From contig JAIETM010000008.1 in NCBI GenBank assembly GCA_019745155.1, positions 124,001 through 188,000 of the forward strand: 64,000 bases of DNA, written 5' to 3'. The translations under genes and the position numbers were made by a program. The notes below the pieces were generated by a model. That model did no database searches, had not been told where the DNA came from, and saw nothing but the letters and a program-made list of their open reading frames with translations. The DNA comes from Chitinophagaceae bacterium (GTDB lineage: Bacteria > Bacteroidota > Bacteroidia > Chitinophagales > Chitinophagaceae). Within the stretch, counting starts at the first letter, position 1. Each line of letters starts with the position of its first letter. Below, piece by piece: positions 1-64,000 of the stretch.

Positions 1-273
1 GAGAATCGTAAAGCCACTCGCCAATGCGCTCATGACGTTCACGGCTTTAGCGGCAGTTAAAGGATCGTTACCAAAGAAAACAATGAACAAACGGCCCAAT
101 AAAACAAATAAGGGCGCACCGGGCGGGTGTGGAATCTGCACCTTGAAACAGCTGCTCACAAACTCACCACAATCCCACAAACTGCCACCTGCTTCAGCGG
201 TAAGAATGTATACGGTACAAGCAATCAAAGCGACTACCCAGCCAGTAATGTTGTTAATCCTGTTAAACTGCAT
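1..273 (-). CDS. DUF2723 family membrane protein, N-terminal part (runs off left edge)
   Basis: An open frame of 91 codons begins at an ATG at 273 and continues to the window edge without a stop, so only the N-terminus is present. It reads MQFNRINNITGWVVAL, then a hydrophobic stretch, then the signature GGSLWDCGEFVSS, and IPHPPGAPLFVLLGR near residue 50. This is the characteristic start of Bacteroidota DUF2723 proteins, large polytopic inner-membrane proteins related to the O-mannosyltransferase/TMEM260 fold and usually about 1000 residues long. The substrate is not known for this family in general. The gene is transcribed divergently from mtaB, and the 190-bp gap between them must hold both promoters. 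I see no other gene in that gap. Confidence 0.85.
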   Translation of the reverse strand, partial: MQFNRINNITGWVVALIACTVYILTAEAGGSLWDCGEFVSSCFKVQIPHPPGAPLFVLLGRLFIVFFGNDPLTAAKAVNVMSALASGFTIL

Positions 274-448
274 ATGGTTTTGGTTTAAATAGAGAGGGAC
301 GAAAATACCTGAAAGGCCCTTAAAGCCCAAAAAAACAAGGATATATGCACAGTAGCTGGCCTGAAATTGTTGTTAATTTTTAAGCGCCGCAAGGGGCTGA
401 TAATCAACAAAGACCAATTTATGCTTCTGCCAGAGAGATGCAGGCCCT

Positions 449-456
449 TATCTTTG
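449..456 (+). promoter_or_regulatory. -7 promoter box (TATCTTTG) of mtaB
   Basis: TATCTTTG matches the Bacteroidota -7 consensus TAnnTTTG exactly and ends 7 nt before the mtaB ATG at 464. No convincing -33 TTG is visible. If it is used, the transcript would start only a few bases before the start codon. Confidence 0.5.
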
Positions 457-463
457 CAGCCCT

Positions 464-1741
464 ATGACCGAAAAGCGTTCCGTTGCATTTCATACACTAG
501 GCTGTAAACTGAACTTTTCAGAGACATCCACCCTATCCAGATTATTGGAGGCTGATGGCTTTGAGAAGCGTTCATTTGACGACCATGCAGATGTGTATGT
601 GATCAATACCTGCTCGGTTACAGACAATGCTGATAAGGAATGCCGTCAGTTGGTACGCAGAATCCAGCGCAAAGCGCCGGAAAGTCTGGTGGTGATTACA
701 GGCTGTTATGCTCAGTTGAAACCAAAGGAGATTGCTTCTATTCCCGGCGTAGATCTCGTATTGGGCGCCGCTGAGAAATTCAATATTACACAACACCTGC
801 GCGAACTGTCTAAGCAAGACGATGCCAAAATCTGCAGCTGCGATATTGAAGATGTATCAGGCTTTACTGCTTCTTTCTCGATTAATGACAGAACCCGCAC
901 TTTCCTGAAAGTGCAGGATGGCTGTGATTATAACTGTTCATTCTGCACCATTCCCATGGCACGCGGTAAAAGCAGAAGCGATACTGTTGCAAATGTGATT
1001 GCCAATGCCGAACAATTGGCTGCCAATGGAGTCAAAGAAATCGTACTCACCGGTGTAAACCTGGGTGATTTTGGTAAGGGGCCCGATGGTAATAAACAAC
1101 ATCAGGAAACATTTTATGATTTGGTGCAAGCTTTGGATGCAGTATCAGGCATTGAACGTTACCGCATCTCTTCCATCGAACCTAATTTGTTGACAGATGA
1201 GATCATTGCTTATGTAGCAAAGAGCAGGGCTTTCATGCCGCATTTCCATATTCCATTACAGAGTGGCAGCAATAAGATTTTAGGATTGATGCGCCGCCGC
1301 TACAAGCGTGAACTATACGCTGAACGTGTAGCATATATCAAAAGCCTGATGCCGCATTGCGCGATTGGCGTAGATGTGATTGTGGGCACACCCGGCGAAA
1401 CACAGGAAGATTTTCAAGAGACATTTGATTTTCTGCACAGCATTGATGTGTCTTACCTCCACGTATTTACTTATTCAGAAAGAGCCAATACCAAAGCACT
1501 GGATATTAAGCCCATTGTACCAATGCATGAAAGACATGAACGCAATAAAGTACTGCGCAATCTTTCTTTCATGAAACAAAATTTCTTCAATCAGCAACAC
1601 GTAGGTGAAACTAGAAAAGTGTTATTTGAAGGACATGAAAAAAATGGCTTGATGGAAGGTTACACAGATAATTACATCCGTGTGCAAACGCCCTATCGCG
1701 CAGAATGGGCGAATCAAATCATCGACTGGACTTTACGCTAA
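464..1741 (+). CDS. mtaB: tRNA t6A37 methylthiotransferase MtaB
   Basis: The 425-residue protein has the full radical-SAM methylthiotransferase layout. An N-terminal UPF0004 domain carries three cluster cysteines (C14 in LGCKLN, C50 in NTCSVTD, C81 in TGCYAQ). The radical-SAM motif CDYNCSFC (C154, C158, C161) is followed by GxTGVNLGDFG and a C-terminal TRAM region. MtaB converts t6A to ms2t6A at position 37 of ANN-decoding tRNAs using two 4Fe-4S clusters and SAM. The CxxxCxxC spacing and the N-terminal motifs favour MtaB over MiaB or RimO. Its stop overlaps the stop of the convergent PHP phosphatase gene by 9 bp. Confidence 0.93.
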   Translation: MTEKRSVAFHTLGCKLNFSETSTLSRLLEADGFEKRSFDDHADVYVINTCSVTDNADKECRQLVRRIQRKAPESLVVITGCYAQLKPKEIASIPGVDLVLGAAEKFNITQHLRELSKQDDAKICSCDIEDVSGFTASFSINDRTRTFLKVQDGCDYNCSFCTIPMARGKSRSDTVANVIANAEQLAANGVKEIVLTGVNLGDFGKGPDGNKQHQETFYDLVQALDAVSGIERYRISSIEPNLLTDEIIAYVAKSRAFMPHFHIPLQSGSNKILGLMRRRYKRELYAERVAYIKSLMPHCAIGVDVIVGTPGETQEDFQETFDFLHSIDVSYLHVFTYSERANTKALDIKPIVPMHERHERNKVLRNLSFMKQNFFNQQHVGETRKVLFEGHEKNGLMEGYTDNYIRVQTPYRAEWANQIIDWTLR

Positions 1742-2473
1742 TTCCTGATTTCGAAGCTTCAAAGGTTGCAATAATTGATAGAAACTTTTTTGAGAAGCCA
1801 ACTCAATCAAAGCATCTAAATGTCTTTGATGATGCAAATCAGTTCCTGCAAAATCGATTTGGTTTTCTTTGACCAGCTTTTCAGCAAAGCGACGCACACC
1901 AGTACCGTAATAATCAGAGAGTGACAACAAATTCAACTGTAACAAGCAGCCCATATCGCGCAACCTAGTTAATTGCGCAGGCATATGATGAAAGAAATTA
2001 TACCGCTCAGGATGCGCCAGAACAGGTTTATAACCTTGTAATTGCAATTCGAAAATCACCGATTCAATATTAGGTGAAGGTGCCGCATAAGACATTTCAA
2101 TTAAGACATATTGCTTACCCAAAGGCAAAACAGTTTGATGCTTTTTCAAAGCTTCTTCCATTTCCAGATCTACCATGTATTCTGCAGCTGCACCTGTACC
2201 CACTTGCACATCTGCTTCAATCAAAGCTTTTTGCATGATGGCTAAAGCAGGCAGAATGGTTTCAGGAGAATTGGGATGAATACCATGAAGGATATGCGGT
2301 GTGCAAATAAAATGTTGATAGCCCATATCTTTTAGCGTAGCAATGAATCGCACGCTATCTGCTACATCCTGCAATCCATCATCCAAACCCGGTAACAAAT
2401 GCGAATGCATATCCACCCCAATAAAAGAGAGGTCAGGTGTTACGCGTTTTGATTTGAAAAAAGATAGGGGCAT
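1733..2473 (-). CDS. PHP-family tyrosine-protein phosphatase (CpsB/Wzb-like)
   Basis: The 246-residue protein opens its catalytic domain with DMHSHLLPGLDDG (H23, H25), the metal-binding start of the PHP fold used by CpsB/YwqE-type manganese-dependent tyrosine phosphatases. Later metal-site motifs are EYMVD, AHPERY and GTDLHH. Such enzymes dephosphorylate BY-kinases controlling polysaccharide export. It lies 16 bp downstream of a NusG/UpxY-like gene on the same strand, so the two probably form an operon concerned with surface polysaccharide. No BY-kinase or Wza-like gene is adjacent, so the substrate is inferred. The gene ends convergently with mtaB with a 9-bp overlap. Confidence 0.85.
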   Translation of the reverse strand: MPLSFFKSKRVTPDLSFIGVDMHSHLLPGLDDGLQDVADSVRFIATLKDMGYQHFICTPHILHGIHPNSPETILPALAIMQKALIEADVQVGTGAAAEYMVDLEMEEALKKHQTVLPLGKQYVLIEMSYAAPSPNIESVIFELQLQGYKPVLAHPERYNFFHHMPAQLTRLRDMGCLLQLNLLSLSDYYGTGVRRFAEKLVKENQIDFAGTDLHHQRHLDALIELASQKSFYQLLQPLKLRNQELA

Positions 2474-2489
2474 GATGGGTTTGCCTGAT

Positions 2490-3008
2490 TTATTGAACAG
2501 GACTCAAATATTCAGCGGGAAATTCAACTACCATTACCTGACCAAGACTCTGGAGCTTCACGAATACTTTTTTGCGGCCACCACGAATCACCGTACCCAC
2601 ATTCCCCATGAATACACCGTAATTGATTTCCACTTGCATATCCTGCTCAAAACCTTCAACAGAAATAACAGACAACTGAGCCTGCTTTTCAGCAAGGTAA
2701 GTTTTGATCAGGTCAATCTCTTCATCACGGATAATGGCTGGCTTACCTACATAATAGACAAAATTGAGTACGCCATCTGTCATCAGAACAGACAATCGCT
2801 CAGCTTCAGTGACACGCACAAATACATAGGACTTGAACAAAGGCATTTCCACTACTTTCTTACGGTCGCTCCACTGCCTTTCTACTTTTTGCAGCGGGCA
2901 CCAACTCTCAATGCCTTTGCGGATCAGTATGCTGTCCACTTTTTTTTCCCACTTCGGCTTGGTATACAAGGCATACCAACGCTTCTCATTGTCAAGCAAC
3001 TGCTTCAT
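2490..3008 (-). CDS. NusG-like UpxY-family transcription antiterminator
   Basis: Starting at the ATG at 3008 gives 172 residues. The longer reading from 3077 would run through the upstream terminator and is rejected. The N-terminus RWYALYTKPKWEKKV is a NusG N-terminal (NGN) domain opening. The middle carries KKVVEMPLFKSYVFVRV, and the C-terminus has a KOW-like segment with GVFMGNVGTVIRGG. In Bacteroides, UpxY-type NusG paralogues let RNA polymerase read through long capsule operons. A -7 box TATATTTG lies 5 nt before the ATG. The operon partner is the PHP phosphatase. The polysaccharide genes in this window lie about 43 kb away, so the target operon is unknown. Confidence 0.85.
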   Translation of the reverse strand: MKQLLDNEKRWYALYTKPKWEKKVDSILIRKGIESWCPLQKVERQWSDRKKVVEMPLFKSYVFVRVTEAERLSVLMTDGVLNFVYYVGKPAIIRDEEIDLIKTYLAEKQAQLSVISVEGFEQDMQVEINYGVFMGNVGTVIRGGRKKVFVKLQSLGQVMVVEFPAEYLSPVQ

Positions 3009-3013
3009 ACCCA

Positions 3014-3021
3014 CAAATATA
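3014..3021 (-). promoter_or_regulatory. -7 promoter box (TATATTTG) of the UpxY-like gene
   Basis: On the minus strand TATATTTG is an exact TAnnTTTG match, separated by 5 nt (TGGGT) from the ATG at 3008. It lies directly downstream of the terminator of the upstream protease gene, so it explains how the UpxY-like gene is expressed separately. Confidence 0.55.
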
Positions 3022-3049
3022 ACAGGTCTTAGAGATACATGGGCGCATG

Positions 3050-3070
3050 AAAAAGCCCACTTTCGTGGGC
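3050..3070 (-). terminator. Intrinsic terminator of the Prc-type protease gene
   Basis: On the minus strand GCCCAC-GAAA-GTGGGC is a perfect 6-bp stem with a GAAA tetraloop, followed by TTTTT. It lies about 20 nt past the protease stop codon. Confidence 0.8.
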
Positions 3071-3091
3071 CTTCCATTTAAATATGATTCA

Positions 3092-5245
3092 TTACTTCGC
3101 TGCTGTGACCGCTTTTTGCGCTTTGGCCAGTTGGCTAACAATCTTTGTCGACTGATCGATATACATATCACCTTTTACGCCACGCAACCAAGCTTGGTAA
3201 CGCTCGCCTTTAGGCTTATCTGGATTACTGAAGAACTTCACTCGGTCCATTGAACACACTTCTACGGCCAATTCATCTTTCAGCTTCAACAAATTCGTAT
3301 TCTGGTTAACTGTTTCACGAATACGCTGTTGATTTTCTTTGTATTTCACTAAACTCAAAGGCACGGGTGCTTCTTGATACTTGGTTAACCAGTCAAGGTT
3401 ACTCTTTAAGACAGAAAAATTGGAACCATTATCAACTGTTGCTTTAACTGAACTTACAATCGGCGCAAAATTGTTATAGCCTTTCCATGCATTGAATTGT
3501 GAAGCAGCAATTTCATCCCATGCCAAAGCATTAGGACGATCTTTTTCACGCAATTTGTAATTCTCCAGTACATCCGGTAAAACCAGATCAGGCACTACAC
3601 CTTTCAATTGCGTAGATGCCCCGCTCACTCGATAGAATTTTTGGAATGTCAGCTTTAATGCACCCATATCTGTTCTGCCAGAAACAAAATCCAATGGGCG
3701 ACCAACAGGCACATTTCTCTGCACTGTTCCTTTACCAAATGTAGATGTGCTACCAATTACTACCCCACGCTTATAGTCTTGTATTGCCGCAGCAAATATC
3801 TCACTCGCTGAAGCACTGAATTCGTTCACCATCACAGCCAGTGGACCATCGTACAACACAGAAGGATCACGATCGTAGAGTACAGTAGATTTACCATCTT
3901 TATCGCGCACCTGCACTACAGGACCTTGCGGAATAAAGAGACCAACCATTTGTACCACTTCATATAAAGAACCACCACCATTATTACGCAAATCAATCAC
4001 AATACCATCTACCTCTTCTGCTTTCAATTTCTCTACTTCCTTTGCCACATCTTCAGAACAACGATGTCCATTCGCGTCTTCGAAGTTGGCATAGAAATCA
4101 GGCAAATAGATATAGCCAATCTTTTGATTCTCCTGCTTTACAATCGCGCTGCGCGCATATGCTTCATCCTGCACAATTTCCTCACGCTGGATAGTGATTG
4201 TTTTTACCGTTCCATCCTTTTTCTTGAAAGTCAGCCTTACCAGTGTACCCTTACCGCCACGAATTAATTTCACCGCATCTTCTACTGCATAACCAGTCAG
4301 GTCCACCATCTCGCCAGTCTCCTGACCAACTTTGATGATCAAATCATCCACACCTAAATCACCTTGCTTCCACGCAGGACCACCAGGCACGATGCTCGCA
4401 ATTTTCACACCGGCATCATCTTCGCGCAATTGCGCACCGATACCAAAAAAGCGACCACTCATTTGCTCATCAAATGCACGCTTTTCTACCGGAGGGAAAT
4501 AATCTGTGTGGGGATCAATCAGCTGCGTGATACTATTGATATAAGTTGAGAATCGCTGCTCTTCATTATAGGTACTCTTGATGCGATCGAAAGTCTTGTT
4601 CATGATTTTGAGCACACGCTCACGCGCTTCTTTCTCTAATTGCACATCAGACTTCAATAAAATACTATCACCCGCTTTTGCTTTCTCTTTTTGATCTAGC
4701 AGATCAGCATAACGCTCAAGTGTAAAATATTTCAATTTCTTGCGCCAACGATTTTTACGCTCTGCTGCATTAGCTGCATAATCCAACTTATCTGCATCCT
4801 GCTGGAAAGTTTCTTCTGCATCAAATTTGAAAGGGGATGCCAGTATTTCTTTATAGATAGCAATGGCTTCGTTAATGCGCTTATCATAAATCGCACTTAC
4901 TGCTGGTTCAAACTTGATTTCAGCACCATGAATCTCATCATCAATCTTGGTCTCAAATTTCTTCAGTGAAGCAATATCAGATTGTAGAAACAGTGTTTTA
5001 TCGCCATCCATTTCTGATAAAAACTTCTTGAACACTTCACGAGAGAAAGCATCATCTACTTTTTTAGGACTGTAATGCTGCTGTTCAATCAACTGCCCGA
5101 TAACTGCCAATAATTTCTGACGTTGTGTTAAAAAGGACGGAGATGATTCTGTACTTCTAAAAGCGAAAAACAATGCTCCAGATAACAATACCACTGCCAG
5201 TACCCAGCCTCTTCTCTTAATCATAAAGTGTAAGAATTGATTCAT
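3092..5245 (-). CDS. prc: Carboxy-terminal processing protease, Prc/Tsp type (S41)
   Basis: The protein has 717 residues. An N-terminal membrane anchor or uncleaved signal spans about residues 12-28. A Tsp N-terminal domain is followed by a PDZ domain at about 265-350 (RFFGIGAQL, VPGGPAWKQGDL). The S41 protease domain holds NEFSASASEI and TFGKG, giving the probable Ser479/Lys505 dyad by comparison with E. coli Prc. A C-terminal DUF3340-like region follows. Such proteases trim or degrade periplasmic substrates and lipoproteins. The length fits the long Prc subfamily rather than short CtpA. A second ATG at codon 8 (MIKRRGW) is possible. A TATTTTTG box lies 7 nt before the chosen ATG and a hairpin terminator follows the stop, so it is probably monocistronic. 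Confidence 0.92.
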   Translation of the reverse strand: MNQFLHFMIKRRGWVLAVVLLSGALFFAFRSTESSPSFLTQRQKLLAVIGQLIEQQHYSPKKVDDAFSREVFKKFLSEMDGDKTLFLQSDIASLKKFETKIDDEIHGAEIKFEPAVSAIYDKRINEAIAIYKEILASPFKFDAEETFQQDADKLDYAANAAERKNRWRKKLKYFTLERYADLLDQKEKAKAGDSILLKSDVQLEKEARERVLKIMNKTFDRIKSTYNEEQRFSTYINSITQLIDPHTDYFPPVEKRAFDEQMSGRFFGIGAQLREDDAGVKIASIVPGGPAWKQGDLGVDDLIIKVGQETGEMVDLTGYAVEDAVKLIRGGKGTLVRLTFKKKDGTVKTITIQREEIVQDEAYARSAIVKQENQKIGYIYLPDFYANFEDANGHRCSEDVAKEVEKLKAEEVDGIVIDLRNNGGGSLYEVVQMVGLFIPQGPVVQVRDKDGKSTVLYDRDPSVLYDGPLAVMVNEFSASASEIFAAAIQDYKRGVVIGSTSTFGKGTVQRNVPVGRPLDFVSGRTDMGALKLTFQKFYRVSGASTQLKGVVPDLVLPDVLENYKLREKDRPNALAWDEIAASQFNAWKGYNNFAPIVSSVKATVDNGSNFSVLKSNLDWLTKYQEAPVPLSLVKYKENQQRIRETVNQNTNLLKLKDELAVEVCSMDRVKFFSNPDKPKGERYQAWLRGVKGDMYIDQSTKIVSQLAKAQKAVTAAK

Positions 5246-5252
5246 GTGTTAC

Positions 5253-5260
5253 CAAAAATA
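5253..5260 (-). promoter_or_regulatory. -7 promoter box (TATTTTTG) of the Prc-type protease
   Basis: TATTTTTG on the minus strand matches TAnnTTTG exactly and lies 7 nt upstream of the ATG at 5245. No clear -33 TTTG is visible at 18-20 nt. Confidence 0.5.
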
Positions 5261-5356
5261 ACCGAAAAACCAACCCACGAAGGGGTTCTTACACCAATTA
5301 ACAAAGCTTTCTGCGGATCGGCTTAAAAACAGTTTTTACGGAAAACTGAATTGCCT

Positions 5357-5364
5357 TATTTTTG
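5357..5364 (+). promoter_or_regulatory. -7 promoter box (TATTTTTG) of tRNA-His
   Basis: TATTTTTG matches TAnnTTTG exactly and lies 37 nt before the tRNA-His 5' end, leaving a short 5' leader for RNase P to remove. Confidence 0.55.
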
Positions 5365-5401
5365 CAACCCGTTAAAAGAAACACTGTTTCTAGAAACACC
5401 C

Positions 5402-5477
5402 GGAGGTTGTAGCTCAGCTTGGTTAGAGCGTCAGATTGTGGCTCTGAAGGCCGGGGGTTCGAGTCCCCTCAATCTCC
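5402..5477 (+). tRNA. tRNA-His (GTG)
   Basis: The cloverleaf folds cleanly. The acceptor stem GAGGTTG pairs with CAATCTC, the D stem is GCTC/GAGC, the anticodon stem is TCAGA/TCTGA around loop TTGTGGC (anticodon GTG), and the T arm is GGGGG-TTCGAGT-CCCCT. The extra G at 5402 opposite C73 at 5477 is the G-1:C73 identity pair of bacterial tRNA-His. CCA is not encoded. A promoter box upstream and a terminator 9 nt downstream make it a single-gene unit. Confidence 0.97.
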
Positions 5478-5485
5478 CATCACCC

Positions 5486-5510
5486 AAACCCCGATCATTC
5501 GGGGTTTTTA
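5486..5510 (+). terminator. Intrinsic terminator after tRNA-His
   Basis: AAACCCCGA-TCAT-TCGGGGTTT is a 9-bp perfect stem followed by TT, a few bases past the tRNA 3' end and just before the DUF445 gene. Confidence 0.85.
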
Positions 5511-5522
5511 ATTTATAGCACT

Positions 5523-6125
5523 ATGCAGTATTCCTTATTGCTCATTCCAGTGATTTCAGCCTTTATCGGCTGGTTTACCAACTGGATTGCCATCAAGATG
5601 TTGTTTCATCCCCGCGAACCCAAGCGTTTTCTGGGACTGACCATACAAGGTATTTTCCCAAAGAGGCAGCAGCAGTTTGCAGAAAAGCTGGGCAAACTGG
5701 TGAGTAATGAGTTACTCTCCTTTCAGGACATCGCCGCCAAAATCACGAATCAAGACAATATGGAGAAGCTGATGCCCCATGTGGAAGCCCATATTGACAA
5801 TTTTCTGAGGAAGAAATTGGCTGATGAGATGCCCATCATCAGCATGTTCATTGGCGAGAACACCATCCAGCAGTTAAAAGGCGTGTTCATGCAAGAGCTC
5901 AGACTGCTTTTTCCCGATCTCATGCAACAATATATGGGGCATTTACAGCAGGATTTAGACCTCGAAAAGATTGTTATTCAGAAAGTTGCGGGTTTTTCAT
6001 CCGATAAACTAGAGCAGATATTGAACAGCATCATGTCTAAAGAGTTCCGATTTGTAGAAATCATCGGCGCCGTGCTGGGTTTCGTGATCGGTCTGCTGCA
6101 GATATTCATCACCTACCTCCAATAA
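5523..6125 (+). CDS. DUF445 family membrane protein
   Basis: The 200-residue protein begins with a hydrophobic segment and the DUF445 signature GWFTNWIAIKMLFHP, then GIFPKRQQQFAEKLGKLVS. The central part is amphipathic and helical. A second membrane segment closes the protein (VEIIGAVLGFVIGLLQIFITYLQ region). This gives an N-in/C-in hairpin topology with a soluble middle. DUF445 (YheB/YjiN-like) has no established biochemical role. It follows the tRNA-His terminator. I see no -7 box in the 12-nt gap, so it may depend on read-through or on a promoter inside the tRNA unit. Confidence 0.85.
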   Translation: MQYSLLLIPVISAFIGWFTNWIAIKMLFHPREPKRFLGLTIQGIFPKRQQQFAEKLGKLVSNELLSFQDIAAKITNQDNMEKLMPHVEAHIDNFLRKKLADEMPIISMFIGENTIQQLKGVFMQELRLLFPDLMQQYMGHLQQDLDLEKIVIQKVAGFSSDKLEQILNSIMSKEFRFVEIIGAVLGFVIGLLQIFITYLQ

Positions 6126-6269
6126 GCTCCACCAACGGCGGAATCCTGTTACGGAAGGTATTGACTTTCACCATCCCCCATGGTCTAATTACCGTTCGTG
6201 TAATTCAGCCAAACAGCACCAACCAATATGAAGCACCTTTGTTTTACAGTTACGCATAATAATACAGTC

Positions 6270-8954
6270 ATGAGAAAATTGTTATTTGTTTTTATTTTAT
6301 TGTCAATTAATTATTCTGGTTTTTCGCAGTTTCCTGGTATGGGCGGCAACCGTGGTGGTGCAGCCGGCCAAAATATGAATGTGGGCCGCTTTTATGGCAA
6401 ATTGGTTGATGCCTCTAACAAAGGCGTAGAAGGTGCTACCGTACAATTGATTGGTAACCGTTTTGATACGGTAACCAAAAGAATGAAAGAAGCCATCCTA
6501 TCTACACAACTTTCTGATAAGCAGGGTGAATTTAGTATCGAGAACCTGTCTCTCTTTGGCAATTTCAAGCTGAAAGTGAGCAGTTTAGGCTTCAAAACCC
6601 TAGAAAAACAAATCAAGTTTGATATTAAGATGCCTGCTGGAGGCCCTCAAGCCTTAGCACAGAATGGCGGGTTTCAGCAACTCTTGGGGCAAGCCGACAA
6701 AGATCTGGGCAATATTAAGTTAGAAGAAGACCCTAGTACGCTGACCAATGTTACAGTAACTACAACTGCTAAGCAGTTTTTTGAAATGGGCGTTGACAGA
6801 AAAATCTTTAACGTAGAAAAAAACATCAACAGTACTGGTCAGACTGCTGTTGAGATCATGCGCAATATTCCCTCTTTGAACGTGGATATCGATGGTAACG
6901 TTACCCTGCGTAACGCTGCTCCTCAATTGTTCATTGATGGCAGACCTACTACCCTAACTTTAGAGCAGATTCCTGCTGATATCGTTGAGAAAGTAGAACT
7001 GATCACTAACCCTTCTGCAAAATTTGATGCATCAGGTGGTAATGCCGGTATCTTAAACGTGGTTCTGAAGAAGAACAAAAAAGTTGGTTACAACGGCGGT
7101 CTCCGCTATGGTTTGGATAGCCGTTGGCGCTCAAATATTGGCGGTGATTTAAACCTTCGCCAAAACAAGTTCAACTTCTTCTTGTCCGGCAACTTCAACC
7201 AGCGTAAATCGATCTCTACAGCACTTACTGACAGAGACAATTTCGGAACTAGCTCTAAAGCCATTGTTTTGCAAAACAGTAATGCAACAAACTCAGGTTA
7301 CTTTGCTTTCCTGAGAGGTGGTATGGATTACTTCATTGATAATAGAAACACCATCACTGTTTCTGGTAGCTTTGTAAATGGCTTATTCAACAATGAAGAA
7401 GGGCAGCGTATTGACTCAAGTATCAATAGTATTTTCACTTCTTATAGTCTGCGCGATGCTTACTCGAATGCAGAATTTAGAAATGTTGGCGCAAGCTTTA
7501 GCTTCAAACACAATTTCCCTAAAGCTGGTCATGAGTGGACTGCTGATGTGAACTACAATAAAAGCAATAACGATAACAACTCTGATTTCACACAAACCAC
7601 TTATTTCCCCAACTCTTTCGGTATCAAGGGCAATCCCGTTCTGCAAAAAACTTTAGGTACAGGCTCTAACAGTTTCGTAATCGTTCAAACTGATTATGAA
7701 AACCCAATCACAGATAATACTAAATTCGAAGCCGGTGCGCGTGCGCAGTTGCGCGATTTCACCAGCAATAACGTTCAGCAGTTCTTCAATTACAATACCA
7801 ATACTTTCCAGACCATACCAAGTATCAGTGCCAATTTTGCTTACAATGATGCCGTATATGCAGCGTATAGCATTTACAGTTTCAAGAAAAAGAACTGGAG
7901 CTATCAATTGGGTATGAGAGCAGAAAGTTCTTTCTATGATGGCCGTATTCTGGGTAAGGACTCTAGTTTCAGGGTTGATTTCCCAATTAGCCTCTTCCCA
8001 AGTGCCTTCATCACTTACAAGAAGTCTGACAAAGAAGACATTCAGGTGAACTACTCACGTAGGATCAACAGACCAAACTTCTTCCAGTTGATTCCATTTA
8101 TTGACTACACAGATCCGCAGAACTTGAACGTAGGTAATGCAGGCCTTAAGCCTGAATTTGTAAACTCATTGGAATTATCTTATAACAATGCGTATAAGAA
8201 AGGAGCCAACTTATTGATCAACGCTTTCTTTAAGTATAGTACCAACCTGATTACACGTTACCAGTACAAAGGAACAGATCCATTGAAACCATTTGACAGT
8301 GTGGTGTTCAACACCTTTACCAATGCCAATAACAGCATTATCTATGGTATTGAAATCACCAACCGTATGGATGTAACGAAATGGTGGAACATGACTGCTA
8401 ACCTGAACATCTTTAACTCTCAGATTAATGGTGAGAATATTGCTAACAACCTCAATAACCAATTGGTAAGCTGGTTCGCGAAGTTGAATAACAACTTTAA
8501 GTTGAAGAAAGGCTATTCTATCCAGCTGAGTGGTGATTACCAAGCCAAGACTGTATTACCTCCGGGTGGCGGTGGCGGCGGATTTGGTGGTGGCCGTGGT
8601 GGATTTGGCGGTGGTATGATGTTTGGCGGCGGTAACGTTGGTACTGCACAGGGATACAACCTCCCTCGTTATGCAGTTGACATGTCTATCAGAAAAGATT
8701 TCACATGGAAAGGTGGCAATACCGGTTCACTCACACTGAGCATGAACGATATTTTCCGCACACAGTTACAACAAAGCTTTGCTGAGTCTCCATTCTTTAC
8801 CCAGACTTTCCAGCGCAGAAGAGACCCACAGGTATTACGCCTGAACTTCAGCTGGCGCTTTGGTAAGTTCGATCCAAACCTCTTCAAGCGTAAGAGCACG
8901 AAGGGCGATATGGACGGCGGTGCCGGTAGCATGATGGGCGGCATGAACGGCTAA
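6270..8954 (+). CDS. Outer-membrane beta-barrel receptor with carboxypeptidase-regulatory-like domain
   Basis: I start at the ATG at 6270 because MRKLLFVFILLSINYSGFSQ is a normal signal peptide. The longer reading from 6228 adds 14 non-signal residues. Of 894 residues, the first 25 are signal. Residues about 40-125 form a CarboxypepD_reg/beta-sandwich domain, then a plug-like region (MRNIPSLNVDIDGNVTLRN), then a long barrel with repeated aromatic-rich strands. This matches the OMP_b-brl_3 (TonB-receptor-like) family common in Bacteroidota, with unknown cargo. Unusual features are Gly-rich stretches: FPGMGGNRGG near the mature N-terminus, a long Gly/Phe/Arg loop encoded at about 8563-8637, and a Gly/Met C-terminal tail. 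A paralogue is encoded at 16763-19213. Confidence 0.85.
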   Translation: MRKLLFVFILLSINYSGFSQFPGMGGNRGGAAGQNMNVGRFYGKLVDASNKGVEGATVQLIGNRFDTVTKRMKEAILSTQLSDKQGEFSIENLSLFGNFKLKVSSLGFKTLEKQIKFDIKMPAGGPQALAQNGGFQQLLGQADKDLGNIKLEEDPSTLTNVTVTTTAKQFFEMGVDRKIFNVEKNINSTGQTAVEIMRNIPSLNVDIDGNVTLRNAAPQLFIDGRPTTLTLEQIPADIVEKVELITNPSAKFDASGGNAGILNVVLKKNKKVGYNGGLRYGLDSRWRSNIGGDLNLRQNKFNFFLSGNFNQRKSISTALTDRDNFGTSSKAIVLQNSNATNSGYFAFLRGGMDYFIDNRNTITVSGSFVNGLFNNEEGQRIDSSINSIFTSYSLRDAYSNAEFRNVGASFSFKHNFPKAGHEWTADVNYNKSNNDNNSDFTQTTYFPNSFGIKGNPVLQKTLGTGSNSFVIVQTDYENPITDNTKFEAGARAQLRDFTSNNVQQFFNYNTNTFQTIPSISANFAYNDAVYAAYSIYSFKKKNWSYQLGMRAESSFYDGRILGKDSSFRVDFPISLFPSAFITYKKSDKEDIQVNYSRRINRPNFFQLIPFIDYTDPQNLNVGNAGLKPEFVNSLELSYNNAYKKGANLLINAFFKYSTNLITRYQYKGTDPLKPFDSVVFNTFTNANNSIIYGIEITNRMDVTKWWNMTANLNIFNSQINGENIANNLNNQLVSWFAKLNNNFKLKKGYSIQLSGDYQAKTVLPPGGGGGGFGGGRGGFGGGMMFGGGNVGTAQGYNLPRYAVDMSIRKDFTWKGGNTGSLTLSMNDIFRTQLQQSFAESPFFTQTFQRRRDPQVLRLNFSWRFGKFDPNLFKRKSTKGDMDGGAGSMMGGMNG

Positions 8955-8972
8955 TCCAATTAGACATCTTAT

Positions 8973-9002
8973 AAAAAAATCCCGCAGGTGCGGGATTTTT
9001 TT
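8973..9002. terminator. Bidirectional terminator between barrel gene and pcm
   Basis: The stem TCCCGC-AGGT-GCGGGA is flanked by A7 on the left and T7 on the right, so it can terminate transcription from both convergent genes. Confidence 0.85.
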
Positions 9003-9004
9003 AT

Positions 9005-9661
9005 TTATTGATTCTTTCCGGTAAGCATGGGCACAAATGAGAATTGCTCAAAGCTCTCTTCTTTTAATGTACCATCCGGTAGTTTGGTTAAACGCAACAT
9101 ACGCTGCGCTTCTCCTTCGTCAACGGGTATTACCATCAGCGCGCCAACTTTCATTTGTTCTACCAGTTTGGGTGGAATGAATGGTGCAGCAGCTGTGATG
9201 ATGACTTTATCAAAAGGCGCATAGGTTGGCAACCCTTCAAAGCCATCTCCATAAAAAAATTTGACGTTAGGATATTTATTGCGCAGGTGAAAGCCCTTCA
9301 GTTTTTCGTATAATTTTTTTTGTCGCTCAATGGTATGCACCCACGCACCCATCTCGGCCAGTACAGCAGCCTGATAAAAACTTCCTGTTCCGATCTCTAA
9401 TACCTTATCGCCTTTTTTGATTTGCAATAATTGCGACTGATACGCAACTGTATAAGGTTGAGATATGGTTTGCCCCTCACCGATTGGAAATGCTCTGTCT
9501 TCGTATGCAATTTTATCAAATGCAGAATCCAGAAAATAATGCCTTGGTATATTGCCGATTGCTGCAAGTACAGATTCATCTGTAATGCCCTTTTCGCGCA
9601 GCAGTTCTACCAACTTCTTACGCAAACCTTTATGCTGATATGTGTCTTCAAATTTCCTCAT
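9005..9661 (-). CDS. pcm: Protein-L-isoaspartate O-methyltransferase
   Basis: The start is placed at the ATG at 9661, since the upstream in-frame codon at 9670 is TTG and lies inside the promoter box. The 218-residue protein carries the PCMT signature: AFPIGEGQTISQPYTVA, then KVLEIGTGSFYQAAVLAEMG (SAM motif I), and YAPFDKVIITAAAP. It repairs isoaspartyl residues in damaged proteins with SAM as methyl donor. Motif I has Phe where the usual family reading is GTGSGYQ; the DNA reads AGT TTT TAT, so this is a real substitution in this sequence. The gene is monocistronic between two terminators. Confidence 0.92.
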   Translation of the reverse strand: MRKFEDTYQHKGLRKKLVELLREKGITDESVLAAIGNIPRHYFLDSAFDKIAYEDRAFPIGEGQTISQPYTVAYQSQLLQIKKGDKVLEIGTGSFYQAAVLAEMGAWVHTIERQKKLYEKLKGFHLRNKYPNVKFFYGDGFEGLPTYAPFDKVIITAAAPFIPPKLVEQMKVGALMVIPVDEGEAQRMLRLTKLPDGTLKEESFEQFSFVPMLTGKNQ

Positions 9662-9667
9662 GCCGAA

Positions 9668-9675
9668 CAAATGTA
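9668..9675 (-). promoter_or_regulatory. -7 promoter box (TACATTTG) of pcm
   Basis: TACATTTG on the minus strand is an exact TAnnTTTG match, 6 nt upstream of the pcm ATG at 9661. It also explains why the TTG at 9670 is not the start. Confidence 0.5.
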
Positions 9676-9748
9676 ATATTCCTACTCAAGAACTTTTCTG
9701 AACATCGCTGCTTGTGAACAAGAATTCAGCTAAGCAATTAACTATGCA

Positions 9749-9774
9749 CAAAAAATGCCGCACTAGGCGGCATT
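9749..9774 (-). terminator. Terminator of the phosphosugar mutase gene
   Basis: AATGCCGC-CTAGT-GCGGCATT is a perfect 8-bp stem on the minus strand followed by TTTT, 22 nt after the mutase stop codon. Confidence 0.8.
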
Positions 9775-9795
9775 CATGTATAAGGTATGACTATG

Positions 9796-11523
9796 CTATT
9801 TCAACTGCATGTCTTTAACGATACCATTGATCTTATTTTCCAGCTCAGCCAGCTTGGCATCGAAGTCTGCACGACTAGCCAGATCCGTCTTCACACTGAA
9901 ATAGAATTTGATCTTCGGCTCAGTACCACTTGGTCTGGCAGAAATCTTACTGCCATCTGCGGTAACAAATTGCAATACATTACTCTTTGGCAAATCAATT
10001 GACCAAGACTCGCCTGTTACCAGATTCTTACCCTGCTGCAATTGATAATCCAGCAACTGCACTACCTGTGCACCATTGATGGTTGCCGGAGGATTGGTAC
10101 GATAGCCTTCCATCATAGCAGCAATCTCTTTTTGTCCGTTCATGCCCTTCTTGGTAATGCTGATCAGGTTCTCGTAGTAGAATCCGTATTGGGTATAGAG
10201 ATCAATCATTTTGTCGAAAAGCGTTCTGCCCTGATTCTTCTCATAAGCAGCCATTTCGCAAAGCAAGGCTACAGCACTAATAGCATCCTTATCGCGGGTT
10301 TTATCGCCAATCATCAAACCAAAGCTTTCTTCACCACCAACGATATAGTTTTCTTTTCCTTCTTTTGCTTTTACCAATTCTGCAATCCACTTAAAACCAG
10401 TGAGTACATTGTAACAAGCTACATTATTGGCTTTCGCTACGTCATTGATCATTTCAGTAGTAACGATCGTACTAATCACCATATCATTAGGCTGGGCAAT
10501 GCCTTTGGCACGACGCGCTTCCATCATGTAGGCAAAAGCTAGCACTGCTGTTTGGTTACCATTCATGAGCACCCACTCGCCTTTGTGGTTCTTCACACCA
10601 ATACCCACACGGTCGCTATCAGGATCTGTTCCCAGCAAGATATCTGCATCTAACGCCTTGGCTTTTTGCAAGCCGATATGCATGGCTTCGCTTTCTTCTG
10701 GGTTAGGATATACAACTGTTGGGAAATTACCATCGGGTGTAGCCTGCTCATCAACGACTGTTACATTGGTGAAACCAAAAGCTTTTAATACATCAGGTAC
10801 CAAAGTAATACCTGTACCGTGAATGGGGGTGTATACAATTTTCAAGTCGTGTTGCTTTGCAATCACATCTGGATACACACTTAATCCTTTCACCATCTCG
10901 ATATAAGCAGCGTCCATATCCTTGCCCATGAGCTGGATACGACTTTCACCTCCAGACCATTTCACTTCATCCACAGACGTAATAGCTTCCACTTCTGTAA
11001 TTACATTCTTATCGTGGGGCGGTACCAGCTGACCACCATCATTCCAATATGCTTTATACCCATTATACTCTTTAGGGTTATGCGAAGCAGTACACACCAC
11101 ACCCGCTTGGCAACCCAAATAACGAATCGCAAAACTCAACTCAGGTGTTGGGCGTAATGCTTCAAACAAATAGACTTCGCAACCATTGGCTGCAAATACA
11201 TTGGCAGTTGTTTCAGCAAAAAAGCGACTATTGTTACGGCTGTCATGGCCAATGGCCACTTTTACAGGTGCATCACCATAGGTCTTCTTCAGGTAATTAG
11301 CGAAGCCCTGTGTAGCCATGCCCACTGTATACTTATTCATGCGGTTGGTGCCTACGCCCATGATTCCACGGAGACCACCGGTTCCGAATTCAAGGTTTCT
11401 ATAAAAGGCATCAGCTAGCTCGTCGGGATTATCTTTTTGTAACTGTTCAATTGTGGCTTTGGTTTCAGCGTCGTAGTTGCCGTTCAGCCAAACCTGTACG
11501 CGTGCTAAGATGGCAGCATCCAT
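9796..11523 (-). CDS. Phosphoglucomutase/phosphomannomutase family protein
   Basis: The 575-residue protein has all four alpha-D-phosphohexomutase domains. The phosphoserine loop is TASHNP (S147), the Mg-binding loop TDPDSDR lies near residue 305, the sugar-specificity loop is GGEESFG, and the C-terminal phosphate loop is RPSGTEPKIKFYFS. It interconverts hexose 1- and 6-phosphates. The length and GEES loop fit the Bacillus PgcA-like group of phosphoglucomutases, which supply UDP-glucose and other nucleotide sugars. The exact sugar preference cannot be read from sequence. It stands alone, with its own terminator, and is divergent from the DUF2279 gene. Confidence 0.9.
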   Translation of the reverse strand: MDAAILARVQVWLNGNYDAETKATIEQLQKDNPDELADAFYRNLEFGTGGLRGIMGVGTNRMNKYTVGMATQGFANYLKKTYGDAPVKVAIGHDSRNNSRFFAETTANVFAANGCEVYLFEALRPTPELSFAIRYLGCQAGVVCTASHNPKEYNGYKAYWNDGGQLVPPHDKNVITEVEAITSVDEVKWSGGESRIQLMGKDMDAAYIEMVKGLSVYPDVIAKQHDLKIVYTPIHGTGITLVPDVLKAFGFTNVTVVDEQATPDGNFPTVVYPNPEESEAMHIGLQKAKALDADILLGTDPDSDRVGIGVKNHKGEWVLMNGNQTAVLAFAYMMEARRAKGIAQPNDMVISTIVTTEMINDVAKANNVACYNVLTGFKWIAELVKAKEGKENYIVGGEESFGLMIGDKTRDKDAISAVALLCEMAAYEKNQGRTLFDKMIDLYTQYGFYYENLISITKKGMNGQKEIAAMMEGYRTNPPATINGAQVVQLLDYQLQQGKNLVTGESWSIDLPKSNVLQFVTADGSKISARPSGTEPKIKFYFSVKTDLASRADFDAKLAELENKINGIVKDMQLK

Positions 11524-11616
11524 AGTTATTGATTTTAGGATTGGTTATTGAGTATCCGCAAGATAAACTTTTTAGCCATCCGCTAATCAGGAAAATCGTA
11601 GCTGCTGATTGCACCG

Positions 11617-11624
11617 TATGTTTG
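11617..11624 (+). promoter_or_regulatory. -7 promoter box (TATGTTTG) of the DUF2279 gene
   Basis: TATGTTTG is an exact TAnnTTTG match only 4 nt (CAAC) before the ATG at 11629, again pointing to a nearly leaderless transcript. Confidence 0.5.
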
Positions 11625-11628
11625 CAAC

Positions 11629-12567
11629 ATGCGCTGTCAAAAGCTTCTCATCATTACCACTTTTTTACTGCTGTCGATACAGTGCTTGTCGCAGTATGAC
11701 TCAAGCTATGCACAAAGGAGTTTGGTGAATAAAAAGCGCATACAATTGGTTACAGCAGGTAATATTGTCGGCTATGGCGGCACAATGGCTCTGCTGTACA
11801 ATGCTTGGTATAAGAATTATCCGCAAGGCAGGTTTCACACGTTTAACGACAACAGAGAGTGGTTGCAGGTTGACAAAGTAGGCCATATGTATAGTGCCTA
11901 CATTGAGAGCAAAGCGAGTATGGAAATGTGGCGTTGGGCTGGGCTGCCGCGCAAACAAAGAATTTGGATTGGCGGCATGAGTGGCGCCATCTATCAAACA
12001 GCCATTGAGATTCTTGATGGCTTCTCTACACAATGGGGCTGGAGCTGGGGCGATTTCGCCGCCAATATTGCCGGCAGTGGAATATTGGTTGCACAGGAAC
12101 TGGCCTGGGACGATCAAAGAATTCATTTCAAATTCTCGTTTCACCGAAACGATTATGGCGATCCCATCTTAAATGCTAGAGCAGATGAACTCTTTGGCGC
12201 AGGTCTGGCAAGCAGGATGCTGAAAGATTATAATGCACAAACCTATTGGCTGAGTGCCAACCTAAAATCATTTTTCCCAAAATCCAATCTACCCGCCTGG
12301 TTGAATCTAGCCGTAGGCTATGGCGCTAACGGCATGTTTGGCGGAGAAACCAACCAATGGGTAGATAAGAATGGCATTGCTTACAACAGAAATGATATTA
12401 CACGATACAGACAATGGTATTTGTCCCCTGATATTGATTTTACCCGTATAAAGACCAAAAAGAAATGGGTAAAGACAGGCTTACTAATTCTCAATGCATT
12501 TAAGATGCCCGCACCTGCGCTTCAGATGTCTCGTAACGGCCTTCAAGTACAATGGCTGTATTTTTAA
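11629..12567 (+). CDS. DUF2279 family exported protein (YfiM-like)
   Basis: The 312-residue protein has a signal peptide (about residues 1-21, ending CLSQ). The DUF2279 core follows: DKVGHMYSAY, then GGMSGAIYQTAIEILDGF and WGWSWGDFAANIAG, with conserved Asp, His and Glu residues. YfiM is a predicted periplasmic or membrane-associated lipoprotein of unknown function. The C-terminal third (AVGYGANGMFGGE, YLSPDIDFTRI) resembles the added outer-surface part seen in Bacteroidota members. Its 3' end overlaps the convergent phosphoribosyltransferase gene by 4 bp. No catalytic role can be assigned. Confidence 0.8.
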   Translation: MRCQKLLIITTFLLLSIQCLSQYDSSYAQRSLVNKKRIQLVTAGNIVGYGGTMALLYNAWYKNYPQGRFHTFNDNREWLQVDKVGHMYSAYIESKASMEMWRWAGLPRKQRIWIGGMSGAIYQTAIEILDGFSTQWGWSWGDFAANIAGSGILVAQELAWDDQRIHFKFSFHRNDYGDPILNARADELFGAGLASRMLKDYNAQTYWLSANLKSFFPKSNLPAWLNLAVGYGANGMFGGETNQWVDKNGIAYNRNDITRYRQWYLSPDIDFTRIKTKKKWVKTGLLILNAFKMPAPALQMSRNGLQVQWLYF

Positions 12568-13061
12568 AGCAAGTAAGCAGACACCACTTCCCCATCTGCA
12601 ACATCTACTTGAATATGGTCTTCCTGCGTGGTAGCAATAGACAAACCAACAAAGTCGGCATTAACCGGAAATTGCTTGTGCATTCGCTCTACCAAAACAA
12701 GGGTATGTATGGTTCTGGGATGATATTGTAACAACGGCTTCAGCGCATACAAAAGCGTTCTGCCACTATTGGTTACATCATCTACCAACAGGATATGCCG
12801 GCCGGTAAGGTCTATAGGTTCACTAAGGGTGATGTCCTTGGGTAATTGCTTATCCAAACTTACAGTCATCACCTGAACAGGGTTGGTCAGATATTGCCGA
12901 ACCAATTGAGCCACTTTCTCTGCTATCACCATACCTGTGCCCTTCACCCCAATAATCACCAATGGTGCAGCTTCCCCACTGAGCTGTTCAGCCACTTCCA
13001 ATGCCATTCTTTGGAGCTTATGGGCCGCCGTTACCTGATCTAAAATATATTTCCTGTTCAT
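12564..13061 (-). CDS. PyrR-like phosphoribosyltransferase
   Basis: The 165-residue protein belongs to the type I phosphoribosyltransferases. The 13-residue PRPP-binding motif is seen as HILLVDDVTNSGRTL at about residues 88-102. The N-terminal part VIIGVKGTGMVIAEKVAQ forms the usual Rossmann-like start. The size and N-terminal pattern fit PyrR/uracil-phosphoribosyltransferase-like proteins. It is not next to pyrimidine genes, so a PyrR regulatory role is only a possibility. It is divergent from the Fe-S protein gene at 13150 and convergent with the DUF2279 gene. Confidence 0.8.
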   Translation of the reverse strand: MNRKYILDQVTAAHKLQRMALEVAEQLSGEAAPLVIIGVKGTGMVIAEKVAQLVRQYLTNPVQVMTVSLDKQLPKDITLSEPIDLTGRHILLVDDVTNSGRTLLYALKPLLQYHPRTIHTLVLVERMHKQFPVNADFVGLSIATTQEDHIQVDVADGEVVSAYLL

Positions 13062-13149
13062 GCTTTATCCAGATTGGATGTACAAGGTAATGACAAAGCA
13101 AGAATCGACAAAGCAAATCCGCTATCTTAGCGACCTTAAGCATAACGAT

Positions 13150-14457
13150 ATGCAAATCATTCAGCAAGTGCTGTTCGTACTCTTAGCCGGGGCTGCTTCC
13201 TGGCTGTTTTACAAGAAAGCCAGTGAAATCAAGCGCAATATTCTATTGGGCAAGGAAGAAGATTTAACCGACCAACCATCGGTACGCTGGCGCAATGTGG
13301 TATTGCTGGCGTTGGGACAAAAAAAGATGTTCCTAAATCCATTGGTAGCTGTATTGCATTTTGTGATTTATGCCGGCTTTATCATTATCAATATTGAGGT
13401 GTTAGAAATAGTGCTGGATGGCATACTTGGGAAACATCGATTGTTTGCTGAGCCCTTGGGCAGTTTTTATACTTTTCTGATCAACTCTTTTGAGTGGCTG
13501 GCCGTAGGCGTAATAGTAGTATGTGTGATTTTTCTGAGCAGAAGAAATATCAACAAACTGAAACGATTTATCAGTAAGGACCTGAATGGATGGCCACGTA
13601 GTGATGCCAATTATATTTTGATCACTGAGATTGTATTGATGAGTTTATTCATCACGATGAATGCAGCTGATCGTGCTTTACAATTAAACGGCAATGAACA
13701 TTACCATGATACCGGTAATTTCTTTTTTTCTGGTTTATTAGCGCCCTCACTTCAATCGTTTGGCGATGGCACACTGGTAGCTATCGAAAGAGCTTGCTGG
13801 TGGTTACACATTGTGGGCATATTTGCTTTTTTGAATTACCTGCCTTATTCTAAGCACCTGCATATCTTATTGGCATTTCCCAATGCCTATTATGCCAGAC
13901 TGGATGCACCCGGTAAAATGCGTAACATGCCTTCCGTTCAGAACGAAGTATTGTATGCAATGCAGCCTGAGTTAGCGCCAGCCGATGCAGCACCTCCTGC
14001 CCGCTTTGGTGCGAAAGATGTAATGGACCTTAGTTGGAAAAACTTATTGGATGCGTATAGCTGTACAGAGTGCGGTCGTTGCACAGCTGCTTGTCCGGCG
14101 AATGGCACAGGCAAATTATTGAGCCCGAGAAAAATCATGATGGCCACACGCGATCGTTTGGAAGAAGTGGGTAAGAACATTAATCAAAACGGCAGTTTCC
14201 AAGATGATGGAAAATCATTGCTGCATGATTATATCAGCGTAGAAGAATTGCGTGCATGTACTACTTGTAATGCCTGCGTACAGGAATGTCCGGTAAGCAT
14301 TTCTCCACTAGACATTATCACCGAGCTGCGCAGGTCACTCATTATGGAAGAGAGCAATGCACCGCAGGAATGGAATGGCATGTTCAGCAATACTGAAAAC
14401 AATTTTGCGCCTTGGAAATTTTCTCCAGACGAGCGCGATCAATGGGCAACTGCATAA
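13150..14457 (+). CDS. Membrane-bound 4Fe-4S protein, HdrC/GlpC-like
   Basis: I choose the ATG at 13150 (MQIIQQVLFVLLAGA, a membrane segment). The 13060 reading adds 30 polar residues and overlaps the divergent gene. The 435-residue protein has about five membrane helices in its N-terminal two thirds, resembling the NarI/cytochrome-b-type anchor of DUF3390/HdrE-like proteins. It then carries two 4Fe-4S motifs, CTECGRCTAACP and CTTCNACVQECP. It is paired with a CCG-domain protein 24 bp downstream. Together they look like a quinone-linked heterodisulfide-reductase-like electron transfer module. The physiological substrate is unknown. Confidence 0.85.
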   Translation: MQIIQQVLFVLLAGAASWLFYKKASEIKRNILLGKEEDLTDQPSVRWRNVVLLALGQKKMFLNPLVAVLHFVIYAGFIIINIEVLEIVLDGILGKHRLFAEPLGSFYTFLINSFEWLAVGVIVVCVIFLSRRNINKLKRFISKDLNGWPRSDANYILITEIVLMSLFITMNAADRALQLNGNEHYHDTGNFFFSGLLAPSLQSFGDGTLVAIERACWWLHIVGIFAFLNYLPYSKHLHILLAFPNAYYARLDAPGKMRNMPSVQNEVLYAMQPELAPADAAPPARFGAKDVMDLSWKNLLDAYSCTECGRCTAACPANGTGKLLSPRKIMMATRDRLEEVGKNINQNGSFQDDGKSLLHDYISVEELRACTTCNACVQECPVSISPLDIITELRRSLIMEESNAPQEWNGMFSNTENNFAPWKFSPDERDQWATA

Positions 14458-14481
14458 TCATTACTTAAGAATACCGACTAT

Positions 14482-15261
14482 ATGAAAGTAAATACCATGG
14501 CTGAGCTGATGATGAATGGTGAAACACCGGAAATTTTATTCTGGGTGGGATGCGCCGGTAGTTTTGATCAGCGTGCACAAAAGATTACCAAGGCTTTTGC
14601 TACGATTCTCGATAAAACAGGCATGAAGTGGGCCATCTTGGGCAAGGAAGAAGCTTGTACAGGTGATCCTGCGCGCAGAGCCGGTAATGAATTTCTCTTT
14701 CAAATGATGGCCTATCAAAACATTCAGGTATTGAATGGCTATGGCATCAAGAAAATAGTCACTACCTGTCCGCATTGTTTCAATACACTCAAAAACGAAT
14801 ACCCTGAATTAGGTGGTCATTATGAAGTGATTCATCATACAACACTTTTACAGCAACTAATAGATGAAGGCAAGATTCGCATGAAGGAAGGTGGTGAGTT
14901 TAAAGGTAAGCGTATTACCTATCACGACTCCTGCTATCTCGGTCGGGCCAATGATATTTACGAAGCACCCAGAAAAGTGCTGGAAGCGCTGGATGCAGAG
15001 TTGGTTGAAATGAAGCGATGCAGAACAAAGGGGCTTTGCTGTGGTGCTGGTGGTGCACAAATGTTCAAAGAAGATGAACCCGGCGATAAGCGCATTAATC
15101 TGGAAAGAACGGAAGAAGCTTTACAGACCGGTGCTGGTTTTATAGCTTCAGCTTGTCCTTTCTGCAATACCATGATGACAGATGGTGTGAAGCTGAATGA
15201 AAAAGAAGAATCTGTTCAGGTATTGGATATTGCTGAAATGATCGCCATGAATATGGAATAA
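14482..15261 (+). CDS. Cysteine-rich CCG-domain Fe-S protein, HdrB/GlpC-like
   Basis: The 259-residue protein contains two CCG (DUF224) cysteine-rich domains. The first has WVGCAGSFD, EACTGD and TTCPHCFN. The second has YHDSCYLGR, GLCCGAGGAQM and SACPFCNTM. These domains bind non-cubane Fe-S clusters and form the catalytic or electron-exit part of HdrB, GlpC and LutA-type proteins. It is the direct partner of the membrane Fe-S protein upstream (24-bp gap), so the two should be read as one electron-transfer unit. ATG 14482 is used; the ATG at 14497 (MAELMMNGE) is an equally possible start. Confidence 0.88.
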   Translation: MKVNTMAELMMNGETPEILFWVGCAGSFDQRAQKITKAFATILDKTGMKWAILGKEEACTGDPARRAGNEFLFQMMAYQNIQVLNGYGIKKIVTTCPHCFNTLKNEYPELGGHYEVIHHTTLLQQLIDEGKIRMKEGGEFKGKRITYHDSCYLGRANDIYEAPRKVLEALDAELVEMKRCRTKGLCCGAGGAQMFKEDEPGDKRINLERTEEALQTGAGFIASACPFCNTMMTDGVKLNEKEESVQVLDIAEMIAMNME

Positions 15262-15262
15262 T

Positions 15263-15469
15263 ATGCAACGTATTCACTGGAAAAAATTCTTTGGTTTTGC
15301 CGGCATCGCTTTTCCTGCTTTGCTGATTGGCGACACATTGATTGATCTGGTGAAACAGCAGTTGGATTGGTCGCTCATCATCAGCACAAAAAATATCACT
15401 CTCAAATTAGCAGCAGCTTGTCTTGGCGCATTGATTTTCGCCTATCAACCTCAGGATGAAGAAACTTGA
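15263..15469 (+). CDS. Small membrane protein of unknown function
   Basis: The 68-residue protein has an N-terminal basic stretch (MQRIHWKKFF) and two hydrophobic segments, FAGIAFPALLIGDTLIDLV and LAAACLGALIFAY. It starts 1 nt after the stop of the CCG-domain gene, so it is probably translated in the same operon. Its stop overlaps the convergent membrane-protein gene by 19 bp. I recognise no family. A role as an accessory anchor of the Fe-S complex is a guess from position only. Confidence 0.6.
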   Translation: MQRIHWKKFFGFAGIAFPALLIGDTLIDLVKQQLDWSLIISTKNITLKLAAACLGALIFAYQPQDEET

Positions 15470-16251
15470 TTCCCGGGCCAATCCCTGACTAGCCATTTTG
15501 CTTGTGCGATGGCTTCAGGTGGTACAGGAATGCGCAGCTCATCGAAGGTCTCTCCTCTTCTTGTATTCCAATGAAAAGTAAACTCTAGAATAGCTGGTTC
15601 CACTTTTTCATGAAGTGTTAGTTTACCCAGCCATCTTTGTTGGTTTTGCAATGCGTGATAGCGACCATTCACCAGCACACCATTAGCATGAATAATAACA
15701 CGGTATCTATTTTCCGGATCAGGCTGTGCAATACCACGAAGTGTCAGCCATATTTTCAACCAATAATAGATTGCTGCAATAACAATACTGACTAATAGCG
15801 CAATTATCCAATTGGCGCCTCTGGAAATAATAATCATCAAACTACCCAACACAACCAATACAAAAGCTTCTACGAATGTATTGGTCTTTCGTTCCCGCTG
15901 CTCCCAACGGGCAAATTGCAGCCATTGTGCGCTTGAATACTCCCAAACAATGGGTAAGCCATGATCGGGTTGTTTATTCTCCACCAAGCTTGCTTCCTTA
16001 GATAGGCTGATTATTTCCGCTGCTTCTTCCAAAACCTGTTTCGACAAAGACCATTGTCTGTAACCGGCCCAGAGAAAAAATAAGGAGATCAAGAGGAATA
16101 CAAGACCAATTGCAGCAGCTTGATTTGGGAAACTCAGTAAACCGCCAATAGCGATGGGCGAAACTAGTAAAGCCAATCCCCAGTAAATGATGGCTACGAG
16201 TTTACTTCCTTTGGATACTACCTGCTGATCCATTTTGTACATTTGCTTCAT
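15451..16251 (-). CDS. Hypothetical membrane protein with four predicted helices
   Basis: From the ATG at 16251 (MKQMYKMDQQ) the protein has 266 residues. Two helices near the N-terminus (IIYWGLALLVSPIAIGGLL and IGLVFLLISLFFLWAGY) and two near the middle (FVLVVLGSLMIIIS and WIIALLVSIVIAAIYYWL) are followed by a soluble C-terminal domain with beta character (RYRVIIHANGVLVNGRYH). The layout resembles YcxB-like proteins, but I cannot confirm the family. In-frame ATGs at 16263, 16242 and 16233 are alternatives. The chosen ATG shares the CATG tetranucleotide with the divergent gene's ATG. Confidence 0.65.
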   Translation of the reverse strand: MKQMYKMDQQVVSKGSKLVAIIYWGLALLVSPIAIGGLLSFPNQAAAIGLVFLLISLFFLWAGYRQWSLSKQVLEEAAEIISLSKEASLVENKQPDHGLPIVWEYSSAQWLQFARWEQRERKTNTFVEAFVLVVLGSLMIIISRGANWIIALLVSIVIAAIYYWLKIWLTLRGIAQPDPENRYRVIIHANGVLVNGRYHALQNQQRWLGKLTLHEKVEPAILEFTFHWNTRRGETFDELRIPVPPEAIAQAKWLVRDWPGNQVSSS

Positions 16252-16762
16252 GAATGTACCCAATTATCAGCATTTGGTTCCGGAGGATTTCAACCCCAAC
16301 TCACGCGTGTGGATTTATCAATCATCACGTCCATTCGGCATTAGTGAAGCACTCAAGATTGAAGGGATGCTGGAAGATTTTATCCAGAACTGGAAAAGCC
16401 ATGGTCATGCTGTTAAAGGATATGGCAATCTTTTCTTAGGCCAATTTGTGGTACTCATGGCAGATGAAACTGCTGCAACAGTGGGTGGCTGCAGTACAGA
16501 TAGTTCTGTGCATTTGATTAAAGCCATTGAACAGGAATTTGGTGTGAATATGTTCGATCGCCAGACGCTGGCTTTTTATATCAAAGACAAAGTGCAGTTA
16601 TTGCCAATGAGCCAGTTGAACTATGGCGTCAGCAATGGGTTTATCACACCAGACACGTTATACTTCAACAATTTAGTGAGCACCAAAGCTGCTTTTCTGA
16701 ATACCTGGATTACACCAGTAAAGAATAGTTGGTTGAACAGCAAACTGCCTAGTATTGCTTAA
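16250..16762 (+). CDS. Conserved Bacteroidota protein (often mislabelled ABC transporter ATPase)
   Basis: Starting at the ATG at 16250 gives a 170-residue protein beginning MNVPNYQHLVPEDF. It has conserved-looking motifs RVWIYQSSRPF, KGYGNLFLGQFVVLMAD and GGCSTDSSV, with a distal TLYFNNLV segment. From memory, close homologues are commonly named ABC transporter ATPase, yet I see no Walker A, Walker B or LSGGQ motif, so that name is not supported. GGCSTDSSVH with a possible catalytic Cys or Ser could mark an enzyme, but this is speculation. The stop is directly adjacent to the convergent barrel gene stop at 16763. Confidence 0.7.
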   Translation: MNVPNYQHLVPEDFNPNSRVWIYQSSRPFGISEALKIEGMLEDFIQNWKSHGHAVKGYGNLFLGQFVVLMADETAATVGGCSTDSSVHLIKAIEQEFGVNMFDRQTLAFYIKDKVQLLPMSQLNYGVSNGFITPDTLYFNNLVSTKAAFLNTWITPVKNSWLNSKLPSIA

Positions 16763-19213
16763 TCACTTTTTGATTTTATCCAGAATCGCTTTCTTCTGCT
16801 TGTCATTCAAGCTGCTTTTTTGTACCATGCGGTTTAACTGATAGGCAATAGAGAGCCTGATATTTCTGGTATTAGTAGAGCTGAAGCTTTCAATATTGAA
16901 ATTTGCACCGTATGTATAAGTGAGGAAACGCTGTGGTGTGAACGGATCAATCAGGTTCAGACTTACAATCAATCTGCGATCCATAAACTTATGTTGCACA
17001 CCTAAGTTGGTAGAAAGATTGCTTCGGCTTCTACCCTGTGGATCAGCGAAACTGCTGAAGCGGGCATTGCCTTCAAATGTGAGCACACTACTGGGTGTAT
17101 AATTATAATTCAAGGTTGTATAGAAAGTACCACCATCTCTGTAGCGATAGAGTTTTTTCTCAGCCTCATCATATTGATTGAATGTATAGCCCACACTCAT
17201 ATTCATCCTGAATTGCTTGCTGAATGTATAACCACCCCAGGCACTGGCCTCATACTCTTGCCTGTCTGCAATATTCAACCAAGTGATGGTGGTAACGCCG
17301 CCACCAATCAGGTTACGTATGGTATTGAACACATTCTTAATACGGTTATAACCCAATGAAGTATTGATATAATACTTACCCTTGATCAAACTAAAATTCC
17401 AATCGATATTATCTGCCAATGAAGGCTGCAGATAAGGATTACCAAAGCGAATATTGTATGGATCACTGTAATCTATATTAGGATTGAGCTCGCCAATACC
17501 CGGGCGACGAATCGTAGCACGATACACCAGCGCCGTATTCATGCTTTTACTAAACTCTTTTCGAATAGTCGCATTAGGCAGCACATTCCAGTATTTATTG
17601 GCAGTATTGGTGGCGTTACCTTTCAGGATATCAAAATACATATCCGTTAACTCAGCTTGTGCACCAAAATTGATACGCCATTCCTTGGGCAGCTTGAAAT
17701 TCAATCCGGCTCTAACGGTAAACACTTGCTGATGAAACCAGAAATCATTACTCAATGCATCATTCGGCACCATTGCACCATCCACCTTCCGGAGAAAATT
17801 GGTGTTTAAAGTATTGTGGAAATTACTCTTCGTATAAGTGAGTCCCGTTGAAAAACTATTGCCTTGCTTTTGAAACGGACGATCATAGTTAACACGGCCC
17901 GACCAACTATTACTGATATTATTAAAGAACTGGGACTGGGTGGAATCTATTCCGGTTGGGAGGAGATTTCCATTTAAGAATTCCTGAAAAAAGTCCCGAT
18001 CATTCTCATTTTTCCCTGCATTGGCTAATGCCATAATGCGCAACACTTCTCCTGCCTTTTCCCCGCGTAAGGTATAAGTCAAATTTAAGCCATGACCATA
18101 ACCCAAACCATTACTGCTGTTTTCCCGATTACTCACTTTCCAAGTTTCACCAAAGCGGTTAATATTGGTAAACTGTGTGCGGCTATTGTTATCAAAAAAA
18201 TTCAGGTTACCGTTGTAGGTGAAACTTAGGTTTTGCCGCTTACTGATTTCATACTCCAATTGCGTGCGCCAGTTGGGACGGATATTCTGATTGTTGAAAC
18301 TGCCATCGGTGTGAAAACGATTGGTAGAATCCTTGTAAATATTTTCTCTTCTTGAATAGCTACTACCCATAAACTGACTCGCACCAACATTCACCGTATT
18401 CGTAAAAGATATCTTTTGATTGCGATAGCTGAGATTTACGCCTAGATTGGCTTCGCCGCGTGTGCCGGCTGTTAAGTTCACTCTACCAATCCAACCAATC
18501 TTACCTTTTTTGGTAACAATATTTATAACACCTCCAGTTTCTGTAGCATACTGTGGTGGCGGATTGGTCATAATCTCCACTTTCTCGATACTACTACCCG
18601 GCATGCTTTCCAACAGGTCCTGCAACTGCTGCGCTGTTAATTCAGTAGGCTTATCATCAATCAGAATCTTTGGTTCTTTTCCCTTCAATAAGATTTTACC
18701 ATTAGGGTCATTATTGATCAATGGCATATTCTTCAAAATCTCTGCTGTGGATGCACTGCTGTTCAAAGCACTCTCACCAACATTGTAAGTAATCTTTCCA
18801 TCCTTGTTCTCAATTAGTGGTTTTTCGGAATAGACTACTACATCCATCAATTGGTTAGAGGCTGTATTGAGCTTGATATCGCCAAGGTTAAAATCATAGC
18901 GCTCTGCACGCAAGTAAATACTATCCATCTCCAAAGTAGCGAAGCCCAAAGCCTGTATGCGGAGTTTATAATAACCCATCTCCAACTTCAGAAATTCGAA
19001 GCTGCCATTCTTATCAGAAACCTGTTGATACTTTTTGAGGCTATCTGTACGATTGATGAGTGCCAAGGTGGCAAAAGCCACCGGTTTGCTGTTTTGGCCA
19101 TCTACCAAAACACCTGTTACAATACCCAATGCTTTACGCTGCTCGGCATTATCCGACTGCGCTGTTGATTGAATAAGGGTCAATACAAGTAGAAATGCTA
19201 AACAGTATCTCAT
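16763..19213 (-). CDS. Outer-membrane beta-barrel receptor (OMP_b-brl_3 family)
   Basis: The start is the ATG at 19213; the triplet before it is GTG. The 816-residue protein has a signal peptide ending near ...LIQSTAQS, a CarboxypepD_reg-like domain (GIVTGVLVDGQNSKPVAFATL), a plug-like domain (EILKNMPLINNDPNGKILLKG, MTNPPPQY), and a long barrel rich in alternating aromatic strands. It belongs to the same family as the barrel at 6270-8954 but lacks the Gly-rich insertions. The substrate is unknown; such proteins are thought to be TonB-linked transporters or adhesive barrels. No SusD partner is adjacent. Confidence 0.85.
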   Translation of the reverse strand: MRYCLAFLLVLTLIQSTAQSDNAEQRKALGIVTGVLVDGQNSKPVAFATLALINRTDSLKKYQQVSDKNGSFEFLKLEMGYYKLRIQALGFATLEMDSIYLRAERYDFNLGDIKLNTASNQLMDVVVYSEKPLIENKDGKITYNVGESALNSSASTAEILKNMPLINNDPNGKILLKGKEPKILIDDKPTELTAQQLQDLLESMPGSSIEKVEIMTNPPPQYATETGGVINIVTKKGKIGWIGRVNLTAGTRGEANLGVNLSYRNQKISFTNTVNVGASQFMGSSYSRRENIYKDSTNRFHTDGSFNNQNIRPNWRTQLEYEISKRQNLSFTYNGNLNFFDNNSRTQFTNINRFGETWKVSNRENSSNGLGYGHGLNLTYTLRGEKAGEVLRIMALANAGKNENDRDFFQEFLNGNLLPTGIDSTQSQFFNNISNSWSGRVNYDRPFQKQGNSFSTGLTYTKSNFHNTLNTNFLRKVDGAMVPNDALSNDFWFHQQVFTVRAGLNFKLPKEWRINFGAQAELTDMYFDILKGNATNTANKYWNVLPNATIRKEFSKSMNTALVYRATIRRPGIGELNPNIDYSDPYNIRFGNPYLQPSLADNIDWNFSLIKGKYYINTSLGYNRIKNVFNTIRNLIGGGVTTITWLNIADRQEYEASAWGGYTFSKQFRMNMSVGYTFNQYDEAEKKLYRYRDGGTFYTTLNYNYTPSSVLTFEGNARFSSFADPQGRSRSNLSTNLGVQHKFMDRRLIVSLNLIDPFTPQRFLTYTYGANFNIESFSSTNTRNIRLSIAYQLNRMVQKSSLNDKQKKAILDKIKK

Positions 19214-19275
19214 CACTGGTGATAAAATTAACCCGCAATAACGGCTCTGCTTATTTTTTTTGACGAATGGACGGC

Positions 19276-19283
19276 TATTTTTG
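19276..19283 (+). promoter_or_regulatory. -7 promoter box (TATTTTTG) of the ArsC-like gene
   Basis: TATTTTTG matches TAnnTTTG exactly and lies 17 nt before the ATG at 19301. Confidence 0.5.
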
Positions 19284-19300
19284 CCGCCAAATAATCCCGC

Positions 19301-19648
19301 ATGGTCATTTTATACGGTATACCTAATTGCGACACGGTTAAAAAAGCCAGAACCTGGCTGGATCAGCACAAGGTCAGTTATCAATTTCACGACTTTAAGC
19401 AAGCAGGGATTGATTCCAAGCGCATTCAGCGCTGGATTGATGCAATGGGTATTGAAATTGTACTCAATAAGAAAAGTACCACCTGGCGAGCATTGGATAC
19501 AACGCAACAAGCATCAGCAAGCAACACCAAAAAAGCCATACAATTGATGCAGGAGCATACCAGCCTGATCAAACGACCAGTATTGGAAAAAGATGGACAA
19601 GTATTGGCAGTAGGATTTGACGCAGCCAAATACAGTAGCTTATTTTAA
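19301..19648 (+). CDS. ArsC/Spx-family protein (YffB-like)
   Basis: The 115-residue protein has the thioredoxin-fold ArsC/Spx pattern. It begins MVILYGIPNCDTVKKARTWL with a single N-terminal Cys (C10), contains FHDFKQ, and ends with IKRPVLEKDG and VGFDAAKY. The NCDTVKKAR motif and the lack of a second Cys in CxxC are typical of YffB-like proteins. These are glutathione-dependent thiol reductases or proteins of unknown role, rather than true arsenate reductases. No ars genes are nearby. The 3' end overlaps the convergent TlpA-like gene by 9 bp. Confidence 0.85.
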   Translation: MVILYGIPNCDTVKKARTWLDQHKVSYQFHDFKQAGIDSKRIQRWIDAMGIEIVLNKKSTTWRALDTTQQASASNTKKAIQLMQEHTSLIKRPVLEKDGQVLAVGFDAAKYSSLF

Positions 19649-20713
19649 TAACTGCTGCAGCGTTTTAATTAAGTCTGGACCACGAAGGTTCTTGGCAACG
19701 ATAACACCCTTGGGATCTACCAGAAAGTTCTGCGGAATACTCTCCACACGATATTGCTTGGCAACAGCATTGTTCCAATATTGCAGGTCACTTACATGTG
19801 TCCAAGTAAGGTTATCATCTTTAATAGCTTTCAACCAACGATCGCGACTCTGATCCAATGACACACCCAATACAGTAAAGTTTTTATCCTTGAACTGCTG
19901 ATATGTAGCTACTACATTGGGGTTTTCATCGCGACAAGGTCTGCACCAACTCGCCCAGAAATCAACCAGTACATATTTACCACGCAGTGAACTCAGGGAA
20001 ACCGGATTATTGGCCGTATCGTTCTGTGTAAAATCCAAAGCCGGCAAACCGATGGCACCTATCTTGGCATCAGCAATCGTTTCTTGTAATAACTGTGCGA
20101 AGAAACCTGTCTTAGCGGCTGGCTGCAATTCGTTATAGGCAGTTTCTAATTCCAGTGGCGAGTCAAATAATTTATTGATCGCATATAACACAAACGGACT
20201 CACAGGTGATGCAGGTTTCTCCTTCACGAAATTGGTAGCAGTGATCAATACTTTACCGATAGCTTTTTCATACTCGCCAATGAGTAATTGTCGCTTACCC
20301 ATATCCTGCTCTTTTTGCAATCTGGCAGAAAGCTTACCCAGTGTATCTTTCAGCGGAGTAAATCTTTGCTTATACAAAGCATAATCATCATTTGCTGTAG
20401 AACCTTTTACGGTGGCGGCATTCCATTTAGCACCATCAGCAGCAATCGTCACTTGATCGCCGGGCGCTAAAAACATATCGATTATTTTCTTCTGTTGCTT
20501 CAGTTCCAGCTGAACCAATGTAGGCGAGCTTAGGTTGAAGTTAGCGTTGAATGCACCCTTCACCAATTTAGCACTAGACAGTTCCTTTCCCTCTGCATCA
20601 GACAATAAAACTGCCGCACCTTCTGGAATGTTTTTCAGGGTTGCTTTCAATTGGTTTTGCTGGGCCATCAGACTGAATGGCAAAAGTGCTGCAACAACAA
20701 GGATAATTCTCAT
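19640..20713 (-). CDS. TlpA-family thiol:disulfide oxidoreductase with DUF4369 domain
   Basis: The 357-residue protein has a signal peptide (MRIILVVAALLPFSLMAQQ). An N-terminal DUF4369-like beta domain is followed by a helical linker and a C-terminal thioredoxin/AhpC-TSA-like domain. The active site is WASWCRPCRDENP, a CxxC in TlpA style. It acts in the periplasm, probably in disulfide or cytochrome c maturation; many paralogues exist per Bacteroidota genome. Its ATG follows the hisIE stop by 2 nt, so it appears to be the last gene of the trp-his string, although its function is unrelated. Confidence 0.88.
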   Translation of the reverse strand: MRIILVVAALLPFSLMAQQNQLKATLKNIPEGAAVLLSDAEGKELSSAKLVKGAFNANFNLSSPTLVQLELKQQKKIIDMFLAPGDQVTIAADGAKWNAATVKGSTANDDYALYKQRFTPLKDTLGKLSARLQKEQDMGKRQLLIGEYEKAIGKVLITATNFVKEKPASPVSPFVLYAINKLFDSPLELETAYNELQPAAKTGFFAQLLQETIADAKIGAIGLPALDFTQNDTANNPVSLSSLRGKYVLVDFWASWCRPCRDENPNVVATYQQFKDKNFTVLGVSLDQSRDRWLKAIKDDNLTWTHVSDLQYWNNAVAKQYRVESIPQNFLVDPKGVIVAKNLRGPDLIKTLQQLLK

Positions 20714-20715
20714 GG

Positions 20716-21312
20716 TTATTTTGAATGACGATTTCTAAGTACTTCGATTACTTCCTGCAAAGTATGCCCTTTGGCGTTAAGCAAAAGCAAATAATGGAAC
20801 ATCAAGTCGGCGGCTTCTCCTAAGAAAAGCTCCGTATTATCATCCTTTGCTTCAATTACCAGCTCAACAGCCTCTTCCCCAACCTTTTGTGCCACTTTAT
20901 TGATACCCTTGGCGGAAAGTCTGGCCACATAGGATTCTTCAGGAGAGGCTTTTCTTCTAAGATTGATGATATCCTGCAGGTAAAACAGAAAATCTTCTGA
21001 ATGATTTCTTTCATTCCAACAAGTGTCTGCCCCAGTATGACAAACCGGACCAAGGGGATGCGCCTTAATCAGCAGGGTATCTTTATCACAGTCCACTGCC
21101 ATAGATTTCAATTCCAGAAAATTGCCACTTTCTTCACCTTTTGTCCATAAACGTTGCTTACTTCTGCTATAAAAAGTGACTTTACCAGTGCGTTGTGTTA
21201 CATCAAGCGCTTCCTGATTCATAAAGCCCAGCATCAATACTTTCTGCGTCTGAATATCCTGCACAATAGCTGGTACCAGTCCGTCTACATATTTCGAGAA
21301 ATCAACTTGCAT
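20716..21312 (-). CDS. hisIE: Bifunctional phosphoribosyl-AMP cyclohydrolase / phosphoribosyl-ATP pyrophosphatase
   Basis: The protein is 198 residues from the ATG at 21312 (MQVDFSKYVDGLVPAIVQD, the usual family start); the ATG at 21321 would add three residues. The N-terminal HisI domain carries the zinc/Mg motifs DCDKDTLL and HTGADTCW. The C-terminal HisE domain is an all-helical pyrophosphohydrolase with EEAVELVIEAKDD and EAADLMFHYLLLL. It catalyses the second and third steps of histidine biosynthesis. It follows hisF almost directly on the minus strand and precedes the TlpA-like gene. Confidence 0.95.
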   Translation of the reverse strand: MQVDFSKYVDGLVPAIVQDIQTQKVLMLGFMNQEALDVTQRTGKVTFYSRSKQRLWTKGEESGNFLELKSMAVDCDKDTLLIKAHPLGPVCHTGADTCWNERNHSEDFLFYLQDIINLRRKASPEESYVARLSAKGINKVAQKVGEEAVELVIEAKDDNTELFLGEAADLMFHYLLLLNAKGHTLQEVIEVLRNRHSK

Positions 21313-21321
21313 AATTATCAT

Positions 21322-22080
21322 TTATAATCGTACAGAAATACCTTCCTGTTTCAAATACTGTTTCAATTCCGGAATACCAATTTCCTTGAAATGAAAAATA
21401 CTGGCTGCCAATGCCGCATCTGCTTTTCCTGTGGTGAATACATCTGTAAAATGTTCCATGGCACCACCACCGCCGCTGGCAATTACAGGCACTGGCAACA
21501 ACTCACTCAAAGTTCGGGTGATTTCCAATGCAAAACCCTGTTTGGTGCCATCATGATTCATGGAAGTGAGCAATATTTCCCCTGCACCCAAGTCCACAGC
21601 CTGCTTGGCCCAATCAACACAAAGCATAGCAGTCTTAGTTCTACCACCATTCAGGTATACATACCATTGTCCGTCGTCTTCCAATCTAGTATCAATCGCC
21701 AAAACCACGCACTGACTACCAAACTCATTGGCCAGTTCATGAATCAGATCTGGTTTTTTAAAAGCTGCTGTATTGACGGAAATTTTATCTGCACCGTTTT
21801 GCAATAGCACTTGTACATCTTCCACACTGCTGATGCCTCCACCTACCGTAAAAGGTATGTTGATGTGGTGGGCAATCTTATTCACCAGCTCACTCAATGT
21901 CTTTCTTTTCTCAACAGTAGCTGTAATATCTAAAAAGACCAATTCATCTGCACCCTGTTGCGCATACAAAGCGCCCAACTCTACAGGATCACCTGCATCG
22001 CGTAGGTTCACGAAATTGGTACCCTTTACGGTTCTACCATCTTTAATATCCAAACAGGGAATAATTCGTTTTGTAAGCAT
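21322..22080 (-). CDS. hisF: Imidazole glycerol phosphate synthase, cyclase subunit HisF
   Basis: The 252-residue (beta/alpha)8 barrel starts [20 protein letters not shown], with the first catalytic Asp in CLDIKDG. It has [10 protein letters not shown], then LAIDTR, and the second catalytic Asp region [14 protein letters not shown] (usually TSMDxDGT; Asn here replaces the first Asp of that loop while the DG catalytic Asp is kept). It makes imidazole glycerol phosphate and AICAR from PRFAR with ammonia from HisH. The gene is separated from hisA by an inserted four-helix-bundle gene. Confidence 0.95.
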
Positions 22081-22084
22081 TTAT

Positions 22085-22568
22085 GATTTGAAATTTACAA
22101 TTTGAGATTGACAACCATGAATCTGTAATTAATATTATGCGCTGCGATCTTTAAACTTCTGACCTTTATAAGGTGACTTATTTAGGTATTGAATAAAGCC
22201 AGCGATACCAGCAGCCAGCTTTTCACACATTTCATATAAAGCATCAAAATCACCCTGATTGATATATGTCTGATCCAATGCTCGATAAAGTTGAGACTTC
22301 ACCTCACCACATGATCCCTTCGCAATACCCAAGAACTGTATAAACTCGAGCCGAGACGATCTTTCGAAGCCTTCGGCAATATTATCCATGATTGAACCAG
22401 ATGCACTCCTTATTTGGTCTTTAAAGCGGAAATCTTTTTGAAACTTACCTTGCTCACTGATAACGAATATTTTATTCGCTAACACCCTAGCTTCAACCCA
22501 TAATTCCAAATCCTCAAATCGCTTTATAGTTGCCATAATCTCAAATATCAAATCAGTAATTTCAAATC
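22085..22568. mobile_element. IVS-like element: four-helix-bundle gene bracketed by inverted repeat
   Basis: The left arm (22085-22109) reads GATTTGAAATTTAC...ATTTGAGATT. The reverse complement of the right arm (22537-22568) reads GATTTGAAATTAC...ATTTGAGATT, with about 7 extra bases in the middle. The two arms could pair into a long stem around the four-helix-bundle gene. The right arm also encodes the last codons and stop of hisA. This resembles the architecture of 23S rRNA intervening sequences, which carry S23-type genes between pairing ends. Mobility itself is inferred. Confidence 0.5.
22135..22536 (-). CDS. Four-helix-bundle protein (S23/IVS-type)
   Basis: From the ATG at 22536 the protein has 133 residues. 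It begins MATIKRFEDLELWVEARVLANKI and carries the family hallmarks FRFKDQIRSASGSIMDNIAEGFER, FIQFLGIAKGSCGEVKSQL and a final short helix. The family was first described as the protein encoded in intervening sequences of 23S rRNA. Its cellular role is unsettled, although the fold resembles Avd proteins that bind nucleic acid. It sits between hisA (11 bp upstream) and hisF (54 bp downstream), in operon orientation, inside an inverted repeat. A second, diverged copy lies at 39951-40322 in the other his cluster. Confidence 0.9.
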   Translation of the reverse strand: MATIKRFEDLELWVEARVLANKIFVISEQGKFQKDFRFKDQIRSASGSIMDNIAEGFERSSRLEFIQFLGIAKGSCGEVKSQLYRALDQTYINQGDFDALYEMCEKLAAGIAGFIQYLNKSPYKGQKFKDRSA

Positions 22569-23300
22569 TTTTAATGAAATTCTGTTCTCATAAATCGCCT
22601 TGCCAATAATCACCCCAGCACAACCTGCTTCTTGCAAAGCAAATACATCATCCAGCACTGCTACGCCACCACTAGCAATCAAGTGTAGTTCGGGAAATTT
22701 CTCTTTTAAAGAACGATACAAATCAGTAGCTGGGCCTTCCAGTTTACCATCCTTGCTCACATCTGTACAGAAGATTTGTTGTACGCCTTTCTGTAGATAG
22801 TCCTGAATAAAATCATAAATCCATATATCGGTGGTTTCCAACCAGCCCGATACAGCAAGCTTCTCTTGCTTTACATCGGCCCCCAGTAAGAACTTATCAG
22901 CACCAAATTGCTGTAGCCAAGCGGCGAAGGTTTCAGGCGACTTCACTGCCAAACTACCGATTGTTGCCAATGCAGCACCAGAATCAAATACAATGCGTAC
23001 ATCTTGCTCTTGCTTGATACCGCCGCCGAAATCAATCACCAAATTGGTTTTACCCGCAAGCTTCTCCAATACTTTCCAGTTCTGCACAGCACCTGCTTTA
23101 GCGCCATCCAAATCAACCAGGTGTAAGCGCTGTAGGCCCGCATCCTGAAATTGCAAAGCCACTTCTAGCGGATCTTCATTATATATTTTCTTTTGCGCAT
23201 AATCACCTTCAGTCAAACGCACACATTTTCCCTCTATAATATCAATAGCTGGAATGATGGTGAAAGACTGCCGCTGCATATTATCCTGACTGCTTGCCAT
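22548..23300 (-). CDS. hisA: ProFAR isomerase HisA
   Basis: The 250-residue barrel has FTIIPAIDIIEGKCVRLTEGD (catalytic Asp in PAIDI), DLDGAK, VIDFGGGIK, CTDVSKDGKLEGP (second catalytic Asp) and ASGGV. It converts ProFAR to PRFAR. The start MASSQDNMQRQ is used; the ATG at codon 8 is also possible. The C-terminal codons KDLKLLI-stop lie within the right arm of the inverted repeat around the neighbouring four-helix-bundle gene, so the final residues may have been altered by that insertion. Confidence 0.95.
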   Translation of the reverse strand: MASSQDNMQRQSFTIIPAIDIIEGKCVRLTEGDYAQKKIYNEDPLEVALQFQDAGLQRLHLVDLDGAKAGAVQNWKVLEKLAGKTNLVIDFGGGIKQEQDVRIVFDSGAALATIGSLAVKSPETFAAWLQQFGADKFLLGADVKQEKLAVSGWLETTDIWIYDFIQDYLQKGVQQIFCTDVSKDGKLEGPATDLYRSLKEKFPELHLIASGGVAVLDDVFALQEAGCAGVIIGKAIYENRISLKDLKLLI

Positions 23301-23309
23301 GTATTTCCT

Positions 23310-23900
23310 TTATAACTCAATAAAATTTTTCAATAAACGCTCCCCTACTTCAGCACTCTTCTCTGGGTGAAATTGCACACCATAAAAATTATCCTTGTGT
23401 AATGCTGCACTATATGGTTGCACATAATCAGCTGTAGCAATAGTATGCTCACCCAATGCCGCATAATAGCCATGAACAAAATAGTAATACGCACCTTCCG
23501 ATATTCCATTGAACAATGGCGAACGCAATGCGCGAACTTCATTCCAGCCAATTTGAGGAACTTTCAAACCAGTATCACCTGGCTGAAACTTGCGCACGGT
23601 TTCTTCAAAAATACCCAGACATGCGGTATCATTTTCTTCACTGTGCGCACACATCAATTGCATGCCTAAACATATACCTAGCACCGGCTGTTGCAAAGAA
23701 CGAATCAATGCATCCATACCTCTTTCTTTCAAATATTGCATGGCAGAACTGGCTTCACCCACGCCCGGAAAAATCACTTTGTCTGCTGCACGAATTGTAG
23801 CTGCATCATCTGTTACTGTTGCTTCAACGCCAATACGAGACAATGCATACAGCACCGACCGAATATTTCCTGCGTTGTATTGTATGATAACCGTTTTCAT
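23310..23900 (-). CDS. hisH: Imidazole glycerol phosphate synthase, glutaminase subunit HisH
   Basis: The 196-residue class I amidotransferase has IQYNAGNIRSV, IFPGVGEASSAM, PVLGICLGMQLM with the nucleophilic Cys, and FYGVQFHPEKSAEVG with the catalytic His and Glu. It supplies ammonia to HisF. It is the first his gene after trpA. The 91-bp gap to trpA is filled by an antisense tRNA-Gly, and I see no TAnnTTTG box for hisH there. Read-through from the trp operon is therefore likely. Confidence 0.95.
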   Translation of the reverse strand: MKTVIIQYNAGNIRSVLYALSRIGVEATVTDDAATIRAADKVIFPGVGEASSAMQYLKERGMDALIRSLQQPVLGICLGMQLMCAHSEENDTACLGIFEETVRKFQPGDTGLKVPQIGWNEVRALRSPLFNGISEGAYYYFVHGYYAALGEHTIATADYVQPYSAALHKDNFYGVQFHPEKSAEVGERLLKNFIEL

Positions 23901-23919
23901 GTTAATTTTATTTTGATCA

Positions 23920-23992
23920 GCGGAAGTAGCTCATCTGGTAGAGCGACAGCTTCCCAAGCTGTAGGTGGCGGGTTCGAGCCCCGTCTTCCGCT
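23920..23992 (+). tRNA. tRNA-Gly (CCC)
   Basis: The acceptor stem GCGGAAG pairs with CTTCCGC, the D stem is GCTC/GAGC, the anticodon stem is ACAGC/GCTGT around TTCCCAA (anticodon CCC), and the T arm contains GGTTCGAGCCC. The discriminator is T and CCA is not encoded. It lies antisense in the trpA-hisH gap, with its 5' end 20 bp from the hisH start codon and its last base overlapping the trpA stop codon. No exact -7 box is visible; TTATTTTG just upstream is a near match. Confidence 0.96.
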
Positions 23993-24765
23993 CAATGCAA
24001 TACTTTTTGTAAAAAAGCCTGCACAGTTTTTTCAACCTTACTGCCTCCTTCTTGCAAAGCCCGAATAAATGCTGTACCAATGATGGCGCCATTCGACTGC
24101 GCACAAGCAGCATCAAAACTGGCTTTGTCCTTGATTCCAAAACCTACCAACACCGGGTTATGCAATCCATAGCCATGCAGTCTTTTCAAATAAGCACCTA
24201 CATCATTCATCTGCTGATTGCTCCCTGTTGTAGAAGAAGAAGATACTGCATACAAGAACCCACTGCTAAGTGTATCCAATTTGCGTACACGCACTTCACT
24301 TGTTTCAGGCGTAACCAGAAATATAAAGTCCAACCCATACTGCTTAATAACAGCACCATACTGCGTTTCAAATTCATGCTCAGGCAAATCGGGTAAAATC
24401 AATCCATCCACACCTATTGCTGCAGCATCCTTACAAAAACGTTCAAAGCCATATTGCAATACAGGATTCATATAACCCATTAAAATCACTGGAATGTTCA
24501 CTGACTGGCGCATCGTTGCCAATTGCTCAAACAAAACCTGAATGGTCATGCCATTGGCAATGGCCACGCTACTACTTTGTTGAATCACTTCACCATCTGC
24601 CAGCGGATCACTATAAGGCATCCCCAGCTCAATGATATCTGCACCATTATGCTGAAGTGCTTGCATCACTTCCAAAGTGCTGTTCAACTTTGGAAAGCCT
24701 GCAGTACAGTAAACATTTAGAACCCGATTATTTTTTCTCTCAAATAGTTGTGCTAACCTGCTCAT
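23992..24765 (-). CDS. trpA: Tryptophan synthase alpha chain
   Basis: The 257-residue barrel has ADIIELGMPYSDPLADG (catalytic Glu and Asp), VILMGYMNPVLQYG, GLILPDLPEHE and VGFGI. It cleaves indole-3-glycerol phosphate to indole, which is channelled to TrpB. It is the last trp gene of the operon. Its stop codon shares one base with the antisense tRNA-Gly. Confidence 0.95.
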   Translation of the reverse strand: MSRLAQLFERKNNRVLNVYCTAGFPKLNSTLEVMQALQHNGADIIELGMPYSDPLADGEVIQQSSSVAIANGMTIQVLFEQLATMRQSVNIPVILMGYMNPVLQYGFERFCKDAAAIGVDGLILPDLPEHEFETQYGAVIKQYGLDFIFLVTPETSEVRVRKLDTLSSGFLYAVSSSSTTGSNQQMNDVGAYLKRLHGYGLHNPVLVGFGIKDKASFDAACAQSNGAIIGTAFIRALQEGGSKVEKTVQAFLQKVLH

Positions 24766-24774
24766 GTTTCTTGT

Positions 24775-25983
24775 TTAAGCCTGATCCAAATTCAATTCAC
24801 GCATATATGTAGCCAGATCCTTATCACCTCTGCCACTCAAACAAATGATTATTTGATCATTCTCGTTTGAAGTCATTTGATCCAAAGCAGCAAACGCATG
24901 CGCAGTTTCTAATGCAGGAATAATACCTTCTGTTTTACTCACGTGCAAAGCGGCTTTCAACGCATCCTCGTCTGTTACACTTAAAAACACACCTCTTCCA
25001 CTCGTAAATAAGTTGGCATGCAAGGGACCAATACCCGGATAATCCAAACCTGCGGAAATACTGTGCGGTTCTACTACTTGTCCGTCTGCAGTCTGCATCA
25101 ACAAACTCTTACTACCATGTAAAATACCCGGCGTGCCTAATGCCGTGGTTGCAGCACTCATGCCACTGTTCACACCATGTCCTGCTGCTTCTACTGCTAC
25201 TAATTGCACAGTAGGCTCATCCAGAAAATGATAGAAAGCACCAGCTGCATTGCTGCCACCACCCACACAAGCAATCACATGTGAAGGCAAAGCGTTGCCT
25301 GTTTTCTCTTTCAACTGATCCTTCATCTCTGCACTAATCACACTTTGAAAACGTGCCACCATATCCGGATAAGGATGCGGACCAACCACACTGCCGATGA
25401 TATAATGTGTATTCTCCGGATGATTGATCCAATCGCGGATGGCTTCGTTGGTTGCATCTTTCAAAGTCTTGCTACCGCTTCTAGCCGGAACTACTTTTGC
25501 TCCCAGCATACGCATACGTGCCACATTCGGTGCTTGTCGCTCAATATCCTTCTCGCCCATATACACAATGCACTCCAACCCTTTTAAAGCACAGACTGTA
25601 GCTGTTGCTACACCATGCTGCCCAGCACCTGTTTCTGCAATGATGCGCTTTTTGCCCAAGCGTTGCGCCAATAAAATTTGTCCGATCGTATTATTGATCT
25701 TATGCGCACCGGTATGACAAAGATCTTCACGCTTTAGCCAAATATTGGTCTTGTATTGCGCACTCAGTCTTGCCGCATAAAACAATGGTGTTGGTCTGCC
25801 CACATAATCGCGCAACAAATCATGAAACGCCTGTTGAAAAGCAGGCTCTTCCATAATCTCCAAATAGCGCGTGCGCAACTCTTCCACATTGCGGTGCAAC
25901 ATCTCTGGAATATACGCGCCACCAAACTGACCATAGTAGCCGTGCACATCGGGATGGGTGTATGTTGTGTTTGTCATCTGCAT
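24775..25983 (-). CDS. trpB: Tryptophan synthase beta chain
   Basis: I place the start at the ATG at 25983, because AAAGGAG lies at a good Shine-Dalgarno distance upstream and this start avoids overlap with trpF. The protein is 402 residues. It contains HPDVHGYYGQFGGAYIPEML, the PLP lysine motif LKREDLCHTGAHKINN, AETGAGQHGVATA, GSVVGPHPYP and CVGGGSNAAG. It condenses indole with serine. The ATG at 25977 is an alternative. Confidence 0.95.
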   Translation of the reverse strand: MQMTNTTYTHPDVHGYYGQFGGAYIPEMLHRNVEELRTRYLEIMEEPAFQQAFHDLLRDYVGRPTPLFYAARLSAQYKTNIWLKREDLCHTGAHKINNTIGQILLAQRLGKKRIIAETGAGQHGVATATVCALKGLECIVYMGEKDIERQAPNVARMRMLGAKVVPARSGSKTLKDATNEAIRDWINHPENTHYIIGSVVGPHPYPDMVARFQSVISAEMKDQLKEKTGNALPSHVIACVGGGSNAAGAFYHFLDEPTVQLVAVEAAGHGVNSGMSAATTALGTPGILHGSKSLLMQTADGQVVEPHSISAGLDYPGIGPLHANLFTSGRGVFLSVTDEDALKAALHVSKTEGIIPALETAHAFAALDQMTSNENDQIIICLSGRGDKDLATYMRELNLDQA

Positions 25984-25987
25984 CACT

Positions 25988-26680
25988 TTAATCTCCTTTG
26001 GTTGTGTCACTCACTGCACCGTTCAGCTCGCTAATGAACTGGGCTATGAGCGACATATTTTTAATGCCCGGCATTACTTCAAACCGGCTATTGATATCTA
26101 CTGCAAATAAATCCTTGGCTACAGGGTCTTGCATAAACCGTTGGATACTGGCACCATCAGTTGGTTCTATCCCACCGCTCAGGAAAAAAGGTTTACCAAT
26201 ATTCAATCCTTTCAAGCGTTCCCAATTAAACTTTCTGCCCGTACCACCATAAATGTCTTTGATCGAAGGATCAACACTATTGCTCTTTACACCAGTATCA
26301 AACAAAAACATATCCGTATCATAGAAATCACGAATACGCCACTGTACATTATCATTATCTCCAAAACGAAAAGCCTTGATCACCTGAATATTGCTCGACA
26401 ATTTATCGCACTGAAAAGGCGTTTCATCTCCATGTAATTGCACCATATCCAATCCATAATCATACACCGACTGCATCACTTCATCATAGCTGGCATTCAC
26501 AAATACCCCTACTTTAAATACTTTCAGTTTTTCCTTTCTTACATCTGCGGCTTTCAATCCATGCTTCAGTACATAACGTGGCGATTTCGGATAAAAAATC
26601 ATGCCTGCAAACTGCACGCCCAGTTCTCCCAGCTCGTGCAATTGCTCAACAGCCGTCATACCGCAGACTTTTATCCTCAT
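25988..26680 (-). CDS. trpF: Phosphoribosylanthranilate isomerase
   Basis: The 230-residue barrel starts MRIKVCGMT (catalytic Cys in KVCGM), then GMIFYPKSPRYV, VQLHGDE, LFDTG (catalytic Asp) and FLSGGIEPTD. It is a separate TrpF rather than a TrpCF fusion. Its start overlaps the trpC stop by 4 bp, indicating translational coupling. Confidence 0.95.
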   Translation of the reverse strand: MRIKVCGMTAVEQLHELGELGVQFAGMIFYPKSPRYVLKHGLKAADVRKEKLKVFKVGVFVNASYDEVMQSVYDYGLDMVQLHGDETPFQCDKLSSNIQVIKAFRFGDNDNVQWRIRDFYDTDMFLFDTGVKSNSVDPSIKDIYGGTGRKFNWERLKGLNIGKPFFLSGGIEPTDGASIQRFMQDPVAKDLFAVDINSRFEVMPGIKNMSLIAQFISELNGAVSDTTKGD

Positions 26681-27462
26681 CGCGCAAATCTTAATGCTTC
26701 CACAAATTCCAGAAAAGCTTTACCCGGCTCACTGGTTTTCATAAAATTCTCTCCAACCAAAAAGCCTTTGAACCCGGCTTTTTCCAATAACAAGATATTC
26801 TCCACACTACTGATACCACTTTCAGTAACAGCAGGTTTATCCTTCGGCAATTGCTGAATCAGGCTTAAGGATGTATCCAAAGACACTTCAAATGTTTTCA
26901 GGTTACGGTTATTCACCCCAACCATATCCACATCAGCGCAGATATGTTTCAGCTCAGTAGCATCATGTATTTCCAACAACACTTCTAACCCAATAGCTTT
27001 TGCATAAGCAGCCATTGTTGCCACTTCATTTACAGATAAACAAGCTGCAATCAATAAGATCACATCAGCACCCATAGCTTTAGCCTCATCAATCTGATAA
27101 GTATCAATCATGAAATCCTTGCGCAGAATGGGCACTTCCTGCACACGTGCGCGCATCAGATCAACAGCAGAGCCACCAAAGAAATCAGCATCTGTCAGCA
27201 CAGAAATACCTGCAGCAGCTTGTGCATAAGCAGTTGTTACTTCTACCACATCTGCAGATGCGTTGATCACACCTTTGGAGGGCGACTGCCTTTTGTATTC
27301 CGCGATAATGCCACTTGTTTTACCGGACATCAAACGCTCCTTCAGGGAAATACAACTACGCTGAAAAGCTGGCATGGCTTTCAACTGCGCAGCACTTGTC
27401 ACCTGCTTTCTGGCAGCTACTTCTTCTTTCTTGCGTGCAACTATCTTCTCAAGAATATTCAT
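26677..27462 (-). CDS. trpC: Indole-3-glycerol phosphate synthase
   Basis: The start is the ATG at 27462; the longer reading begins with TTG and overlaps trpD. The 261-residue barrel has MNILEKIVARKKEEVAARK, IIAEYKRQSPSKG (catalytic Lys), VLTDADFFGGS, PILRKDFMID and GVNNRNLKTFEV, with TESGIS near the end. It forms indole glycerol phosphate from CdRP. Confidence 0.95.
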   Translation of the reverse strand: MNILEKIVARKKEEVAARKQVTSAAQLKAMPAFQRSCISLKERLMSGKTSGIIAEYKRQSPSKGVINASADVVEVTTAYAQAAAGISVLTDADFFGGSAVDLMRARVQEVPILRKDFMIDTYQIDEAKAMGADVILLIAACLSVNEVATMAAYAKAIGLEVLLEIHDATELKHICADVDMVGVNNRNLKTFEVSLDTSLSLIQQLPKDKPAVTESGISSVENILLLEKAGFKGFLVGENFMKTSEPGKAFLEFVEALRFAR

Positions 27463-27463
27463 C

Positions 27464-28456
27464 TTACTGTAAGCCAATTAATGTATCCAATACTTTTTTT
27501 GCTTTACCACTATCCAAACTTTCTACAGCAGCTGCATAAGCCGTATCATAGTCGGCATACACACCAGTGCTAAACAATGCCATGGCTGCATTAGCTAAAA
27601 CCACCGCATTCTGCGCAAAGCTACCCTGCCCACCAATAATCTTTTTGAAAATAGCAGCAGCTTCTTCCACTGTTTTACCACCGTGCAGGTCTTCCGGCAT
27701 CACCATTCTCTTGCCCAATTGCTCAGGTGTCATGATGCGCTCGCCATTATTGGTAATCACTTTGGTATCTGTGGTGAGCGAAATTTCATCATATCCATCC
27801 AAACTATGGATTATCGTGAAAGCCTTACCTGTTTGCTGCAGCAAATAGTTATACACTCTGGCCATTTCCAGGCTAAACACACCCACCAACTGTGTGGCTG
27901 GTGCAGCGGGATTCACCATAGGCCCGAGCATATTGAAGAAAGTACGCATGCCCAGATTCTTACGAATTGGGCCTACAACTTTCAATGCAGGATGAAACAA
28001 AGGCGCATGCAGGAAACAGATATTGGCTGCATCTAATTCACGATTCAATGCGTCCACATTATTCTTGAATGTGTACCCTAACTGCTCCATCACATTTGAT
28101 GCACCACTCACACTGGAAGCACCATAGTTACCATGCTTGGCTACTTTTTGTCCCGCACCTGCTACAATAAAACAAGTAAGCGTAGAGATATTGAACGTAT
28201 CTTTTCCATCACCACCAGTACCAACAATATCGATGGTATTAGCACCGCGTAAATCAACAGGTATTGCCAGCTCTAACAATGCATCCTGAAAACCTTGTAA
28301 CTCTTCAATCGTGATACTGCGCATGAGATACACCGTCATGAAGGCAGTGATTGCATGTTCATTGTACAATCCCTTACCAATACCCAGCAGTGCTTCATAA
28401 GCCTTCTTTCTGCTCAGGGTTTTGTGTTCGAATAAATATTGTAAAGTCGCTTTCAT
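27464..28456 (-). CDS. trpD: Anthranilate phosphoribosyltransferase
   Basis: The 330-residue protein has the class IV phosphoribosyltransferase motifs IVGTGGDGKDTFNIST (PRPP binding), KHGNYGASSVSGASNVMEQLG and RTFFNMLGPMVNPA. It transfers ribose phosphate from PRPP to anthranilate. Its start overlaps the trpG stop by 4 bp. It is unfused to TrpG. Confidence 0.95.
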   Translation of the reverse strand: MKATLQYLFEHKTLSRKKAYEALLGIGKGLYNEHAITAFMTVYLMRSITIEELQGFQDALLELAIPVDLRGANTIDIVGTGGDGKDTFNISTLTCFIVAGAGQKVAKHGNYGASSVSGASNVMEQLGYTFKNNVDALNRELDAANICFLHAPLFHPALKVVGPIRKNLGMRTFFNMLGPMVNPAAPATQLVGVFSLEMARVYNYLLQQTGKAFTIIHSLDGYDEISLTTDTKVITNNGERIMTPEQLGKRMVMPEDLHGGKTVEEAAAIFKKIIGGQGSFAQNAVVLANAAMALFSTGVYADYDTAYAAAVESLDSGKAKKVLDTLIGLQ

Positions 28457-29031
28457 CTTACTTGCTTTAACCAGTTCTGAATAATCGTAGCACCTTGTGG
28501 TGTTAATACACTTTCCGGGTGAAACTGCACACCTTGTACATCATAATGCTTATGCCTTAAACCCATGATATAGTTTTGATCGTCCACTGCAGTTATTTCT
28601 AATGCATCAGGGAAATCCTGCTGATCCACTACCCAGCTGTGGTATCTGCCAATCTCAATTGTATCATCCAAGCCTTCATACAAATCCTTTGCTTGTCGAT
28701 TGATCAATTTTGCCGATGTGGCTATACCATGAAAGACGGTGCTTAGGTTGGTGAGTTTGCCACCAAATGCTTGTCCGATTGCCTGATGCCCCAAACAAAC
28801 ACCCAGTATGGATTTTGTAGCTGCATATCTTTCAATCAGCGGCAATAACAAACCCGCTTCTTCAGGAATGCCAGGACCGGGTGATAAGATAATCTTATCG
28901 TATACCGCCACCTCATCTAATGCAATGGCATCATTTCGATACACATCAACCGGCGATTGCAGGATATGTTCCACCATGTGTACCAGGTTATAGGTAAATG
29001 AATCGTAATTATCGAAAACGAGTACACGCAT
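28453..29031 (-). CDS. trpG: Anthranilate synthase component II (glutamine amidotransferase)
   Basis: The 192-residue class I amidotransferase has VFDNYDSFTYNLVH, ILSPGPGIPEEAG, SILGVCLGHQAIGQAFGG (nucleophilic Cys) and VQFHPES (His, Glu). In some bacteria the same protein also serves PabB. It begins 1 nt after the trpE stop, so it is coupled to trpE here. Confidence 0.94.
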   Translation of the reverse strand: MRVLVFDNYDSFTYNLVHMVEHILQSPVDVYRNDAIALDEVAVYDKIILSPGPGIPEEAGLLLPLIERYAATKSILGVCLGHQAIGQAFGGKLTNLSTVFHGIATSAKLINRQAKDLYEGLDDTIEIGRYHSWVVDQQDFPDALEITAVDDQNYIMGLRHKHYDVQGVQFHPESVLTPQGATIIQNWLKQVR

Positions 29032-29032
29032 A

Positions 29033-30442
29033 TCAAATAGTTGTTGCCAGCTGAATGGCTGTTTTCAGGGCATTGAGTTTGTTGTTCACTTCTTGCAATT
29101 CAGACTGGGGCTCACTGGCAGCCACTACACCTGCACCGGCCTGATAAAACAAGGTATTATCCTTACTTAAGAAAGTGCGAATCAAAATGGCATGGTTGCA
29201 AGTACCATCAAAACCCATAAAGCCCAATGCACCACCGTAATAACTTCTCTTAGTTGGCTCCAGCTCATCAATCAATTGCATGGCTCGAAACTTTGGCGCA
29301 CCACTCAATGTGCCTGCCGGAAATGTTGTTGCCAACACTTGAAATGCATTTGCATCAGGTTTGAGCACGCCAGTCACTTCGCTCACTAAATGAATTACAT
29401 GGCTATAGTATTGTACTTCCTTATAATGGGTTACGGTTACATCCTGACAAAAATGACTTAGATCGTTTCTTGCTAAATCCACCAACATCACATGCTCTGC
29501 ATTTTCCTTGGCATCTTCTAACAAGCGTGCAGCAGCCTGTTGATCAACCGCATCATCCCCTGTTCTTTTGAAAGTACCTGCAATTGGATGCACGGTTGCT
29601 TTACCATCACGAATGATGAGTTGCGATTCTGGCGAAGAACCCATCAACTTATAATCACCATAATCAAAGAAGAAGAGGTATGGTGAAGGATTCACGCTGC
29701 GCAAAGCACGATACACATTAAACTCATCTCCGATGAATCCCTGCTGAAAACGTCGGCTCAACACAATCTGAAATACATCACCTCTATGGCAATGACGAAT
29801 GCCGGCTTCCACCATAGCGATATATTCCGCATCAGTGAGATTACTGCTTTCACCAGCTTTTGTTTGAAAAGGATATACGGGCACATCCTTACTGCGAATC
29901 AATGACTCTACTGCAGCTACATCACCTTCCAAGCCCTTGATTTGGTTTTCCATCAAATAAAGCTCATCCTTGAAATGGTTGATGGCTATCACATATTGAT
30001 ACAAACGGTAACGCAATTGCGGAATCTGCACACCTGGCTTTTCTCTTAATGAGATTGTATCAAAGCCGGCAATCGTATCGAACCCAGTATAGCCAAACAG
30101 GCCTTGTGCTGTGGCCGCTACTTTCTCAGTTGGAGAAACAGCTTCAAAGCGACTCATAAAGTCCGTCAAAACTGCGGTCAGGTCTTGCGGCTGCTTCAGT
30201 TGGATAGATTCCGGTTTTTGTGCAGGCAGTTTATACTCTATTTTTTGCGCACTGCTCAGCTCTATGCCGGCAATTGCATTGATACAAATAAAAGAATAAC
30301 TGTTTTCCGCTGCATGGTGATCGGTACTTTCCAAGAGGATAGTGTCTCGGTATTTATCGCGCAAGCGCAGGTAAATACCCACCGGTGTATACACATCGGC
30401 CAGCATTTTCTTTACGCTCGTATGAATCTGAATCTTTTTCAT
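29033..30442 (-). CDS. trpE: Anthranilate synthase component I
   Basis: The start at 30442 gives 469 residues. The 30481 reading would put the attenuator terminator inside the coding region and is rejected. The N-terminal domain has ILLESTD, the LLES tryptophan-binding motif of feedback-inhibited TrpE. The chorismate-binding domain has LSRRFQQ, PSPYLFFFDYGD, IAGTFKRTGDD, VMLVDLARNDL and PAGTLSGAPKFRAMQ. It makes anthranilate from chorismate with TrpG. A leader peptide with three Trp codons, alternative hairpins and a promoter lie just upstream, so it is expected to be under attenuation as well as feedback control. Confidence 0.96.
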   Translation of the reverse strand: MKKIQIHTSVKKMLADVYTPVGIYLRLRDKYRDTILLESTDHHAAENSYSFICINAIAGIELSSAQKIEYKLPAQKPESIQLKQPQDLTAVLTDFMSRFEAVSPTEKVAATAQGLFGYTGFDTIAGFDTISLREKPGVQIPQLRYRLYQYVIAINHFKDELYLMENQIKGLEGDVAAVESLIRSKDVPVYPFQTKAGESSNLTDAEYIAMVEAGIRHCHRGDVFQIVLSRRFQQGFIGDEFNVYRALRSVNPSPYLFFFDYGDYKLMGSSPESQLIIRDGKATVHPIAGTFKRTGDDAVDQQAAARLLEDAKENAEHVMLVDLARNDLSHFCQDVTVTHYKEVQYYSHVIHLVSEVTGVLKPDANAFQVLATTFPAGTLSGAPKFRAMQLIDELEPTKRSYYGGALGFMGFDGTCNHAILIRTFLSKDNTLFYQAGAGVVAASEPQSELQEVNNKLNALKTAIQLATTI

Positions 30443-30465
30443 GTTCTGCCTTGTTCGAATACAAT

Positions 30466-30493
30466 AAAAAAGCCCCGACAATCCTGTCGGGGC
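30466..30493 (-). terminator. trp operon attenuator terminator (3:4 hairpin)
   Basis: On the minus strand GCCCCGACA-GGAT-TGTCGGGGC is a perfect 9-bp stem followed by TTTTTT. It lies between the trpL leader ORF and trpE; no minus-strand gene ends upstream, so it is not an ordinary 3' terminator. Its 5' arm CCCCGAC can instead pair with GTCGGGG at 30529-30535, which overlaps the end of the leader ORF, giving a mutually exclusive antiterminator. Confidence 0.85.
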
Positions 30494-30521
30494 CTATATT
30501 TTGAAAGTACTGGCAATGCCA

Positions 30522-30581
30522 TTACAATCCCCGACTGAGGTTTGAATGCCACCACCAATGCTTATTGATCTGAATTTTCAT
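30522..30581 (-). CDS. trpL: trp operon leader peptide TrpL (19 aa, WWW)
   Basis: This short ORF reads MKIQINKHWWWHSNLSRGL, followed by TAA. Three consecutive TGG codons (30549-30557) are extremely unlikely by chance and match the leader-peptide design of trp attenuators. The ATG lies 6 nt after a -7 box, so the transcript probably starts almost at the AUG. The last codons (Ser-Arg-Gly) overlap the antiterminator strand GTCGGGG. A ribosome stalled at the Trp codons would leave that strand free, while one that reaches the stop would cover it and allow the terminator to form. The peptide itself likely has no other function. Confidence 0.88.
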   Translation of the reverse strand: MKIQINKHWWWHSNLSRGL

Positions 30582-30587
30582 GAATTG

Positions 30588-30618
30588 CAATATTACAGCA
30601 TCCCCGAATACAACCAAA
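30588..30618 (-). promoter_or_regulatory. Promoter of the trp operon (TTTG-N19-TAATATTG)
   Basis: On the minus strand a -33 TTTG (30615-30618) is followed after 19 nt by TAATATTG (30588-30595), one mismatch from TAnnTTTG. The spacing is canonical for Bacteroidota. The trpL ATG follows by 6 nt. Confidence 0.65.
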
Positions 30619-30696
30619 AGGTTTTTTTATGGGCAAATTTTCACGTCGATATAGCCGCTGGCAATATACTATTGGCTTTTTCTTAGCGTTTAAGTC

Positions 30697-31194
30697 ATGA
30701 AATTTGAAACAAAGCGATTTGATATGCCCAAGATGAAGCAACTATTTCTATTCTCTATCAGCAGCATGCTGGTATTGTTGATGATTACAGCATTTACCCT
30801 GATCAATAACCCGGACGCCATGATTGGTTATTGGCGTACTGGCGATGGCAAAGCCATTGTTCAAGTATATAAGCAGGAGGACAAATATTTTGGCAAGATT
30901 GTGTGGTTGGCTGAGCCTAATGATCCTGAAACTGGCAAACCCAAACTTGATAAAAAGAACGAAGAGGAGAAACTGCGTACCCGCCCTATCTTGGGCATGG
31001 TCAACCTGCGCGACTTCAAATTCATCAAGAAAGGGGTTTGGGAAGATGGCAAAATCTATGATCCCAAGAGTGGTAACGATTACAGCTGCGAGATCAAGAT
31101 GACGGATGAAAACACTTTAGAAGTACGTGGCTATGTAGGCATTTCGATGTTTGGCAGAACAGATACTTGGAAACGCCAGCGTATGAAGAGCTAA
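30697..31194 (+). CDS. DUF2147 family exported protein
   Basis: The 165-residue protein has a signal-like hydrophobic stretch (LFLFSISSMLVLLMITAFTL), then the DUF2147 core: IGYWRTGDGKAIVQVYKQEDKYFGKIVWLAEPND, ILGMVNLRDFKF, GKIYDPKSGNDYSCEIKM and LEVRGYVGISMFGRTDTWKR. DUF2147 is a lipocalin-like beta-barrel domain; its function is not established. Starts at 30724 or 30733 would give a more typical signal peptide. It is divergent from the trp leader, with a terminator after its stop. Confidence 0.85.
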   Translation: MKFETKRFDMPKMKQLFLFSISSMLVLLMITAFTLINNPDAMIGYWRTGDGKAIVQVYKQEDKYFGKIVWLAEPNDPETGKPKLDKKNEEEKLRTRPILGMVNLRDFKFIKKGVWEDGKIYDPKSGNDYSCEIKMTDENTLEVRGYVGISMFGRTDTWKRQRMKS

Positions 31195-31215
31195 GGCTAA
31201 GTAAATTTTACATAC

Positions 31216-31250
31216 AAAAATCCCCCTGCAGCATTGCAGGGGGATTTTTA
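31216..31250. terminator. Bidirectional terminator after the DUF2147 gene
   Basis: AAAAATCCCCCTGCA and its complement form a perfect 15-bp stem with a GCAT loop, A-rich on the left and T-rich on the right. It can serve the convergent outer-membrane gene as well. Confidence 0.9.
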
Positions 31251-31266
31251 TTTTCTATACAGTTGC

Positions 31267-32265
31267 CTATAAGCTTACCAAATTCAAACTCACGTTAAAG
31301 AAGAATGTATTGCCCAAAGTTGGTTTATACAGCTCATCTTTTTCTTTACCATCATACTTACTTACTTCTACGAAACGGCCATTAGCGCGTAACCCAGCCT
31401 GCAAGCTGATCCACCAGAAACCGGATAAGCTCCTCTCCAATGTAATGCGGGGCTTGATTTCACCGCGCTGCACAAAATGTGTATGTCCGCCGCTATATTT
31501 CGCATACTGGTTACCCTCTAACTCATAACCCAGATGCAGCATGGACTTAGGATTGAAATTTCTTCTAAACTGTACTCTTGCAGGGAAGATAGCTTCTACA
31601 CCCCAACGCTCATTAAAGTTGCGGTTATACATCAATACGGGTATATGTAGAATACGACCCATACGATAGGTTCTGGCAACACCTATACCCCACATGAAAT
31701 CTTCATTAGGCTTCCAGCCATAAATAGCTGTTGCACTAAAGGTAACAGCACGCATATCTGCTCGCTTAAAATCGTCTGTGATGATATTGGCATCACCTGA
31801 AGCTTGAAAAAGCAGAAAATGCTTTTCATCCAATGGCTTGAAAACAGTTGCGTTCAACCCTGCGCTATGCATACCATAACTACCTAGCTGCTGTGTTAAA
31901 GCCAAAGTATTGGGTCTATCTGCGCGATAACCTGTACGCCAGTAAGTAGCACCCAAACTAATGATGAGGTTGTTCTTTGAGATCACCGGATTGTTTACTG
32001 CAAGACGTAGACCACCAGCTGAAGCAAGGTTGACTGTATTCGGATTGATCATCAAACTTGGGTTACTAAACTCCGCAGCGCCTTGGTATTCGTACCCAAT
32101 GGCAATAAAGCGGTTAGGTATAGCACCAGGAATTTTCTGAGAAGCATAGCGCTTCACAGGTGTTTTATCGATGTCTTCAAATTGAAAAGCAGGCGCACTC
32201 GTATCTGTTTGTGCAAATAAAAAGCCTGATAGCATCAGCAGGCCCATCGTTAGGGGTAACTTCAT
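31267..32265 (-). CDS. Outer-membrane beta-barrel protein, DUF6268-like
   Basis: The ATG at 32265 gives MKLPLTMGLLMLSGFLFAQ, a clear signal peptide; the 32319 reading adds 18 residues before it. The mature part (332 residues in all) alternates polar and aromatic residues, with repeated strands such as NLIISLGATYWRTGYR, WGIGVARTYRMGRI and NTFFFNVSLNLVSL at the C-terminus, typical of an outer-membrane barrel. The family assignment is tentative. It lies next to the AT-rich methyltransferase island, whose left edge falls within about 180 bp of its start. Confidence 0.7.
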   Translation of the reverse strand: MKLPLTMGLLMLSGFLFAQTDTSAPAFQFEDIDKTPVKRYASQKIPGAIPNRFIAIGYEYQGAAEFSNPSLMINPNTVNLASAGGLRLAVNNPVISKNNLIISLGATYWRTGYRADRPNTLALTQQLGSYGMHSAGLNATVFKPLDEKHFLLFQASGDANIITDDFKRADMRAVTFSATAIYGWKPNEDFMWGIGVARTYRMGRILHIPVLMYNRNFNERWGVEAIFPARVQFRRNFNPKSMLHLGYELEGNQYAKYSGGHTHFVQRGEIKPRITLERSLSGFWWISLQAGLRANGRFVEVSKYDGKEKDELYKPTLGNTFFFNVSLNLVSL

Positions 32266-32374
32266 TGCAGTTGATTTTACGGGCACAAATTGCGGCATTT
32301 TTGGCGCTTTCTGCCCCAACCACCCCCCATTTTTACAACCACTGTGTATATTCTATACTAAAATAAATGCATTT

Positions 32375-32400
32375 AAAAAATGGGAAAATTCCCATTTTTT
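32375..32400. promoter_or_regulatory. Perfect 12-bp palindrome upstream of the methyltransferase gene
   Basis: AAAAAATGGGAA-AA-TTCCCATTTTTT is a perfect inverted repeat with a 2-nt centre, 50 bp before the ATG at 32451. It may be a rho-independent terminator insulating the island or an operator for autoregulation of the cassette; sequence alone does not decide. The rest of the 185-bp gap shows no gene. Confidence 0.55.
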
Positions 32401-32450
32401 ATTCGTCAAGCTAATATTACATTTACGATCACACAAACTTTTAAATACTA

Positions 32451-33728
32451 ATGAAAAGTATTGGAGAGAATCATATAAAATTTGATTATAATAACCTTTC
32501 CGAACATAAAGAGTGGAATGAAAGCTCTGGCAATGAGGCTTTAATGCATAGAATTCATTCTTATCCAGCCAAATTTCCATCTTTCATTGTCAATAAATCA
32601 ATCGCCTATGCAAAAAATAAGGGCATAAGGATCAATATGATAGGTGATATTTTTTGTGGCTGCGGAACAACAGCACTTGAAGCCAAAAGATCAAAAATAG
32701 ATTTCTGGGGATGTGATATTAACCCAATCGCCACACTAATCACAAAGGTGAAGACTTCTAGCTATAAACTAGATACACTTGATAAAATTTTCAGCTCAAT
32801 AATAGATAATATCGAGAACGACCAAGTTTCTCCAGAAAAAATTCTACTAAGTGATGAGAGGATACAGTATTGGTTTGAAAAAGAAAAAATTATTGAACTA
32901 TCTAAAATCAAAAAAAGCATAATTAAAAATACCTCAAATGGGAAGTATCGAGATTTCTTTTTTGTAGCTTTTTCCAATATACTCAAAGGTTCATCGCGGT
33001 GGTTAACAAAATCAATAAAACCAACCATTGATAGAAATAAAAAAAGCCAAAAACCGCTTCTTCTATTTATAAGACAGTACCGCATCATGCGCAAAGCTTT
33101 AAATGAGGAAAATGATTCTAATAATTGCAAGACTGCAAAAACTGACATAAAAACTAGCAATATTCTAACCATTAATCCCAAAAAATCATTCCTTGATTTG
33201 ATAATAACAAGCCCGCCTTATGTAACATCTTATGAATACGCTGATATACATCAACTTTCAACACTTTGGCTAACAAAGGAACGTGATTATAAGTCTCTAA
33301 GAAACGGTACCATAGGGAGTATATATAATCAAAATCACAATATCGATAAACTGATAGAAAAAATTAACATAGTTGGAAAAGGAATAGTAAATGATTTAAT
33401 AAGTGCTAGGAATAAGAGATATAAAGCAGTTGCAAAGTATTTTCATGACATTTCAATAGCAGTATCCAAGACTCATGAGCTTTTAAAAAAAAACGGGTTA
33501 GCAGTATTTGTTATTGGTAATTCAAAATTTGGCAGTATAACTATTGACAATGCAAAATATCTCGCACAATGCCTATTAGATAAGAATTTTAAAGAAATAA
33601 ATGTTTTTAAAAGGAAAATTAGCTCAAAGATTCTAACCCCTTTTAGAGACAAAGACGGTAAATTTTCAAATGATAAGAGAAAAAGGAAGATATACAACTA
33701 TGAATTTATACTAATTGCAAAAAAATAA
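32451..33728 (+). CDS. Site-specific DNA methyltransferase (TSPPY type)
   Basis: The 425-residue protein has HSYPAKFPSFI near residue 36 (motif X-like), DIFCGCGTT at 66-74 (SAM motif I), GCDINPIA at about 87 and the catalytic TSPPY at 253-257 (motif IV). A region of about 160 residues between I and IV would be the target-recognition part. The order X-I-TRD-IV is that of the alpha class, while TSPPY resembles N4-cytosine or some N6-adenine enzymes, so the modified base is uncertain. The segment is visibly AT-rich; positions 33001-33060 contain 18 G+C of 60. It is the first gene of a three-gene plus-strand cassette with a Z1 ATPase 4 bp downstream, probably acquired by transfer. Confidence 0.85.
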   Translation: MKSIGENHIKFDYNNLSEHKEWNESSGNEALMHRIHSYPAKFPSFIVNKSIAYAKNKGIRINMIGDIFCGCGTTALEAKRSKIDFWGCDINPIATLITKVKTSSYKLDTLDKIFSSIIDNIENDQVSPEKILLSDERIQYWFEKEKIIELSKIKKSIIKNTSNGKYRDFFFVAFSNILKGSSRWLTKSIKPTIDRNKKSQKPLLLFIRQYRIMRKALNEENDSNNCKTAKTDIKTSNILTINPKKSFLDLIITSPPYVTSYEYADIHQLSTLWLTKERDYKSLRNGTIGSIYNQNHNIDKLIEKINIVGKGIVNDLISARNKRYKAVAKYFHDISIAVSKTHELLKKNGLAVFVIGNSKFGSITIDNAKYLAQCLLDKNFKEINVFKRKISSKILTPFRDKDGKFSNDKRKRKIYNYEFILIAKK

Positions 33729-33732
33729 TTCT

Positions 33733-35583
33733 ATGTTCAATCTATCTGACTTCAAAAATGAAGCTTCTCATAACAATAGGTATGAGAAAAGATTAGCAAA
33801 GCTAGTGCAAGCTGGCCAAGAAGTTGACCGAATTAAGGCAGTAGTTAATAACGCAGTGGCAAATTTAAAAAGTGACCAGAGATCTTTTGTCATATATGGA
33901 GAACCTCAAAGTGGTAAGACCGAAATGATGATTGCATTAACAGCAAAACTGCTTGACGAAGGATTAAGAATCATAATAATTTTATTAAATGACAGTGTTC
34001 AACTTTTAGGCCAGAATCTCGAGAGGTTTCAAAGATCTGGCCTTGCTCCATCGCCTAAGAAATTCAATGAAGTACTTCCCCCGGAAGTAAAAATTGGGAC
34101 TCAACCTTGGGTTATTTTTTGCAAAAAAAATTCTTCTGACCTCCAGAAATTAATTACAAAACTAGGCACTACAAATAAGTGTGTGGTTATAGATGATGAA
34201 GCTGACTATGCAACACCAAATTCTAAGGTCAATAAAAGAGAAAAAAGTAGAATAAATGAACTGACAGGAAAACTTTTGGGGAAAACCGGTATTTATATAG
34301 GAGTAACAGCAACACCTGCCAGACTCGACCTTAACAGAACACATGACAATCAGAATGAGCATTGGATAGATTTTCCTCCTCACGCCAATTATACAGGACA
34401 AGATATTTTTTTTCCCACAGACATTGCCAATCTTCCATTTACTCTAACTTTTCTTAAAGACACAGATGACACTCCGAAGTATCTAAGAGAAGCATTGTTT
34501 AGCTTTTTGGTAAATGTCGCCTACTTAAATATTGAAATTAATTCATCAGAACTCAACTATTCCCTATTAATACATACAAGTGGCAAGAAATCGGATCATT
34601 CTGTAGATTATAAACAAATTGTCAAAATTTTTGAAATACTAAAAGATTCAAGCAGTAGTAATCACGAACCTTTTTTTAAAAGAATTTTTGAAATAGCAGC
34701 GAAAAGATATCCAAGTCATGAAGAATCTATCTTAAAATATATAATCGGAAACTGCGATAGAAATAATATCGTTGTAATGAATAGCGACAAAGAAGTAAAT
34801 GCTGCAGATAATAGAACTGCAACAGACCCTACTTCCCCTTTTACTATAATTATTGGAGGAAATATAGTATCAAGAGGAGTGACATTTAATAATCTTCTGT
34901 CGATGTTCTTTACAAGAGATGTGAAACATAAATTACAACAAGATACTTATATTCAGAGAGCAAGGATGTTTGGTTCAAGAAACAACTATTTAAAATATTT
35001 TGAATTAATAATTCCAAGGAATCTTTACCTAGACTGGCAGAAGTGTTTCATTTTCCATAGACTTTCACTAGAATCAAGGAAGCAAAATAAAAAATCACCA
35101 GTCTGGTTGGATGGTGAAAGAATTTCAGCCGTTTCGACTAGTAGCATAGATCAGACAAATGTTGTAGTAGACAGAGGTGAGATGAGTTTTGAATTATTTG
35201 AGTATAAAGAAAATGATATACAAGATATTTATACATCTAATACTGACCCCCTTACCATGCTCAAATCGCTATCTGAGCTACTTGGGGAAAATCGTTTACC
35301 TAAATACCTAATCAACTACATAGAAAGTTTTTTACCCGCAGGAAAAGATTCTATTGCAATGCACAATCCAAGAAGCATAAAAGGCTATGAAGATAAAGAA
35401 GGTGAAGTTGACAAAGCTTCAATTACTCGTAAAAGAGGCTTCATTGGTAATCGAGAAATGGAAAAAGATAAATTTCCAAATGCTATACATCACATTAATA
35501 TTTTGTTCAATGAACAAAATAAAGCTCGTGTCTTCTACAAGTATGAAGGGAATATCCGATTCTTAAAAACTTCTACAAGATGA
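33733..35583 (+). CDS. Z1-domain superfamily II ATPase
   Basis: I start at the ATG at 33733 (MFNLSDFKNEASHN); the 33715 reading begins with TTG. The 616-residue protein has Walker A GEPQSGKT at 56-63, Walker B VIDDEAD at 152-158 and TATPAR at 192-197. The Z1 hallmark GGNIVSRGVTF is at about 375-385, and a likely arginine-finger segment QDTYIQRARMFGSR at about 403-416. Z1 domains are known from restriction-modification-like operons in which a helicase-type ATPase works with a methylase and a nuclease. It lies between a methyltransferase and a small unknown gene that overlaps its stop by 4 bp, supporting one functional cassette. No nuclease motif is recognisable in this protein. Confidence 0.85.
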   Translation: MFNLSDFKNEASHNNRYEKRLAKLVQAGQEVDRIKAVVNNAVANLKSDQRSFVIYGEPQSGKTEMMIALTAKLLDEGLRIIIILLNDSVQLLGQNLERFQRSGLAPSPKKFNEVLPPEVKIGTQPWVIFCKKNSSDLQKLITKLGTTNKCVVIDDEADYATPNSKVNKREKSRINELTGKLLGKTGIYIGVTATPARLDLNRTHDNQNEHWIDFPPHANYTGQDIFFPTDIANLPFTLTFLKDTDDTPKYLREALFSFLVNVAYLNIEINSSELNYSLLIHTSGKKSDHSVDYKQIVKIFEILKDSSSSNHEPFFKRIFEIAAKRYPSHEESILKYIIGNCDRNNIVVMNSDKEVNAADNRTATDPTSPFTIIIGGNIVSRGVTFNNLLSMFFTRDVKHKLQQDTYIQRARMFGSRNNYLKYFELIIPRNLYLDWQKCFIFHRLSLESRKQNKKSPVWLDGERISAVSTSSIDQTNVVVDRGEMSFELFEYKENDIQDIYTSNTDPLTMLKSLSELLGENRLPKYLINYIESFLPAGKDSIAMHNPRSIKGYEDKEGEVDKASITRKRGFIGNREMEKDKFPNAIHHINILFNEQNKARVFYKYEGNIRFLKTSTR

Positions 35584-36029
35584 TTAAAGAATTTGAGTTT
35601 TATCATGGAGCAGTATTATCAAAGATAGTACACCACAGAGATGAAAAAATAGAAGTTAAAACATACCCTAGTACAAGCAACGCATCCTATGTTATAAATA
35701 ATGATATTGGATTGTATATTAAACACTCAACAAAAAGGCTGAGTCCTTGGCGCTTTAGCTTTATGAAGCAACATCAGCTAGAGCTTGAAGACATGAAAAG
35801 AAATTTATCTAAAGTTTTTCTAGTATTAGTTTGCGGACATGATGGAATCGTCACGTTAAGTTATAATGAAGTGAAACAAGTACTAGATGATAATCATGGG
35901 GAAGTTGAATGGATTTCCGCATCAAGAACCAAAAATTTAGAGTACACAATTAATGGATCAGATGGAGGGTTAAATAGGAAAATCGGGAAAAGTGATTTTC
36001 CAAGAAAGATTTTTTCCACTTATCAATAA
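35580..36029 (+). CDS. Unknown protein of the methyltransferase/Z1 cassette (candidate nuclease)
   Basis: The 149-residue protein starts with an ATG that overlaps the Z1 stop codon (ATGA), so translation is coupled. It has FEFYHGAVLSKIV at the start, SYVINNDIGLYIKHSTKRLSPW at residues 37-57, a hydrophobic strand VFLVLVCGHDGIVTLS at 79-94, and a charged C-terminus. I do not recognise the family. The strand around IGLYIK could belong to a PD-(D/E)XK-like fold, and the cassette otherwise lacks a nuclease, so an endonuclease or specificity role is an inference from context. It ends 2 bp from the hisB stop. Confidence 0.75.
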   Translation: MIKEFEFYHGAVLSKIVHHRDEKIEVKTYPSTSNASYVINNDIGLYIKHSTKRLSPWRFSFMKQHQLELEDMKRNLSKVFLVLVCGHDGIVTLSYNEVKQVLDDNHGEVEWISASRTKNLEYTINGSDGGLNRKIGKSDFPRKIFSTYQ

Positions 36030-36031
36030 CG

Positions 36032-37165
36032 TCATCCTATTACTCCTTTGGTACTGGGCAGGTGATTGCTGAAAGGATCGCGTTTCACTGCCATGCGGAT
36101 AGCTTTCGCAAAGGCTTTGAAGATGGCTTCAATCTTGTGGTGCTCATTATCGCCTTTACAACTAATATTTAGGTTACACTTAGCGGCATCGCTAAAAGAC
36201 TTGAAGAAATGGAAAAACATTTCCGTTGGCATTTCACCAATTTTCTCGCGCTTAAACTCCGCATCCCAAACCAACCAATTACGTCCGCCAAAATCAATCA
36301 ACACTTTGGCTTCTGCTTCATCCATAGGCAAAGCAAATCCATAGCGCTCCATGCCACGTTTATCGCTTAATGCTTTGGCGAATGCTTCACCCAAAGCAAT
36401 ACCAGTGTCTTCTATGGTATGGTGTTCATCTATATGCAAATCACCCTTGGTGGTGATGTTGAGGTCTAACTTACCGTGACGAGCAATCTGATCTAACATA
36501 TGATCAAAGAATCCTAATCCGGTTTGTATGGCTGATTGACCGCTACCATCCAAATTCAAGGAAACATGAATCTTGGTTTCATGTGTATTGCGCTCGTGTG
36601 CTACTTTCCGTAAACCAAGTATGAGGAAACTATAAACCGCTTTCCAATCATTGGTTTCAAAAGCAATCACATCACCAAGTACTGCGCGATGTTCATCAGA
36701 CAAAGGGTGTAATTCCGAAATAAAATAAATTGCTTTGCAACCCAGATTCTTTGCTAATTGAATATCGCTCCAGCGATCACCAATTACATAAGAGTTTGCC
36801 AGATCAAATTTTCCCTGATCGAAAAAATGCCGCAGTAATCCTGTACCTGGTTTGCGTGTTGGTGCATTGTCGGCAGCAAAAGTTCTATCGATGATCATTT
36901 CATCAAACACAAATCCTTCGCCTTCCAGTGTTCGCGTCATCAAGTTATGATAAGGCCAAAACGTTTCTTCAGGATAGGAAGCTGTACCAAGTCCATCTTG
37001 ATTGGTCACCATCACTTTGTAATAATCCATATCCGTAGCAATAGCTGCGAGCGTACTGATGGCACCGGGCACAAAGCTGGTTTTCTCCAGACTATCTACC
37101 TGAAAATCTGTTGGTGGTTCCTGCAGTACAACACCATCTCTGTCGATAAACAATACAGGTTTCAT
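36032..37165 (-). CDS. hisB: Bifunctional histidinol-phosphatase / imidazoleglycerol-phosphate dehydratase
   Basis: The 377-residue protein has an N-terminal HAD phosphatase domain ([14 protein letters not shown], the DxDG nucleophile; [14 protein letters not shown]) and a C-terminal dehydratase domain ([52 protein letters not shown]). It catalyses two steps of histidine synthesis. The C-terminus reads LPSTKGVIG rather than the common LPSTKGVL; the island's last gene stops 2 bp away, so the very end may have been altered when the cassette arrived. Its start overlaps the cytochrome c stop by one base (TAATG). Confidence 0.95.
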
Positions 37166-37572
37166 TACTTGATTTTAGCACGCTGGGCTTTCACCTCAGC
37201 AGGTGTGATAGCAGATGCTTTGTTACCAAAACTGTTTCTGATATAAGTAAGTACATCAGCAATTTGCTGATCGTTCATGTGTGCAAATGATGCCATAGGA
37301 TTGAAATACTCTTCACCATTCACTTCCAAAGGTTCATTCAATCCTTTCAACACGATACCAATCAATCTTGCTTTATCACCAGTTACATAATCTGTTTTAC
37401 CCAAAGGCGGTGTCATACGCGGTGCACCGGCACCATCTGCCTGATGGCACGACATACAATATTGTGCATATAATGCCTTACCTCTTGTAATGCTGGCTGC
37501 ATTCGGCGTTTGCATACTTTGTGATACAATACCAACTGTAAGCAGACTTAAAACAACAATCAACTTGCGCAT
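37165..37572 (-). CDS. Exported c-type cytochrome
   Basis: The 135-residue protein has a signal peptide ([20 protein letters not shown]), one haem motif CMSCH (C39, C42, H43) and a possible axial Met in [10 protein letters not shown], with the closing YIRNSFGN helix typical of class I cytochromes. It lies between the sugar-dehydrogenase-like gene and hisB, with 9-bp and -1-bp gaps, so it is transcribed with his genes. It most likely accepts electrons from the adjacent dehydrogenase. Confidence 0.9.
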
Positions 37573-37581
37573 TAGACGAAT

Positions 37582-38817
37582 TTATTTAGCTGAATAACTA
37601 ATTTTCCAAACATAGCCCTTAGCATCATCTGATACATAGAGCGATCCATCAGGGCCCATTGCCAATCCGCAAGGGCGATGCATGGCATCTCTTGGATTAG
37701 ACACTTTACCCTTTCCCGTAAAACCGTCGGCAAAGATTTCCCAATCGCCTGTAGGTTGACCATTTTTCATTGGCACAAATACCACATAGAAACCTTCCTG
37801 TACTTGTGGATTTCTATTCCAACTACCGTGGAAGGCGATGAATGCACCGTTACGATATTTCTCAGGAAACTGATTACCTGTATAGAACAACAATGCGTTT
37901 GGTGCTAAGTGACCGGGAAAGCCCACCAAAGGTTTGATCGCATCTGGCGCACCTTCTTTTTTACCGTCGCCACCATATTCTGGTGAAAGAATTTTCTTGT
38001 TCTGAAATGGATCCCAATACACATAAGGCCAACCGGCATTATCGCCTTGCTTCACCATATAAAAAGTTTCTGCAGGTAATTCAGCGCCAGCTTTCGCATC
38101 ATAGAGTTCAGGGAAATGCTGATACAACATGTCTCGACCGTGTACGGTCACAAATAATTCATTTACTTCAGTATTCCAATCAAGACCAACTACATTACGC
38201 AAACCAGTTGCATAACGAACACCTTCTGCATAGCTCTGCTCCAATTTATCGGCACGGAATTTCCAGATGCCGCCAGCTGAATCCAGAATTGGACAAGGCA
38301 TCATACCCTTAGAACCTTGCATACGATCGCGCTCCTGGCAAACATTAGAAGGCGCACCAATATTCACGTACAAGTTTCCTTTAGGGTCGATGGCAATTGA
38401 TTTAGAAGCATGCTGACGTCTATCCACCAGACCATACACCACACGCTCAGGCTGATCAGGGTTGACAATATTATTGGCTGCATCTAACTGATAACGAAAC
38501 ACAGCTGAGTTAGAAGATGCGTAGAGATAATTCTTGTGCAAGGCAATGCCTGTACCAATATAGTTACCGAAAGCTAGTGTGTCTTCATACACCCCATCTT
38601 TATCGGCATCGCGCAAGCGAAGAATACCTTTTCCGTAACGCAGGTTCTCTAATTTTAGGTATACATCACCATTACTATGCACAGCAATGTGGCGCACACG
38701 GCCCTTGTCTTTGGTAATATTGGTGATAGCAAATCCTTTAGGCAATTGAATATCTGCCTGCTGTGCAGATGCCTGCAAAGTGATTAGACTAATCAGTGAT
38801 ACGATAATTTTTCTCAT
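37582..38817 (-). CDS. PQQ-dependent sugar dehydrogenase-like beta-propeller (sorbosone/glucose dehydrogenase family)
   Basis: The 411-residue exported protein (signal MRKIIVSLISLITLQASAQ) has the GSDH propeller pattern. Visible motifs are RVRHIAVHSNGDVYL, YATGLRNVVGLDWN, FYMVKQGDNAGWPYVYWDP, FHGSWNRNPQ and a final SLYVSDDAKGYVWKISY. The family oxidises sugars or aldoses with PQQ in the periplasm. The adjacent cytochrome c is a likely electron acceptor. Placement of this pair between hisC and hisB is unusual. The exact substrate and PQQ use cannot be read from sequence. Confidence 0.85.
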   Translation of the reverse strand: MRKIIVSLISLITLQASAQQADIQLPKGFAITNITKDKGRVRHIAVHSNGDVYLKLENLRYGKGILRLRDADKDGVYEDTLAFGNYIGTGIALHKNYLYASSNSAVFRYQLDAANNIVNPDQPERVVYGLVDRRQHASKSIAIDPKGNLYVNIGAPSNVCQERDRMQGSKGMMPCPILDSAGGIWKFRADKLEQSYAEGVRYATGLRNVVGLDWNTEVNELFVTVHGRDMLYQHFPELYDAKAGAELPAETFYMVKQGDNAGWPYVYWDPFQNKKILSPEYGGDGKKEGAPDAIKPLVGFPGHLAPNALLFYTGNQFPEKYRNGAFIAFHGSWNRNPQVQEGFYVVFVPMKNGQPTGDWEIFADGFTGKGKVSNPRDAMHRPCGLAMGPDGSLYVSDDAKGYVWKISYSAK

Positions 38818-38845
38818 TTGCTTTATTTAAGGGGTCACAAATTAC

Positions 38846-39919
38846 TTATTCTGATACAAATCCTTTAGTTGCCAGCCATTCGGCCAAAGCATCAACCAAG
38901 ATCGTATTCTCTTTTTCAGTACCAATGGTGATGCGAAGACAGTCTTCACATAGTTGCACATTACTCCTATCACGCAATACAATGCCTTTGGTTAACAGGA
39001 ATTCATACACTTTTCTTGCTTCTGCTATTTTGACGAGCAAGAAATTGGCATCAGATGCATATACCGTTTCCACTGTCGGCATTTGCTCAAACACTTCTTT
39101 CAAAGCCTCGCGCATAGCCACCAGTTCCTTGATCATATCATTCACCTGCCCTACTTCTTCCAATGCTTTCAGTACCAAGTCTTGCGTAGCTTGATTGATA
39201 TTGTAGGGTGGCTTCACTTTATTCATCACCTCAATAATCTCTTCTGAAGCGAAAGCCATACCCAAACGCAATGCCGCTAAACCCCATGCCTTACTCAATG
39301 TTTGTAGCACCACAAGATTAGGATACTCAGTCAATTCCTGCACAAAACTTTTCTGACGGGAGAAATTGATATAGGCTTCATCAATCACCACAATGCCACT
39401 AAAATTATTCAGCACCGTTTCAATATCCGTTCTGTTCAAAGCATTACCCGTTGGATTATTGGGCGAGCAGAGCCAGATGATTTTGGTATTGGCATCTGTC
39501 AGTTGTTCCAGGTGTGCGAGATTCAATTGAAAATCTGGTAACAGCGGCGCTTTTCTTACTTCCACATCATTGATATTGGCACTTACTTCGTACATGCCAT
39601 AAGTGGGCGGACAAATCACCACATTATCTTTACCCGGCTCACAAAAACAGCGGAATAAAATATCAATACACTCATCGCTGCCATTACCCAGAAAAATATG
39701 CTTTGCATCAATACCTTTTATCTGGCTCAGGGCCGCTTTCACCTGCTGCTGATGCGGATCGGGATAACGGTTATACCATTTTGGCAATGGCGAGCCTAGA
39801 CTATTCTCATTGGCATCGAGAAAAACTTTTGCTTCGCCGGAAAATTCATCGCGTGCAGATGAATACGGAGTGAGCTGTTTAATATTAGGTCTAGTTAATT
39901 TATGTAGATCGAATCTCAT
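38846..39919 (-). CDS. hisC: Histidinol-phosphate aminotransferase
   Basis: The 357-residue class I/II PLP aminotransferase has LDANENSLGSP, LGNGSDECIDILFR, WLCSPNNPTGN, VIDEAYINF and TLSKAWGLAALRLG with the PLP-binding Lys (SKAW). It makes histidinol phosphate from imidazole acetol phosphate. It starts 31 bp after the inserted four-helix-bundle gene, and the sugar dehydrogenase gene follows after 28 bp. Confidence 0.95.
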   Translation of the reverse strand: MRFDLHKLTRPNIKQLTPYSSARDEFSGEAKVFLDANENSLGSPLPKWYNRYPDPHQQQVKAALSQIKGIDAKHIFLGNGSDECIDILFRCFCEPGKDNVVICPPTYGMYEVSANINDVEVRKAPLLPDFQLNLAHLEQLTDANTKIIWLCSPNNPTGNALNRTDIETVLNNFSGIVVIDEAYINFSRQKSFVQELTEYPNLVVLQTLSKAWGLAALRLGMAFASEEIIEVMNKVKPPYNINQATQDLVLKALEEVGQVNDMIKELVAMREALKEVFEQMPTVETVYASDANFLLVKIAEARKVYEFLLTKGIVLRDRSNVQLCEDCLRITIGTEKENTILVDALAEWLATKGFVSE

Positions 39920-39927
39920 GGTAAAGA

Positions 39928-40365
39928 ATTTAGAAGTTAGTAGTTAGAAGCTAGCCAATACTACTACTTTGCATTTTTTGAATATACACTTCCAGCATTT
40001 GGGACACCTCTTCCAATAAATGCATTTGATGATCATCAACAGTATAAGCAAGATCCTTTGCGAGTATCATAAAGTAAGTACACTCTTCAATAGAGCCTTG
40101 AGCAATATTAAAAAACCGCATCTTCTCTGGCTTTGTTTTCTTTTTATATCCTTCAGCAATATTTGCAGCGATTGAGATTGCAGCCCTTCTAAATTGAGGA
40201 ACCAGCACAAACTGCTCTTCTTTTGGAAAATTCTTTGTCATAGTATATACGGCAAGCACAAATTGATGTGCTTTTTGCCATACAATTAGCTCTCGAAAAC
40301 TCTTTGTTGAAGAAACACTCATTGAAAATTTATTTATGTGAAAAGCTAACTACTAGCTTCTAAAT
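39928..40365. mobile_element. IVS-like element: second four-helix-bundle gene with inverted repeat
   Basis: The left arm ATTTAGAAGTTAGTAGTTAG (39928-39947) and the reverse complement of the right arm (40346-40365, ATTTAGAAGCTAGTAGTTAG) match at 19 of 20 positions. The right arm encodes the hisD C-terminus LEASS and its TAG stop. The left arm begins 8 bp before the hisC ATG and is followed by a second TTAGAAGCTAG copy. The arms differ in sequence from those at 22085-22568, so they are element-specific and not a shared transposon end. Confidence 0.6.
39951..40322 (-). CDS. Four-helix-bundle protein (S23/IVS-type), second copy
   Basis: The 123-residue protein has FRELIVWQKAHQFVLAVYTMTK, FPKEEQFVLVPQFRRAAISIAANIAEGYKK and FFNIAQGSIEECTYFMILAKDL, all standard for the family. 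It is shorter than and clearly diverged from the copy at 22135-22536, so the two are not a recent duplication. It lies between hisD and hisC in operon orientation. It is bracketed by a 20-bp near-perfect inverted repeat. Confidence 0.9.
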   Translation of the reverse strand: MSVSSTKSFRELIVWQKAHQFVLAVYTMTKNFPKEEQFVLVPQFRRAAISIAANIAEGYKKKTKPEKMRFFNIAQGSIEECTYFMILAKDLAYTVDDHQMHLLEEVSQMLEVYIQKMQSSSIG

Positions 40366-41638
40366 GCTGTCTTCTAATAATCACCGCTCTCGCATGCGCA
40401 TCCAAACCTTCTGCTTCTGCCATTAATCGAACTGTTTCAGCAATATTGTCCAAGCCTTGCTGACTCAGCTGCTGATAGGTTATCTTCTTCACAAAAGCAT
40501 CCACACTCACACCGCTATAAGCATGCGCAAAACCATTGGTCGGTAAAGTATGGTTGGTACCACTGGCATAATCTCCTACGCTTTCCGGTGAATAATGACC
40601 AATGAAAACAGAACCTGCATTCACAATCTGTTCTGCCACTTCAGCTGCATTATCCATCGCTATAATCAAGTGCTCTGCTGCATAAGCATTCACCAAGGCG
40701 ATTGCTTCTTCTACATCTGGCAAATACACTGCTCTGCTATGCTCCAAGGCTTTTGCAGCCAATGCTTTTCTAGGCAATACTTCCAACTGTTTGGCTACAG
40801 CATCCAGTACACGTGGTATCATCTGCTGATCAGTTGACACGAGTAATACCTGACTATCCGCACCATGTTCTGCCTGACTTAATAAATCTGCAGCTACAAA
40901 ATCAGGATTGGCGCTGGCATCTGCAAGTACACATACTTCACTTGGGCCTGCTGGCATATCAATAGCTAAGCCTTCCATCTGTACTAATTGTTTGGCACAA
41001 GTGACATATTGATTACCCGGACCAAAAATCTTATAGACTTTAGGTACAGTTCTAGTGCCATAAGCCATCGCCGCAATCGCTTGCACGCCACCAATCTTGT
41101 AGATATGTGTTACACCTACCAACTTGGCAGCATAAATGATCGCAGGGTGTAACTGACCGTTCTTATCTGGCGGAGAACAAAGCACAATTCTTTTGCATCC
41201 CGCTAAGTGTGCGGGAATACCCAGCATCAAAACAGTAGAGAACAAAGGCGCTGTACCACCGGGAATATAAATGCCGACTGTTTCAATACCTACAGATTTA
41301 CGCCAGCAACGCACACCCGGCATAGTTTCTATCACAGATGGTGCTTGTAATTGCGCTTGGTGAAAAGTAGTGATATTTTCTGCTGCTGTTTGAATCGCTG
41401 TTTTCAGCTCATGTGATAAAGCCGCTTCGGCTTCAATCAATTCATTCTCATCAAAGGCAAAATCTTTTAGGAGAACACTATCAAATTTTTCTGTGTATTC
41501 AATGATTGCTTCATCCCCTCTTACACGCACATCATCCAATACTGTGCGCACAGTAGCACGCAAAGCGGTATCATCCATTACCGGTCTTGAGATAATGGAA
41601 GCCCATTCTTGCTGCTTTGGCTGTTCAAATATTTTCAT
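40346..41638 (-). CDS. hisD: Histidinol dehydrogenase
   Basis: The 430-residue protein has YIPGGTAPLFSTVLMLGIPA, GGVQAIAAMAYGT, KIFGPGNQYVT, DMPAGPSEVCVLAD, AEHGADSQ (zinc-binding region), and catalytic His in AAEHLII and SGTNHTLPT. It oxidises histidinol to histidine with two NAD. The final residues LEASS and the TAG stop are formed by the inverted repeat arm of the downstream element, so the true ancestral end may differ. It is separated from hisG by 4 bp. Confidence 0.95.
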   Translation of the reverse strand: MKIFEQPKQQEWASIISRPVMDDTALRATVRTVLDDVRVRGDEAIIEYTEKFDSVLLKDFAFDENELIEAEAALSHELKTAIQTAAENITTFHQAQLQAPSVIETMPGVRCWRKSVGIETVGIYIPGGTAPLFSTVLMLGIPAHLAGCKRIVLCSPPDKNGQLHPAIIYAAKLVGVTHIYKIGGVQAIAAMAYGTRTVPKVYKIFGPGNQYVTCAKQLVQMEGLAIDMPAGPSEVCVLADASANPDFVAADLLSQAEHGADSQVLLVSTDQQMIPRVLDAVAKQLEVLPRKALAAKALEHSRAVYLPDVEEAIALVNAYAAEHLIIAMDNAAEVAEQIVNAGSVFIGHYSPESVGDYASGTNHTLPTNGFAHAYSGVSVDAFVKKITYQQLSQQGLDNIAETVRLMAEAEGLDAHARAVIIRRQHLEASS

Positions 41639-41642
41639 ACAA

Positions 41643-42512
41643 CTAGATGATCATTTTTTCAATTGGTACCACTAGAATACCCTCTGCACCTGCTGCTTTC
41701 AACTGCTCAATAATATCCCAGAATTCATTTTCATTCAACACACTATGTACACTACTCCAACCGGGCTCTGCTAATGGCAATACGGTAGGGCTCTTCATAC
41801 CGGGTAATAACGAAATAATCTGCTGGAGGTTCTCATTAGGCGCGTTTAATAGAATGTATTTGTTGTTCTTCGCCTTCTTTACTGCCTGCATGCGGAATAT
41901 GAGTCGCGCCAATAATTGTTCCTGTGCATCGCTCAATTGTTGATTCTTAATGAGTACTGCCTGCGACTGCAGAATCGTTTCCACTTCTTTGAGCCCATTC
42001 ATGAACAAGGTAGAACCACTGCTCACCAAATCACAAATAGCATCGGCCAATCCAATACCTGGGGCAATTTCTACACTACCACTGATCTCATGGATTTCCG
42101 CGCTAACCCCCTGCTCTTTCAAAAAAGCTTGGGTGATCACCGGATAGGAAGTGGCAATCTTCTTCCCCTGCAAGTATTGTACATCAGGATAAGCTTCCCC
42201 TTTTCTTACAGCAATGCTCAAACGGCATTTACCAAAACCAAGCTTTTCTGCAACAGCTACTTTCTTCTGCTTTTCATACACCACATTCTCACCTACAAAA
42301 CCAATATCTGCTACACCATCTTCTACATACTGAGGAATATCATCATCGCGTAGGAAGAAAAGCTCTAGCGGAAAATTGCTCGCCTCTGCCTTCAATTTGT
42401 TTACTCCATTTGAGATATCCACCCCACATTCCTTCAACAAACGAATAGAATCATCGTGTAAACGACCTGATTTCTGAATTGCCAGTCTGAGTTTTACCTG
42501 TTCATTGCTCAT
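41643..42512 (-). CDS. hisG: ATP phosphoribosyltransferase, long form
   Basis: The 289-residue protein has LRLAIQKSGRLHDDSIRLL, DDIPQYVEDGVADIGFVGENVV, KIATSYPVITQAFL and SGSVEIAPGIGLADAICDLVSSG. A C-terminal HisG_C regulatory domain (MKSPTVLPLAEPGW, EGILVVPIEKMI) binds histidine for feedback inhibition. It carries out the first committed step of the pathway. Upstream lies a His-rich leader peptide and attenuator, so the first his unit (hisG-D-C-B) appears to be controlled at both enzyme and transcript level. Confidence 0.96.
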   Translation of the reverse strand: MSNEQVKLRLAIQKSGRLHDDSIRLLKECGVDISNGVNKLKAEASNFPLELFFLRDDDIPQYVEDGVADIGFVGENVVYEKQKKVAVAEKLGFGKCRLSIAVRKGEAYPDVQYLQGKKIATSYPVITQAFLKEQGVSAEIHEISGSVEIAPGIGLADAICDLVSSGSTLFMNGLKEVETILQSQAVLIKNQQLSDAQEQLLARLIFRMQAVKKAKNNKYILLNAPNENLQQIISLLPGMKSPTVLPLAEPGWSSVHSVLNENEFWDIIEQLKAAGAEGILVVPIEKMII

Positions 42513-42529
42513 AGTGTTCGATTGAACGT

Positions 42530-42559
42530 AAAAAAATAGGGCTCACCATTGGTAAGCCC
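42530..42559 (-). terminator. his operon attenuator terminator (3:4 hairpin)
   Basis: On the minus strand GGGCTTACC-AAT-GGTGAGCCC pairs over 9 bp (one T:G pair) and is followed by TATTTTTTT, 18 nt before hisG. Its 5' arm can alternatively pair with GGTAGGCC (42590-42597), located one base after the leader stop codon, to form an antiterminator. Confidence 0.88.
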
Positions 42560-42598
42560 TGTAATACAATCAGATACGCATACAGCATCGGCCTACCG

Positions 42599-42643
42599 CT
42601 AGGGTAAGTTATGATGATGATGTACGTGTGTCTGATTGATCAT
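42599..42643 (-). CDS. hisL: his operon leader peptide HisL (14 aa, five His)
   Basis: The ORF reads MINQTHVHHHHNLP followed by TAG. Four consecutive CAT codons (42611-42622) and one CAC give five His in 14 codons, the hallmark of a his attenuator. CTTACC (42603-42608), within the Asn-Leu-Pro codons, can pair with GGTAGG just after the stop as the 1:2 helix. GGTAGGCC can instead pair with the terminator 5' arm as the 2:3 helix. A ribosome stalled on the His codons would cover strand 1 and favour the antiterminator. The ATG lies 4 nt after the -7 box TATTTTTG, so the leader message is probably leaderless. Confidence 0.9.
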   Translation of the reverse strand: MINQTHVHHHHNLP

Positions 42644-42647
42644 GGCG

Positions 42648-42677
42648 CAAAAATAGGCGAAATAGCTTACCGACAAA
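42648..42677 (-). promoter_or_regulatory. Promoter of hisG-D-C-B (TTTG-N18-TATTTTTG)
   Basis: On the minus strand TTTG (42674-42677) is followed after 18 nt by TATTTTTG (42648-42655), an exact match to TAnnTTTG. It ends 4 nt before the hisL ATG. This is the best complete promoter in the window. Confidence 0.75.
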
Positions 42678-42741
42678 ATTTTATCAGCGGTTTCGCAGCT
42701 CAATCTGCAGTCCTTACCTTACGCATCTTAAAAAAATTGCC

Positions 42742-45162
42742 ATGAGAAACATACCCCGTTTGCTCGCCTTATGCATGTTTGGTTTGCTTAGCATAAGTGC
42801 ACTTGCACAAGATGCTATCGGCTATCAAACACCGCCTCAAGTTATTGCTGACTTATTATTAGCTAAACCAACACCAGGTGTAAGTATTGACGACAAAGCA
42901 CATTGGATGTTGCTGATTGAACGTAACAGCTACCCAACTGTTGAAGAATTGGGCCAGCCTGAAGCACGCATTGCGGGCTTGCGTATCAACCCAATGAATT
43001 TCTCTCCTAGCAGACAGACCTACATCAATAATTTCTCACTGAAAAATATCAAGGAGAACACAACTATTCAAGTGAAAGGATTACCTGCAGGTATGTTGGC
43101 TAGTCAGCCATCTTGGAATCCATCTCAAACCAAGATCGCATTCACTAATTCTACTGGTAGTCGTGTTGACTTATATGTAATTGATGTTGCTACTCAAACA
43201 GCCAAGAAAGTAAACCAACAACCATTGAATACCGTATTGGGTGGTGCTTTTTCTTGGGTGGATGACAACACGCTTTTGTATAAAACTACTTTACAGCCTG
43301 CTTCTGCGGCACCTAAGCGTCCGATTACTCCAAAGGGTCCAGCTATGCAGGAAAACTATGGCAAAGCAGCACCTATCAGAACCTATCAAGACTTGATTAA
43401 GAGCCCATACGATGAACAATTATTCGAGTTTCTTGCTACTGCACAATTGGTAAAAAATGTGAATGGTGTTGAAACCAAAATTGGTAAGCCTGCACTCTAT
43501 ACTATGACAAGCATCTCACCTGATAAGAACTACATGATGGTGCGTACTATCCGTAAGCCATTCTCCTACCTGATGCCAGCGCAGTTATTCCCATCTACTG
43601 TTAGTATTACTGACATGAATGGAAAGACCGTAAAAGTTTTAGCGGAATTGCCTTCAGGCGAAGGTTCTCCATCTGGATTCGATAACGTACAAGATGTGGT
43701 GCGTGGTTTCGACTGGCGTGATGATGCACCTGCAACCATTACATGGTGCAAGCCTTTGGATAGCGGTATGATCAGAAGCAAGGTAGAATTCCATGATGCT
43801 GTGTATGCGCTCAGTGCTCCTTTCACCGGTGAAGCCAAAGAACTTTTCAAAACACAATGGCGTTTCCGCGGTATTAACTGGGGTAACGAATCATTGGCTT
43901 TGGTAAGCGAAGGTTTAGCAGGCAGACAAAGAGCACGCATCCACAAATACAATCCATCTACCGGTGCATTGGAGTTGATGCTGGAAAGAGCTACTACAGA
44001 TGCCTACAGCGATCCTGGTCAACCTTATACTTCAAGAAACAAATGGGGCCGTCAGGTAATCACAACTGTTGACAATGGCAGCAAACTGCTGATGATTAAC
44101 AATACAGGTTCATCACCTAAAGGCGATTTGCCTTTCTTAGCAAAGTTCGATTTAAGCTCCAAGCAAAGCGAAATCATCTGGCGTTGTACCGAAGGACAGT
44201 TTGAATCTATTGTAGACGTATTAGACGCAGACAAACTCACACTGGTAACTAGAAGAGAAACGCAGAAAGATGTACCCAACTATTACATCAAGGATTTGAA
44301 AGCACGTATTGCTGATAGAGCATTGACAAATTTCAGCAATCCCTATCCTGCATTAGAAGGTATTACCAAAGAAAAAATAAAGTACAAGCGCGCTGATGGT
44401 GTTGACTTGACTGGCGATTTATACTTACCTAAAGGATATGATCCCAAAAAAGACGGCCCACTGCCAGTTTTCATGTGGGCTTATCCAAGAGAGTTCAACT
44501 CTGCTGCTGATGCTGCTCAGGTAAGAGGTTCTAAAGATCGTTTTACGACAATCAGCTGGGGTGGACCAGTCTTCTGGGTAACACAAGGTTATGCGGTATT
44601 AGACAATGCAGAAATGCCTATCGTAGCAACCAGCGCTGATAAAAAACCAAATGACGATTTTATTCAGCAATTAAAACTGAATGCTGAAGCTGCAGTTAAT
44701 AAACTAGCAGAAATGGGTGTGGGTGATAAAAACCGTGTAGCAGTTGGCGGACATAGCTATGGCGCTTTCATGACTGCACACTTACTCTCACACACCAACT
44801 TATTCAAAGCAGGTATTGCCCGCAGTGGTGCTTACAATCGTTCACTGACGCCATTTGGTTTCCAGAACGAAGACAGAACCTACTGGCAAGCACCAAACTT
44901 ATATTTCGATATGAGTCCGTTCAGTTATGCCAATAAAATTAAAACACCCATTTTGCTGGTTCATGGCGAGATGGATGATAATCAGGGCACCTTCCCTATC
45001 CAAAGTGAGCGTTTCTACAATGCCATTAAAGGACATGGTGGCACATCACGATACATTGTATTGCCTTACGAAGCCCATGGCTATAGAGGCAAGGAAAACC
45101 TACTGCATATGTTGTGGGAACAACACCAGTGGTTAGAGAAATATGTAAAGAATGCGAAATAA
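42742..45162 (+). CDS. S9-family serine peptidase (prolyl-oligopeptidase fold)
   Basis: The 806-residue exported protein (signal MRNIPRLLALCMFGLLSISALAQ, cleaved near residue 23) has an N-terminal beta-propeller-like part and a C-terminal alpha/beta-hydrolase domain. The catalytic Ser is in GGHSYGAFM (Ser672), the Asp in HGEMDDNQG (about 745-746) and the His in EAHGYRG (His779). The GHSYGAFM pattern is seen in plant and bacterial glutamyl endopeptidase-like S9D members. It probably cleaves peptides in the periplasm or outside the cell. It is monocistronic, divergent from the his leader and followed by a hairpin terminator. Confidence 0.9.
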   Translation: MRNIPRLLALCMFGLLSISALAQDAIGYQTPPQVIADLLLAKPTPGVSIDDKAHWMLLIERNSYPTVEELGQPEARIAGLRINPMNFSPSRQTYINNFSLKNIKENTTIQVKGLPAGMLASQPSWNPSQTKIAFTNSTGSRVDLYVIDVATQTAKKVNQQPLNTVLGGAFSWVDDNTLLYKTTLQPASAAPKRPITPKGPAMQENYGKAAPIRTYQDLIKSPYDEQLFEFLATAQLVKNVNGVETKIGKPALYTMTSISPDKNYMMVRTIRKPFSYLMPAQLFPSTVSITDMNGKTVKVLAELPSGEGSPSGFDNVQDVVRGFDWRDDAPATITWCKPLDSGMIRSKVEFHDAVYALSAPFTGEAKELFKTQWRFRGINWGNESLALVSEGLAGRQRARIHKYNPSTGALELMLERATTDAYSDPGQPYTSRNKWGRQVITTVDNGSKLLMINNTGSSPKGDLPFLAKFDLSSKQSEIIWRCTEGQFESIVDVLDADKLTLVTRRETQKDVPNYYIKDLKARIADRALTNFSNPYPALEGITKEKIKYKRADGVDLTGDLYLPKGYDPKKDGPLPVFMWAYPREFNSAADAAQVRGSKDRFTTISWGGPVFWVTQGYAVLDNAEMPIVATSADKKPNDDFIQQLKLNAEAAVNKLAEMGVGDKNRVAVGGHSYGAFMTAHLLSHTNLFKAGIARSGAYNRSLTPFGFQNEDRTYWQAPNLYFDMSPFSYANKIKTPILLVHGEMDDNQGTFPIQSERFYNAIKGHGGTSRYIVLPYEAHGYRGKENLLHMLWEQHQWLEKYVKNAK

Positions 45163-45170
45163 GCGTATCA

Positions 45171-45203
45171 AAAAGCCCCGACGATTCTGTCGGGGCTTTT
45201 TTT
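45171..45203. terminator. Bidirectional terminator between S9 peptidase and PPC genes
   Basis: AAAAGCCCCGAC-GATTCT-GTCGGGGCTTTT is a perfect 12-bp stem with flanking A and T tracts. Its core resembles the trp attenuator stem, but no alternative pairing partner is evident here. Confidence 0.88.
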
Positions 45204-45666
45204 ATTCTTTTGTTTTGATTTGTAATTCCTTCCAGGGTGTTGATCCATCAACAGCTCTTTCAAATACATGTTTCGAGGAAGTCTGAATCACCATTTCTGC
45301 GGTTGTGTAAACAGTACAGCCCTCCAGTAGATGCCCGCCAATGGTCTTTCCTGTACTATCGGCTATAGTGATATGCAAATGACTTCCGTTAATAGATACC
45401 GTACCATTAAGGCTCAAGATTTCAAAATGACCACTACCCTTTACACCAGTTTCCTGATTGGCAAATCGGATATGGTAATCTGTGAGGCTACCCACTGAGG
45501 ATACAACCCAGCCCGCTTCAATATGGTGCTGTACAACATACTCCTGAATAGATTTCAGCAAATCCTGCCCGGGCTTGAGTCGAAATGCATGTGTATTGGA
45601 TGATTCCTGCATAGTTGTACAAGCATTACATAAAGTGAAAAATAGAATTGCTATAAACCGCTTCAT
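45202..45666 (-). CDS. PPC (DUF296) domain lipoprotein
   Basis: I use the ATG at 45666, which gives MKRFIAILFFTLCNACTTMQ, a lipoprotein signal with lipobox LCNAC. The 45876 reading overlaps the glycosyltransferase gene and adds 70 unlikely residues. The 154-residue product then has a PPC/DUF296 domain: FRLKPGQDLLKSIQEYV, AGWVVSSVGSLTDYHIRFAN, FEILSLNGTVS, HLHITIADSTGKTIGGHLLEGCTVYTTAEMVI. The family, including AT-hook proteins and bacterial free-standing members, forms trimers of uncertain function. An exported, lipid-anchored version is uncommon. It begins 1 nt after the glycosyltransferase stop. Confidence 0.82.
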   Translation of the reverse strand: MKRFIAILFFTLCNACTTMQESSNTHAFRLKPGQDLLKSIQEYVVQHHIEAGWVVSSVGSLTDYHIRFANQETGVKGSGHFEILSLNGTVSINGSHLHITIADSTGKTIGGHLLEGCTVYTTAEMVIQTSSKHVFERAVDGSTPWKELQIKTKE

Positions 45667-45667
45667 A

Positions 45668-46477
45668 TCAAACGAAAATAAGCTTCCAGTATAAATATAC
45701 TTGATATGGATAAGCATTACCTCCTTTGAAACGGTACTTGAATAAGTGATAGGTGTTTCTCGCAAACTCTCGCAGAAATATGTAGCTTCTTTGAAGTCGA
45801 TCAAGCATGCTTTGTTGCTGGTGCTTTCGATAGAAATAAGCATGTGCTCCAATGATTGCCTGAAACCTGTTTTCAATTGTACCTATTCTCCATGGATGAA
45901 TAACAACCGCATCACGCATAAATAATACTTTGCTTTGCTGCATCAGCCTGATATACATATCCTCATCTTCGAGACAGGGAATAACAAAAGCTTCATCAAA
46001 ACCACCAATTTGATCAAATAATGTCATGCGCACTGCAATATTGGCCGACCAAAAATTACCGCCATCAATATTAATGGGCGCCTGCTGATCATAGCGGGTA
46101 CGCGTTTCTATACCTACAATCGCTCCCTCTACTGCACCTATTTCATTACTGATCGACTGAAAAATTTTCGCATAGGTCAGAATCAAATTATTGTACGCCA
46201 TGCAATCATCATCAATGAAGACCAACCACTGACCTTTTGCAGTTGAAGCACCACGGTTTCTGTTTGCTGCAGGACCTTTAGTGGGTCCTTTTACCCATTG
46301 CGCAAAAGGAAAATCGGTTTCTACCATGTCCTTTGCTGAATCATTCCCATCATCACTCACAATCACTTCATACATATCAGGATCAGCATGCTGCACATGC
46401 GGCGCAAGTGATGCCAGACAGTAACTGAGCTGTTGATGACGATTACAAGTTGGTATGATAACAGAAATCAGCGGCAC
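45668..46477 (-). CDS. GT2 family glycosyltransferase
   Basis: The 269-residue protein starts with a GTG at 46477 (PLISVIIPTCNRHQQLSYCLASL); no in-frame ATG is close. The GT-A fold motifs are SDDGNDSAKD, AANRNRGASTAKGQWLVFIDDDCMAYN (DDD metal motif) and CLEDEDMYIRL. It is most likely a cytosolic transferase adding a sugar to a surface polysaccharide; the sugar is unknown. Its start lies within a few bases of the upstream transferase stop. Confidence 0.88.
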   Translation of the reverse strand: MPLISVIIPTCNRHQQLSYCLASLAPHVQHADPDMYEVIVSDDGNDSAKDMVETDFPFAQWVKGPTKGPAANRNRGASTAKGQWLVFIDDDCMAYNNLILTYAKIFQSISNEIGAVEGAIVGIETRTRYDQQAPINIDGGNFWSANIAVRMTLFDQIGGFDEAFVIPCLEDEDMYIRLMQQSKVLFMRDAVVIHPWRIGTIENRFQAIIGAHAYFYRKHQQQSMLDRLQRSYIFLREFARNTYHLFKYRFKGGNAYPYQVYLYWKLIFV

Positions 46478-46478
46478 A

Positions 46479-47477
46479 TCAATGCATTTTATACCTAATC
46501 AGGTATTTGATATATAACTTAAATACCCATTGAAAAGTTTCCCAGTTATGGTGCATATTCCACGCACCTTTGGCCTGCACCAATGCTGCTTTCGGATCCT
46601 CATAATCATGATAGACTTTATGCGAGATTTTAGCGAAGTAAATAGAAAAGTTCTTCCTCGCCTGATCGCTTAAGTATTCACGGGTATCAAAAGGCAGGTA
46701 ATGTGCGATTGTTTTAATCACCTGATTGATATCACGGATATTTTGTCCGCTCAAGAAAGACCTGCTGGTGATATTGCTTGTGTGAATACGATAACGGGCA
46801 AGATACTTAGGCGAATGTGCTACATCATAATAAGCCGCAATCCTCACCCACATTTCCCAATCTTCTCCATAATGCACACCAAAAAAACTACCTAGTTGCT
46901 CATACACCAATCGCTTCACCACCATTGCAGGTGGTTGTACGCGCTGACCTACGGCTATTTTTTCCAACCAATTATCCAAAACTCCAGTCTCAGTAGATAA
47001 TGGCTTTTCTATCCAAAGTTCTTGATCTTCTTCGTCCACATAAATAAAGTCAGTAAATGCAGCGCCAACAGTAGGATGTTCTTCAAACAAAGCTTGTATC
47101 TCCCGATAAAATCCATTGATTACAAAATCATCACCATGGAGTATATGCACATAATGCCCCTTGGCGCGATTGATACATGTTTCAAAATTGCGCAGACTAC
47201 CACTATTCTCTGGCTGTCGATAATAGCCTACCCTTCCTTTGCCGATCTGTGCTACCAGTGCAGCCACATCACCATCCGTACTAGCATCATCAATTACTTC
47301 AATCTGCATTTCAGCTTCAGGTAAAGCTTGAGAGAGTACTGATTGAATGGTATGACCGAGATACTGAATACAATTGTAAGCAGGTATCATCACCGAGAAC
47401 AAAGGACGCGGCTCATCCGTTTCTATAGGCTGGATGACAGGTGGTTGTTGTGGTGTTCTATCCTGCGGCTTCATCAT
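46479..47477 (-). CDS. GT2 family glycosyltransferase
   Basis: The start is the ATG at 47477 (MMKPQDRTP); the 47516 reading begins with TTG. The 332-residue protein has a Pro-rich N-terminus, then LFSVMIPAYNCIQYLGHTIQSVL, VIDDASTDGDV and GHYVHILHGDDFVI, and a C-terminal acceptor part with YGEDWEMWVRIAAYYDV. It overlaps the double-domain transferase upstream by 20 bp, so translation is probably coupled. Sugar and acceptor are unknown. Confidence 0.88.
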   Translation of the reverse strand: MMKPQDRTPQQPPVIQPIETDEPRPLFSVMIPAYNCIQYLGHTIQSVLSQALPEAEMQIEVIDDASTDGDVAALVAQIGKGRVGYYRQPENSGSLRNFETCINRAKGHYVHILHGDDFVINGFYREIQALFEEHPTVGAAFTDFIYVDEEDQELWIEKPLSTETGVLDNWLEKIAVGQRVQPPAMVVKRLVYEQLGSFFGVHYGEDWEMWVRIAAYYDVAHSPKYLARYRIHTSNITSRSFLSGQNIRDINQVIKTIAHYLPFDTREYLSDQARKNFSIYFAKISHKVYHDYEDPKAALVQAKGAWNMHHNWETFQWVFKLYIKYLIRYKMH

Positions 47478-49500
47478 ACTGATAATATTGTTTCCAAAAG
47501 TATTTTCCTTGCTCAACTAATGAAAGTTGAGCTGCACTTAAAGAAGGCATCAACTTAGCATATACTTTTTGTACAGTTTCATACATCAATGCCGTATTAG
47601 CAGAAGCACTTTGCCCATGTTTTCTGTAACGCGCAATTAGGCGATCATGCTGATATGCTGGATAATGCTGTGTTATACGCAGATGTATATCATAATCCTC
47701 ACTACCCTTTAGCTGTGTGTCATAGGCAAAGGTGAAGAATAGTTCCCGGCGATACATTGCTACAGATTGCAACCCGATAAAATTACCCATCAACAAATCT
47801 TCAAAAAAATGACCCGACTTGGTGTTGCATACGTGACCACCAATATCTATACCTTGTTCATCTATCGGCGTATAGCCTCCGCAAACCATCACTGCATCTC
47901 TATAATACGTAAAGAAATACAGATTCAGTTCAATGGCGTTTTCATACAAAAGATCATCAGCATCCAGAAATACCACATAATCGCCTTTGCTATATGCGAC
48001 ACCGATATTTCTGGTAACACTGACACCAGCATTGGGCAAGTGCACATATGTTACTTGTGGAAATCCTGCGCAGACAGCCGCCGTATTATCTGTAGAACCA
48101 TCATCAACTACGATCACTTCTACATGCTGATAAGTTTGCTTTAAAACACTTTCAATAGCTGCTTGTAAATAGCTTCCCTGATTGTAACAAGGAATAATCA
48201 CAGAAACAAGTGTATCTGATTTAACCTCAGCTGGCTTACCCAACTGCTCAGGCAAAAGCATAGGATCTGATTGCCGTCTACCCTTATTCGCTTGAAAAAA
48301 GCGCCAACCCGAATAGGCTCCACGAATCTCTTGCCAAAAGAGCCATGGATTTTCTCTGACTTGTAAAGTCAAAAGCTTCCAAATACGCTTAAGGTAATAC
48401 TGGGGAATATATTTATAGACACGCTTAAGATTGCCCTCATGCCCGTAACGCTCATGCTGCACCAATAAAGAGCTCACTTGCCCGCGCATATAACTGAAGA
48501 GTTGCTTCGACAAGCTCTCCATGGTATCTCTATGCTCATGAAATACATACAAAGCAGGATCGTAATAACATGACCAACCTTCTGCCAAAATACGGTACCA
48601 CATTTCAGAATCACCGCTACAACCTGAAGCACCAACATCTAATCGCTCATCAAAATAACCTGCTAACTGAAAAGCAGCTTTTCGAAAAGCCATGTTCGCA
48701 CCAGCACCAATATCCCATACTGGTACACCATAGGGCAGCTTTGCCAAGAAATAGGCTCGATCAAATAACACAGGTAAATAGCCCTTATTGAAACCCCAAT
48801 TACGTTCAAAAATATATTGGGCTTTTGTTTTCAGCGCATACGGTATCACTAAACCAGTGACTGCCATAATCTGTGGATGATGAAAAGCTTGCCGCAGTTG
48901 ACTAATCCAGTTTTCAGGCACAAGTACATCATCATCTGTATAAGCGATAATTTCTCCAGAAGCTGCTTGCGCTCCGGTATTACGCGCTATGTCCAATCCT
49001 TTCCTAGGTTCAAGTACATAACGAACTTGTGGAAATTGCGAAACGACCATTCTAGTTGCTTCATCATCAGGCGCATTATCTACGATGATTAGCTCGAAAT
49101 CCTTATCAGTACACGCTAGTATTTGTCGAATACAATTGGCCAGCTGCGCAGCACGATTGCGTGTACACACAACAACGGATAGCGTTTCATGCTTTGCAAC
49201 AGAATTTCGCTTAAATAAATCCTCTAAAAACAAGCTCAGCGCCGATAGCTGTCCCTGCTGAAGCATGGAACGCCAATCTGTACTCAATTTTCTTTGCCTA
49301 CAGTAATGATCCAATGCAGACGATACAGCTTCAATGATTCGTGGTGCATTAGGTAAGGGTTCTCCCGCTTCATACCAGATATGCCCTAGTGGCACTTGAT
49401 TCCACCACAAAAGCAGGTATGCCGACTCATGCTTGGGAATAGTTAAGCAATTCGTCTCAGCAAGCTGTATATGATGAATATGATAGGGCTGAAATGCCAT
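47458..49500 (-). CDS. Two-domain GT2 glycosyltransferase
   Basis: The 680-residue protein contains two GT-A domains. The first spans about residues 120-400, with LSVVVCTRNRAAQLANCIRQIL, IVDNAPDDEAT, NTGAQAASGEIIAYTDDDVLVPENW and GCSGDSEMWYRI. The second begins near residue 430, with VSVIIPCYNQGSYLQAAIESVLKQ, VVDDGSTDNTAAV and YVVFLDADDLLYEN. The N-terminal ~100 residues have no recognised domain. Fused GT2 proteins often make alternating linkages in a polysaccharide repeat. It follows the ABC ATPase gene by 1 nt in the same operon. Confidence 0.9.
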   Translation of the reverse strand: MAFQPYHIHHIQLAETNCLTIPKHESAYLLLWWNQVPLGHIWYEAGEPLPNAPRIIEAVSSALDHYCRQRKLSTDWRSMLQQGQLSALSLFLEDLFKRNSVAKHETLSVVVCTRNRAAQLANCIRQILACTDKDFELIIVDNAPDDEATRMVVSQFPQVRYVLEPRKGLDIARNTGAQAASGEIIAYTDDDVLVPENWISQLRQAFHHPQIMAVTGLVIPYALKTKAQYIFERNWGFNKGYLPVLFDRAYFLAKLPYGVPVWDIGAGANMAFRKAAFQLAGYFDERLDVGASGCSGDSEMWYRILAEGWSCYYDPALYVFHEHRDTMESLSKQLFSYMRGQVSSLLVQHERYGHEGNLKRVYKYIPQYYLKRIWKLLTLQVRENPWLFWQEIRGAYSGWRFFQANKGRRQSDPMLLPEQLGKPAEVKSDTLVSVIIPCYNQGSYLQAAIESVLKQTYQHVEVIVVDDGSTDNTAAVCAGFPQVTYVHLPNAGVSVTRNIGVAYSKGDYVVFLDADDLLYENAIELNLYFFTYYRDAVMVCGGYTPIDEQGIDIGGHVCNTKSGHFFEDLLMGNFIGLQSVAMYRRELFFTFAYDTQLKGSEDYDIHLRITQHYPAYQHDRLIARYRKHGQSASANTALMYETVQKVYAKLMPSLSAAQLSLVEQGKYFWKQYYQYDEAAG

Positions 49501-49501
49501 G

Positions 49502-50731
49502 TCATCGTTGAGGTTGATTTTCGATCACTAATGGGAAATCGGGATGCACATAACCCATCCACTTACCAAACCATTCAGGCGCTGCCCCATTATCTGCTAC
49601 ATCAAAAGAAACACAAGCCTCAAAAGCATAGGCTAACTGCTGATGTGCATACCAATTGATGCTGAGATAATAAGACCCATCATTGAGAAAATATTTGGGT
49701 ATCGTACAATGACCTTTAATCAATGATTGTGCTGCCTCAGTTGTATTGGATAATAACTCAAACACACAAACACCATCCAGCGTAAAGAGCTGAATACTGG
49801 CATGTACATTGGTTGTAGCTTGAGGAAGATACCACGCGCCAAATTGAATCTCCAAACTTGTATTGGTATCAATCATCTGCTGATTGTCAGCAAAAGCTGG
49901 AATGATAGACACATGGGCAATTCGAAATACATTGTTTCCTGGTGCCTGATCAGGCGATGGATAAGCCTGTTCCAGATATTGCACTTGTTCCCGCTTCAAA
50001 TAATTCGTGATTACTTCATCTGGATCGCCTTCATCTACCAGCTTACCTTTATGAAAGCACAAAGCCCTATTACATAGGTTACGTATGGTTTGCAGATTAT
50101 GACTTACAAACAAAATAGTCTTGCCTTCATCACGTGCAATGCTGTTCATTTTGGCAAGACATTTTTTCTGAAACTCCGTATCACCTACCGCCAATACTTC
50201 ATCAACAATGAGGATATCAGGATCCAGGTGTGCAGCAACCGCAAATGCCAATCGCACATACATGCCACTGGAATAACGCTTTACAGGCGTGTCCAGAAAG
50301 TTTTCGGGTACACCAGAAAAATCAACAATCGCATCAAAGCGATCTTTTACTTGCTTTGCATTTAGTCCGAGAATTTGTCCGTTCAAAAAAATATTCTCTC
50401 GACCAGTTAAATCACCGTGAAAGCCCGTACCTACTTCAAGCAAGCTAGCAATACGTCCATTGCCCTTAATAGATCCCTTTGTTGGTAAACTAATTCGCGA
50501 CAATATTTTCAACAAGGTTGATTTACCCGCACCATTCTTACCAACAAATCCTACAACATCGCCTGCATGCACTTCAAAGTTGACTTCATGCAAAGCCCAA
50601 ATGCCTGATGTACTGTCTTGCCGTGCAGGTTGCAGCAATCGAAAAAAATCGCGCTTGAGAGAACCTGTCCCCCAGGTACCCAAGCGATAATATTTCGATA
50701 AGCCCTCTGCTTTTAAGACAATTTTAGACAT
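49502..50731 (-). CDS. Polysaccharide ABC exporter ATPase, Wzt-like
   Basis: The 409-residue protein has an ABC domain with VGFVGKNGAGKSTLLKILS (Walker A), the signature YSSGMYVRLAFAVA and DILIVDEVLAVGD (Walker B). After about residue 260 it carries an extra beta-rich C-terminal domain (NNVFRIAHVSIIPAF, CVFELLSNTTEA, YYLSINWYAH) like the carbohydrate-binding domain of Wzt proteins. That domain recognises the end of the finished glycan before export. It is paired with the permease gene upstream by a 4-nt gap and with the glycosyltransferases downstream. Confidence 0.92.
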   Translation of the reverse strand: MSKIVLKAEGLSKYYRLGTWGTGSLKRDFFRLLQPARQDSTSGIWALHEVNFEVHAGDVVGFVGKNGAGKSTLLKILSRISLPTKGSIKGNGRIASLLEVGTGFHGDLTGRENIFLNGQILGLNAKQVKDRFDAIVDFSGVPENFLDTPVKRYSSGMYVRLAFAVAAHLDPDILIVDEVLAVGDTEFQKKCLAKMNSIARDEGKTILFVSHNLQTIRNLCNRALCFHKGKLVDEGDPDEVITNYLKREQVQYLEQAYPSPDQAPGNNVFRIAHVSIIPAFADNQQMIDTNTSLEIQFGAWYLPQATTNVHASIQLFTLDGVCVFELLSNTTEAAQSLIKGHCTIPKYFLNDGSYYLSINWYAHQQLAYAFEACVSFDVADNGAAPEWFGKWMGYVHPDFPLVIENQPQR

Positions 50732-50735
50732 AGGT

Positions 50736-51584
50736 TTATAGTGTATCCAACACTTTAATCTCTAGTTTTTTAAATATGGTCACACCAATCAGGCATATCA
50801 CACTCACCACCACCATGCTGATCCATATCCAACTGCGCTCAATAGGATTATCAGTAAGAAATGCAGCTCTGAAACCTTCAATAGCTGTTGTCAATGGATT
50901 TAACCAAAACAAACTGCGATACGCTTCCGGTATCATGGATGCAGGATATACAACAGGTGCAGCGAACATGAATAATCTCAGGGCAAACTGGATCAGGTTA
51001 TCGATATCTCTGTATCGTGCAGTAAGCACACTAATGATGAGCCCGAGCCCTACTGCAAAAAGTGCGACCATCCACAAAAAGAACAATAGCCAAAGTATTC
51101 CTGATAAGCTAACGCTGATCTGAGGAAAATCGCGATGATACAAACTCAGCAAAAGCAAAAAGAAAACACATTGAATCAATCCCCTGATAGACGCTGTAAT
51201 CACAGTGCTGAAAGGAATGATCAATCTGGGGAAATACACTTTATTGAATATATGCGCATTAAAGATGAAGGTGTACATCGTACCATTCAGGCAATCAGTA
51301 AAAAAGTTCCAGATGATATACCCAGATAGGTAAAACAATAAAGGTGGTGTGCCATCTGTGGAGAGCCTTGCCACTTTACTAAAAATGATGACATAGACCA
51401 AAGTGGCCAATAATGGCTGCAGCACAATCCAAAGTGGCCCTATCAATGTTTGCTGATAGCTAGCCAGCAAGTCGCGGCGAACAAAACGGAGAATCAGCCC
51501 TTTTTTATAAAAAAGCTCTTTTAAACCGAATCTAAACCATCCTTGATCCGGTTTGATTTCCCATTCAAATTGATTTGCCGACAA
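50736..51584 (-). CDS. Polysaccharide ABC exporter permease, Wzm-like
   Basis: The 282-residue ABC-2 type permease has FVRRDLLASYQQTLIGPLWIVLQPLLATLVYVIIFSKV, typical of the family N-terminus, then about six membrane segments and YPASMIPEAYRSLFWLNPLTTAIEGFRAAFL near the end. The only start before the conserved N-terminus is TTG at 51584, since an in-frame stop precedes it. It exports the polysaccharide with the Wzt-like ATPase encoded immediately downstream. The 81-bp gap upstream holds no gene. Confidence 0.9.
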   Translation of the reverse strand: MSANQFEWEIKPDQGWFRFGLKELFYKKGLILRFVRRDLLASYQQTLIGPLWIVLQPLLATLVYVIIFSKVARLSTDGTPPLLFYLSGYIIWNFFTDCLNGTMYTFIFNAHIFNKVYFPRLIIPFSTVITASIRGLIQCVFFLLLLSLYHRDFPQISVSLSGILWLLFFLWMVALFAVGLGLIISVLTARYRDIDNLIQFALRLFMFAAPVVYPASMIPEAYRSLFWLNPLTTAIEGFRAAFLTDNPIERSWIWISMVVVSVICLIGVTIFKKLEIKVLDTL

Positions 51585-51665
51585 ATTTTAGTTTTATAGG
51601 ATACAAACGTACCCGTTATGCCTGAAATTGCTTTTCCAGATGATTCAATTTAAACACAGCAGGTA

Positions 51666-52145
51666 TTAATGTCCTCTTTTTCTATGCTTATGAAAATGAT
51701 GCGTTTTACCGGATTTGGCTTGCGCAGGAACCGCTTTTTGAACACCAGCTTGTACAGGCTCTGGCTTACTCAACACATAGGCCAGCAATAACAAGACAAT
51801 AGATAAAAAAATCAATACCCATTGTATGCCAAATTGCTCGGCCAATAAAAAGAATCCTGCAAGATTTAGCAACAAGGTTAGCCCTGCAGCCAACAGCATC
51901 ATACTGCGATAACCATGCTTTTTATACACGGTGAACATAGCTGCCAACAAGCTAATCAAACCAATACCTAGGGCTAAAACCCAACCGGGTATGAGGTAAT
52001 CAGCGAACAGTGTATGCTGCAACCAAGAAGTAGACAAGTCTAATCGTCTGCCCGTTGGGTCGCTAATGAGCATAAAGCCGAGGTAAAGACCCAGTGCGCC
52101 TAACAACATTTCTATGGCTGTGGCTAACTGACGTACTGCTTTCAT
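51666..52145 (-). CDS. Hypothetical four-helix membrane protein with basic C-terminal tail
   Basis: The 159-residue protein has four hydrophobic segments (AIEMLLGALGLYLGFMLI, LIPGWVLALGIGLISLLAAMF, MLLAAGLTLLLNLAGFFLL, WVLIFLSIVLLLLAYVL) and then a polar tail rich in Lys, His and Arg (KTHHFHKHRKRGH). I do not recognise the family. It lies between the ABC exporter genes and the MFS gene and has no obvious link to either. Confidence 0.65.
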   Translation of the reverse strand: MKAVRQLATAIEMLLGALGLYLGFMLISDPTGRRLDLSTSWLQHTLFADYLIPGWVLALGIGLISLLAAMFTVYKKHGYRSMMLLAAGLTLLLNLAGFFLLAEQFGIQWVLIFLSIVLLLLAYVLSKPEPVQAGVQKAVPAQAKSGKTHHFHKHRKRGH

Positions 52146-52200
52146 GGTGTAGGTTTTCTACTAAGCAACAGCATTTAGCCCTTTATAGCAATGATAATTG

Positions 52201-53427
52201 TCAGGCTTTGGATAGCTCTTTTTCATGTACTAGCGCGAAATAAGCGATAACCGCACTCGCCAGCATCAATACTGCACCAAGAATGAAAGGCGCACCTGGA
52301 AAATAGACGGGTGCAGTCTTCGCTGTAAAAAATGCAAACAAATTGGTCATTAATGGCGGACCAATAATAGAAGTAGCACTCATCAAACTGGTTAATGCAC
52401 CTTGCAACTCACCCTGTTCATTTTGCGGCACATGACCGGTTATAATCGCCTGCAATGCAGGACCGGCAATACCCCCAAGACAATAAGGTACCAGAAACAC
52501 AAATAACATCCAGCTAGCGGAAGCTAGTCCAAATAGCAGCATTCCAAAAGCATACAAGAGTAAGCCGATGTACACACTTCGCTCATTGCCCAGCTTTGGA
52601 TTCACGTAGCGAATCAAACCACCTTGCACAGCCCCCACCAATATACCCACCAAACCAAGTGAGAGACCAATTAGTTTTTCAGACCAATGAAATTTCTCTA
52701 TCGTAAAAAAGCTCCAGGTACTTTGAACTGCATGCGCAGCGATATAGATCAACACCAACGACCCAACCAAAGCACTAACGCCGCTATACCTGCGCAGTAA
52801 TAACAAAGAACCCAATGGATTGGCACGCTTCCAACTGAAAGGTCTTCTTTTATCTTTTGGCAAAGACTCCGGCAGGATGAAAAAACCGTATAACCAGTTC
52901 AGCAAACAAAGTGCAGCAGAAACATAGAATGGCACACGTGTACCGATCTGCCCTAAGAAGCCGCCCATCACCGGACCAATAATAAAGCCCACACCAAAAG
53001 CCGCACCTACCATACCAAAGTTCTTAGCCCTGTCTTCAGGTGAGCTGATGTCGGCGATATAAGCTGTAGCTGTAGTAAAGCTGGCACCAGTAATACCTGC
53101 AATCATTCTACCAATAAATAGCCAAGTAATATTGGGCGCAAAAGACAAGAGGATATAATCTATCCCAAAACCAAATAAGGAGAATAACAAAACTGAACGC
53201 CTGCCATATTTATCACTCAGGTTACCAATCACCGGTGCAAAAATGAATTGCATGATGGCATACGCAAATCCCAACCAACCACCATAACGAGAAGCATCAC
53301 TTACATTACCATGAATGAGCTCTTCAATTAATTTGGGCATCACAGGAATCACCAACCCAAAACCAGTTACATCAATAAGTAGCGTAACAAAGATGAAGCC
53401 AAGGGCTGCCTGCTTTTTTCCCGACAT
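52201..53427 (-). CDS. MFS transporter, TCR/Tet subfamily
   Basis: The 408-residue, 12-helix transporter has [52 protein letters not shown] (MFS motif A), [34 protein letters not shown] and [15 protein letters not shown]. These motifs put it near the TetA-type drug:proton antiporters. Tetracycline export cannot be claimed from sequence, because many chromosomal members have no known drug. It is followed by the small membrane protein gene after 55 bp. Confidence 0.9.
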
Positions 53428-53479
53428 AATGCATGATTATCTGTCAAAAGTTAGCTTTTTCAACAGAAGCACAAAACAA

Positions 53480-55309
53480 TTATTGGTTAACCGACATAAA
53501 ATCCGGTCTTTTAATAAACTGGCTAACAAACTTGAAGCGTAAATCAGTAGTGAAATCAATACGAAAACGATTCATGCCGGCAATTACCCTAGGAAAATAA
53601 AACATCCTTAATTCCATGGTACCGAAAACAAGGTTTTCATTTCTTGACTTTACGCCACCGCCTAAAGAACTAAAGCCATCACTCTTGGCCCATGTTGCAC
53701 CAATCGGTTTTAGCAGAGAAAAGCCGCCAAAAACAAAGGGCGCGAATCGAAATCCGTAGAAAGACCAACTATTGAAAAAAACAGACTCGCCTCTTGTGGT
53801 AATACGAGCTGCTGATTGCAGATCACCCCTGCGGAATTCTGCTAAACCAAAACTATTGTTGATGTACAAAGGCTCATTCAGTAAAGTTCTATACTGACCC
53901 GCTGCGCTAAAGTGAAAGAAATTTCTTTGCATCCATCTTCCGCCTCTTTGATACAGCTTCGAAAAATAATCCATACTCGCCAAAACGGCAACATCCTCAG
54001 GATTGGCTTTGTGGAGGTAAGTGCTGGCGCGAAAAGTAAAGTTGAAATAATCGCCTCTCGTCTTAAAGTAGAAACGCTGAAAATCCAAGCCTAGATACGC
54101 TCTCAAGCGCTGCTCTTTATCAGTATATCCGCCAGTAAGCGAAAGATTCACACCTTCCGGAACGTCTTCATTTCTACCAAAACCATATACATACTTTGCC
54201 TTAAAGAAGTCTTGACGAAAAGCATTGATGGTAACTAATCCGCCACGCAAATCAGCATACTGATAGTTATATACATTTTGAAACTTATCCGGCACCTGAT
54301 TAAAATGACGATAAAAACCTCTAATTGCGAGAAAGTGCCTGAATCGGCTTTCTCTACTCTTTTTAAAATAGCTATTCGTACCAAGGTTATACCCTGCCCA
54401 AGCATCAATTACATTAGCATCATACCGTGCATCAGCATAATATGCCGAGTCGGGTAGATACATATTATTGGTCTGCGACTGTCCCGCTTCAATCGCGTAA
54501 GTAAATTTCATGTAGGGATTCACCAAAGACTTAGACAACCGTATATACCTGTAATGTTCGTTACGTTTACCCGTATTAAAAGCCGGCCGATAGGTTTGAA
54601 AGCCTAATGAAATATCTGTAAAACTGCCGGCAATATTTCTTTTAGTATAGTTTGCACCAAAACCCCAAGGCTCATTGCGTTTCGCTTCATACAAGGTTCT
54701 AAATGATAACTGATCACCCGAACCAAACAAGTTTTCTTCTGAAATCACCAACTCTCCGTCCTCTGGGCTACCAATATTGGCACTTACGCCAAGCGAAAAC
54801 ACATCTTTTACAATCACCAAGACATCAATCATATCCGGCATACCCGGCACTGGAATAACACGCAATAAAGCATCTTGTATAAAAGGCTGTTCACGTAAAT
54901 GCCTTTCATTATCGGCCATTAAATCTGGCCGTATGGAATCGCCTTCGGTAAAAAATAAGTTCTTTCGAATAACTGTTGCCTTGGTGGTGACATGCACTTT
55001 ATCAGCAAGGGTATTCAGATCATTCACAACAACTTCCTTGGGGTCATTCACATTACCACCAAGCCCCAATTGAATGATCTGGATATTTCGAATCTGCTTG
55101 CCTTTATAGGGCGCAAATACTTCATCGTTTTTAGTAGCAGGAGCAGGGGCTTCTAAATTGGAACGACTAATATTCTGAGCAAGCTTGCCAATGATACCGG
55201 GCTTTTTAACCAGAAAGAATGTATCTGCCTTATTGATATAGGATGAATCGAACTGCGCATGTATGCAGACCGACACAAACACCAATCCTATGGTCAGCAG
55301 TTGCTTCAT
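53480..55309 (-). CDS. Outer-membrane beta-barrel protein with POTRA-like N-terminus
   Basis: The ATG at 55309 is used; 55312 is TTG. The 609-residue protein has a signal peptide (MKQLLTIGLVFVSVCIHAQ), a region with POTRA-like features (KQIRNIQIIQLG, LFFTEGDSIRPDLMADNERHLREQPFIQDALLRVIP, VLVIVKDVFSLGVSANIG), and a C-terminal barrel with many aromatic beta strands ending RFKFVSQFIKRPDF. This suggests an Omp85-like protein, but the family is not certain. It lies 14 bp from the Mur ligase gene upstream and is probably cotranscribed with it. Confidence 0.7.
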   Translation of the reverse strand: MKQLLTIGLVFVSVCIHAQFDSSYINKADTFFLVKKPGIIGKLAQNISRSNLEAPAPATKNDEVFAPYKGKQIRNIQIIQLGLGGNVNDPKEVVVNDLNTLADKVHVTTKATVIRKNLFFTEGDSIRPDLMADNERHLREQPFIQDALLRVIPVPGMPDMIDVLVIVKDVFSLGVSANIGSPEDGELVISEENLFGSGDQLSFRTLYEAKRNEPWGFGANYTKRNIAGSFTDISLGFQTYRPAFNTGKRNEHYRYIRLSKSLVNPYMKFTYAIEAGQSQTNNMYLPDSAYYADARYDANVIDAWAGYNLGTNSYFKKSRESRFRHFLAIRGFYRHFNQVPDKFQNVYNYQYADLRGGLVTINAFRQDFFKAKYVYGFGRNEDVPEGVNLSLTGGYTDKEQRLRAYLGLDFQRFYFKTRGDYFNFTFRASTYLHKANPEDVAVLASMDYFSKLYQRGGRWMQRNFFHFSAAGQYRTLLNEPLYINNSFGLAEFRRGDLQSAARITTRGESVFFNSWSFYGFRFAPFVFGGFSLLKPIGATWAKSDGFSSLGGGVKSRNENLVFGTMELRMFYFPRVIAGMNRFRIDFTTDLRFKFVSQFIKRPDFMSVNQ

Positions 55310-55323
55310 CAATCTTAATCAAG

Positions 55324-56697
55324 TTACAAGGATGATGCCAATTCCTGCGCAAATTGTTCTAGCGATGGGTCTCTGGCACCCATCAAGAGTAACACAGTAG
55401 GCCCATTCAGATGTGGCCGAACAGCTTCCAGAAAATCGGCCCTATCAGGCACAAAAAATGCTTGCTTACCCAACTGTTGAATATCGTTGATCAAATCACC
55501 TGCTGAAATATCTTTCACTGCGGTACCGCCCGCATAGAAAATTTCACTCATCCAAATCTGATCTTCTGGTCTCAATACTGCTGCTATCTCCTGTACAAAA
55601 TCATGACGCAGAAAACGCGTAGGACCATAGCCATGCGGTTGAAACCAGGCAATCACTTTGGGGGCAATGGCCTGACAAGCTTGAATTGATGCTGCACATT
55701 TCGCAGGGTTATGTGCATAATCATCAATTACCCATACCCCATTTTTCTCTGCCAGCAATTGATGACGACGATAAATACCGATATACTTACCCAAAGCCTT
55801 TGCAGCAGTCTCCAATGGAATACCAATATTCGCAGCCATCGCCGCTGCGGCCAAAGCATTTTCCATATTGTGCTTACCAACAGTTTGCAAGCTGAATGGC
55901 ACGTCATTAATTACAAACTGGATGGTCAGTCCTTCTTGATGAAAATCTCCAGCGGTGAAACCTGCTTGCTTATTAACATCTAATGCAAAATCGAAAGCTG
56001 CATTGGTTGAAAAAGCTTCCGCCAAAGGGTGTGACCTATTTACAGAAAAAATCTGCCTCGTATTTTTTTGAAACACACCAAAAATCTCTTTTAACTGGTC
56101 AATCTCCTGGTGATCTTTATCAATATTCAGCAACAAGCCTGCATAAGGTTCATACTGTACAATAGAACCATCACTTTCATCTGCTTCAATCACCAACCAG
56201 CCCGACTTCCCTACCCAAGCATTCCCAATCAATCCTTGTTGAATCAAACTCACCAAACCTGCGCCACTAATAATACCAGGATCATAACCAGCTTCTTGCA
56301 TGATGGCAAATAGCATCGCTGTGGTTGTACTCTTTCCACTTGTGCCTCCTACTGCTATGGTTTTATTTTCTTTTGCAATCAATGCCAGCAAAGCAGAACG
56401 TTTGATAATGGGTATGTTCAACTGTTTTGCTTTTTGCACTTCCGGCACGGTATCTTCTACCGCGGTAGACACAACTACCAATTGCGTATGTGCACCAATA
56501 CCTGAGCCATCCTGTTCAAAACAATGTATACCCGCCGCTTCCAACTTGGTTCTGGTATCATTGGTTTCTCCTTGTTTAAAATATCGATCACTACCCGATA
56601 CCGTTTTCCCACTGCCTGCCAGAAACTGCGCCAATGCGCTCATGCCTGTACCGGCTACACCAATGAAGAAAATATGTTGAATCTGCTGCAATTGCAT
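55324..56697 (-). CDS. Mur ligase family protein, MurC/Mpl-like
   Basis: From the ATG at 56697 the protein has 457 residues. The N-terminal UDP-sugar-binding loop is HIFFIGVAGTGMSALAQFLAG, the ATP loop is AVGGTSGKSTTTAML, and later motifs are VIEADESDG and GKHNMENALAAAA. The C-terminal domain has DDYAHNPAKCAASI, WFQPHGYGPTRF and LLLMGARDPSLEQF. It adds L-Ala (MurC) or recycled tripeptide (Mpl) to UDP-MurNAc. Since no other division/cell-wall genes are adjacent, a standalone paralogue or an Mpl-type role should be kept in mind. A -7 box TATATTTG lies 16 nt upstream. Confidence 0.82.
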   Translation of the reverse strand: MQLQQIQHIFFIGVAGTGMSALAQFLAGSGKTVSGSDRYFKQGETNDTRTKLEAAGIHCFEQDGSGIGAHTQLVVVSTAVEDTVPEVQKAKQLNIPIIKRSALLALIAKENKTIAVGGTSGKSTTTAMLFAIMQEAGYDPGIISGAGLVSLIQQGLIGNAWVGKSGWLVIEADESDGSIVQYEPYAGLLLNIDKDHQEIDQLKEIFGVFQKNTRQIFSVNRSHPLAEAFSTNAAFDFALDVNKQAGFTAGDFHQEGLTIQFVINDVPFSLQTVGKHNMENALAAAAMAANIGIPLETAAKALGKYIGIYRRHQLLAEKNGVWVIDDYAHNPAKCAASIQACQAIAPKVIAWFQPHGYGPTRFLRHDFVQEIAAVLRPEDQIWMSEIFYAGGTAVKDISAGDLINDIQQLGKQAFFVPDRADFLEAVRPHLNGPTVLLLMGARDPSLEQFAQELASSL

Positions 56698-56713
56698 ATG
56701 AAATAGCTTTTCA

Positions 56714-56721
56714 CAAATATA
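56714..56721 (-). promoter_or_regulatory. -7 promoter box (TATATTTG) of the Mur ligase gene
   Basis: TATATTTG on the minus strand matches TAnnTTTG exactly, 16 nt upstream of the ATG at 56697. It lies just after the terminator of the upstream DUF4382 gene. Confidence 0.5.
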
Positions 56722-56747
56722 ACCGTAAGCAACACGTATACCTGCAT

Positions 56748-56775
56748 AAAAAAGCTGCCCTGTTTCCAGGGCAGC
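56748..56775 (-). terminator. Terminator of the DUF4382 gene
   Basis: On the minus strand GCTGCCCTG-GAAA-CAGGGCAGC is a perfect 9-bp stem with a GAAA loop, followed by TTTTTT. Confidence 0.88.
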
Positions 56776-56798
56776 TATGCACTTCACCAAACCTCACA

Positions 56799-57677
56799 TT
56801 ATTTTTTCAGGGTAATTGTTCCAAGATTCGTTTCAGCTGGTCTGGCCACCACCACGTTAGTGATTGTTGTATCGCCATAACCATTTGAACCATTCACAAA
56901 TACTGTATATGTACCATCTTTCAATCCACGTACTTTGAAATAACCATCTCTATTAGGAATTGCATAAGCAGTATCTGTACTATTGTATACGCTTACGATA
57001 GCTTTTGCATCTGATGGCTCAACTTTGCCCTTCACACCTGCATATTTAGATGGCACGAACTGGTTAAGGAAGGGCTTCAGGTAAAACTGACCGTTCACCA
57101 TGCGGATGATTGATTTACCTACATCAAAATCCAACCACAAACGGCTGCTACCTGCTGACAATTGCTCAGGCTCACCACCGCGCAATTTGATTAGAATGAA
57201 ATTAGGTGCACCTGGGAAGAAATTCAATGGATAGGTAACACTGTCTTTCACCAATGAATTATTGGTACCCAATTCAATTTTAATTAAACGAACTGTACCT
57301 GCCGGGATACTGGCTGTTGCCAAAAGTGTATCCAAACCGTTACGCAACTTCAATACATCATACACACCTGGTGTGATGCTCAGACTTTGCCATACCAATG
57401 CTGCAGAATCTGGTTTGCGACGATCGTTTTTACCAATTGAATCCCAGTCGCAACGATCATGTCTGCGTGTGTCTTTACTGGTATCCACAACTACTTTCAC
57501 CGCCTGAATATCGATAAACACATTATCGAATAATCCAGGACCGTCTGTTAAGAAAACAGAAAACTGTTGTTGACCTTTTGCATTCTCCAGCGAAGTATTC
57601 TTATTACATGCTGCGAGGAAAAGGGTGAAGGCGAATGCCATTAAGGCGATGCCACGGAGTGTTTGCTTGCTTTTCAT
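56799..57677 (-). CDS. DUF4382 domain lipoprotein
   Basis: The ATG at 57677 gives MKSKQTLRGIALMAFAFTLFLAACNK, a lipoprotein signal with lipobox LAAC. The 292-residue product then has a DUF4382 domain (QFSVFLTDGPGLFDNVFIDIQAVKVVV, VYDVLKLRNGLDTLLATASIPAGTVRLIKIELG) and a C-terminal CarboxypepD_reg-like domain (GVKGKVEPSDAKAIVSVYN, DGYFKVRGLKDGTYTVFV). It is probably anchored in the outer membrane. The function is unknown; the second domain often binds carbohydrates or acts as a spacer. Confidence 0.85.
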   Translation of the reverse strand: MKSKQTLRGIALMAFAFTLFLAACNKNTSLENAKGQQQFSVFLTDGPGLFDNVFIDIQAVKVVVDTSKDTRRHDRCDWDSIGKNDRRKPDSAALVWQSLSITPGVYDVLKLRNGLDTLLATASIPAGTVRLIKIELGTNNSLVKDSVTYPLNFFPGAPNFILIKLRGGEPEQLSAGSSRLWLDFDVGKSIIRMVNGQFYLKPFLNQFVPSKYAGVKGKVEPSDAKAIVSVYNSTDTAYAIPNRDGYFKVRGLKDGTYTVFVNGSNGYGDTTITNVVVARPAETNLGTITLKK

Positions 57678-57785
57678 GTGCGATAATTTAGGGTAGCATT
57701 GTTGCATTCAGGAAACGATTTATACTTCAGATGCCTGATGACAACAAAACGTTTAACGCACACATGTTAAAAAACTCAAAAAGCA

Positions 57786-58631
57786 CTACCACTGGAATTG
57801 CTGCACATAATTTTCTTCAGCAGCAGACAAGCGATCAAATAGCTGTGATGCAACAAGGCCGGGCTTTCCAGCACCAATCACCCGATCATTCACAAGTGTA
57901 ACAGGAATTATTTTTTTGGTAGTACTGGTTATAAAAATTTCGGCTGCACTATACAATTCATCTAGAGAAATATTTTTTTCTTGCACAGGCAGCAGATTTG
58001 CCGCTGCTTGTATCACGTGCTTTCTTGTAACACCTTTTAAGACAGCATTTGCTGGTGTTTGCAAGATTCCTTGCTGATTCACTATAAACACATTTGATCT
58101 CGGAAACTCAGACACACTTTGTTCACTATAATACAACACATCAAAAGCATTGGCAGCTTTTACTTCCTGCTGTAGTAAGATACCCATGGTGTAGTGTATC
58201 GATTTCACCTGTGGTAATTGCCGCTCGTAGGGATAGGTAATTATCTTCACTGCATCGGGTAGAGTCTTGGGCACTGGCTTAATGAGCACAGGACTAATAA
58301 TGAGATTAGGCTCTTGCACAGTATATGCATCTTCGCTATAGCCACCGGTTAGTAAAAAACGAAGTCCCATCTCTGCTTGAGGCTGTAGTTCTACCAACTT
58401 CCTAACTACATTACGCATTGCCTGTTCCGACAAAGGCATATCTAGCCGAAGTGCAGACGCAGATTCCTGAAAGCGTTGTAGGTAATCTTCCAGAAATACA
58501 GGCACACGTTGGTTGGTTCTTAAAAAATCAAAAACAGCATAGCCTCTTAACAAGCCAAGATCTTGATAGCCAATTTTCACCTCTTCTAATGGTAGGTATA
58601 CCCCATTCATCCATGCAATCAACTTATCCAT
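57786..58631 (-). CDS. Class IV aminotransferase (branched-chain/D-amino-acid aminotransferase-like)
   Basis: The ATG at 58631 gives MDKLIAWMNGVYLPLEEVKIGYQD, in line with the fold-type IV family. The 281-residue protein has GLLRGYAVFDFLRT, RFLLTGGYSEDAY, the likely PLP-binding Lys in QVKSIHYTM, and SEFPRSNVFIVN then ITSTTKKIIPVTLVN. It could be a branched-chain aminotransferase, a D-alanine aminotransferase or an aminodeoxychorismate lyase-like protein; sequence does not separate these well. Its start overlaps the patatin gene by 8 bp. A 108-bp gap to the DUF4382 gene contains no gene. Confidence 0.85.
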   Translation of the reverse strand: MDKLIAWMNGVYLPLEEVKIGYQDLGLLRGYAVFDFLRTNQRVPVFLEDYLQRFQESASALRLDMPLSEQAMRNVVRKLVELQPQAEMGLRFLLTGGYSEDAYTVQEPNLIISPVLIKPVPKTLPDAVKIITYPYERQLPQVKSIHYTMGILLQQEVKAANAFDVLYYSEQSVSEFPRSNVFIVNQQGILQTPANAVLKGVTRKHVIQAAANLLPVQEKNISLDELYSAAEIFITSTTKKIIPVTLVNDRVIGAGKPGLVASQLFDRLSAAEENYVQQFQW

Positions 58632-59490
58632 TGGCTTTTGCTTTAAGGTATTGTGCACGACCTAAATCAATCAATTCTTTCGCTCTGTAGAATTCAAATA
58701 CCCCACAGGCATTGCGTGGGATTTCCACCACCAGATCAGGACGATACACATCAATCATCATTTCCACCAATCTGTCTTGTGTAAAATCGTAAGAAGTATT
58801 CACCAAATCAAACAAAGAAAACTTAGTCTGCTTGGGCGCATTCAATGTATTGTTCCATGATGGCAATGGCAGTTTATTCAACCATTTCCAAACATCATTA
58901 GTTTCCTTCGCAATAGGTTTTTCCTTTTTTGCAGGTGCGGGTAGATAGGGTCCATTTAAGTTCACTGCCACTATCAACTCACCTTCTTTTTTCTGAACCA
59001 GATTAATCGGCAAGGGATTGAGTACACTGCCATCTACCAGTACACTATTCTCTTCTACTACTGGTGTAAATACACCGGGAATAGCAATTGAAGCCCTCAA
59101 CGCCTTGAACAGATTGCCTTTATTGTAGTGTACTTCTTTTTTATGTAATAAATCAGTTGCAACAGCCGTAAAAGGAATAGACAGGTTTTCTATTTCATGA
59201 TGCCCTGTTATCTGCTGTATTTTTTGAAAGACCTTATCTCCTTTCACAAAACCCTGTGTGGTAAGCGTAAAATCGAACAGATTGAACACATTGGTTTTAT
59301 TCAACGTCAACAACCAATCACGATACGCATCCAGATAGCCGGCAGCATAAATGCCACCGATCACAGCCCCCATTGAACAACCGGTCACAGAGACAATGGT
59401 ATGGCCTTCATCCAATAGCTGGTCTATCACCCCAATATGGGCCATTCCCCTTGCGCCTCCACTACCCAGTACCAGATGTACTTTTTTCAT
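58624..59490 (-). CDS. Patatin-like phospholipase family protein
   Basis: The 288-residue protein has the oxyanion loop GSGGARG (residues 9-15), the nucleophile motif GCSMG (Ser39) and the catalytic Asp in LVDGS (Asp153), the standard patatin Ser-Asp dyad. No signal peptide or barrel is present, so it is a cytosolic RssA-like member rather than a PlpD-type secreted one. It probably acts on phospholipid or acyl substrates. It is cotranscribed with the aminotransferase gene, without an obvious functional link. Confidence 0.9.
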   Translation of the reverse strand: MKKVHLVLGSGGARGMAHIGVIDQLLDEGHTIVSVTGCSMGAVIGGIYAAGYLDAYRDWLLTLNKTNVFNLFDFTLTTQGFVKGDKVFQKIQQITGHHEIENLSIPFTAVATDLLHKKEVHYNKGNLFKALRASIAIPGVFTPVVEENSVLVDGSVLNPLPINLVQKKEGELIVAVNLNGPYLPAPAKKEKPIAKETNDVWKWLNKLPLPSWNNTLNAPKQTKFSLFDLVNTSYDFTQDRLVEMMIDVYRPDLVVEIPRNACGVFEFYRAKELIDLGRAQYLKAKANG

Positions 59491-59606
59491 GGCTTGAAAT
59501 TATTACTTCCCGAAGGTTCTGCCTAAACACCTTGCCCACAAATATTTTATACCTTAAATAAACTTTGTATCAAAAACCCTATCCAACCCCCGCATAACCC
59601 TAAAAA

Positions 59607-61571
59607 ATGAAGTCTAGTCTAATACTTGCCTTTCTGCTGGTTTCTGTAGCCTGGATAGCACCTGTACACCCTCCTGCAGATAAATGGAAAATGCCCTACA
59701 AGAAGCATGGATTTACCAAAGAACAAGCTGCAGCCCATTTACTCAGTCGTTTTTCATTTGGTGCAACACCCGGACAAATTCAACAATTAGCGGAATCAGG
59801 ACTGGAAAGCTGGTTTGAAGCACAGCTGAACGGCCAGATAGCTGACCCTGCGGTTACAGACAAACTCATCAACTATACTGCACTTACTTATAGTAATGAA
59901 ACCATTGCCAATACATTTCTGCAACCCAATCAGGTTATTCAGGCTGCCATTCGCGCAGGTGTTATCAGCAGAGACAGCTTGAAAGATGCAGGCAAAACTT
60001 TATTAAGACCTGAAATAAGACAGTTCGCTCAAGAAAAGGGTTATCAGCCTTTGATAGAATTACATCGGCAGCTCATCAATCAAAAAATTATTCGCGCAGC
60101 ATATAGCAACAATCAGCTAAAAGAAGTACTAACAGATTTTTGGTTTAACCACTTCAATGTTTCACTAACAAAGAATCAATCGCAGCAATTTGTACTGACC
60201 TATGAAAGAGATGCTATCAGGCCATTTGTAACAGGTCAGTTTGCGGAAATGCTCTTGGCTACTGCCAAACATCCTGCAATGTTGGAATATTTGGATAATG
60301 CCAGTAGCGTAAGTAATGATAATGCGCAAAATAGACAACAACAACGCAATCCAGGTTTTCAAAGAAGACAAGCTGCTATAGATAAAGCTTTGGAAGATTC
60401 GGCCCGCATGGGCAACCCTGCTGCGCAGATAGTGATGCAAAGAAGAAAAGCAGAAGGACTGAATGAGAACTATGCGCGTGAAATTATGGAGCTACACACT
60501 TTAGGTGTTGATGGCGGCTATCAACAGAAAGATGTAACCGAAGTAGCGCGTGCACTAACAGGCTGGACGATTTATCCCTTGCGGGATGAAGGTGGTGCAG
60601 GTGCCATCAAAAGACTGGTAGAACGTGTTGGCTGGGATAATCTCAGTAAAAGAGGATTTGTACGCGAAGGTGATTTTCTTTTCCGTGCAGACAAACACGA
60701 TGAAGGCACGAAAACCATCTTAGGCAAAACCTTTGATGGCAAATCTGGGTATCAAGAGGGCGTTGATGTAATTCGCATGTTGGCAACACATCCTTCAACA
60801 GCCAATTTTATTTGTAAGAAACTAGCTGTTCGTTTTGTAAGAGATACGCCTCCCCCATCGCTCATCAATAAAATGTCGAAAGTATTTCTACAGAGTAACG
60901 GCAATATCCGCGAAACCATGATTGCGATGGTAAGTAGTGATGAGTTTTGGGACAAAGCCAACCTGCGTGAAAAAATAAAATCTCCATTTGAGTTTACTAT
61001 TAGCGCTGTACGCGCTACCAATGCAGATATTCAGCAACCCTTTCAAATATTTCAGTGGTGTACTAGAATGGGACAAAGATTCTATTACTATCAAGCACCT
61101 ACAGGGTTTCCGGATAAATCTACCTTCTGGATCAATACAGGATCATTACTCAATCGCATGAATTTTGGATTAGCATTCGCCAGCGGTAAAATACCGGGGA
61201 TTAAAGTAGACCTACCTGCATTGAATCAGCACAGAGAACCTGAAAGTGCAGATGAAGCATTGGATGTATACAGCAAAATCTTTTTACCCGAGCGACCACT
61301 AGAAGAAAACAACAAACGATTGAAAGCATTGGTGAATGATGCCAATGCTGCAGAAAAGATTAATCAGGCAGCTGCTGCTAATACCACTGAGGATGATGCA
61401 GACAACATGCAAATGAATCGCAATCAAAGAAGAAGAAATAATCAAAACGAACGTGCGGCCTTAAGTAAAAACAGTAAAGCGTTTACTATGTCGTTCGTTC
61501 CTGGCAACAACAGTACACTAGCCCAGGTTGCTGGCATTATCATCGGATCACCTGAATTCCAAAGACGTTGA
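59607..61571 (+). CDS. DUF1800 family exported protein
   Basis: The 654-residue protein has an N-terminal signal (MKSSLILAFLLVSVAWIAPV). The DUF1800 pattern follows: AAAHLLSRFSFGATPGQIQQLAESGLESWFEAQL, LTDFWFNHFNVSLTKN, ENYAREIMELHTLGVDGGYQQKDVTEVARALTGWTIY and FICKKLAVRFV. A low-complexity Asn/Arg/Gln segment (NMQMNRNQRRRNNQNERA) lies near residue 610. The family is typically encoded with DUF1501 genes and exported, but its biochemistry is not established. The DUF1501 gene follows after 10 bp. Confidence 0.9.
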   Translation: MKSSLILAFLLVSVAWIAPVHPPADKWKMPYKKHGFTKEQAAAHLLSRFSFGATPGQIQQLAESGLESWFEAQLNGQIADPAVTDKLINYTALTYSNETIANTFLQPNQVIQAAIRAGVISRDSLKDAGKTLLRPEIRQFAQEKGYQPLIELHRQLINQKIIRAAYSNNQLKEVLTDFWFNHFNVSLTKNQSQQFVLTYERDAIRPFVTGQFAEMLLATAKHPAMLEYLDNASSVSNDNAQNRQQQRNPGFQRRQAAIDKALEDSARMGNPAAQIVMQRRKAEGLNENYAREIMELHTLGVDGGYQQKDVTEVARALTGWTIYPLRDEGGAGAIKRLVERVGWDNLSKRGFVREGDFLFRADKHDEGTKTILGKTFDGKSGYQEGVDVIRMLATHPSTANFICKKLAVRFVRDTPPPSLINKMSKVFLQSNGNIRETMIAMVSSDEFWDKANLREKIKSPFEFTISAVRATNADIQQPFQIFQWCTRMGQRFYYYQAPTGFPDKSTFWINTGSLLNRMNFGLAFASGKIPGIKVDLPALNQHREPESADEALDVYSKIFLPERPLEENNKRLKALVNDANAAEKINQAAAANTTEDDADNMQMNRNQRRRNNQNERAALSKNSKAFTMSFVPGNNSTLAQVAGIIIGSPEFQRR

Positions 61572-61581
61572 AATAATTGAT

Positions 61582-62841
61582 ATGACAACAAGAAGAGCTT
61601 TTATGAAATCAGGCGCCATGGCGCTATTTGCAGCGGGACTGGGTGGCGTACCCACGTTTATTGCCCGTGCTGCAAGAAACCAGCAATTATGGACACCCTA
61701 TAAAAAACAGAAAGTACTGGTTTGTATTTTTCAGCGCGGTGCCATGGACGGCTTGATGGCCGTAACACCATTTACGGATGCTGCGTTAAAAGCTGCCAGA
61801 CCAACACTCTTCATGAGTCCGGCACAAACAGAAGGTAGTGCCATTGACTTGGATGGAAAATTTTCTTTACATCCGGCTATGGCTGCTTTGGCACCATACT
61901 TTACAGAGAAAAGAATGGCCATTGTGCATGGCGTGGGTAGCCCAAATACCACACGCAGTCACTTTGACGCACAAGATTATATGGAGAGCGGCACGCCATT
62001 CAGCAAAAGCACTTCCAGTGGTTGGCTGAACAGAGCTGTGGGATTATTGGGGCATGAAGGCACACCATTTCGCGCTGTGAGTGTAACCAGTGCTTTGCCG
62101 AGAAGTTTTTATGGCGACAATGATGCGCTTGCAATTAATAATTTACAAGAGTTTGCTATCCAACTAAGAGGCAATCCACTTGGTGCAAAATCTGCAGCAC
62201 AATCTTTTGAGCAATTGTATGACGATACCTCATCAGAATTATTGAGCAGAACTGGTAAGGAAAGTTTTGACGCCATGAAGATGCTCAACCCTTCCATGAT
62301 TAGAAATTATCAGCCTGCTAACGGCGCAGTTTATCCGAATACTGCTTTAGGCAATTCCTTGAAACAAATCGCCATGCTGATTAAGATGGATGTTGGTTTA
62401 GAAATAGGCTTTGCTGAATCAGGCGGTTGGGATACACACTATAACCAAGGTACAGTGAATGGTGCATTTGCCAGGAACCTGAAAGATTTCAGCGAGTGCA
62501 TAGCCGCTTTCTGGAAGGATATGGATGCATATCAAGATGATGTTACACTAATGACCATGACCGAGTTTGGCAGAACTGTTCGACAGAATGGAACAGGTGG
62601 CACAGACCATGGTAGAGCAAGCTGCTTATTTGTATTGGGTAATGATGTGCAAGGCGGACAAGTTTACCATCATATCAAGGGGCTTAGCACAGACTTACTA
62701 GAAGATGGCAGAGACCTACCTGTAAGCACCGATTTTAGGTCGGTCTTCAGCGCTGTTGCCAATAAGCATCTCGGACTTAAAAAGGATCAGCAATCACTCT
62801 TTCCTGGCTGGAATGGCGAGCCAATCACCTGTATGCGATAA
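61582..62841 (+). CDS. DUF1501 family protein with Tat signal
   Basis: The ATG at 61582 gives TTRRAFMKSGAMALFAAGLGG, a twin-arginine signal, so the protein is likely exported folded through Tat. The 419-residue product has VLVCIFQRGAMDGLMAV, HPAMAALAPYF, HGVGSPNTTRSHFDAQDYMESG and GGWDTHYNQG, with MTMTEFGRTVRQNGTGGTDHGRAS. These motifs place DUF1501 in the alkaline-phosphatase/sulfatase-like superfamily. It pairs with the upstream DUF1800 gene as a conserved two-gene unit. The substrate is unknown. Confidence 0.9.
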   Translation: MTTRRAFMKSGAMALFAAGLGGVPTFIARAARNQQLWTPYKKQKVLVCIFQRGAMDGLMAVTPFTDAALKAARPTLFMSPAQTEGSAIDLDGKFSLHPAMAALAPYFTEKRMAIVHGVGSPNTTRSHFDAQDYMESGTPFSKSTSSGWLNRAVGLLGHEGTPFRAVSVTSALPRSFYGDNDALAINNLQEFAIQLRGNPLGAKSAAQSFEQLYDDTSSELLSRTGKESFDAMKMLNPSMIRNYQPANGAVYPNTALGNSLKQIAMLIKMDVGLEIGFAESGGWDTHYNQGTVNGAFARNLKDFSECIAAFWKDMDAYQDDVTLMTMTEFGRTVRQNGTGGTDHGRASCLFVLGNDVQGGQVYHHIKGLSTDLLEDGRDLPVSTDFRSVFSAVANKHLGLKKDQQSLFPGWNGEPITCMR

Positions 62842-62899
62842 CTGATTTTTATCATTAGCCTATGTAACCAATGTTACTGTTACAGGTATGTCTTTAGGG

Positions 62900-62907
62900 T
62901 AGTTTTG
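62900..62907 (+). promoter_or_regulatory. -7 promoter box (TAGTTTTG) of the OsmC gene
   Basis: TAGTTTTG matches TAnnTTTG exactly, 25 nt upstream of the ATG at 62933. Confidence 0.5.
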
Positions 62908-62932
62908 TTGCTATAATTTAAAACAACCCTTT

Positions 62933-63388
62933 ATGGAACCAGTACATTTTTACGACACAACCATTGAGTGGCAAGACAGCAGAAGAGGTGCACTATCCTC
63001 TAGCGTACTTGAAAGCAATATTGAAGTAGTTACCCCACCAGAATTCGCAGGTGGTATCTCTGGCAAATGGTCGCCAGAACATTTACTGGTTGCCGCCGTG
63101 AATAGTTGTTTGATGACAACATTTTTGGCGATAGCAGAAAACTCTAAATTGGAGTTTATCGCATTTAAAAGTTATGCCAACGGCAAACTCGAAAAAGTAG
63201 ATGGCAAATTCATGATCAGTGAAATAACCCTTAGCCCAACCCTTGTTTTACCTGAAGGTGCCAATATGGAAAGAGCAGAACGCATTTTGCAAAAGTCTGA
63301 AGCAGCCTGTCTGATCTCAAATTCAGTGAAAGCAACTATCATCTTTCAACCACATATTGTAGCCGAAGAAACTGCCGGCATACTATAA
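62933..63388 (+). CDS. OsmC family peroxiredoxin-like protein
   Basis: The 151-residue protein has PPEFAGGISGKWSPEHLLVAAVNSCLMTTFLAIAE with the first active Cys (Cys59) and KSEAACLISNSVKATI with the second (Cys126). These two cysteines reduce organic or inorganic hydroperoxides in OsmC/Ohr proteins. The middle (YANGKLEKVDGKFMISEITLSPTLVLP) forms the central strand-rich part. It has its own promoter box and terminator. Confidence 0.92.
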   Translation: MEPVHFYDTTIEWQDSRRGALSSSVLESNIEVVTPPEFAGGISGKWSPEHLLVAAVNSCLMTTFLAIAENSKLEFIAFKSYANGKLEKVDGKFMISEITLSPTLVLPEGANMERAERILQKSEAACLISNSVKATIIFQPHIVAEETAGIL

Positions 63389-63410
63389 AGAGGGAAAATA
63401 TAGATAGCAT

Positions 63411-63439
63411 AAGCATACCATCATCGGTATGCTTTTTTA
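63411..63439 (+). terminator. Terminator of the OsmC gene
   Basis: AAGCATACC-ATCATC-GGTATGCTT is a 9-bp perfect stem followed by TTTT. Confidence 0.85.
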
Positions 63440-63456
63440 TTACAAGATATCAAGCA

Positions 63457-63484
63457 TAAAAAAGGAGGGCCCTTTTGGGCCCTC
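63457..63484 (-). terminator. Terminator of the DsrE-like gene
   Basis: On the minus strand GAGGGCCC-AAAA-GGGCCCTC is a perfect 8-bp stem followed by CTTTTTTATG. Between this stem and the DsrE-like stop lie about 80 nt with no further gene. Confidence 0.85.
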
Positions 63485-63565
63485 TGTCAAATCAAACACA
63501 CATAAACAACACACGATGATTGATCCGACACTAATCGGACAATATTATAATGATCAATGATTCAA

Positions 63566-64000
63566 TTAAATAAACAGCATGTGCGTGCCTTCTCCACTTC
63601 CCTGCTTGTAGAAATCGCCTACAGTAAGCACACCATCCAATTCATCAATCATGTCTTCTTTCTTATAATGGAACATATCCATCGCAAGTCTACAAGCCCA
63701 CAGCTTCACACCAGAAGCATTCATGATTTCCAAAAACTCTTTCACACCGGGTATATCCAGCTTTTCCATTTCCTTCTTCATCATACTCGTTGCAAAAGCT
63801 TCCATACCGGGCAAACCACCAATTAAAGTAGGGATATGCATCGCAGGGTTACCAACCGTTGCTGTGTGCAAATGCTCCAATTTATCCTTATGAATGGCTT
63901 CTAATCCGAAGAATGTAAAAAATATTTCTGCCTGTATGCCTTCCATACGTGCACCGTTGGCGAGTACAAATGCTGCATATACGTTTTCGAGGGAGGCCTT
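63566..64000 (-). CDS. DsrE/DsrF/DrsH-like family protein (5' end beyond right edge)
   Basis: The frame runs through the internal ATG at 63946 and stays open for 18 more codons to the window edge (KASLENVYAAFVLANGAR), so the ATG is not the start and the N-terminus is missing. The visible part has IQAEIFFTFFGLEAIHK, GGLPGMEAFATSMMKKEME, KEFLEIMNASGVKLWACRLAMDMFHYKKEDMID and VGDFYKQGS. The conserved Cys in LWACRLAMDMF is the expected sulfur-carrying residue of the family. Members are involved in sulfur relay or sulfide metabolism. The missing part is probably short (about 15-30 residues). Confidence 0.88.
   Translation of the reverse strand, partial: KASLENVYAAFVLANGARMEGIQAEIFFTFFGLEAIHKDKLEHLHTATVGNPAMHIPTLIGGLPGMEAFATSMMKKEMEKLDIPGVKEFLEIMNASGVKLWACRLAMDMFHYKKEDMIDELDGVLTVGDFYKQGSGEGTHMLFI

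What the first reader, a model, noticed from the sequence alone, without database searches (positions are those of the whole stretch)
42530..42677. Histidine attenuator with an HHHH leader peptide upstream of hisG
Seen in sequence: a 14-codon ORF with five His codons (MINQTHVHHHHNLP). Strands CTTACC (42603-42608), GGTAGGCC (42590-42597) and the terminator GGGCTTACC/GGTGAGCCC (42539-42559) form three mutually competing helices (1:2 of 6 bp, 2:3 of 8 bp with one G:U, 3:4 of 9 bp with one G:U) followed by TATTTTTTT. Strands 1 and 3 share CTTACC, exactly as an attenuator requires. The promoter TTTG-N18-TATTTTTG is complete.
Basis: partly seen in the sequence, partly recalled or inferred. Interest (0 to 1): 0.85.

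Follow-up and report, generated by a model that had tools for sequence, protein, structure and literature searches.

The report
Histidine-sensing RNA switch before hisG
The start of this bacterium's histidine-making operon carries a tiny histidine-rich reading frame and a folding RNA that very probably switch the operon off when histidine is plentiful, a textbook device that here seems, unusually, to begin at the first base of the message.

Summary
It is best read as a ribosome-mediated his attenuator: promoter motif, 14-codon leader MINQTHVHHHHNLP, three mutually exclusive helices, terminator, U-tract, hisG. At least 5 His in 8 codons within 200 nt of hisG occurs in 70 of 110 near relatives and 54 of 120 class-wide regions, and in no shuffle. 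The terminator covaries (7 of 9 pairs, 0/500 shuffles). The antiterminator pairs in 94% of cells but is nearly invariant, so its covariation is inconclusive; outside the family, 44 of 85 regions show it above shuffles. Ribosome-masked folding gives the expected switch, but only before strand 4 is made. New here: the leader AUG is the predicted transcription start (predicted 5'UTR under 10 nt in 90 of 108 relatives, or 82 with a stricter start choice), and the leader stop codon lies inside the antiterminator strand in 76 of 101, though not in the window. Structured hisG leaders in Flavobacteriaceae are already in print. Nothing was tested at the bench. Verdict: reader right; a new member of a known kind.

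The parts
42674..42677 (-). -33-like TTTG element
   Evidence: sequence; motif described for Bacteroidetes in PMC7366714 (passages)
42648..42655 (-). -7 element TATTTTTG (TAnnTTTG); ends 4 nt before the leader ATG
   Evidence: box with a start 1-20 nt after it in 100 of 108 near relatives
42599..42643 (-). leader ORF MINQTHVHHHHNLP plus stop TAG; A of ATG = predicted +1
   Evidence: spacing rule from PMC9723704 (passages)
42611..42622 (-). four consecutive CAT (His) codons, the presumed sensor
   Evidence: His-rich leaders in relatives
42603..42608 (-). strand 1 CTTACC, within the last leader codons
   Evidence: at least 5 of 6 pairs with strand 2 in 71 of 99 aligned sequences (counts)
42590..42597 (-). 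strand 2 GGTAGGCC; pairs with strand 1 or strand 3
   Evidence: at least 7 of 8 pairs with strand 3 in 95 of 99 (counts)
42581..42585 (-). CTGTA, 5' arm of an inner helix of the antiterminator
   Evidence: constrained folding; not tested for covariation
42559..42563 (-). TACAG, 3' arm of that inner helix
   Evidence: constrained folding; not tested for covariation
42551..42559 (-). strand 3 GGGCTTACC (5' arm of the terminator)
42539..42547 (-). strand 4 GGTGAGCCC (3' arm of the terminator)
   Evidence: 99.5% of cells paired, 7 of 9 pairs with changes on both sides
42530..42538 (-). U-tract TATTTTTTT
41643..42512 (-). hisG, first gene below the attenuator
   Evidence: TIGR00070 E 7.8e-58, TIGR03455 E 1.2e-30
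40346..41638 (-). hisD
   Evidence: TIGR00069 E 1.3e-156
38846..39919 (-). hisC
   Evidence: TIGR01141 E 3.6e-111
36032..37165 (-). hisB (bifunctional)
   Evidence: NF003937 E 4e-155

Best explanation
It is a ribosome-mediated transcription attenuator of the his operon. RNA polymerase starts at or next to the leader AUG, so a ribosome can load on the very 5' end of the transcript. If charged tRNA-His is scarce, the ribosome stalls on the CAU codons and covers strand 1, leaving strand 2 free to pair with strand 3 (antiterminator); the terminator does not form in time and hisG is transcribed. If His-tRNA is plentiful, the ribosome reaches the stop codon and covers strand 2, so 3:4 forms a terminator before hisG. 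If the leader is not translated, 1:2 forms inside a long hairpin that also covers the leader start, and again the terminator wins. Shown here: anatomy, conservation, terminator covariation, computed state-dependent folding. Inferred: transcription start, leader translation, stalling, termination, histidine response. The ribosome footprint used (about 10 nt beyond the A-site codon) is recalled general knowledge.
For: Sequence and gene context. Folding significance. His-rich segment upstream of hisG in 109 of 110 near-relative regions at a lenient threshold (at least 3 His in 8 codons; one of them, L102, is too far from hisG to count); within 200 nt, shuffles reach that lenient threshold in 8.0% of cases, 4 His in 0.45% and 5 His in none. 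Terminator in 101 of 108. Helix counts on 99 distinct sequences. Constrained folding before strand 4 is made: P(1:2)=0.98 with no ribosome; P(2:3)=1.00 with the ribosome at any of the four CAU codons; neither at the stop codon. Strand 2:3 complementarity better than shuffles (p<=0.05) in 92 of 108 near relatives (L102 included) and 44 of 85 class-wide regions tested, in 21 of 35 families, with unlike strand sequences in different families.
Against: Antiterminator covariation is not above shuffles on the score (80 of 500 as high) or on further pair types (462 of 500), and most slid versions hold as many or more double changes; RNAalifold predicts only the terminator. 1:2 has under 5 of 6 pairs in 28 of 99, partly through misalignment, and most slid versions again hold more double changes. 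With full-length RNA the terminator is favoured whatever the ribosome does. 41 of 85 class-wide regions show no significant 2:3 complementarity by my method, among them all tested members of f22, f24, f30, f34 and f70; nine of nine f60 regions had no terminator by my criteria; five of five f63 regions had no His-rich leader. The relatives share ancestry and are not independent. No expression data.
Confidence: 0.93

Rival explanations
1. A constitutive partial terminator with read-through; the His run is a coincidence.
For: The terminator is the most stable fold of the full RNA in every state; terminator-like sites are common by chance.
Against: His-rich leaders upstream of hisG in two samples, none in shuffles at the strict threshold; leader end, strand 2 and terminator conserved together in near relatives.
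Confidence: 0.02
2. The leader controls translation of hisG, or feeds ribosomes to it by reinitiation, rather than termination.
For: Leader genes close to structural genes have been proposed to raise expression by reinitiation (PMC4833913, passages).
Against: The leader stop is 86 nt from the hisG ATG, far beyond the 10-14 bp peaks named in those passages; a U-tract directly follows the hairpin and the hisG start lies outside it.
Confidence: 0.03
3. The leader responds to something else that a His-rich peptide could sense, such as metal ions or general translation speed.
For: Poly-His peptides bind metals (recalled); not excluded by sequence.
Against: In the same genome the trp, phe and ilv genes carry leaders rich in Trp, Phe/Tyr and Ile/Val (seen by eye, not tested against shuffles), as expected for amino-acid sensing.
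Confidence: 0.02

Closest known systems
Enterobacterial his operon attenuator (hisL; Rfam his_leader, accession recalled as RF00514; details recalled)
   Same: His-rich leader peptide, alternating helices, intrinsic terminator before hisG
   Different: Three helices in about 110 nt; Bacteroidota-type promoter motif; AUG at predicted +1; no Rfam match at the site
Structured 5' element upstream of hisG in Flavobacterium psychrophilum, conserved in other Flavobacteriaceae (PMC9723704, passages)
   Same: Same phylum and gene; the authors report strong clues for leader-peptide attenuation upstream of amino-acid operons, without Rfam matches
   Different: I could not see that paper's structures (supplements), so the comparison of strands and 5'UTR is open. 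Other families sampled here have different strand sequences and often longer predicted 5'UTRs
Conserved Cys-rich upstream ORFs in mycobacteria (PMC4633059, passages)
   Same: Candidate amino-acid attenuators discussed together with leaderless genes
   Different: Another phylum, cysteine; called candidate and speculative there

Membership tests
Ribosome-mediated his attenuator | Short leader ORF with a run of His codons directly upstream of a his operon | tested here: met
Ribosome-mediated his attenuator | Intrinsic terminator between leader and first structural gene | tested here: met
Ribosome-mediated his attenuator | Antiterminator (2:3) that excludes the terminator | tested here: met
   94.3% of cells paired versus 22.6-49.2% when slid; 44 of 85 class-wide regions above shuffles. 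Covariation itself inconclusive
Ribosome-mediated his attenuator | Anti-antiterminator (1:2) | tested here: inconclusive
   at least 5 of 6 pairs in 71 of 99; 86.3% of cells; favoured with no ribosome in the window
Ribosome-mediated his attenuator | Leader translated, and read-through responds to His-tRNA charging | not testable with these tools
   needs bench work
Rfam his_leader covariance family | Match to the curated model | tested here: not met
   no Rfam match up to E=5 in window 41500-43500; none at gathering threshold in 18 loci
T-box riboswitch | Match to the curated Rfam model | tested here: not met
   (that Rfam holds the T-box is recalled)

The most novel reading that the evidence does not exclude
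A leaderless attenuator design: the transcript begins at the AUG of the sensor peptide, so initiation needs no 5'UTR in a phylum that does not rely on Shine-Dalgarno signals, and in most near relatives (76 of 101) the leader stop codon is itself the core of the antiterminator strand (GG-TAR-GC), so finishing translation hides exactly the switch strand. This built-in coupling would explain why the strand sequences are almost frozen, and would be one form of a phylum-wide attenuation regime for several amino acids that Rfam does not hold.
Probability: 0.45. Interest if true: 0.55.

Novelty: new member of a known kind. Interest (0 to 1): 0.42.

Why it matters
My paper searches found little on how Bacteroidota regulate histidine synthesis; in the passages I saw, a paper on the his genes of this superphylum mentions attenuation only for E. 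coli and Salmonella (PMC8305728). The element is a specific, easily tested switch. The same principle recurs in many, not all, families sampled, with different RNA sequences. It also raises a testable question: how a ribosome starts on a message with no, or nearly no, 5'UTR in bacteria that do not rely on Shine-Dalgarno signals.

Tried and rejected
Covariance search with model R1. In the window's own genome the his leader is the only strong hit (E 5e-10); five weak hits have E 0.6 to 7, and of the three that I read by eye (L233-L235) none showed such a leader; L236 and L237 were not read. In 395 genomes of the phylum 46 had a match at E<=0.01, at 47 places. I fetched 14 of the 47: 8 lie before a gene that looks like hisG by eye, 1 before a phenylalanine 4-monooxygenase, 1 before ilvD, and 4 have no such leader and look like plain terminators (for the two named enzymes). 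So R1 is not specific, and I did not use its counts as prevalence.

RNAalifold on A1 recovers only the terminator. The first leader scan is void for 16 of the 110 loci, which lay on the other strand; one search replaces it. Seven of 108 leaders had no terminator by the first criteria; with looser ones 108 of 109 did, L102 included. L061 and L076 were dropped as duplicates before A1; L028 (no leader) and L102 (far from hisG) were left out. A narrow scan (box at most 15 nt before an ATG) near two homoserine dehydrogenase genes found no leader; it would also have missed the ilv leader.

Rejected: T-box or other known riboswitch (no Rfam match); reinitiation feeder (leader stop 86 nt from hisG).

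Full report
WHAT IS THERE. On the minus strand the order is: TTTG 42677-42674, 18 nt, TATTTTTG 42655-42648, four bases, ATG at 42643, 14 codons MINQTHVHHHHNLP, TAG 42601-42599, strand 2 GGTAGGCC 42597-42590, strand 3 GGGCTTACC 42559-42551, strand 4 GGTGAGCCC 42547-42539, TATTTTTTT 42538-42530, hisG ATG 42512. Strand 1 CTTACC (42608-42603) lies in the last codons of the leader. Downstream genes are hisG, hisD, hisC and hisB, with a four-helix-bundle protein gene between hisD and hisC and two other genes between hisC and hisB.

CHANCE. The terminator hairpin and the whole leader fold far better than dinucleotide shuffles (z -4.8 and -6.5, 0 of 200 each). The number of promoter-like or terminator-like matches in the region is not above shuffles. 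At least 5 His in 8 codons within 200 nt upstream of hisG occurs in 70 of 110 near-relative regions and 54 of 120 class-wide regions, and in 0 of 2,200 and 0 of 2,400 shuffles; with at least 4 His, 90 of 110 and 87 of 120, against 0.45% and 0.21% of shuffles; with at least 3, 98 and 102, against 8.0% and 6.2%.

NEAR RELATIVES. hisG was found in 35 of 59 genomes, the window's own included (30 loci kept), and the best 80 of 338 matches came from a genome collection. Record titles there are mostly Chitinophagaceae, Sediminibacterium or other Bacteroidetes; L102 is titled Beijerinckiaceae. A few genomes are in both sets. With loci turned to one strand, 109 of 110 regions (400 nt) hold a His-rich segment at the lenient threshold; L028 has none, and L102's lies 356 nt away without a start, so I set it aside. 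Seen by eye, the commonest leader form is M, a few residues, H-x-HHHH-x-LP-x-G. 101 of 108 have a hairpin with a T-run. Of the 101, 88 carry GGTARGY near the leader end, and in 76 its TAR is the leader stop codon. In the window the stop comes 6 nt earlier; the same-genus relative G002 (hisG 98% identical) reads CTTACCCAAGCGGTAGGCC where the window reads CTTACCCTAGCGGTAGGCC.

HELICES. On 99 distinct aligned sequences (two duplicates dropped), 3:4 pairs in 99.5% of cells (22.9-65.0% when slid), with changes on both sides at 7 of 9 pairs (82 cells; 0 of 500 shuffles reach it). 2:3 pairs in 94.3% of cells (22.6-49.2% when slid), but only 2 pairs (3 cells) show double changes, which slid versions equal or exceed in most cases, and the covariation score is matched by 80 of 500 shuffles. 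So within these relatives 2:3 is strongly conserved without independent covariation. 1:2 pairs in 86.3% (22.0-53.3% when slid), 3 pairs with double changes (28 of 500 shuffles as high). RNAalifold finds only 3:4. The likely reason (inference): strand 2 must match strands 1 and 3, strand 3 must match 2 and 4, and strand 1 and the stop codon are coding.

ACROSS THE CLASS. 127 of 295 class genomes have a hisG match. I read 120 upstream regions from 43 families: 27 loci and 93 fetched. The other 7 genomes were already held (4) or hold only fragments (3). 109 of 120 have a His-rich segment at the lenient threshold; 87 of these 109 have a terminator by my criteria. Leader and strand sequences differ between families: GGCTTACC/GGTAAGCC in many, CCCGTYTGAG with a strand 2 like CTCARGCGA in f74 and several others. 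2:3 complementarity beats 100 shuffles at p<=0.05 in 92 of 108 near relatives and 44 of 85 class-wide regions tested, in 21 of 35 families tested. Against: 0 of 3 in f22, 0 of 5 in f24, 0 of 5 in f30, 0 of 3 in f34 and 0 of 2 in f70; nine of nine f60 regions have His-rich leaders but no terminator by my criteria; none of the five f63 regions has a His-rich leader. Leaders before genes that look like hisG also occur in genomes outside the class (L298, L299, L301, L302, L303).

NEAR-LEADERLESS START. In F. psychrophilum the TAnnTTTG box occupies -12 to -5 (PMC9723704, passages), so +1 is the fifth base after the box; in the window that is the A of the leader ATG. Of 108 near relatives, 100 have a box and an in-frame ATG or GTG; spacing is 4 nt in 18 and 7 nt in 31, and the predicted 5'UTR is under 10 nt in 90 of 108. 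That count takes the first start after the box, which favours short 5'UTRs; taking the ATG nearest the His run instead gives 82 of 108. In shuffled upstream sequence a box ends 3-13 nt before the start in 0.8% (175 of 21,200). For comparison, about 3.7% of B. thetaiotaomicron 5'UTRs are under 10 nt (PMC7366714, passages) and 5.5% of F. psychrophilum mRNAs are leaderless. In 400 kb of the window's genome, 41 of 313 long ORFs have a box within 70 nt, 13 of them within 10 nt, 5 at exactly 4 nt; reversed and altered motifs give 10, 17 and 13 of 313. In the two other genomes sampled (200 kb each) 4 genes each lie at exactly 4 nt. So leaderless genes seem to exist as a minority, and his leaders are enriched. 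Among 89 class leaders outside the family with at least 4 His, 58 have a box and start, 29 of them with a predicted 5'UTR under 10 nt. All this is prediction from a motif, not a mapped start.

MECHANISM. With the ribosome masked (leading edge taken as 10 nt beyond the A-site codon; recalled) and strand 4 not yet made, folding gives 1:2 with no ribosome (P 0.98), 2:3 with the ribosome at any of the four CAU codons (P 1.00), and neither with the ribosome at the stop. With the full RNA the terminator is favoured in all states (P 0.87-1.00), so the switch must act during transcription.

SAME GENOME. trpE in the window (leader MKIQINKHWWWHSNLSRGL, 30581-30522), pheA (MQQFIRHSWFYFGYFFFYFNRNGRVVLATI, L231) and the ilv genes (Ile/Val-rich leader before a gene that looks like ilvE, upstream of ilvD) carry what looks like the same kind of device. 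These were read by eye and not tested against shuffles or relatives. The ilv leader's box is 17 nt from the ATG, so it is not leaderless.

KNOWN OR NEW. Attenuation by leader peptides in this phylum is already reported as strong clues for F. psychrophilum, with structured hisG leaders in Flavobacteriaceae (PMC9723704, passages), and sORFs reminiscent of attenuating leader peptides are noted for B. thetaiotaomicron. My searches of the paper library listed no paper whose title or abstract start describes a leaderless his attenuator in Bacteroidota; of the papers I looked into, I saw passages only. Subscription papers are mostly not held, and one relevant comparative paper (doi 10.1134/S0026893310010164) could not be read, so an earlier description is quite possible. 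Rfam has no match.

Noticed in passing
window 30466-30595 (minus strand), before trpE ATG 30442: Looks like a trp attenuator: leader MKIQINKHWWWHSNLSRGL, terminator GGCCCCGACA...TGTCGGGGC with T-run, and GTCGGGG in the leader end complementary to the terminator's 5' arm; box TAATATTG (one mismatch) 6 nt before the ATG.
   Followed up: partly
L231 1330-1490 (G000:C9, before pheA): Phe/Tyr-rich leader MQQFIRHSWFYFGYFFFYFNRNGRVVLATI 7 nt after TATATTTG, with a terminator and a complementary GGCCGGG: looks like a phe attenuator with a near-leaderless leader.
   Followed up: partly
L245 (minus strand; G000:C12, before an ilvE-like gene): Ile/Val-rich leader ending in Gly codons (GGAGGTGG) complementary to the terminator arm CCGCCTCC: looks like an ilv attenuator; box 17 nt before the ATG.
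   Followed up: partly
   Followed up: partly
   Followed up: partly
L212, L214, L217, L218, L219, L221, L222, L224, L225 (family f60): Nine hisG upstream regions with His-rich leaders but no terminator by my criteria; the switch there may work differently, or use weak A/T-rich hairpins.
   Followed up: no
L144, L150, L155 (family f35), L189 (f69): Leaders ending in ...HHSS with complementary pyrimidine and purine bases on either side of the stop codon; no terminator by my criteria in the three f35 regions and only a weak one in L189.
   Followed up: no
window 37165-40322: The his genes are interrupted by a four-helix-bundle protein gene (39951-40322), a gene with a PVC-type heme-binding-domain match (37582-38817) and a cytochrome-c-like gene (37165-37572).
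   Followed up: no
G000:C1 1-400000 (L246-L265), G189:C1 and G097:C1 1-200000 (L266-L285): TAnnTTTG boxes end exactly 4 nt before 5, 4 and 4 long ORFs, suggesting a small leaderless class of genes.
   Followed up: partly
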